From positions 1 through 23,559 of IMG/VR virus record IMGVR_UViG_3300028844_001949: DNA of 23,559 bases; one strand, 5' to 3'. How positions within the stretch are numbered: position 1 is the stretch's first letter; every line of letters starts with the position of its first letter. Source of the stretch: a virus. Of this stretch, positions 1 to 23,559 are shown one piece after another. The position numbers were made by a program, and so were the translations under genes. The notes under the pieces were generated by a model that was not told the origin of the DNA, searched no databases, and saw only the letters and a list, made by a program, of their open reading frames with translations.

Positions 1-2
1 CA

Positions 3-422
3 GATGATGTAAGCATACTATGGGCTGATATGATGGATACAAACAGTTCATTGTCAGGCTTAAATATACCTACAAGTCCTGTAGAAGGTTTTACTCCACA
101 AGGATTTTACGTGTTGCATCTTGAAGGATTAACAGCAAGTGATCCAGAAGCGTTCCGTGAAGGTGAAGTGTTTATTGCAGGTGAAAATGAAAATGGTAGT
201 TTACACACAGCCATTGGTGCAGCAGCGTCAAATGTATTTGGTGAAGCAAAAGTTAGAATGACTTATCCATTAAGAAGCAATTTGGCTCAAACAGCAAAAG
301 TTGACAAAAACCCAGAATGGGCAATAGTAACACTAAACAGTGATGCGTTTGAATACAGTGTAGATGTAAACAATTATTATACAGTAAGCGTGGCATTTGA
401 TTTAGATCAGTGGGGAAGTTAA
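3..422 (+). CDS. Tail protein, C-terminal part (5' end probably outside window)
   Basis: The frame is open from base 3, so the reading frame probably begins upstream of the window. An internal ATG at 30 is possible but has no ribosome binding site, and the residues before it (DDVSILWAD) read like normal protein. The visible 139 residues are rich in acidic and beta-type residues and end in VAFDLDQWGS. The gene stops immediately before the ATG of the DUF2163-like gene at 423, the usual place for a distal-tail protein in siphoviruses and gene transfer agents (tape measure, DUF2460-like, DUF2163, NlpC/P60, gpJ-like). I do not recognise the family from sequence. The tail role is inferred from position. 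Confidence 0.6.
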   Translation, partial: DDVSILWADMMDTNSSLSGLNIPTSPVEGFTPQGFYVLHLEGLTASDPEAFREGEVFIAGENENGSLHTAIGAAASNVFGEAKVRMTYPLRSNLAQTAKVDKNPEWAIVTLNSDAFEYSVDVNNYYTVSVAFDLDQWGS

Positions 423-1031
423 ATGCCAACATTAGCAGAAATAGTTGAAAGAAAAACTATAGAATATTATGATTGCGTAGCAATAGACATTGACGCAAAT
501 CATACATATCTTATGACACAAGCACCTTTTGATTTAGATTTGACTCACAATACAGTGTATCCAGCTTATGCTACATTTAAAGCCGCAGGTGGATTGCTTG
601 GTATTAGTGAGATCACAGAAAATGCAGTGTTTAGCATTGATAAAATTAACATAACAGTTGCTGGTATTGTTCCACTAAATCCCGGTGATGATCCAATAAT
701 GGTTGAAGCACAAACCTTAGAATACATTGACAAACCAGTCACAATTTATAGAGCATTCCTACGCAATGATGATACAAAGCCTTTTGGAAGTTTAGTAGAA
801 TATCAAATTACAGCATTCAAAGGTTATATTGATGCAATGGCTGTAACACAAAATTCATCTGGTGATACAACACAAGTAAACATTGATATCAGTAGTCATT
901 GGACAGATTTCAACAGAGTTACAACACGCTATACAAACAACACAAGTCAAAAGGAATATTTTCCAAGTGATGCTGGATTTGAATATTCAGTTGAGATCCA
1001 AAAAGAGATTACTTGGCGGGAACCTGAATAA
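423..1031 (+). CDS. DUF2163-like minor tail (baseplate hub) protein
   Basis: This 202-residue protein begins 1 nt after the preceding stop and overlaps the next ATG by one base (TAATG). The N-terminal half looks like the beta-rich start of DUF2163-type proteins (residues 15-60, with a glycine-rich turn GGLLGIS). The C-terminus carries the pattern YFPSDAGFEYSVEIQKEITW, resembling the family pattern of an aromatic-Pro-x-Asp-x-Gly-Phe followed by a final Ile-x-Trp. It sits directly before an NlpC/P60-like gene and a gpJ-like gene, the canonical order in lambda-like and gene-transfer-agent tails, which supports a tail-tip or hub role. It is shorter than many DUF2163 proteins. The family assignment rests on motif memory plus synteny. 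Confidence 0.6.
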   Translation: MPTLAEIVERKTIEYYDCVAIDIDANHTYLMTQAPFDLDLTHNTVYPAYATFKAAGGLLGISEITENAVFSIDKINITVAGIVPLNPGDDPIMVEAQTLEYIDKPVTIYRAFLRNDDTKPFGSLVEYQITAFKGYIDAMAVTQNSSGDTTQVNIDISSHWTDFNRVTTRYTNNTSQKEYFPSDAGFEYSVEIQKEITWREPE

Positions 1032-1447
1032 TGGATTCTACATCACAGATGAAAGTAGGACTGTGGTTAGGTACAAAACTAAATCAAGCCTATGTGCGTG
1101 GGAAGAATGATTGTTGTACACTGTTTATGGAATACCATGATCATATGCACGGCACAGATACACTGAAATCAATTTATAATAAATACACTAATAAAACAGG
1201 CGCTATTAGAACAGCCCGTAAATTTAATATAACAGGTGAATGGTTGCCAAAGCATGGTTATAAACGTGTAACTGATCCACAAACAGGTGATATAGTTATA
1301 GTGGACACAGGTTTGTATCCAAGTGGATATATTGTTTGTATGAATACAGCGTGGACTAATGTAGACAAAAAACATAGAATGCAGAGATTTGCATTAGAAG
1401 AACCGGATCAGCCGTACAGTATATGGAGACATAAAACCCATGGGTAA
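1031..1447 (+). CDS. NlpC/P60-like (DUF6950-like) tail protein
   Basis: The product has 138 residues. The motif YVRGKNDCCTLFMEYHD (residues 21-37) has the Asp-Cys signature at the start of the catalytic helix in NlpC/P60 and DUF6950 phage proteins. A later GDIVIVDTG segment (about residues 86-94) is the typical glycine-aspartate strand, although the histidine usually expected after it is not obvious in LYPSGYIVCM. The start overlaps the previous stop, and the stop overlaps the gpJ-like start by 8 nt. Such proteins usually sit at the tail tip, where they cut peptidoglycan or act as a structural plug. Because the catalytic His is uncertain, enzymatic activity is not assured. Confidence 0.65.
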   Translation: MDSTSQMKVGLWLGTKLNQAYVRGKNDCCTLFMEYHDHMHGTDTLKSIYNKYTNKTGAIRTARKFNITGEWLPKHGYKRVTDPQTGDIVIVDTGLYPSGYIVCMNTAWTNVDKKHRMQRFALEEPDQPYSIWRHKTHG

Positions 1448-2924
1448 AGAAGTATTAGGAAAAGTATTAAAAACTGCCATACAAGGTGCGTTTTCTCATA
1501 ACCAACAACGTAAAGCTGAAAAGGCTCAGGCAAAACAAGCAGTTGCAAGTGTCCGTGCTAATGTTATGGTTAACAAGCAATCAAACAATGATCCAATTTA
1601 CCCAGTTTACGGAAAACAACGTGTTGGCGGAACAAGAGTATTTGTTGAAGCAAGTAATGGATCAGGTTCAGTACAAACTATTGATCCACAAGGTGAAGCT
1701 ACAAACACAGAATATCTAAACATGGTTGTTGCCATGTGTGAAGGTGAAATAGATAATATGACACAGTTATGGTTCAATGATACAATTGTTTGGGACAGTG
1801 GTGTAAATGGAACCTTAAGCAGTTTAGCCAGTGGTGGATATGAATTACAAAATTTTATGAGTGGAACAAAATACTCAGGTGCAAACATGTACATTGCATG
1901 GTATCCTGGAACAGATAGTCAATTAACTGATTCAACAATACAAACCAGCGTAGGTAATTTGGTTTGGAAAACTACAAACAGATTACAAGGCATCAGTTAT
2001 TTGGCATTGAAACTTCAAGCAGATGAAAAGTTTGGCGGACAGTTGCCAGTATTCAATGCAACATTACAAGGTAAAAAAATATTAGATGTAAGCACACTAA
2101 CTGAAGGTGATACACTTGCTGATATAACCAGTTTTAATTATACAGCTGGTGCAGATCAAAACCCTGCAGATGTGTTGTATGATTTGTTAATCTCAGACCG
2201 TTATGGAAAAGGATTAGACAGAGATGCTAATGGAAACTTGGTGGTTGGAACAAATATTAATTTATTAAGTTTTCAATCTGCTAAAACCCACAGTAACGCA
2301 GCAAGAAGTGGAAGTGGATATCCACTAAATGGATTCTTACAAACAGAAAAACAAATCTTTACTAACGTCAGTGAAATACTTGAAGCTTGCAACGGAATAT
2401 TAAGATTTGTTGACGGAAAATATCAATTTGATATCAAAAGAAAAAATGAATCTACACCTGGATCTGCTGCTTTTGTCTTTAACAAAGAAAATATTCTCAG
2501 TGAGATTTCATTGGTGTTGCCAGCAAAGAGCGCCAAGCTAAACAAAGTCACAGGAAACTTCAGTAACGCCGCTGAAAAGTACAATGATGATCTTGTATTG
2601 TTTAAAAGTGATGCATACATATTAGAAGACAATGGTACTGTATTAGAAACACAAGAAGATTATACACTGATAACTGATGCAAATTTGGTAACAGATTTAA
2701 TAGAACAAATGGTTGAAAAAAGTAGAAATAGATACACAATTAGTTTTACAGCAGCACACACAGCCTTATTACTCCATGCTGGACAAGTAGTCAAAGTTAG
2801 ACATGATGATTTTGGTTGGGATGCACTCAATATGAAAGACTTCAGAATACAAGAATTAAAATTAACTGAAGACAACACTGTTGAAATAATTGCCACAACC
2901 TACAACAGTGCATTGGAGTTATAA
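1440..2924 (+). CDS. gpJ-like tail tip / host-specificity protein
   Basis: This 494-residue protein starts with a short basic helix rich in Lys, Gln and Ala (residues 1-40). The gpJ-type core follows: NDPIYPVYGKQRVGGTRVF near residues 50-70, then YLNMVVAMCEGEID, a common gpJ-family signature before a beta domain. The segment NPADVLYDLLISDRYGKGL (about residues 241-259) matches the conserved (N)PA-x-xLYD-x-L-x-x-x-x-YG-x-G pattern of phage tail-tip proteins. A further conserved stretch, EILEACNGILRFVDGKYQF, follows near residues 313-331. Known gpJ proteins form the central tail fibre or tip that contacts the receptor. At 494 residues this one has mainly the conserved N-terminal part and no long receptor-binding extension, so host recognition may rest on other fibres in the window. 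Confidence 0.8.
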   Translation: MGKEVLGKVLKTAIQGAFSHNQQRKAEKAQAKQAVASVRANVMVNKQSNNDPIYPVYGKQRVGGTRVFVEASNGSGSVQTIDPQGEATNTEYLNMVVAMCEGEIDNMTQLWFNDTIVWDSGVNGTLSSLASGGYELQNFMSGTKYSGANMYIAWYPGTDSQLTDSTIQTSVGNLVWKTTNRLQGISYLALKLQADEKFGGQLPVFNATLQGKKILDVSTLTEGDTLADITSFNYTAGADQNPADVLYDLLISDRYGKGLDRDANGNLVVGTNINLLSFQSAKTHSNAARSGSGYPLNGFLQTEKQIFTNVSEILEACNGILRFVDGKYQFDIKRKNESTPGSAAFVFNKENILSEISLVLPAKSAKLNKVTGNFSNAAEKYNDDLVLFKSDAYILEDNGTVLETQEDYTLITDANLVTDLIEQMVEKSRNRYTISFTAAHTALLLHAGQVVKVRHDDFGWDALNMKDFRIQELKLTEDNTVEIIATTYNSALEL

Positions 2925-2926
2925 AC

Positions 2927-3244
2927 ATGAGTAGAATCACACTAAATTCAGGAACACAACACCAGTACACACCAAGTGGATCAGACATTGAAGGCAACGT
3001 TCATTTAGATAAACTCAGTGATGTTACTGTAACAAGTGTTCAAAACAATCAAATATTAAAATATGACAGCAGTCAAAATCAATGGGTAAACACTTCAACT
3101 GGTGCAGTCACAAGCCTTGATAGTTTGAGTGATGTTACTATCACAGCCGTGCAAGATGGACAAAGTTTACAATACAACAGCACTACCAGTCAATGGGAGA
3201 ATAGAGACATTACAGCCAATTCCATTGATGGTGGAACTTACTAA
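2927..3244 (+). CDS. Small fibre-like protein with two LSDV...QW repeats
   Basis: The 105-residue protein starts 2 nt after the gpJ-like stop. It contains two copies of a roughly 29-residue unit, residues 27-55 and 64-92, with the pattern L-D-x-L-S-D-V-T-x-T-x-V-Q-x-x-Q-x-L-x-Y-x-S/T-x-x-x-Q-W. Repeats of this kind are common in virion fibre and decoration proteins of aquatic phages. The C-terminus is SIDGGTY, which matches the end of the fibre protein encoded at 8736-9935 (ALTDGGTY). Position at the end of the distal tail operon suggests a tip accessory, adhesin or fibre-attachment protein. No enzymatic motif is visible. Confidence 0.7.
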   Translation: MSRITLNSGTQHQYTPSGSDIEGNVHLDKLSDVTVTSVQNNQILKYDSSQNQWVNTSTGAVTSLDSLSDVTITAVQDGQSLQYNSTTSQWENRDITANSIDGGTY

Positions 3245-3285
3245 CAACATATAGTCAATTAAGGTGTCTTAAACGCTCAACAAAG

Positions 3286-3297
3286 GCTATATATAGC
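3286..3297. promoter_or_regulatory. 12-bp palindrome GCTATATATAGC upstream of the 3321 gene
   Basis: The sequence is a perfect 12-bp palindrome in the 76-nt gap between the fibre-like gene and the helix-turn-helix gene, 24 nt before the ATG at 3321. It includes a TATATA core that could serve as a -10 region, although no good -35 is seen. It may be an operator or the extended -10 of a weak promoter. Confidence 0.3.
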
Positions 3298-3320
3298 GTC
3301 AAAATTTACAAGGAATACCA

Positions 3321-3809
3321 ATGCCCCAAAAAGAGACAAAATACACAATAGAACGCCTTAAAGGCGGTTTTAGCAGAGCCCTACCATTACACCAATACAA
3401 CCAATTGGTTAATTTTGCATCAGTCAAAAAGCTATTAGCAGAATGTCCAGGAGACTATGTTTGTTATAGATTTTATTACAACAGAGTAGCAGTTGCAACA
3501 AGTGAACCAGATATAAATGAATGGTTAGAGTTACACGGACAAGGTCCGCAGGCACCAATTGATACTTCAAAAGTAAAACGCAATGGTGGTTTAAAAACAG
3601 CATCTGGACAAAACGGATACAGCAAAGGTTTTAGTAATGATGCAATGGTAAACAGTCACACACTACAAGCGGAGATTATGCATAGATTAGATAATGGTGC
3701 AACACTCACAAGTCTTGCTGATGAATTGGGTTGCAGTGCAGCAAACATAATTTACCACAAGAAAAAATACATTCAACGTATGGCCAAAGAATTAGAGGTT
3801 GACAACTAA
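3321..3809 (+). CDS. Unknown protein with C-terminal helix-turn-helix-like segment
   Basis: The protein has 162 residues and a good ribosome binding site (AAGGA, 6 nt before ATG). The N-terminal 80 residues are unrecognised. The middle (residues 85-115) is Lys, Gly, Asn and Ser-rich and probably a flexible linker. The C-terminal 50 residues read LDNGATLTSLADELGCSAAN followed by a basic helix, which looks like a resolvase- or MarR-type helix-turn-helix: helix, ADELG turn, then a recognition helix starting at Cys-Ser. It is the first gene after the tail operon, and its stop codon is embedded in a strong promoter (3799-3827). A transcription regulator of the following region is an inference. No specific family is assigned. 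Confidence 0.7.
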   Translation: MPQKETKYTIERLKGGFSRALPLHQYNQLVNFASVKKLLAECPGDYVCYRFYYNRVAVATSEPDINEWLELHGQGPQAPIDTSKVKRNGGLKTASGQNGYSKGFSNDAMVNSHTLQAEIMHRLDNGATLTSLADELGCSAANIIYHKKKYIQRMAKELEVDN

Positions 3810-3827
3810 CAGTTTATAGTGTATAAA
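3799..3827 (+). promoter_or_regulatory. Sigma70 promoter TTGACA-17-TATAAA
   Basis: A perfect -35 (3799-3804) is separated by exactly 17 bp from TATAAA (3822-3827). The -35 overlaps the stop of the preceding gene. Expected transcription start is near 3834. No gene follows for about 370 nt, but a strong terminator lies at 4044-4092, so the transcript would be a non-coding RNA of roughly 260 nt. Confidence 0.75.
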
Positions 3828-3841
3828 TAGTACTGTTAGTT
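3804..3841. promoter_or_regulatory. Perfect 10-bp inverted repeat spanning the 3799 promoter's -10 (operator candidate)
   Basis: AACTAACAGT (3804-3813) is repeated in inverted form as ACTGTTAGTT (3832-3841), with an 18-bp centre containing the -10 box and one arm on the predicted start site. Two half-sites about 28 bp centre to centre on either side of the -10 look like an operator for a dimeric or looping regulator. RNA folding is less likely, because the left arm lies upstream of the predicted start. Confidence 0.55.
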
Positions 3842-4092
3842 AGAAAAAGTTTTTGTATATTTACTCATACGTATAACGTGTTCTCAAATACAGTTATAAC
3901 AGCCTACTTAATCTAACTAAAAGTTGTATACGGGTTATTTGCGTATTTCATGACGCAGCTCCAAACAAAATGAAACATTTTTTGTGCCTGCAGTTAGCTG
4001 CCCTTACTGTGTACAGCGTTTTCAAATAAGTGTTAGAACTTACAAAACCCTATACGTGTTTTCTCCTTAAATGATTTGCGTATAGGGTTTTT
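3834..4092 (+). ncRNA. Candidate ~260-nt non-coding RNA between tail operon and the 4202 gene
   Basis: This stretch has no convincing ORF. It is bounded by a consensus promoter on the left and by a 13-bp hairpin terminator on the right. Inside are short self-complementary pieces, for example AAAATG-AAA-CATTTTT (3969-3983). The assignment rests on the promoter-terminator pair. No known RNA family was recognised. It could also be only a spacer that insulates the tail operon from the next transcription unit. The remaining gap to 4201 holds the next promoter and leader. Confidence 0.45.
4044..4092. terminator. Strong bidirectional intrinsic terminator
   Basis: AAAACCCTATACG (4044-4056) pairs perfectly with CGTATAGGGTTTT (4079-4091), a 13-bp stem with a 22-nt loop. 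It is followed by T residues on the + strand, and the A-run on the left serves the - strand. It ends transcripts from the tail operon or the 3799 promoter, just before the promoter at 4131. Confidence 0.85.
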
Positions 4093-4130
4093 CTTTGAAC
4101 TCAAAACCGCTGAAAAAACACCGTTTGAGC

Positions 4131-4159
4131 TTGACAAATGCCGTTTTGTCATATATAAT
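4131..4159 (+). promoter_or_regulatory. Consensus sigma70 promoter TTGACA-17-TATAAT
   Basis: Perfect -35 (4131-4136) and -10 (4154-4159) with a 17-bp spacer. The expected start is near 4166, leaving a leader of about 36 nt with AGGAG before the ATG at 4202. A second inverted repeat, CTCAAA (4100-4105) / TTTGAG (4124-4129), sits just upstream of the -35. Confidence 0.9.
4132..4151. promoter_or_regulatory. Inverted repeat operator candidate in the 4131 promoter
   Basis: TGACAAA (4132-4138) and TTTGTCA (4145-4151) form a perfect 7-bp inverted repeat with a 6-bp centre. It overlaps the -35 box and most of the spacer, so a protein bound here would exclude RNA polymerase. The sequence differs from the repeats at the 3799 and 6265 promoters. 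Confidence 0.55.
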
Positions 4160-4201
4160 TGTATAGTTAAGTAAAATAATGACTTATAACAGGAGCAAAC
4201 T

Positions 4202-4648
4202 ATGGAAATTATCACAAACAATTTATATGACATAAAGTGTCATCACACTTATAATCACAAGCTGAGAAACAGTACTTGGACTGGCATGAACAAAGGCGGT
4301 AAAGTACAAGGCGGTGAATTAGACAAATTACGTAACAATTTAAGCAATACAGATTGGGCTACATTAATTGTAGCTATAGAAAACAATCTACGCAAATTAC
4401 CAAGCAAACAATCAGATGAATGGGACAAAGCATTGCTTAACCTATTGCGTGTCTGTGACATATCACTTAACCCACTAAATGCAATATGCGTTGAAGGTGA
4501 GTTCCGTGATTACATGTCAAGCAAATCACGTGATTGGAAAAAACTACAAAAAAGTTTATGGCAAGTTCTTATGAGTGGAATGGAATGTTTAGAATACATC
4601 AATTGGGATGTAGAAACTTCTGAAGATGATATGTTTGAAGTAGCTTGA
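4202..4648 (+). CDS. Unknown early-type protein, 148 aa
   Basis: The gene has its own consensus promoter (4131-4159) with an overlapping inverted repeat, and an AGGAG site 7 nt before the ATG. The product is soluble, mixed alpha-helical and tryptophan-rich (W22, W53, W78, W116, W122, W134), with an acidic C-terminus (TSEDDMFEVA). I recognise no domain. The stop codon lies within the -35 region of the next promoter (4645). A strong, apparently repressible host-type promoter in front of a single small gene fits an early host-takeover or regulatory protein, but that is inference only. Confidence 0.75.
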   Translation: MEIITNNLYDIKCHHTYNHKLRNSTWTGMNKGGKVQGGELDKLRNNLSNTDWATLIVAIENNLRKLPSKQSDEWDKALLNLLRVCDISLNPLNAICVEGEFRDYMSSKSRDWKKLQKSLWQVLMSGMECLEYINWDVETSEDDMFEVA

Positions 4649-4673
4649 CAAAAACAAAAAACTATCTTATAAT
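4645..4673 (+). promoter_or_regulatory. Consensus sigma70 promoter TTGACA-17-TATAAT driving a gene-free region
   Basis: Perfect -35 (4645-4650, overlapping the stop of the 4202 gene) and -10 (4668-4673) with a 17-bp spacer of mostly A and C. The start is expected at about 4680. No inverted repeat is visible in it, unlike the neighbouring promoters, so it may be constitutive. The downstream 650 nt contain no substantial ORF. Confidence 0.88.
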
Positions 4674-4679
4674 ACAAAC

Positions 4680-5052
4680 AATGGCTAATACAATACTCAC
4701 ACAGAACCCTTTACAAATAGCAACAAAAGGTTGGCGGGCCAGATAATATACCGCTGTGTAAAAAGACCCTAAGAAAGTCACACGTAACATATTGAGACAC
4801 TCCCGTAGTGCATTGCGTAGCTACTATCCTGAGAAATTGGAAGTGAGTTTAAGTATTGATATAGTATGAATTTGCTACATACAGAACCTTTGGTGTTAAA
4901 GCATAACACAGGTAGGCTATAAAAGTGCTCTTAGATACGCGGCACTATAAAATAACTGTTGCAGGTTGGTCAAGTCCAAAGACCCTTAGCATACTACCTT
5001 GTATAACAAAACAATTACCTGCTTTCCAACTGACTGAAAAGTCATTTTTTTT
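4680..5052 (+). ncRNA. Candidate structured non-coding RNA (~370 nt), no family recognised
   Basis: The stretch starts at a perfect promoter and ends at a hairpin with a T8 run (5031-5052). It has no ORF longer than 21 codons (ATG 4681, with no room for a ribosome binding site). Base composition is more balanced than in the surrounding genes. Pairings seen by eye: 4886-4889/4910-4913 enclosing GTGTT/AACAC (4893-4897/4905-4909); AGTGC/GCACT around 4924-4945; a 6-bp long-range helix GCAGGT (4961-4966)/ACCTGC (5017-5022) enclosing GGTC/GACC (4968-4971/4981-4984). I looked for RNase P, tmRNA, 6S, tRNA and group I intron signatures and did not find them. Large structured RNAs are known from phages (GOLLD, ROOL), but I see no specific match. 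Confidence 0.55.
5031..5052 (+). terminator. Intrinsic terminator, short stem with GAAA tetraloop and T8
   Basis: TGACT (5031-5035), GAAA loop, AGTCA (5040-5044), then eight T (5045-5052). The stem is short and AT-biased, so read-through into the next hairpins is plausible. Confidence 0.55.
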
Positions 5053-5262
5053 GGATACCTTTGAGTAGGTATCCTGTGACTGAAATATCAAGAGTTATTA
5101 ATTGTATTATCAATTAAATGATGTAATGTTCCACTTAACTAATTGATATGGAGTTGCAGGTATTGAGTAAAAAAACAACTGAATGAAATGAAGTTGTTTT
5201 ATTCTCAAGACTTGTCTGTTGTGCGTAGCAGAACAGATATGTAACAACAACTTGATTGTGTC
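5053..5262 (+). other. Gene-free run of hairpins downstream of the RNA candidate
   Basis: No ORF with a ribosome binding site is seen here. The segment contains successive perfect or near-perfect hairpins: GGATACCT/AGGTATCC (5053-5060/5067-5074, 6-nt loop); TTAATTG/CAATTAA (5098-5104/5111-5117); the long hairpin at 5163-5208, listed separately; and TCTGTT/AACAGA (5215-5220/5232-5237) enclosing TGC/GCA. It may be the 3' part of a longer structured RNA, a processed leader of the small-gene operon that follows, or an AT-rich origin-type region. Confidence 0.4.
5163..5208 (+). terminator. Long hairpin, possible second terminator
   Basis: TTGAG (5163-5167) pairs with CTCAA (5204-5208), and AAAACAACT (5172-5180) pairs with AGTTGTTTT (5192-5200) around an 11-nt loop. 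The T-rich 3' arm could terminate transcription, but there is no T-run after the outer helix. It could equally be an RNA processing or stability element. Confidence 0.4.
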
Positions 5263-5313
5263 TTTGGTGTGCGGCTGGCCAAGCTCAGACTAACCGGAAG
5301 CAATCACGCCAAA
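5263..5313 (+). promoter_or_regulatory. Structured leader hairpin before the 5328 gene
   Basis: TTTGGTGTG (5263-5271) pairs with CACGCCAAA (5305-5313), a 9-bp helix with one G-U pair, closing a GC-richer 33-nt apical region that contains CGG (5272-5274) and CCGG (5294-5297). It ends 4-5 nt before the AGGAG ribosome binding site of the gene at 5328. The position suggests a translation-control or transcript-stability element. No riboswitch class is recognised. Confidence 0.45.
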
Positions 5314-5327
5314 AAACAGGAGATCTA

Positions 5328-5534
5328 ATGAAAACATTTGATACATTTAAGTTTCACTTATTACTACAAAATAAAACTATACCAGAACTTGAAAATCTTA
5401 TAAAGATGCGTGAATATAGTTTTAAGGTAAAAAGACGTGGAACTTATCATATAAGGAGTACACCTTCACGTGAACATTCAGCTGGTGTTTATGTAGACAA
5501 GAACCAAAATACATGGAGTATAGAAGGAGAATAA
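5328..5534 (+). CDS. Unknown small protein, 68 aa
   Basis: The ATG at 5328 is chosen because AGGAG lies 6 nt upstream. An in-frame GTG/ATG further upstream would cross the structured leader. The product is 68 residues and basic in the middle (KVKRRGTYHIR, residues 33-43), followed by a beta-type segment (AGVYVDKNQNTWSIEGE) at the end. No family is recognised. It heads a run of four closely spaced small genes (5328-6242) lying between the RNA region and the promoter of the AAA+ gene. Confidence 0.7.
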   Translation: MKTFDTFKFHLLLQNKTIPELENLIKMREYSFKVKRRGTYHIRSTPSREHSAGVYVDKNQNTWSIEGE

Positions 5535-5542
5535 ATACAATT

Positions 5543-5782
5543 ATGGTAGTAGAGATATACAGTTATAACAGTGGCTTCAGAGTCATTGATAAATTTGAGT
5601 ATCCCAATCAAACAGAATTAGACAAAGATTTGGTATTACGCAAATTAGCAGGAACTTGGGTAGGTCATAAGATATATGATATATCATTGGCTGAATTCAA
5701 TAGTTTAAATCAAACACAACGCAACAATTTAGATTGCAAAGCCGTATTTGATAAAGCGGCATACATAGGAGCAGGAAAATGA
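5543..5782 (+). CDS. Unknown small protein, 79 aa
   Basis: I chose the ATG at 5543 (MVVEIYSYNSG). AGGAG at 5525-5529 is 13 nt upstream, rather distant. An alternative ATG at 5513 inside the previous gene would add ten basic residues. The stop overlaps the next start (ATGA at 5779). The sequence begins with a beta-hairpin-like segment (VVEIYSYNSGFRVIDKFEY), then a helix-rich acidic part (QTELDKDLVLRKLAG). No known domain. It is tightly coupled to its neighbours and probably co-transcribed. Confidence 0.7.
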   Translation: MVVEIYSYNSGFRVIDKFEYPNQTELDKDLVLRKLAGTWVGHKIYDISLAEFNSLNQTQRNNLDCKAVFDKAAYIGAGK

Positions 5783-6090
5783 ACAATGAAAGACTAAAAA
5801 AATTCAATAAATGGTGGAAAACAAATCATCACTATAAATTAGCACACAGATGGCTGGTAAAACACACCAAACGTTGTATACACAATTATCACATTGCACC
5901 AGAGCAATTTGATCATGCAAAAAGTGTAATGAAAAGATACAATTCAAGTGAGTACAAAAGATTAAACCGTGCAGATGCAGAATTCTTATGGAGATTAACA
6001 CATCCCACAGTCAATCAAAGACGTGAAAGATTGTTGGCTACAGCGGCATTCTTTGACAGTGTTGCAGATCACAGTAAATTGAATAAATGA
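5779..6090 (+). CDS. Unknown basic small protein, 103 aa
   Basis: Starts by ATGA overlap with the previous gene and ends by ATGA overlap with the next (6087). The product is strongly basic and rich in His, Lys, Trp and Tyr in its first 40 residues (FNKWWKTNHHYKLAHRWLVK), then helical, with a basic KRYNSSEYKRLNRAD stretch. The composition suggests nucleic-acid binding. No motif confirms it. Confidence 0.7.
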   Translation: MNNERLKKFNKWWKTNHHYKLAHRWLVKHTKRCIHNYHIAPEQFDHAKSVMKRYNSSEYKRLNRADAEFLWRLTHPTVNQRRERLLATAAFFDSVADHSKLNK

Positions 6091-6242
6091 ACCGTGCAGA
6101 TGATATAGTAGAACGTTGCAAAAGCAAGTATAAATTTTGGAAAGAAGTTTATGAGATGTTGGAAAAACCTTTTGAATACCGTGCACCAACAGACAAAGAA
6201 TTACGTGAATTTGTAATAAAATACGCAGAAAAATACAAATAA
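6087..6242 (+). CDS. Unknown small protein, 51 aa
   Basis: A 51-codon ORF starting MNRADDIVERCKSKY and ending FVIKYAEKYK, coupled by ATGA overlap to the preceding gene. It is charged and helical, with no recognised domain. It ends 22 nt before the promoter of the AAA+ gene. Codon use and spacing match its neighbours, so I consider it real although short. Confidence 0.65.
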   Translation: MNRADDIVERCKSKYKFWKEVYEMLEKPFEYRAPTDKELREFVIKYAEKYK

Positions 6243-6264
6243 CGGTTGACAATCAACAAAAAGG

Positions 6265-6298
6265 TTGACAAGTGAGACATCTTACTGTATACTGTAAG
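6265..6298 (+). promoter_or_regulatory. Sigma70 promoter TTGACA-17-TATACT with 18-bp operator candidate
   Basis: Perfect -35 (6265-6270), 17-bp spacer and TATACT (6288-6293). The -10 lies inside an imperfect 18-bp palindrome, CTTACTGTATACTGTAAG (6281-6298), in which 16 of 18 positions are symmetric. A second GGTTGACA copy lies 19 bp upstream (6244-6251). The transcript would start near 6300, 26 nt before the AAA+ gene. Confidence 0.8.
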
Positions 6299-6325
6299 AG
6301 TAATAATTAAAAAACGGAGCAAACA

Positions 6326-7111
6326 ATGGCACTAATAAATCCACAGTTACAGCTGATGACAAAAACAGCAAAAAGTGACACACAAAAGCGTGAAGTTATT
6401 GATAAATTTTACAATGAAATTGCACGCCGTGTTGAAGACGCAATAGTTGAACAAAAGCATTTACTATTATGGGGAGAACCAGGAAGTAGTAAAAGCAGTA
6501 TTGTTAAACAAGTAATTAAAAATCATTCAGGCGTTACAATTCATAAAAATAAAATTACACCAGTTCAATTCTTTGAGATGCTTTATCATCACCGTATGAA
6601 TGGGCAAACACTAATACTTGATGATTGTGATAGTTGGTATGATGATAAAGATTGTCACAGCACATTAATGGCAGCCACTGACAGTGATGAAGAAGGTGAA
6701 GTTCATTGGAATGCAAACAGTGATTTGCTTAAACGCAAAGGTATTCCTCCTAATTTTAGTTTCAAAGGCACAGTTATTGTAATTACAAATAAAATTATGA
6801 TTGAAAGAGTTGAAAGCATTAAGCCACAAGATATTAAAATTAACCAATTGGTCAGCAGAATGAGTAGTTTTTGCGTAAACATGCCAGACAACAATTGGAA
6901 TATGCTTACTATTAAAATGTGGCATGAAGCAGGCGGACTTGAATGTTTTGAAGATGTAAATGAACAAGACCAGTTAGATATTATTGAGTTTCTTGATGAA
7001 AACAAAGAATCAATCAAGCGTTTAAGTTTTAGAACTGTTGCACATTGCGTCAAAACATTGCGTAGCAGAGGCAAAGATTGGCGTTTTAGTGCAATGTTTG
7101 ATTTGGTGTAA
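6326..7111 (+). CDS. AAA+ / helicase-superfamily ATPase, 261 aa
   Basis: Walker A is GEPGSSKS (residues 50-57) after the strand KHLLLW. Walker B is TLILDDCD (residues 95-102). A sensor-1-like strand TVIVITNK (149-156) and a likely arginine finger in LVSRM (R178) follow. An N-terminal helical region and a C-terminal helical lid (residues 195-261) complete a minimal single-domain P-loop ATPase. The order and short length resemble helicase loaders, MoxR-like ATPases or superfamily-3-like helicase cores, and I cannot decide between them. It has a GGAGC ribosome binding site and its own promoter with an overlapping palindrome. It is the only gene here with a plausible DNA-replication role (helicase, loader or initiator), by inference. 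Confidence 0.8.
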   Translation: MALINPQLQLMTKTAKSDTQKREVIDKFYNEIARRVEDAIVEQKHLLLWGEPGSSKSSIVKQVIKNHSGVTIHKNKITPVQFFEMLYHHRMNGQTLILDDCDSWYDDKDCHSTLMAATDSDEEGEVHWNANSDLLKRKGIPPNFSFKGTVIVITNKIMIERVESIKPQDIKINQLVSRMSSFCVNMPDNNWNMLTIKMWHEAGGLECFEDVNEQDQLDIIEFLDENKESIKRLSFRTVAHCVKTLRSRGKDWRFSAMFDLV

Positions 7112-7116
7112 ATATT

Positions 7117-7611
7117 ATGGATTTTTTCAAACAAATAAAACAACCTGCAAAGTATGAAGCAACTATAATTGAAAAAGGTAAATCTCACCTTAAAGGTTGT
7201 AAATTAACAGAAGAACATAAACGTAAAATTGGTGAGGCCAGCAAAAACAGAACATGGACTAAAGAATCACGTAAAAAACTTAGTGAATCACACAAAGGTG
7301 TGCCTAAAACAGACCAACAAAAAACTAATTTAAGTGAATCTATAAGTAAATTCCGTTATCAAGGTAAAACTCTTAGAGCTTTGTCAATTGAATTAGGTGT
7401 GCATAAAGATACTATTAAAAAACATCTTAATAGGTATGGACATTTAGACAACATATATAATGACATAAAACCACAATCTTATAATGGAAAAACTGTAACT
7501 GAATGGTCAGATGCTTTGGGGTTTTCTACTACAAGCATTAGAAATCATTTGACAACACATGGTCATTTAGACATATTAATAAAAAAGAGTAAAAGGAGCA
7601 AAACAAAATGA
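7117..7611 (+). CDS. NUMOD3 / tandem helix-turn-helix DNA-binding protein without nuclease domain
   Basis: Residues 20-65 carry NUMOD3-type modules (KLTEEHKRKIGEASKNR and TKESRKKLSESHKGVPKT), which are normally found in the DNA-binding part of GIY-YIG and HNH homing endonucleases. Two similar units follow, at roughly residues 85-110 and 125-150. Each starts Y-x-GKT, has a helix-turn-helix (LSIELGVHKDTIKKHL; WSDALGFSTTSIRNHL) and ends in GHLD. No GIY-YIG, HNH or LAGLIDADG catalytic motif is present in the 164 residues. Either the nuclease half was lost or the DNA-binding part was co-opted as a regulator. It begins 6 nt after the AAA+ gene with no clear ribosome binding site. Confidence 0.8.
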   Translation: MDFFKQIKQPAKYEATIIEKGKSHLKGCKLTEEHKRKIGEASKNRTWTKESRKKLSESHKGVPKTDQQKTNLSESISKFRYQGKTLRALSIELGVHKDTIKKHLNRYGHLDNIYNDIKPQSYNGKTVTEWSDALGFSTTSIRNHLTTHGHLDILIKKSKRSKTK

Positions 7612-7661
7612 TTTATATAATTATAGGGTTGACACTGATGTTTATAGCTTATATGATGTAG
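7608..7661 (+). CDS. Putative 17-aa hydrophobic peptide
   Basis: An ATGA-coupled mini-ORF (MIYIIIGLTLMFIAYMM) with a strong AAAGGAG site 10 nt upstream, inside the end of the NUMOD3 gene. It is almost a bare transmembrane helix. The same DNA carries a near-consensus promoter (7629-7657), so the ORF may be incidental. The good ribosome binding site favours translation. Confidence 0.4.
   Translation: MIYIIIGLTLMFIAYMM
7629..7657 (+). promoter_or_regulatory. Sigma70 promoter TTGACA-17-TATGAT
   Basis: Perfect -35 (7629-7634), 17-bp spacer and TATGAT (7652-7657), placed inside the hydrophobic mini-ORF. The start is expected near 7664, giving a leader of about 23 nt for the gene at 7687. Confidence 0.65.
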
Positions 7662-7686
7662 TTACACATTAACAAAGGAGTGTAAC
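7661..7686 (+). promoter_or_regulatory. Inverted repeat bracketing the ribosome binding site of the 7687 gene
   Basis: GTTACAC (7661-7667) and GTGTAAC (7680-7686) are perfect 7-bp arms. The 12-nt centre holds AAAGGA, and the right arm touches the ATG at 7687. Depending on the true start site, it is either an mRNA hairpin that displays or sequesters the ribosome binding site, or an operator at the start of transcription. Confidence 0.55.
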
Positions 7687-7863
7687 ATGACACAGATAAA
7701 TGAACAAACATTGGTAAACATTACAGCTTGGTGCAGTGATAACGTTGGTAAAGTTTCAGTACAAGAGTGTATTGAACAAGTTGTGGCTTCACCTGCTACT
7801 ACACAAATAATCAACAACTGGTATAAAATACACGGTGTCACTTACAACATGTTTGGAGGTTGA
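7687..7863 (+). CDS. Unknown small protein, 58 aa
   Basis: A 58-codon ORF starting MTQINEQTLVNITAWCSDN with AAAGGAG 6 nt before the ATG, and ending TYNMFGG. It has its own promoter and a striking inverted repeat around the ribosome binding site. Probably a small helical domain. No family recognised. Its end supplies the GGAGG ribosome binding site of the next gene. Confidence 0.65.
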   Translation: MTQINEQTLVNITAWCSDNVGKVSVQECIEQVVASPATTQIINNWYKIHGVTYNMFGG

Positions 7864-7864
7864 T

Positions 7865-8032
7865 ATGAGCAAACGTGCATACATGAATATGTTGACGCAC
7901 AGTGTAAAACGTGGTTTAATCAGTCAACGCAAGGCTAAAAAACTATGGTTAGACTATTGTCAAGATAAATACAGTTACCAAAATAAAGGTTTTGTTGAAC
8001 CTGTTACAATTGGATTTGCAGAGATGCAATAG
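7865..8032 (+). CDS. Unknown small basic protein, 55 aa
   Basis: The ATG at 7865 is preferred (MSKRAYMNMLTHSVKRG) because GGAGG lies 5 nt upstream. An in-frame ATG at 7835 is within the preceding gene. The product is basic in its first 35 residues (SQRKAKKLWLDYCQDKY). It is the last gene before a strong terminator (8057-8093), closing the accessory transcription unit. No function assigned. Confidence 0.65.
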   Translation: MSKRAYMNMLTHSVKRGLISQRKAKKLWLDYCQDKYSYQNKGFVEPVTIGFAEMQ

Positions 8033-8056
8033 ATTATAAGAGTTTATAATCACTAA

Positions 8057-8093
8057 CCTCACATAGCACCCTTATAGCTATGTGGGGTTTTTT
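8057..8093 (+). terminator. Strong intrinsic terminator closing the accessory region
   Basis: CCTCACATAGC (8057-8067) pairs with GCTATGTGGGG (8077-8087), an 11-bp stem with one G-U pair and a 9-nt loop, followed by T6. A smaller AT hairpin, ATTATAA/TTATAAT (8033-8039/8044-8050), precedes it. Confidence 0.88.
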
Positions 8094-8287
8094 ATTGGCA
8101 AATTGATCAATAAACCATTATGCCGTTAAATCTTACAAAAAAGCTATAAATACAGTACCAGCCAAACAGTGGGGGTTCTGTGTGGAGTGGTAGCTCAGGT
8201 GTTCTCTCCTTGTGGAACGCCTGGGCATTTCTGGTGATTTCAAAACAGATAAATAAACTTGTATACAAAAAACAAGGAGACATTCAT
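8094..8287 (+). promoter_or_regulatory. Leader of the fibre operon with a 12-bp hairpin
   Basis: There is no ORF with a ribosome binding site between the terminator and the ATG at 8288. A TATAAATA sequence at 8145-8152 could be a -10 or late-type promoter, but no -35 is seen. GCTCAGGTGTTC (8193-8204) pairs with GAACGCCTGGGC (8215-8226) in a 12-bp helix with two G-U pairs and a 10-nt loop. It is the most GC-rich structure nearby and is not followed by a T-run, so it is not a terminator. GATAAATAA (8248-8256) recurs at two other late-gene gaps. Confidence 0.5.
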
Positions 8288-8410
8288 ATGAAAGATGTAG
8301 ATAAATTAATCAAAAGTTTAACAACCCTCTCTAACCTGATCTTACTCTATCTTACAATTACGTGGGGATATCAAGGGTTAGCATTCTTAATTGGGAGTTT
8401 AATAAACTAA
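8288..8410 (+). CDS. Small single-span membrane protein, 40 aa
   Basis: The ATG at 8288 is supported by AAGGAG 9 nt upstream. The peptide has a short charged start (MKDVDKLIK), a hydrophobic stretch (LSNLILLYLTITWGYQGLAFLIG) long enough for one membrane span, and a short tail. Its stop shares a base with the next start (TAATG). A holin-like or envelope-directed role is conceivable from size and topology, but small hydrophobic phage proteins are diverse and I do not assign one. Confidence 0.6.
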   Translation: MKDVDKLIKSLTTLSNLILLYLTITWGYQGLAFLIGSLIN

Positions 8411-8739
8411 TGGCAGCCACATACAACATAACAATTAACCAGAACACAGACTTCCGCAGAAGTTTTCAGGTTAAAGAAGATAATGTAATATTAGATATTA
8501 CAAATTATAGTTTCAGCGGAAGATTAAAACAAAGTTTCAATGCCACTACATATGTAGATTTTACAGCCAGTGTCACAGACGGACCTGCAGGAACGTTTAG
8601 TGTACTATTGGTAGACACTGTCACAGCAGATATGGATCCTGGAACTTGGGTTTATGACATCATTATGACTGACGCCGCAGCAGACAAAACAAGACTTATT
8701 CAAGGTAATGCGTTTGTCAAGCAAGGAGTTACGCCATGA
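8410..8739 (+). CDS. Fibre-associated beta protein (BppU N-domain-like), 109 aa
   Basis: I chose the ATG at 8410, with GGGAG upstream and TAATG coupling. The product begins AATYNITINQNTDFRRSFQV, continues with SGRLKQ near residue 38 and ends with a strand pattern (GTWVYDIIMTDAAADKTRLI). This is the layout I associate with the small beta-sandwich proteins, including BppU N-terminal-like domains, that precede fibre genes in many phages. It overlaps the next gene by ATGA. The likely role is to attach fibres to the baseplate or tail. Confidence 0.6.
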   Translation: MAATYNITINQNTDFRRSFQVKEDNVILDITNYSFSGRLKQSFNATTYVDFTASVTDGPAGTFSVLLVDTVTADMDPGTWVYDIIMTDAAADKTRLIQGNAFVKQGVTP

Positions 8740-9935
8740 CAGTTTACACAACCTTACCAACATCAGATCTTAATTTAGCTGTCACAGTAATTGATGATCC
8801 AGATTTAGTTGTACTAAACATTACACCAGCCGCAGTGAACGTGACTTCTGCAGTTATTTCAGTAAACGGTTTGGTTGGAAATGTTACGCTGACAACTACA
8901 GAAATCCCAGAAGGCACAAATCAATATTACACAGATGCCCGTGCTGATGCCAGAGTAGATTTACAAACTGGCGCCAACTTGGATTTGAGTTTTGCAGACA
9001 CAGATGAATTGGCAGAAGGTCCTACCAATTTATATTTTACCACAGCCAGAATTGATTCACACTTAACAGGTGGAACTGGCGTCACTTATAATTTGGGAGA
9101 TATTTCAATTGGGCAAGATGTAGGCACAACCGCAGATGTAGAATTTAATTCAGTCACCGCAGACTTCTTTGGTGTTCAACATTTTACTGCCAAAGCCAGA
9201 GAAACTATCACTGCCGGACAACCTGTTTACATTTCAGGACATTCAGGAAACACACCAGAAGTGATGGTTGCTGATTTTGATGATCCTGCCAAGATGCCTG
9301 CCTTTGGTATTGCAAGTGCAGACATTGCCAACAACAACAATGGAACAATTTCAACTTACGGTGATCTTAAAGATGTAGACACCACAGGAACCACAGAAGG
9401 TGAAACGTGGGCTGTTGGTGATGAACTATTTGTAAACAATGCCAAACTCACAAACACCAGACCAACAGGTTCATCAGAAGAAATACAAAAGATTGCAAAG
9501 ATTATCCGTGTTCACGCAAACAATGGTCAATTGTTTTTGATGGGTGCAGGCAGATCAAATGATGTTCCAAACCTTGCAACACAAAATGTATTCATTGGAA
9601 ACGCAGGTGGAGTTGAAAAGCGTCAATTAACTTATACAGATATATTGAACACACCAAGCCTGGCTGCTTACATCACAGCTTCAAGCACAGACACACTTAC
9701 AAACAAAAGCGGATCAAACTCACAATGGACAAATGATGAAGCTTACATAAAAGCAGATTCAACAGATACACTTACAAACAAATCAGGAAACATTTCACAA
9801 TGGACAAATGATGCAGGTTATATAACAGAAGCTGAAGACAATCAAACGCTAACGTTTACATCACCAGACTTAACTATAAGCGGAAGTTTAAGCAGTGTAG
9901 ATTTATCAGCATTAACAGATGGAGGAACCTACTAA
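8736..9935 (+). CDS. Tail fibre protein with YYTDAR and TDTLTNKSG repeats
   Basis: The 399-residue protein is coupled by ATGA to the preceding gene. Residues 56-106 hold the fibre repeat GTNQYYTDARADARVDLQTG and a degenerate second copy (GPTNLYFTTARIDSHL). The middle part (about residues 145-270) is a globular region with many Gly, Asn and Asp residues. Residues 316-365 contain a tandem duplication of TDTLTNKSG-x-x-SQWTND-x-x-YI. The C-terminus ALTDGGTY matches the end of the 2927-3244 product. Such architecture is typical of trimeric tail fibres. The globular part may be the structural head or a receptor-contact domain. Confidence 0.8.
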   Translation: MTVYTTLPTSDLNLAVTVIDDPDLVVLNITPAAVNVTSAVISVNGLVGNVTLTTTEIPEGTNQYYTDARADARVDLQTGANLDLSFADTDELAEGPTNLYFTTARIDSHLTGGTGVTYNLGDISIGQDVGTTADVEFNSVTADFFGVQHFTAKARETITAGQPVYISGHSGNTPEVMVADFDDPAKMPAFGIASADIANNNNGTISTYGDLKDVDTTGTTEGETWAVGDELFVNNAKLTNTRPTGSSEEIQKIAKIIRVHANNGQLFLMGAGRSNDVPNLATQNVFIGNAGGVEKRQLTYTDILNTPSLAAYITASSTDTLTNKSGSNSQWTNDEAYIKADSTDTLTNKSGNISQWTNDAGYITEAEDNQTLTFTSPDLTISGSLSSVDLSALTDGGTY

Positions 9936-11392
9936 TGGGAACTATTAAATTAAGAAGAGGCACGGGTTCACCAGCAGGTAGCCTGGCACAATATGAAGTT
10001 GCAATGGATGTTGCGGCACAAAAATTATATGTCAGTTCAAACGGAACAGACGCGGTAATACTTGCAAACAAATATGATGATGCAGATGCAGACGCTAGAG
10101 TTAATTTACAAACAGGTGCCAATTTAGATCTAAGTTCAAAATCAACTTCAGACCTAAGTGAAGGCACCAATGAATATTTTACAGATGCACGTGCCATTAC
10201 GGCAATTGAAGATGCATCAAGTTTAACACTCAGTGGCAGTTTAACAACAGAAAGTGGATTGACAAACAATGCAGGTAATTACGGTCAAGCCATTTATGCA
10301 AACCGTGATGGTGGAGATACTGCCCCAGGCGGACTTCCTGCATTGGTTGTTCAACGTGATTTGGGAACAGAAATCTTAGGCGGTGGATTTGATTCAAGAG
10401 GACCAGCTATTGATTTTAATCTTATCAGTGATGATGATGGGTTAACTCAATATCAAGGCGGCATTCAGTTTCAATCAAACAATGATGACAACGTTAATCC
10501 TGAAGCTTATTTCAGAGTTTACAGTTGGGATGGCAGCAGTCAGGATAATATACTTCAAGCCAACAAAGATTTATTTTACACTTACGGACAAGTGCAAGCT
10601 CTTGCCAGTGCAACCTTGTACAACAGAGTTCCGTGGAGTGGTGACGGTGACAATGAAGCACCGTTGGTAGTCAAAGCCAATTATGAAAATAATGATGTGG
10701 TTGCGGCAGAGTTTTGGAACATGACCAACAATGATGAAAACAAAGTCAAGATACATTTAGGTACAGATGACGCTGGTGCAAAAACTTACCAAAATGAAAT
10801 ACGCAGTGGTAAAGCTGGAGATGAGAAAAGTTTACAATTTAACGCATTGGCAGACAACGGTGATGTAGAAGATACGTTGTACCAGATGACCAGAGATGAT
10901 TCAGACGGAAGTTTAAAGCATGACTTCTACGGTAAAGTAGACGTGAATGTTGACGGTGAAGACCACAGTCAAATGATGACCATTGAAAGTGACATGCTCA
11001 ACAGAAGTCAAATCTTTATGACTGGGTTAAACACAAGACTAAACTTCAAAACTGATCCAATTCCAAACAACGCAGAATTATTTCAAAGTTTTTCAGTACA
11101 AAATGATGCAGACGGAAGTAAACCAGTTGGTAATTTTGGTGCAAAATATTCAAGTGCCAACAACGGTGAATTAAGTGAGATGCGTTTGATTGCACAAGAC
11201 CATAACTTCAATGAAAAAGAAATTGGTGTTAATCAAAGAAACGCTTACACCAACGCACCATTCCAGTTTGCAAATCTAAACCAAACTGAAATAAACGCTC
11301 TTACAAGTGCAGGCGCTGGTACCGTTGTTTGGAATAGCACAGATACCAAGCTACAGGTTTACACAGGTACAGCCTGGGTTGATTTACATTAA
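9935..11392 (+). CDS. Second tail fibre protein, 485 aa
   Basis: TAATG-coupled to the first fibre gene. It starts MGTIKLRRGTGSPAG, a common N-terminus of phage fibre proteins in which residues 5-45 form a small recurring domain. Residues 46-90 share DARVNLQTGANLDLS and EGTNEYFTDARA with the neighbouring fibre, so the two genes carry homologous modules. The rest is beta-rich. The last 50 residues (FQFANLNQTEINALTSAG, then WNSTDTKLQVYTGTAWVDLH) form the 'W-N-x-T-x-x-K-L-Q-x-Y-x-G-x-x-W' ending seen in many tail fibres and adhesins. It is a good candidate for the receptor-contacting fibre. Confidence 0.8.
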   Translation: MGTIKLRRGTGSPAGSLAQYEVAMDVAAQKLYVSSNGTDAVILANKYDDADADARVNLQTGANLDLSSKSTSDLSEGTNEYFTDARAITAIEDASSLTLSGSLTTESGLTNNAGNYGQAIYANRDGGDTAPGGLPALVVQRDLGTEILGGGFDSRGPAIDFNLISDDDGLTQYQGGIQFQSNNDDNVNPEAYFRVYSWDGSSQDNILQANKDLFYTYGQVQALASATLYNRVPWSGDGDNEAPLVVKANYENNDVVAAEFWNMTNNDENKVKIHLGTDDAGAKTYQNEIRSGKAGDEKSLQFNALADNGDVEDTLYQMTRDDSDGSLKHDFYGKVDVNVDGEDHSQMMTIESDMLNRSQIFMTGLNTRLNFKTDPIPNNAELFQSFSVQNDADGSKPVGNFGAKYSSANNGELSEMRLIAQDHNFNEKEIGVNQRNAYTNAPFQFANLNQTEINALTSAGAGTVVWNSTDTKLQVYTGTAWVDLH

Positions 11393-11409
11393 GCTAAAGG
11401 AGTTCTACC

Positions 11410-11757
11410 ATGAATGAAAATGCGGCCAACACTGATGACAAACAGGGCAAAGTCAAAGGAAGACCACCTATTAAAGTAGACGTAGATGTATTACGCAATT
11501 TATGTGAAATACAATGCACCATCAAAGAAATAGCCTACGTTTTGGGCGTGAGTGTGGATACATTAAATAGGAACTATAGAGATGTTATTGATCAAGGCAA
11601 AAGCCAAGGCAAGATAGCATTACGTAGAGCACAGTGGAGAAACGCTATGGAGAAGAATAATGTTACTATGCAGATTTGGCTAGGTAAGAATGTTCTCAAC
11701 CAAACAGATACTCCGTTAGATGAAGAGGCTGGAACTATTCTACCTTGGACAGACTAA
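11410..11757 (+). CDS. Small terminase subunit candidate, 115 aa
   Basis: AAGGAG lies upstream of the ATG. After a disordered acidic/basic start (residues 1-20), GRPPIKVDVDVLRNLCEIQC leads into a helix-turn-helix (TIKEIAYVLGVSVDTLNRNY, residues 38-57). A basic helix follows, then TMQIWLGKNVLNQTD (residues 86-100). That last pattern (a few residues, then I/L-W-L-G-K-x-x-L-x-Q) is frequent at the C-terminus of phage small terminase proteins. Its position before the large terminase, separated by about 450 nt of small genes, agrees. The protein would recognise the packaging site. The pac site itself is not visible. Confidence 0.75.
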   Translation: MNENAANTDDKQGKVKGRPPIKVDVDVLRNLCEIQCTIKEIAYVLGVSVDTLNRNYRDVIDQGKSQGKIALRRAQWRNAMEKNNVTMQIWLGKNVLNQTDTPLDEEAGTILPWTD

Positions 11758-11776
11758 ACTAAAAAGGAATGCACAG

Positions 11777-12004
11777 ATGAGCAAAGCAGAACACAAGTGG
11801 GCGGAAGTCACAGAACAAAACGCAAAAGATATTGTGGAAATTAAACATTCAATTGAAACAATCAAAGACAACCACTTGAGGCATCTGGAAGCTGATATGT
11901 GCAAACAAACTAAAGCAATAGAAAAGATTGACAACAGAATATGGTGGGTATTAGGCCTGCTGGTTGTATCAACCGTGATAGGAATGGTGAAGAATGGCAT
12001 ATAA
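11777..12004 (+). CDS. Coiled-coil protein with C-terminal membrane span (XhlA-like topology)
   Basis: I chose the ATG at 11777 (AAAGGA 9 nt upstream), giving 75 residues. Residues 1-50 are a charged helix with heptad-like Ile/Leu spacing (IVEIKHSIETIKDNHLRHLE). Residues 54-70 (WWVLGLLVVSTVIGMV) are a single membrane span near the C-terminus. This topology resembles hemolysin XhlA and other holin-accessory proteins. It lies between the terminase genes, a place where lysis genes are not rare. A lysis role is inferred from topology only. Confidence 0.6.
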   Translation: MSKAEHKWAEVTEQNAKDIVEIKHSIETIKDNHLRHLEADMCKQTKAIEKIDNRIWWVLGLLVVSTVIGMVKNGI

Positions 12005-12035
12005 GAAAAAGAAAAAGAAAAAGTACGGCAAGTAG
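11994..12035 (+). CDS. 13-aa lysine-rich peptide MAYKKKKKKKYGK
   Basis: A mini-ORF overlapping the end of the membrane-protein gene in another frame. It encodes seven consecutive lysines, with AAA and AAG alternating. GGTGAAG lies 5-8 nt upstream as a moderate ribosome binding site. The alternating codons, which avoid a long A-run, suggest the peptide itself may be maintained. The tract is also a potential ribosome-pausing element that couples translation to downstream genes. It could still be chance. Confidence 0.4.
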   Translation: MAYKKKKKKKYGK

Positions 12036-12053
12036 AACAAGGAAAACCCCACT

Positions 12054-12234
12054 ATGAAAAGACATATTAATTCAGACCAATCAACCTGATGGTAAGATTA
12101 AAACACAACGCTTGGAGACAATATTTGTTGAAGGCGGACAAGTAAAAAGAGAAACAGTAACAAGACAGTTCTTCCCTAATGGAGAATACATGGATAGTGA
12201 AAGTTGTGAGATAATTTGTAATGCCACTAAGTGA
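12054..12234 (+). pseudogene. Small ORF (59 aa if corrected) interrupted by one extra A near its start
   Basis: AAGGA (12039-12043) points to the ATG at 12054, but that frame stops after 11 codons. Shifting by one base in the AAAA run (12057-12060) opens a continuous frame from 12061 to the stop at 12234. It reads DILIQTNQPDGKIKTQRLE at the start and ESCEIICNATK at the end, and overlaps the terminase start by 14 nt. Reading AAA instead of AAAA gives MKDILIQ and so on. Options are a homopolymer error in the assembly, a real mutation, or +1 recoding. No alternative start of the ATG/GTG type exists near the 5' end of the open frame. No family recognised. Confidence 0.55.
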
Positions 12235-13459
12235 AGTACAAAAAGAAGTCAGTGATGATGTCAACAGATTCAAAGTTGTAGTTGCTGGCAGACGTTGGGG
12301 AAAGAGTTTTTTGGCAATGCATGAAATTGCCAAACATGCACGTTTTCCTAACTCAAATATCTTTGCGGTGTTTCCAAGTTATAGACAAGCCAAACAAATT
12401 ATTTGGGATGATCTAAAAGAAAAGTTTATAAGATGCAGATGGGTAAAGAAAATAAATGAAAGTGATCTTTGTATTACATTGATCAATGGTTCAAAGATTT
12501 ATTTACGTAGTGCAGACAACCCAGATAGTTTACGTGGTGTGAGTATGGATTATTTGATCATGGATGAAGCGGCAATGATTGATCAGAAAATGTGGACAGA
12601 AGTTTGTAGACCAGCGTTGAGTGACAAACAAGGAAATGGATTGTTTATCACTACGCCCAAAGGCAAAGGCAGTTGGATTTATGAACTATGGCAAGGTGCA
12701 CACGCTCAAGACAATTGGCGTGCATTTCAATACACAACATTAGAAGGTGGAAATGTTGCACCAGAAGAAATAGAGTCTGCCCGCAATGAATTAGATGAGA
12801 AAAGTTTTAGACAAGAATATGAAGCCAGCTTTGAACAATATTCAGGAAGCATTTACTACAATTGGGATTCAAGCGTTCATATCCGCAAACAAGATAAAGA
12901 ATTTAACAAGAATGAAATACTTCATGTTGCAATGGACTTCAACGTATCACCGTTGGTTGCAGCCATTTGTAGAGTAAACGGAAATGAAATAAGCGTAATA
13001 GATGAAATCAGTATGGACGGATCAAACACATTTGAAATGGCAGAAGAACTGTTGAATAGATATCCTAACAACAGAATTTGGGTCTACCCGGACGCAAGTG
13101 GACAAGCACGTAAGACCAGTTCAAATACTTCAGACCATCACATACTGAGAAACTCAGGGTTCACACTTAAAGTTAAGAATATCAATCCACCAGTGAAAGA
13201 TAGAATAGCGGCAGTGAACGCAAGTCTTAAAGCAACGGACGGAACTGTTAAATTAAGTGTGGACCCTAAGTGTAGAAACTTAATCAAATGTATAAGCGGA
13301 CAGGTCTATAAAGAAGGAACACAAATTCCACAGAAGGATGGTGCAAATGACCTTTCACACTTTAATGATGCTCTGGGATATTTGGTGCATTGGATAAACC
13401 CTATAAGAAGACCACAGCCAGAGATTGGCAAAGGTGCTCAGTTGTTTGGACATTATTAA
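12221..13459 (+). CDS. terL: Terminase large subunit
   Basis: This 412-residue protein is the packaging motor plus nuclease. Walker A is AGRRWGKS (residues 22-29), and Walker B with the catalytic Glu is YLIMDEA (111-117). The coupling motif is ITTPKGKG (143-150). The RuvC-fold nuclease domain starts at HVAMDFNVSP (D239), continues with WVYPDASG near residue 287, and ends with the late acidic motif HFNDALGYLVH. The length is normal for compact terminases. The start overlaps the small frameshifted ORF. The following 75-nt gap holds repeats and then the portal gene. It docks on the portal and cuts concatemeric DNA. Confidence 0.95.
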   Translation: MPLSEVQKEVSDDVNRFKVVVAGRRWGKSFLAMHEIAKHARFPNSNIFAVFPSYRQAKQIIWDDLKEKFIRCRWVKKINESDLCITLINGSKIYLRSADNPDSLRGVSMDYLIMDEAAMIDQKMWTEVCRPALSDKQGNGLFITTPKGKGSWIYELWQGAHAQDNWRAFQYTTLEGGNVAPEEIESARNELDEKSFRQEYEASFEQYSGSIYYNWDSSVHIRKQDKEFNKNEILHVAMDFNVSPLVAAICRVNGNEISVIDEISMDGSNTFEMAEELLNRYPNNRIWVYPDASGQARKTSSNTSDHHILRNSGFTLKVKNINPPVKDRIAAVNASLKATDGTVKLSVDPKCRNLIKCISGQVYKEGTQIPQKDGANDLSHFNDALGYLVHWINPIRRPQPEIGKGAQLFGHY

Positions 13460-13462
13460 ACG

Positions 13463-13502
13463 GATAAATAACTGATATAGCAGCAATAACTGATCATTAT
13501 TG
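13463..13502. repeat. Direct and inverted repeats in the terminase-portal gap
   Basis: AATAACTGAT occurs at 13467-13476 and again at 13485-13494 (18-bp period). CAATAA (13484-13489) and TTATTG (13497-13502) form an inverted repeat around CTGATCA. The segment begins with GATAAATAA (13463-13471). It may be a regulatory or late-promoter element, and a packaging-related role is also possible. Confidence 0.4.
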
Positions 13503-13534
13503 TGAAGACTACCCTTTATAAAGGAAATATAATT

Positions 13535-15016
13535 ATGTTGACAATAGAACAATTAGAACAGACACATCCAAGTTACAGTGATGTAGCAAAACAGGCCAAC
13601 TATCATTACAAATCATACGTGGGTGGTGAATTGTATAAAAGTGGTAGTTACTTGACACAATACATTGGTGAAAATCAAGCGCCTGGTGACCAGTACGGAA
13701 AGAGATTGAACTCAACTCCGTTGGACAATCATGTACAAACTACAGTAGACATTTACAGAAGTTTCTTGTTTAGAACACTTCCTAAACGTGAGATAGGATT
13801 ATTGGTAAACAATCCGTTGGTAAATGCGTGGTTGTATGACACAGACCAAGAAGGCCAAAGTTTAGACAGTTTCTTAAAGACTGCAAATGACTTGGCAATG
13901 GTGCATGGTGCAACTTGGATACTTGTAGACAAACCTGCATACAAAGTAGAAACAGAAGCAGAAGCAATTCAATTAGGCATCCGTGCTTATGCGGCAATGT
14001 ACACACCACAAAACGTTTTAGATTTTTATTATGAACGTAATTTTGCTGGCAAGATGGAATTAGAATACATCAAAGTAAGAGAATCAGAAAATGATCAATA
14101 TGTAACATTTACTTGTTGGTACAAAGATAGTGTTCACAAATACAAAGTAGCTAAAGATCCCAACACTGGTGATTACCGTAAGATTGAAAGCTATGAAGAA
14201 CATGAAAATCCATTGGGATACATTCCTTTTGTATTTCATGCTCCATTAAAATCACCTACAAAAGGTGTGGGAATTAGTTTGGTTGCAGACGTGGCCAATC
14301 AACAGAAATTTATTTACAATTGTGCAAGTGAAATAGAACAACATTTACGTATCAGTTCACACCCTACATTAGTTAAACCAACTTCAACTGACGCAGTTGC
14401 TGGTGCAGGCAGTGTACTTAATTTAGATGAATCAATTGATCCAGGCTTGAAGCCATATTTGCTTTCACCAAGTCTTTCAACAACAGATTCAATACTAAAA
14501 GCAATAGCAAACAGTGTGCAATCAATACAACGCATGACACACACATCAAGCATACAAGCTACAACAGGTTCACCAATGAGTGGTGTTGCATTACAAACGG
14601 AACGTCAGTTATTAAATGCAAAGCTATCAGACATGGCTGACACACTCAAAGAAACAGAATATCAAATGTGGATTATGTGGTTGGATTGGCAAGCATTAGG
14701 TATGCCAGAAGACTTCTCATTGGAATATCCAGAAACATTTGACATGAGAGATGAACATTTAGAATTAGACTTCTTAATGAAAACACGCAGTGCAGGTGTT
14801 ACAAACAAAATGTTCCAAGATGAGATCAGCAGACAAATTGTTGCGCTCACTGTTGATGATGCAGAATTGCAAAGTGAAATACTTGCAGACATGGATTCAA
14901 CTGAAGAGTTTGAAACACACGTGATGGTAGATCCACGCACAGGGAAAAGTGTAATTGTAGAATCAGAAGCAGAACATTTGTTGCTTCTTGAACAAGGTTA
15001 CACACATGAAGGATAA
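13535..15016 (+). CDS. Portal protein
   Basis: The ATG at 13535 is preferred because AAAGGA lies 9 nt upstream. An upstream in-frame GTG at 13502 has no site. The 493-residue product has an N-terminal part with YKSYVGGELYKSGSYL, the early segment NHVQTTVDIYRSFLFR, typical of portal proteins, and IPFVFHAPLKSPTKG near residue 230. A long helix then runs through SILKAIANSVQSIQRM (about residues 319-334, the tunnel region), followed by an acidic C-terminus. It lies between TerL and the MuF-like gene, the canonical position. It forms the dodecameric DNA channel and the nucleus for capsid assembly. Confidence 0.88.
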   Translation: MLTIEQLEQTHPSYSDVAKQANYHYKSYVGGELYKSGSYLTQYIGENQAPGDQYGKRLNSTPLDNHVQTTVDIYRSFLFRTLPKREIGLLVNNPLVNAWLYDTDQEGQSLDSFLKTANDLAMVHGATWILVDKPAYKVETEAEAIQLGIRAYAAMYTPQNVLDFYYERNFAGKMELEYIKVRESENDQYVTFTCWYKDSVHKYKVAKDPNTGDYRKIESYEEHENPLGYIPFVFHAPLKSPTKGVGISLVADVANQQKFIYNCASEIEQHLRISSHPTLVKPTSTDAVAGAGSVLNLDESIDPGLKPYLLSPSLSTTDSILKAIANSVQSIQRMTHTSSIQATTGSPMSGVALQTERQLLNAKLSDMADTLKETEYQMWIMWLDWQALGMPEDFSLEYPETFDMRDEHLELDFLMKTRSAGVTNKMFQDEISRQIVALTVDDAELQSEILADMDSTEEFETHVMVDPRTGKSVIVESEAEHLLLLEQGYTHEG

Positions 15017-15018
15017 AC

Positions 15019-15879
15019 ATGGCAAAGTTCAATGTTAAAAAACATGATAAAGTTTTGGAGAATACATTAGAAGAAGTTCAAGCTGGTGTGTTTGACAATG
15101 CCAAAGCATTAGAGTCAGAAGTAGCGGAACTGGTATCCCAAGGTCTACCAGTTGAGGCTTTAAGACCACAGAATAATCAAGCATTTCGACGTCATGCTGA
15201 AAGTGTGCGTGCCAGTGCAAACAGTTTAAGAGATGTAAGCACAGACTTATTAGACCAAAGTAGTTTGCCAGTTGAACCTGCAGACTATGTGGCAGAAAGT
15301 GCATTACTACAAAGTTCACAAGATGAATTGGCTAACACTGTAGCCAGTGCAAGTGAAGATGTAATTAAGACAGCGGTACTTGCCACAGTTGCAGGTGTGG
15401 CTACAGCGTCTTTGGTAAATCAAGTACGTGGAAGAATCAGCGGAGTTCATATGGATTCCAATGATCCAGAAGTAAAAAGATTACAACGTAAATTGCGTAA
15501 AGCAACAGGAGATCAACACAAAGATCTTGTAGCACAAATTAAACGTAAATTACCTGGTGATGTAAACACAGCGGCTGCATTAGCAACGCTGTTGAGTACA
15601 AAAGCAGAAAGTGTTGTAGGTAGTTACAACGGAACATTTGCAAAAAGCAGAGCAAAACGTCAAGGTATTGAACGCTTTGAATATGCTGGTGGATTGATGG
15701 CAACATCAAGACCATTTTGCAGAAGTATGTTGGGATTACAAATGACTGAAGAAGAAATACAGAACATCTGGAATGGTGAAACTTGGGCAGGAAAAGAGCC
15801 TGGTGATCCATTTGTTGTGCGTGGCGGATACAACTGCCAACACTATTGGGTGCCTGTAGAGAATTTTGAAGAAGAGTAA
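15019..15879 (+). CDS. MuF-like minor head (head morphogenesis) protein
   Basis: The product has 286 residues; the ribosome binding site AAGGA is inside the portal gene end. It is helical through residue 130, with a hydrophobic segment VLATVAGVATASLVN near 120-135, then a basic region. The C-terminal part (FEYAGGLMATSRPFCRSMLG, about residues 215-234, then VVRGGYNCQHYWVPV) matches the Mu gpF-like pattern: a conserved R-x-x-C, then G-x-N-C followed by aromatic residues. Such proteins are packaged with the portal in the head. The two cysteines (in RPFC and YNCQH) may form the conserved pair. Confidence 0.8.
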   Translation: MAKFNVKKHDKVLENTLEEVQAGVFDNAKALESEVAELVSQGLPVEALRPQNNQAFRRHAESVRASANSLRDVSTDLLDQSSLPVEPADYVAESALLQSSQDELANTVASASEDVIKTAVLATVAGVATASLVNQVRGRISGVHMDSNDPEVKRLQRKLRKATGDQHKDLVAQIKRKLPGDVNTAAALATLLSTKAESVVGSYNGTFAKSRAKRQGIERFEYAGGLMATSRPFCRSMLGLQMTEEEIQNIWNGETWAGKEPGDPFVVRGGYNCQHYWVPVENFEEE

Positions 15880-15882
15880 AAG

Positions 15883-15917
15883 GATAAATAAAGCTATATA
15901 AAGTAGATTATATAATC
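15883..15917. promoter_or_regulatory. GATAAATAA motif and 12-bp palindrome before the scaffold gene
   Basis: GATAAATAA (15883-15891) is followed by TATATAAAG and by the perfect palindrome GATTATATAATC (15906-15917). The gap is 66 nt long. It may be a late promoter or operator that adjusts scaffold and capsid expression relative to the portal. No sigma70 -35 is seen at the right spacing. Confidence 0.35.
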
Positions 15918-15945
15918 CAACCCTAACTTAATAAAGGAAATTGAC

Positions 15946-16620
15946 ATGACAACAGAAACTCATGGTATTACTGAAACTACAGACACTGGGGATGTAGATG
16001 CAGGCCAAAATATAGAATCCCAGGTTGAAACCAAGACATTCACTCAAGATGAGGTAAATGAATTGATTGGTAAACGTGTTGCCCAAGTTAACAAGAAATA
16101 TGAAAATGTTGACATGGAAGAATACAAAGCACTCAAAAGTTTGAAAGAACAAGTTGAGGAAGAGACATTGATCAAGAAGGAAGACTTTAACGGTGTTCTC
16201 AAGAAACAAAAAGAAAAGTCAGAAGGAGAAATCCACAGACTACGTAGTGAACTTGAGACTATTAAAATTGATGGTGCATTAATTGATGCGGCATCTAAAG
16301 CCAAAAGTGTTGCACCTGATCACGTGGCTCAACTATTGAGAAAGAACATTAAATTAAGTGAAGACGGACAAGTAATTGTTACTGATTCAGAAGGTAAACA
16401 ACGTTATACGGATTCAGCTGATCCTATGAACGTTCACCATTTAGTTGAAGAGTTCCTATCAAGTAACCAGTATTTTAAGAGCGCAGGCCCAAGTGGTGCA
16501 GGCTCTACGGGTAATACAATTAACGCTGATCAAAAAGATTTTGATTTAGCACAACTTGACTTAAACAAGCCTGAGCATAGAGAAATCTATAAAAAGATGA
16601 AGGCTCAAGGTAAAGTTTAA
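15946..16620 (+). CDS. Capsid scaffold protein
   Basis: A 224-residue acidic protein with AAAGGA before the ATG. The N-terminal 30 residues are Thr, Glu and Asp-rich and disordered. Residues 35-100 are a charged coiled coil (FTQDEVNELIGKRVAQVNKK, then KKQKEKSEGEIHRLRSELET). The C-terminal part ends in a short basic helix (DLNKPEHREIYKKMKAQGKV), as expected for the coat-binding end of scaffolds. The opening TFTQDEVNELIGKR is a hallmark of phage scaffold proteins (DUF4355/GP20-like). It sits directly before the major capsid gene and should be lost from the mature head. Confidence 0.85.
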   Translation: MTTETHGITETTDTGDVDAGQNIESQVETKTFTQDEVNELIGKRVAQVNKKYENVDMEEYKALKSLKEQVEEETLIKKEDFNGVLKKQKEKSEGEIHRLRSELETIKIDGALIDAASKAKSVAPDHVAQLLRKNIKLSEDGQVIVTDSEGKQRYTDSADPMNVHHLVEEFLSSNQYFKSAGPSGAGSTGNTINADQKDFDLAQLDLNKPEHREIYKKMKAQGKV

Positions 16621-16647
16621 ATTTATAATATATAAAGGAAAAATATT

Positions 16648-17493
16648 ATGGCAAACTCACAATACGGATCAGGTTTAGCAGGTTCAACACCCAGCTTAGA
16701 CTCTATGGTGGTCCCAGTACAAGCTGCAACAGTATTTGCAGCACAAGAGAATTCATTGTACCTTCCAGGTCTTTTAATTCCATCAGTAAGCGTTCCAGCA
16801 GGATCAGCCTCAGCACAAGTGGCTGTTTTAGGTTCTGTTACAGCAACTTCTATTGATACAGAAGCAACACCCGGTGTAGACTTTGACAGCGTAATTCCAG
16901 CTGACACTAAGAAAACTATTCAATTAGACTTAATTGCAGCAAGAACAGTCCTACGTGACTTAGGTGGCATTGACACAGATGACATGGGTAGAGTTATGGG
17001 TAACGCAATTGCGGCTAAAGTAGACGCATTGGTATCAGCACAACTTGGTGCATTAACAGCCCAAGAAGCAACAACTAATCTTTTAGATGAGTTGTATGAA
17101 GCAATTGGTACAATCCGTGCCGCAGGTGAAACAGGTCCACTTAACTGTGTAGTTTCAGCAGCAGCATATCAAGGCTTTATGACAGTAATTGGTAGTTCAG
17201 CATTTGCTGGCGGTGAAACACAAAATGCAGCAATGCGCTCAGGTTTCATTGGCATGATTGCTGGCGTTCCTTGTTATGTTTCTTCACACTTGAATGACAC
17301 TAACACAGGCCTAACAGACACTAAATTTGCAGTGTTCTCTGGTGACGCATTACGCATGGCTATGCAAGGTGGTGTTAACCTTGAAGTTGAACGCAGAGCA
17401 GCAGCAGTTGGTAATGACATTGTTGCATCAGCAGCATTTGGTGTTGACGTTATTGACGCAACACGTGGTGTTATTGTTCAGGACGCAGCATAA
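16648..17493 (+). CDS. Major capsid protein (HK97-fold)
   Basis: The 281-residue protein follows the scaffold, with AAAGGA before the ATG. An N-terminal arm (residues 1-30) is followed by a beta-rich E-loop-like part (VSVPAGSASAQVAVLGSV). The helical spine begins at KTIQLDLIAARTVLRDLGG (about residues 90-108). The A-domain region has VVSAAAYQGFMTVIG and GMIAGVPCYVSSHL (about residues 208-221), the strand-turn pattern 'I-x-G-x-P-x-x-x-S-x-x-L' of HK97-fold coats. It ends with FGVDVIDATRGVIVQDAA. The gene is followed by a perfect-looking 12-bp hairpin, probably for messenger stability. No protease gene is seen nearby. Confidence 0.88.
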   Translation: MANSQYGSGLAGSTPSLDSMVVPVQAATVFAAQENSLYLPGLLIPSVSVPAGSASAQVAVLGSVTATSIDTEATPGVDFDSVIPADTKKTIQLDLIAARTVLRDLGGIDTDDMGRVMGNAIAAKVDALVSAQLGALTAQEATTNLLDELYEAIGTIRAAGETGPLNCVVSAAAYQGFMTVIGSSAFAGGETQNAAMRSGFIGMIAGVPCYVSSHLNDTNTGLTDTKFAVFSGDALRMAMQGGVNLEVERRAAAVGNDIVASAAFGVDVIDATRGVIVQDAA

Positions 17494-17506
17494 TAGAGCT
17501 TAAAGC

Positions 17507-17534
17507 TAACTGGAGCGGGCAACCGCTTCAGTTA
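17507..17534 (+). promoter_or_regulatory. 12-bp hairpin with GCAA tetraloop after the capsid gene
   Basis: TAACTGGAGCGG (17507-17518) pairs with CCGCTTCAGTTA (17523-17534), with one G-U pair, closed by the stable GNRA loop GCAA. No T-run follows, so it is a weak terminator at best. A 3' stabiliser or partial attenuator that sets the high capsid-to-connector ratio fits its position. Confidence 0.7.
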
Positions 17535-17552
17535 TTCAACAGGAGAAGATAA

Positions 17553-17969
17553 ATGGCATTTGCTACAAACACAAATTTAGAAGAATACGCTCCGGAAGTA
17601 TTTCAACAAGGAGTTGATGATTGGACAGAAGAACTGGCCAAAGCTGAAACTGATGTTATCAACATGATTCAATTCAAGTGGTGGAATAAATTCTATAGCA
17701 GAAGTGAATTTGATAGTAGTAAATTAGTTGAAGCACAGTGGACTAAAACTACAGTATATCAAGCCTTATACGGTTATATTCTGCCAAGATTATCTACGTT
17801 CAGACCAGAAGGTGATCCCTACAGAGAACAACTATCTTTTTATAAAGATAGGTTCACTGAAGAATGGGAACTACAATTTGGTGTAGGAATAAAATATGAT
17901 TTTGAAGATGACGGAACTATTAACAATTCAGATGTTAAACAAGTGAGTCAAAATAGGTTGTATAGATAA
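17553..17969 (+). CDS. Head-tail connector (adaptor) protein, 138 aa
   Basis: AGGAGA lies upstream of the ATG. The product is helical with many aromatic residues: EEYAPEVFQQGVDDWTEELA, then FKWWNKFYSR, then a helix ALYGYILPRLSTFRPEGDPY. An adaptor protein directly after the major capsid gene is the standard siphovirus order, and the size fits. It overlaps the next gene by TAATG. The family is inferred from position and composition, without a diagnostic motif. Confidence 0.65.
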   Translation: MAFATNTNLEEYAPEVFQQGVDDWTEELAKAETDVINMIQFKWWNKFYSRSEFDSSKLVEAQWTKTTVYQALYGYILPRLSTFRPEGDPYREQLSFYKDRFTEEWELQFGVGIKYDFEDDGTINNSDVKQVSQNRLYR

Positions 17970-18409
17970 TGGCACGCAGAGAAGATATTTTAGTAGAAAT
18001 AGTACAGCGTTTAAAAGCGCAACGCAGTGTGAAACTTGGCGTAGTTCAAAGAGATCCTATTGTGATTGAAGAACTTGCCGCAACTGCCTTTCCTGCCGTT
18101 TACATTGAAACCACAGATGAAGACATTGAAGATATTACTATGTCAATGGGTTCAGCTGGGTTGATGCGTAAAGGGTTGATGGAAGTCAGCATTGTGTTGG
18201 TAGTGGGTGGAAGAGAACGTGATACGCAAAGAAATATTGCCGTAGAAGCTATTGAAAACACACTAATGACAGATAGAAGTTTAGACTCAACTGTAGAAGA
18301 TATTAGGCTCACGAGAGTTGAAACTATCACAACTGGTGAAAGCGCCCCTTTTGCAAGTTGTGGGATGATATTCACTGTAGAATATTGTTACCAATTAAAT
18401 AATACATAA
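17969..18409 (+). CDS. Tail terminator-like protein (gpU-like), 146 aa
   Basis: A short helix at the N-terminus (REDILVEIVQRLKAQ) is followed by alternating strands. AFPAVYIETTDEDI (about residues 35-48) and MEVSIVLVVGGRERDTQRNI (about 71-90) resemble phage tail terminator or minor-tail U proteins, and the later DRSLDSTVEDIRLTRVE is the typical 'Leu-x-x-x-V-x-x-I-x-x' strand before the last beta hairpin. It lies between the connector and the tail tube gene, which fits. A head-closure role is the alternative. Confidence 0.7.
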   Translation: MARREDILVEIVQRLKAQRSVKLGVVQRDPIVIEELAATAFPAVYIETTDEDIEDITMSMGSAGLMRKGLMEVSIVLVVGGRERDTQRNIAVEAIENTLMTDRSLDSTVEDIRLTRVETITTGESAPFASCGMIFTVEYCYQLNNT

Positions 18410-18421
18410 AGGAGATATTAC

Positions 18422-18793
18422 ATGGCATGTATATCAGGAAAAAATGGTGCTTTGTCAGTTGATGGTGGATCCACAAACGTGGCTCAATTAACTGCCTGGA
18501 CTATTACACAAAACGCAGAAACAATTGAAGCATCTTACATGGGTGCTGATTGGAAATGCATCAAACCAGGTATGTCAAGTTGGGAAGGAACAGCGGAAGC
18601 TATTTTTGACACAACTGAAACATACCCAGTTATTGGCACAGAAGTGTCATTGGTTGCTTATGAAATAGCAGGCACAACTACTTATAGTGGTACTGCAATT
18701 ATTACATCAGTAGAAACAGCAGTTGGTGTTGAAGATATGATTACCACATCTTTATCATTTACAGGTGATGGCGCATTAACTACAGCGGCATAA
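18422..18793 (+). CDS. Major tail tube protein, 123 aa
   Basis: A short beta-rich protein with AAAGGAG before the ATG. It begins with SGKNGALSVDG and LTAWTITQNAETIEASYMG, a pattern seen in tail tube proteins with the fold of lambda gpV / phi-type tubes. The end is a series of strands with TSLSFTGDGALTTAA. Position before a gp10-like gene and the tail assembly chaperone supports a tube role. At 123 residues it is a minimal single-domain tube protein without an Ig-like extension. Confidence 0.75.
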   Translation: MACISGKNGALSVDGGSTNVAQLTAWTITQNAETIEASYMGADWKCIKPGMSSWEGTAEAIFDTTETYPVIGTEVSLVAYEIAGTTTYSGTAIITSVETAVGVEDMITTSLSFTGDGALTTAA

Positions 18794-18811
18794 GAACGGG
18801 AGGACAAGTCA

Positions 18812-19102
18812 ATGGCAAATACCAAAGCAGGAATTGAAAAAGAACTGAAAGCGGAAATTAACAAAGACTTGTCCACTTTCTCACGTGATTTTGTTGCAAA
18901 CTTACGTGCTACCACCCCAATTGATACAGGTAGAGCACGGCAAGGTTGGCAAAATGTTTTCCGTGGAATGAACGGAAGAAAGATTGCTCCATTGGCAAAG
19001 AACACAGTTCCATACATTGGAGTATTAGACTCAGATAAAACAAGTAGACAAGCACCCAACGGAATAGTTGAAGTTGCCCTACGTAAAACAACAAGGAAAT
19101 AA
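18812..19102 (+). CDS. HK97 gp10-like / tail completion protein, 96 aa
   Basis: The ribosome binding site GGGAGG lies about 10 nt before the ATG. The core motif TPIDTGRARQGWQNV (residues 35-49) is the classical gp10/neck pattern 'T-P-x-D-T-G-x-x-x-x-x-W'. It is followed by NTVPYIGVLDSDKTSRQAPN, in which the usual 'Y-x-x-x-x-E-x-G' element appears as Y-I-G-V-L-D. Normally such genes lie before the tube gene. Here the gene lies after it, which is a small order change. It acts in head-tail joining or tail completion. Confidence 0.75.
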   Translation: MANTKAGIEKELKAEINKDLSTFSRDFVANLRATTPIDTGRARQGWQNVFRGMNGRKIAPLAKNTVPYIGVLDSDKTSRQAPNGIVEVALRKTTRK

Positions 19103-19104
19103 TT

Positions 19105-19443
19105 ATGAGCGTATTAAACAAAGCAAAAGGTCATTTTAGAGACCAATTAGCAGGAGATTTGAATAAGATTGAAGTACCAGAATGGGAAACAACAATCTAT
19201 TTTAAGAATATATCAACGTTTGCACAGGAACAAAAAGTTCTTGAACTACACGCAAAAGGTGAATTGGTTGCGGCATTGGTTGAAACATTAATACAAAAAG
19301 CATTAGACAAAGATGGTAAAAAACTATTCAAGCAAGCAGACAAAGATGTACTGATGCGTGAAGTTGATCCAAACATTATCATCCGTGTTTGTACAGAGCT
19401 CAATGCGGCTAAAGATGCAGCAAACGGTACGTTGGGAAACTAA
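19105..19443 (+). CDS. Tail assembly chaperone, short (G-type) form
   Basis: The 112-residue protein has AAGGA before the ATG. It begins SVLNKAKGHFRDQLAGDLN and contains the chaperone-type strand VPEWETTIYFKNISTFAQEQ, which resembles the conserved start of tail assembly chaperones. Helices follow (VETLIQKALDKDGKKLFKQADKDVLM). It ends exactly after the slippery heptamer GGGAAAC. By analogy with lambda gpG it binds the tape measure protein during tail assembly. Confidence 0.85.
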   Translation: MSVLNKAKGHFRDQLAGDLNKIEVPEWETTIYFKNISTFAQEQKVLELHAKGELVAALVETLIQKALDKDGKKLFKQADKDVLMREVDPNIIIRVCTELNAAKDAANGTLGN

Positions 19444-19598
19444 CAGAGGATCTTGATACACTCTTGCTCTTCAAAATTGCTGGAGAAATAGGACAAAGTG
19501 TAGAATGGATCCTGCACAATGTGAGCACACTGGAGTTGCAGGGCTGGGCTAAATATTATGAATACCAGTACCAGCAACAAAATAAAAGGATGGGATAA
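19105..19598 (+). CDS. Tail assembly chaperone, -1 frameshift (GT-type) product
   Basis: The heptamer GGGAAAC (19434-19440) precedes the zero-frame stop TAA (19441-19443), in the X-XXY-YYZ phase for -1 slippage. The -1 frame then runs open through TEDLDTLLLFKIAGEIGQS and LELQGWAKYYEYQYQQQNK to the stop at 19596-19598, which overlaps the tape measure ATG. The 'W-A-x-Y-Y' ending is the hallmark of the T extension in G/GT chaperones. This pairing is well known in lambda-like tails, where the minor fusion recruits tube subunits. Confidence 0.9.
19434..19440 (+). promoter_or_regulatory. -1 ribosomal frameshift site GGGAAAC
   Basis: A canonical heptanucleotide with GGG and AAA in the right phase. 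It differs from the lambda G/GT site GGGAAAG in its last base and is immediately followed by the zero-frame stop. No clear stimulatory pseudoknot was identified by eye downstream. Confidence 0.9.
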
Positions 19599-21472
19599 TG
19601 GCAGATTATAATATTAATATTAACGCCAAGGACAACACAGGCGGATCTATTAACAAGGTCTCAACTGGACTTGGTGGGCTTACATCAAAAGCAAACAGCT
19701 TTAAGGTTGCAATGGGGGCGGCAGGTGCTGCCCTGGCGGCTTTTGGTGCAGTTAAATTTGTTGGTGATAAAATTACAGCAATGGATGACTTGGCCAAGAG
19801 TGCAAGGACAGCCGGAGCAGCAATGAGTGGTGAAGCTTTTGAAGGCTTCCAAGTAATGAAACAAGCAATGAATGAAGCAGGTATTGATGCCGCTACATTT
19901 GATAGAGCTATGCTTCAAACCACAAGCAGATTAAAAGCAGGAACAGAAGGACAAAAATCATTTGCCGCTGTTACTGACAAACTTGGTGATAGTCTATTGG
20001 ACATGAATGGCAACTTAAAAGCCGGTCCAGATCTATTACAAGAAATGATGAATGCCTTAAATGAAGGCAAGATTACAACAGAAGACTTTGCAAAAGTTGT
20101 TGGTGGACGTGCTGGTCCGCTAATTCAACAACAGTTTGCAAGCATGAACACAAGTGCAGAAGATCTACAAGCTACGCTTGATGATGTTGCACAAAACACA
20201 AACATTATTCCATTAGAAGCGGCTGAACAAGCAGAAGCATTCAATGACAACATTGGACGCTTGAAAGAAGGCTTGGGCCAAATGATGACTGATGCTATTG
20301 AACCATTGATGCCAATGTTATTAGAGCTCAGTGAAAACATATTAGCAAACATGCCTGCTATTATTGAAAAAGTACAAACAGCAATCAGTAATCTACAACC
20401 TGTATTTGAATTGATAGGTACACTACTCACAGAAGTAGTTGTTCCAATTATGACAAAACTATTTGAAGCATTGGGATTCATAGCAGAAAAGATTGCACCA
20501 TTAGTTGATGAAGCATTACCATTATTAAAAGAAGCTTTCCAGTTTATTGTTGATGTTGCCAACAGCATGTGGGACATAATGAAAACTATCTATGAGATTG
20601 CATTACCGGCGCTTGAAGCAGGATTCAACGGATTAAAAGCTATTGTTGATGCAGTAGTTGGTGTATTCCAAAAAGCTGTTGATACATTAGGTGCATTGAA
20701 ACAAAAAGCAATTGACTTAAAAAATGCCACAGTAGGTGCATTTGGTAATATGAAAGATGGTGTTGTTAACAAAACAACTGATATGTATAACGGCGTGAAA
20801 GATGGCGCAAGTAGTATGTATAATTACTTGGTTGGTAATAGTGTTTTTCCAGACCTACGTGATGCAGTTATTGCCTCATTCAGAGACATGAAGGTTGGAA
20901 GTGTCAGTGAAATGCAAACCATGACATCACAAGTTAACCAATCAGCAATGACAGGTGCACAAACATTTGAAGAAGTATTTGCCAGCACATTAGGAAACGC
21001 ATTACACACAGGTAGATTAGACTTGGGTGGATTTGCTAATTTCTTCCAACAAAAATTAGGTTCAATGGCACAAGGTGCTGGTGGATTTGGCGGCATCTTA
21101 GGTAAAGTATTTGGTGGCGGAATGTTTGGAGGCGGCGGCGGAGGCGGCGGCCTTGGAGGACTATTAGGTGGACTATTTGGTGGCGGCGGAGGCGGCGGCT
21201 TGGGTAGTTTGTTTGGTGGCTTCTTTGCAAACGGCGGAACATTAGGCGCAGGCAAGTTTGGTATAGCAGGAGAATCAGGTCCAGAAATTATTCACGGGCC
21301 AGCTGGTATTACTCCAATGAATCAAATGGGCAGTAGTGCACCAGCGGTAAATATAACAATACAAGCAATTGACACGCAGTCTGGAACAGAGTTCCTGCTT
21401 AACAACAAAAAAGCAGTAGAAGGTATTATCCAGAATGCATATAACAGACGTGGAAAACAGGGGATTTATTAA
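19598..21472 (+). CDS. Tape measure protein, 624 aa
   Basis: The start is coupled to the GT frame. The N-terminus carries INKVSTGLGGLTSKANSFKV and a hydrophobic GAAGAALAAFGAVKFVGDKI (residues 38-57), typical of tape measures. A long helical domain with many Asn, Gln, Glu and Leu follows (residues 75-400), including membrane-like strings (LLELSENILANMP, IGTLLTEVVVPIMT). Residues 495-545 are a glycine tract (FGGGMFGGGGGGGG and repeats). The conserved C-terminal box GKFGIAGESGPEIIHGPAG (about 549-567) matches the 'G-E-x-G-P-E-x-I' motif of lambda-type tape measures. At about 0.15 nm per residue the tail would be near 94 nm. The end is TAATG-coupled to the next gene. Confidence 0.9.
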   Translation: MADYNININAKDNTGGSINKVSTGLGGLTSKANSFKVAMGAAGAALAAFGAVKFVGDKITAMDDLAKSARTAGAAMSGEAFEGFQVMKQAMNEAGIDAATFDRAMLQTTSRLKAGTEGQKSFAAVTDKLGDSLLDMNGNLKAGPDLLQEMMNALNEGKITTEDFAKVVGGRAGPLIQQQFASMNTSAEDLQATLDDVAQNTNIIPLEAAEQAEAFNDNIGRLKEGLGQMMTDAIEPLMPMLLELSENILANMPAIIEKVQTAISNLQPVFELIGTLLTEVVVPIMTKLFEALGFIAEKIAPLVDEALPLLKEAFQFIVDVANSMWDIMKTIYEIALPALEAGFNGLKAIVDAVVGVFQKAVDTLGALKQKAIDLKNATVGAFGNMKDGVVNKTTDMYNGVKDGASSMYNYLVGNSVFPDLRDAVIASFRDMKVGSVSEMQTMTSQVNQSAMTGAQTFEEVFASTLGNALHTGRLDLGGFANFFQQKLGSMAQGAGGFGGILGKVFGGGMFGGGGGGGGLGGLLGGLFGGGGGGGLGSLFGGFFANGGTLGAGKFGIAGESGPEIIHGPAGITPMNQMGSSAPAVNITIQAIDTQSGTEFLLNNKKAVEGIIQNAYNRRGKQGIY

Positions 21473-23559
21473 TGGCTGACATGAGACAAATATTTACGTA
21501 TCCAAATAATTTGGCTACAGATTACATAGATCCAGATTATGTAGGTAATTCATCAGAAGGATTTACCCGCAGAATAGATCAATTAATTAGCGGAACATAC
21601 AAGACTTGGCTAAATCCAAAGGTAATAACAGCTACCACAAGTGAAGTTATGCAGAACCTTTCAAAGTTTGGCAACTATTATGAAAACGTATCATATGCTG
21701 GACATTTATCACGTTATGATTTTTGGCAACAGCCAATGGTTATTGCAACAAAGCAATTAATTACCAGTTTGCCTTTGAATCCAATTGGATCAGGTGCTGA
21801 TGTACACGTGAGTCCCATGCTTGTTACATTTGCAACAGCCCATGAATTCTTAGATGGCATGCGTCTTACTACAACTGGACTTGATGGAGCGTGGGGACAG
21901 TATGTTACCGCTGGACATTTTCCAGAAATGTATGCAAAGGTAATTTCAGACACTGAAATACAAGTTGCAACAGATAAAGAGTTAACAAGCCTTATTGAAT
22001 TTGTACCTGGTCAACAAAGTTTTGAGCTTGACTATGGTGCTTGGAATTATTTTAATCCTTTAGCAGGAACAACAGATTATAGCAATTGCAGATACTTGAC
22101 AGTTGATTTTACATCTGCAGTACCTCAAATAAAAGGTACAAATGATCTGCAAATACTTGATGGTCAAGAAATAACAGTCAATAGTTATCTTCCAGATCCA
22201 AATACATATCAAGATCCTAAAATTGCATCAAGAACTTATTACTTAAAAAATACAAGTACAAGTTCAGTAGATAATATATTTGAAGTTTACAATGAATCAT
22301 CACTTACAAACAGAATAGAATTTGTTGATGATGCTACCGCAGGGTCAGGTGTTACATTGCCATTATGGGATGACGGTGCCAAGCAGTCTGTTACAATAAA
22401 TCAGACTAATCCTGCAACAATTACATTTACTAATTTATTAGACCCAGATGCAGAACATATAATACATGTTGACAGTCAATATGCAGTAGAATGGACAAAC
22501 TCAAGCATTTCAAGTGAAAGATATTTTGGACCAATAAACAATAATCAAAATCCTGTATATTGGTTGATACCAACAACTGATCCTTATGTTTTTGAATTCA
22601 GTACAGTACCGCCAACTGCCTCAAATTATCCACAAAAACCAAATTGGGCGCAACAAAATGCAATTGGCATAACCAGTCCAGATATGGAATTTTCACAACT
22701 TGCTCAACCACAAAACTCAAGCACAAGGCCGTGGGCTATTTCAGACAATGCCAGAATTAAATGGTTAAAAGGTTTAGACAATGGCTGGAGTGAAAATTAT
22801 GTAGATGGTACAGCAGCTAACTTATTTGTCAATGCACTCTCACCAGGTGAATTTTGGAATGATCCATACTACTTAAAAAGTTTACCAGAATTTGAAACAG
22901 CTACATATAAAGTATTTGATGTTTACAAAGACCCATCAATGCGCACACTGTATGGACCAGCTGATTATCAAAACGGTAGTCAAGTTACTATTACCGCTAA
23001 AGCAAATTGGCCGTTTTTGGTATTTCCTGCTTCACAAGGCACCAACCCACCAACTACAAATTACACACTTTCACAGTTTGAAGCAAACGCAAATTATCCA
23101 CTGTGGGGCATCAGTACAGGTGATAATCTTACAGCAACTTGGGATCCTATTAACAGTGAATGGAATGTAACAAGTCATTATGCAACAGATCTAAAATTTG
23201 GTGATCCAGCAGAAGGCAGTTTTACTCCTGATGAAAGCGTTGAAACTCCTTATTATGGCACCGGAGCAGATTGGAGCCAAGGTTATTTTTGGGCTTATCA
23301 AGACATTGGAACTGATGCATCAGGAGGAACTTCTTGCGTATTAGATATTGCCAGAAGTGATGGTACACTTCAACCAGGCGCTAATATTACATTTACCAGA
23401 GATCCAAATTACAGAGTTAGCGGCGGATACACTTGGTATCAATGGTGGGGTGGTACAAATAAAACTGGATTAGCTGAAGATGTTGAATTTAGGCCAACTG
23501 GAACCAGTGGAAGTAAAGTTTATTTAGATTCTGCTAAAACTAAACGTTATTGGAGAATT
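21472..23559 (+). CDS. Large distal tail protein, 3' truncated by window end
   Basis: The ATG at 21472 shares bases with the tape measure stop. The frame is open for 696 codons to the last base, so the protein is larger than that. It starts MADMRQIFTYPNNLATDYID. The sequence is Asn, Tyr, Trp, Thr and Pro-rich and beta-like, with few Lys, as in extracellular or virion surface proteins. Repeated aromatic segments occur (TWYQWWGGTNKTG, GYFWAYQDIGTD). I recognise no catalytic motif. Position after the tape measure suggests a distal tail or receptor-binding component. The gene was probably cut by the window edge and may continue in the partial gene at 3-422. Confidence 0.85.
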   Translation, partial: MADMRQIFTYPNNLATDYIDPDYVGNSSEGFTRRIDQLISGTYKTWLNPKVITATTSEVMQNLSKFGNYYENVSYAGHLSRYDFWQQPMVIATKQLITSLPLNPIGSGADVHVSPMLVTFATAHEFLDGMRLTTTGLDGAWGQYVTAGHFPEMYAKVISDTEIQVATDKELTSLIEFVPGQQSFELDYGAWNYFNPLAGTTDYSNCRYLTVDFTSAVPQIKGTNDLQILDGQEITVNSYLPDPNTYQDPKIASRTYYLKNTSTSSVDNIFEVYNESSLTNRIEFVDDATAGSGVTLPLWDDGAKQSVTINQTNPATITFTNLLDPDAEHIIHVDSQYAVEWTNSSISSERYFGPINNNQNPVYWLIPTTDPYVFEFSTVPPTASNYPQKPNWAQQNAIGITSPDMEFSQLAQPQNSSTRPWAISDNARIKWLKGLDNGWSENYVDGTAANLFVNALSPGEFWNDPYYLKSLPEFETATYKVFDVYKDPSMRTLYGPADYQNGSQVTITAKANWPFLVFPASQGTNPPTTNYTLSQFEANANYPLWGISTGDNLTATWDPINSEWNVTSHYATDLKFGDPAEGSFTPDESVETPYYGTGADWSQGYFWAYQDIGTDASGGTSCVLDIARSDGTLQPGANITFTRDPNYRVSGGYTWYQWWGGTNKTGLAEDVEFRPTGTSGSKVYLDSAKTKRYWRI

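Follow-up and report, generated by a model that had tools for sequence, protein, structure and literature searches.

A putative accessory RNA gene with conserved ends and exchangeable cores in small phages known from metagenomes

The gene-free stretch and its promoter

The window investigated here, a 23.6-kb virus record analysed over its whole length (23,559 nt), belongs to a small marine phage known from metagenome sequence alone, with structural genes and a gene for a terminase. This terminase shares 47% identity with that of phage DSL-LC06 (lake water, complete, 29.8 kb) and about 43% with the terminases of Pelagibacter and Vibrio phages. With the genes as drawn here, the largest intergenic gap of the window is a gene-free stretch of 679 nt (4649-5327), and the features identified in and around it are collected in Table 1.

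Table 1. Position of the features at the RNA locus, in window coordinates; helices are predicted from the sequence
Feature	Position	Strand	Remarks
148-aa gene	4202-4648		Flanks the gene-free stretch on the upstream side
Sigma-70-type promoter, TTGACA-17-TATAAT	4645-4673	+	12/12 consensus match
Conserved 5' leader, TGGCTAATA ... ACAGAACCC (4701-4709) ... ACAAAT	4680-4718	+	Common to core types A and B and the window
Core 5' domain	4719-4792	+	Match to model R1 at 4701-4792, 34 bits
5'-domain hairpin 1	GCGG 4734-4737 / CCGC 4751-4754	+	Loop GCCAGATAATATA; same loop in L062
5'-domain hairpin 2	GTGT 4756-4759 / ACAC 4780-4783	+	
Window version of the central core, multi-helix	4793-5030	+	Prediction only; located where type A has its covarying core
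Predicted central-core helix of the window	CACTCC 4798-4803 / GGAAGTG 4839-4845	+	
Weak hairpin TGACT-GAAA-AGTCA followed by T8	5031-5052	+	Terminator of the initial annotation
Hairpin GGATACCT (5053-5060) / AGGTATCC (5067-5074), then TGACT	5053-5081	+	
Conserved 3' domain: AT-rich segment, TTCCACTTAA (5129-5138), two hairpins	5100-5241	+	
Optional 3' hairpin domain, GGCCAAGCTCAGACTAACCGGAAGCAATCACGCCA	5250-5312	+	Common to the window and L064 only
68-aa ORF	5328-5534		Flanks the gene-free stretch on the downstream side

The initial annotation had proposed a perfect promoter upstream of this stretch, and the match to the consensus bears this out. It was also described as the best promoter of the window, a rank that it shares: two promoters in the whole window reach 12/12, the other being located at 4131-4159, and that at 3799-3827 reaches 11/12. 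The hexamers are retained in the relatives described below, with a spacing of 16-17 in most of them, and the RNA would start near 4680. The stretch had further been described as devoid of a real ORF, in agreement with our finding that the longest ATG ORF in the first 600 nt comprises 21 codons (all forward frames). A 47-aa GTG ORF (4925-5068) falls in the part without a sequence counterpart among the relatives, across which no small ORF is conserved. A small peptide starting at ATG 4682 was considered and rejected, as its frame is shifted in L066, indicating that the nucleotides are kept and not a peptide.

A second conserved non-coding unit is located at 3799-4125 of the window, with a TTGACA-17-TATAAA promoter (3799-3827), a length of about 280 nt and a strong terminator-like hairpin (AACCCTATACG...CGTATAGGGTTTTTC). 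Six of its predicted pairs covary, it has no match in Rfam, and it is conserved in L001, L070, L076 and L078, including contigs that do not carry the main RNA.

Searches against known RNAs returned no family for the main unit: at the gathering score of Rfam 15 no match was found for the window or for seven relatives (L001, L021, L062, L064, L069, L070, L071), and permissive scans (window, L069, L070, L071) gave chance-level matches only. ARAGORN and Rfam identified no tRNA or tmRNA in the window, and the Rfam models for RNase P RNA, 6S RNA and self-splicing introns matched neither the window nor its relatives, so that the reported lack of all these signatures was confirmed. The segment ACAGAACCC, and no other part of the unit, resembles an RNase P motif. 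Among isolated and GenBank phages, DNA searches yielded short chance matches only; the promoter-leader pattern was unmatched in the bacterial and archaeal genomes searched, and no description of this RNA was found in the open-access literature.

Homologues, fold and extent of the unit

A DNA pattern derived from the promoter and leader retrieved twelve viral contigs; L073, L074 and L093 were recovered in addition with an 18-mer of the core and a relaxed pattern. The unit is thus carried by 15 other viral contigs, or 16 including the window, with several near-duplicates among them: L065, L067, L068 and L072 look identical across the unit, L063 equals L021 in sequence, and L093 repeats L074. Nine further matches of the relaxed pattern (L091, L092 and L094-L100) were discarded, as their common sequence is different and coding. 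The leader ending in ACAGAACCC is common to all copies. In L073 its GGCTAAYA part is gone and a TTGACA-17-TATACT promoter is kept directly before ACAGAACCC, which suggests that transcription of the downstream part matters.

The ends of the unit are conserved and its interior falls into two or more dissimilar core types, type B having the ends alone in common with type A. The cores of L062 and L070 share 52-76% identity in the first 250 columns and 94-100% afterwards, and the differences between L066 and L070 fall mostly in columns 100-250; domains therefore seem to move or to evolve separately within the family. In this respect, the unit can be described as a mosaic accessory module, with domains exchanged within a core type. 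The most conserved stretch of the type-A core, TATATACTAATATTGGCTAAG, is a near-repeat of the promoter/start region of the unit, TATAATACTAATATTGGCTAAC (L070 1470-1889, minus strand).

Covariation was investigated in seven type-A copies (L062, L064, L066, L070, L071, L073 and L074). Their structure comprises 69 pairs with 95.8% of cells paired, a percentage biased upward by the manual drawing of the structure, guided by RNAalifold, from these very sequences; RNAalifold itself recovers most of the by-eye helices. Twelve pairs show changes on both sides, compared to 4.8 +/- 1.5 in shuffled alignments, and none of 500 shuffles matched the observed percentage of pairing, both-sided changes or covariation score, bearing in mind that related sequences may surpass shuffles even without structure. 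One helix, for instance, appears as CAACGG/CCGUUG, CAAGAG/CUCUUG and CGAAAU/AUUUCG. Shifting the pair partners by 1-3 columns cut the pairing to 36-48%, and the core of L070 is more stable than its shuffles (z = -2.53). The type-A fold is kept by selection. The type-B core, represented by three distinct sequences, shows a few compensatory pairs, too few for a claim.

The window was connected to this family through its two ends. A covariance model (R1), trained on type-A copies including L062 and with the window left out, matches the 5' domain of the window with an E-value of 3e-5 (106 kb), or 2.5e-7 locally. The L062 loop GCCAGAUAAUAUA is kept there, and its closing stem has changed from GCAC/GUGC to GCGG/CCGC. 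The 3' domain can be aligned across type A, type B and the window, which in blastn matches L001 with 79.5% identity over 88 columns (E 2.7e-12); a second model (R2, spanning 5032-5241), trained with the window and without L073 and L074, detects both of these copies. For the central core of the window no close relative was found, and the 5'-domain pattern matched L062 only. The window accordingly belongs to the family, with central helices that are predictions, and its homologous 5' and 3' domains suggest that its fold, too, is kept by selection.

As for the extent of the unit, the initial annotation had placed the end of the RNA at the hairpin with T8, giving about 370 nt. The hairpin and the T8 are indeed present, and a comparable weak hairpin with a U-rich stretch occurs at the equivalent position in most type-A copies. 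Its stem counts 5 bp (UGACU-GAAA-AGUCA, -4.2 kcal/mol) and was not picked up in a terminator scan of the window; it is lost in L073 and L074 and absent from type B. Moreover, conserved RNA features extend about 190 nt beyond it: the stem at 5053-5081 differs in sequence and is constant in location across type A, type B and the window, and the two hairpins of the 3' domain follow at about 5163-5207 and 5214-5238. The fold of 4680-5052 is no more stable than shuffles (z = +1.29), whereas that of 4680-5260 is moderately more stable (z = -1.90). The proposed end and length thus probably do not hold: the real unit covers about 4645-5241, perhaps up to 5312, the RNA would measure roughly 550-600 nt, and the T8 hairpin is probably an internal element rather than its 3' end. 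The general proposal of a structured phage RNA outside the recognised classes is supported by the covariation, the absence of an ORF and the lack of an Rfam match, and its short, non-mosaic form gives way to a longer, mosaic accessory module.

A swappable slot and the possible role of the RNA

Comparison of contigs with and without the unit delimits the slot that it occupies. Homology between L070 and L076 continues until 14 nt before TATAAT and resumes at +594; between L064 and L084 it continues until -42 (96%) and resumes at +690 (97%). In place of the RNA unit, L076 and L084 carry protein genes of about 1.8 kb, and the slot of L078 includes a protein that, judged by eye, reads like an MT-A70 methyltransferase. 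Seven contigs (L076, L077, L078, L079, L084, L087 and L090) possess the downstream genes and lack the RNA; in the RNA-less records searched, which may be fragments, model R2 detected nothing significant that would correspond to the 3' domain. Wherever its surroundings are visible, the unit is located upstream of one gene cluster, with a varying next gene: the 68-aa ORF in the window, another small ORF in L062, a 79-aa protein in L070 and others, and a 103-aa protein in L064. Of the features that define a moron, the unit has its own promoter and is present or absent between conserved phage genes; as for a terminator, weak hairpins with U-rich stretches are the only candidates and do not occur in all copies.

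Several proteins around the slot deserve mention. Distantly related proteins encoded in L076 (4064-5602), L084 (3454-4563), L089 (3626-4696) and L053 (179-859) share, in our reading, a polymerase-like HDG motif, and the L076 and L084 copies fill the RNA slot. No Pfam match and no relatives among isolated phages were found for them. The predicted fold of the L084 protein had a mean pLDDT of 39 and was not used. The 103-aa protein, encoded just downstream of the unit (5779-6087 in the window) and in relatives, is strongly conserved and was found in viral contigs only, with no match in isolated phages or the cellular genomes searched. An ORF at 7117-7611 of the window, with matches to a NUMOD3 motif and an HTH, resembles part of a homing endonuclease and was not found in the other loci.

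On balance, the unit is probably a stand-alone phage non-coding RNA gene, an accessory moron-like module inserted between phage genes. From its host sigma-70-type promoter, transcription would begin near 4680 and yield an RNA of about 550-600 nt. This RNA would consist of the conserved leader at the 5' end, a multi-helix core open to exchange and the conserved 3' domain, and it would act on its own during infection instead of being a leader that the next genes require. This reading follows from the whole-domain variation of the core and the replacement by protein genes; the conserved promoter, the size of the unit, its slot and the turnover of the next gene also speak for it. The conserved ends may contribute to expression, processing or stability, and contact with a host or phage target may fall to the variable core. 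The transcript would read through into the downstream genes and then be processed, a likely course given that no strong terminator was found between the unit and the next gene (5328). Antisense matches in the phage genome reached 11-12 nt, no longer than for mononucleotide-shuffled RNA. The initially suggested roles in host takeover, packaging or anti-defence are conjectural, the ideas of host takeover and anti-defence being drawn only from the accessory position.

The main rival, which we hold to be possible and rather unlikely, is a long cis-acting 5' leader (an attenuator, antitermination or processing element) controlling the cluster from 5328. The unit shares its strand with the cluster of the 79-aa and 103-aa proteins and immediately precedes it, at a constant position and with no strong terminator between, and its internal weak hairpin with the U-rich stretch could attenuate. 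This reading has to contend with the seven relatives in which these downstream genes occur although the RNA is missing, with the change of the immediate next gene among copies, and with a size of 600 nt and exchangeable cores, large for a leader. That the RNA ends after 370 nt at the T8 hairpin, and that the 3' domain is an element of its own, is improbable: similar hairpins in several type-A copies favour it, but the weak stem, its loss in L073/L074 and absence in type B, the conserved hairpins directly after T8 and the fold stability of 4680-5052 speak against it.

An origin transcript of the ColE1 RNA II primer type, replacing the polymerase-like gene of relatives, would fit the absence of the HDG-motif slot proteins of L076 and L084 from the RNA-bearing records searched and the purine-rich 3' part of the unit. 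We regard it as highly improbable, since no GC-skew switch was seen at the unit, L078, L079, L087 and L090 carry neither the RNA nor an HDG-motif protein at the slot, and the polymerase reading of the slot protein is unproven, given its low-confidence fold prediction. Least credible of all is a functionless stretch, decaying or derived from coding sequence and structured by chance: the single minimum-energy fold of 4680-5052 does not lie below shuffles, but the promoter is conserved, the module is exchanged precisely and the type-A covariation contradicts it.

More speculatively, the stand-alone RNA may belong to a hitherto unrecognised class of phage RNA machines, in which the ends are fixed and interchangeable cores set the specificity, and which compete with protein genes for one slot; we consider this doubtful. 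If true, the core type would set the target, for example a host factor, a host defence or a competing phage.

Comparison with known systems

Phage morons are autonomous accessory units, usually protein-coding, with their own terminator. The unit resembles them in having its own promoter, in its position between phage genes and in being carried by only some relatives, and differs in that its product would be an RNA and that no strong terminator was found; on this reading, RNA genes join the cargo exchanged by phages at accessory slots. ColE1 RNA II, a structured RNA of about 550 nt with a strong promoter, a variable 5' part and a conserved 3' part, is similar in size, structure and promoter strength, whereas a GC-skew switch is missing at the unit.

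The number of known large phage RNAs is small, and even those studied in most detail, GOLLD and ROOL, lack an assigned function (PMC12286853). Natural variants with and without the RNA, and with fixed ends and a changing core, offer ready comparisons for function in a compact RNA; the genome of DSL-LC06, a relative of its phage, measures about 30 kb. GOLLD is likewise large, multi-helix and borne by phages or prophages, but its covariance model in Rfam 15 does not match the unit; it often exceeds 800 nt, compared to about 550-600 nt here, and often lies near tRNA genes, whereas the window has no tRNA. Its 3' region is conserved and its 5' region less so (PMC12286853), one conserved end in contrast to the two conserved ends and variable middle of this unit. 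ROOL, with an example of 659 nt (PMC12286853), is phage-borne and similar in length; it differs in that its Rfam 15 covariance model gives no match, in that the unit is not near tRNA genes, and in its promoter and core, which are unrelated as far as compared. Since neither Rfam, isolated phages nor the searched bacterial genomes provided a match, we regard the unit as a new RNA family of a kind already known: GOLLD and ROOL are its nearest counterparts in kind, not in sequence, and it belongs to neither.
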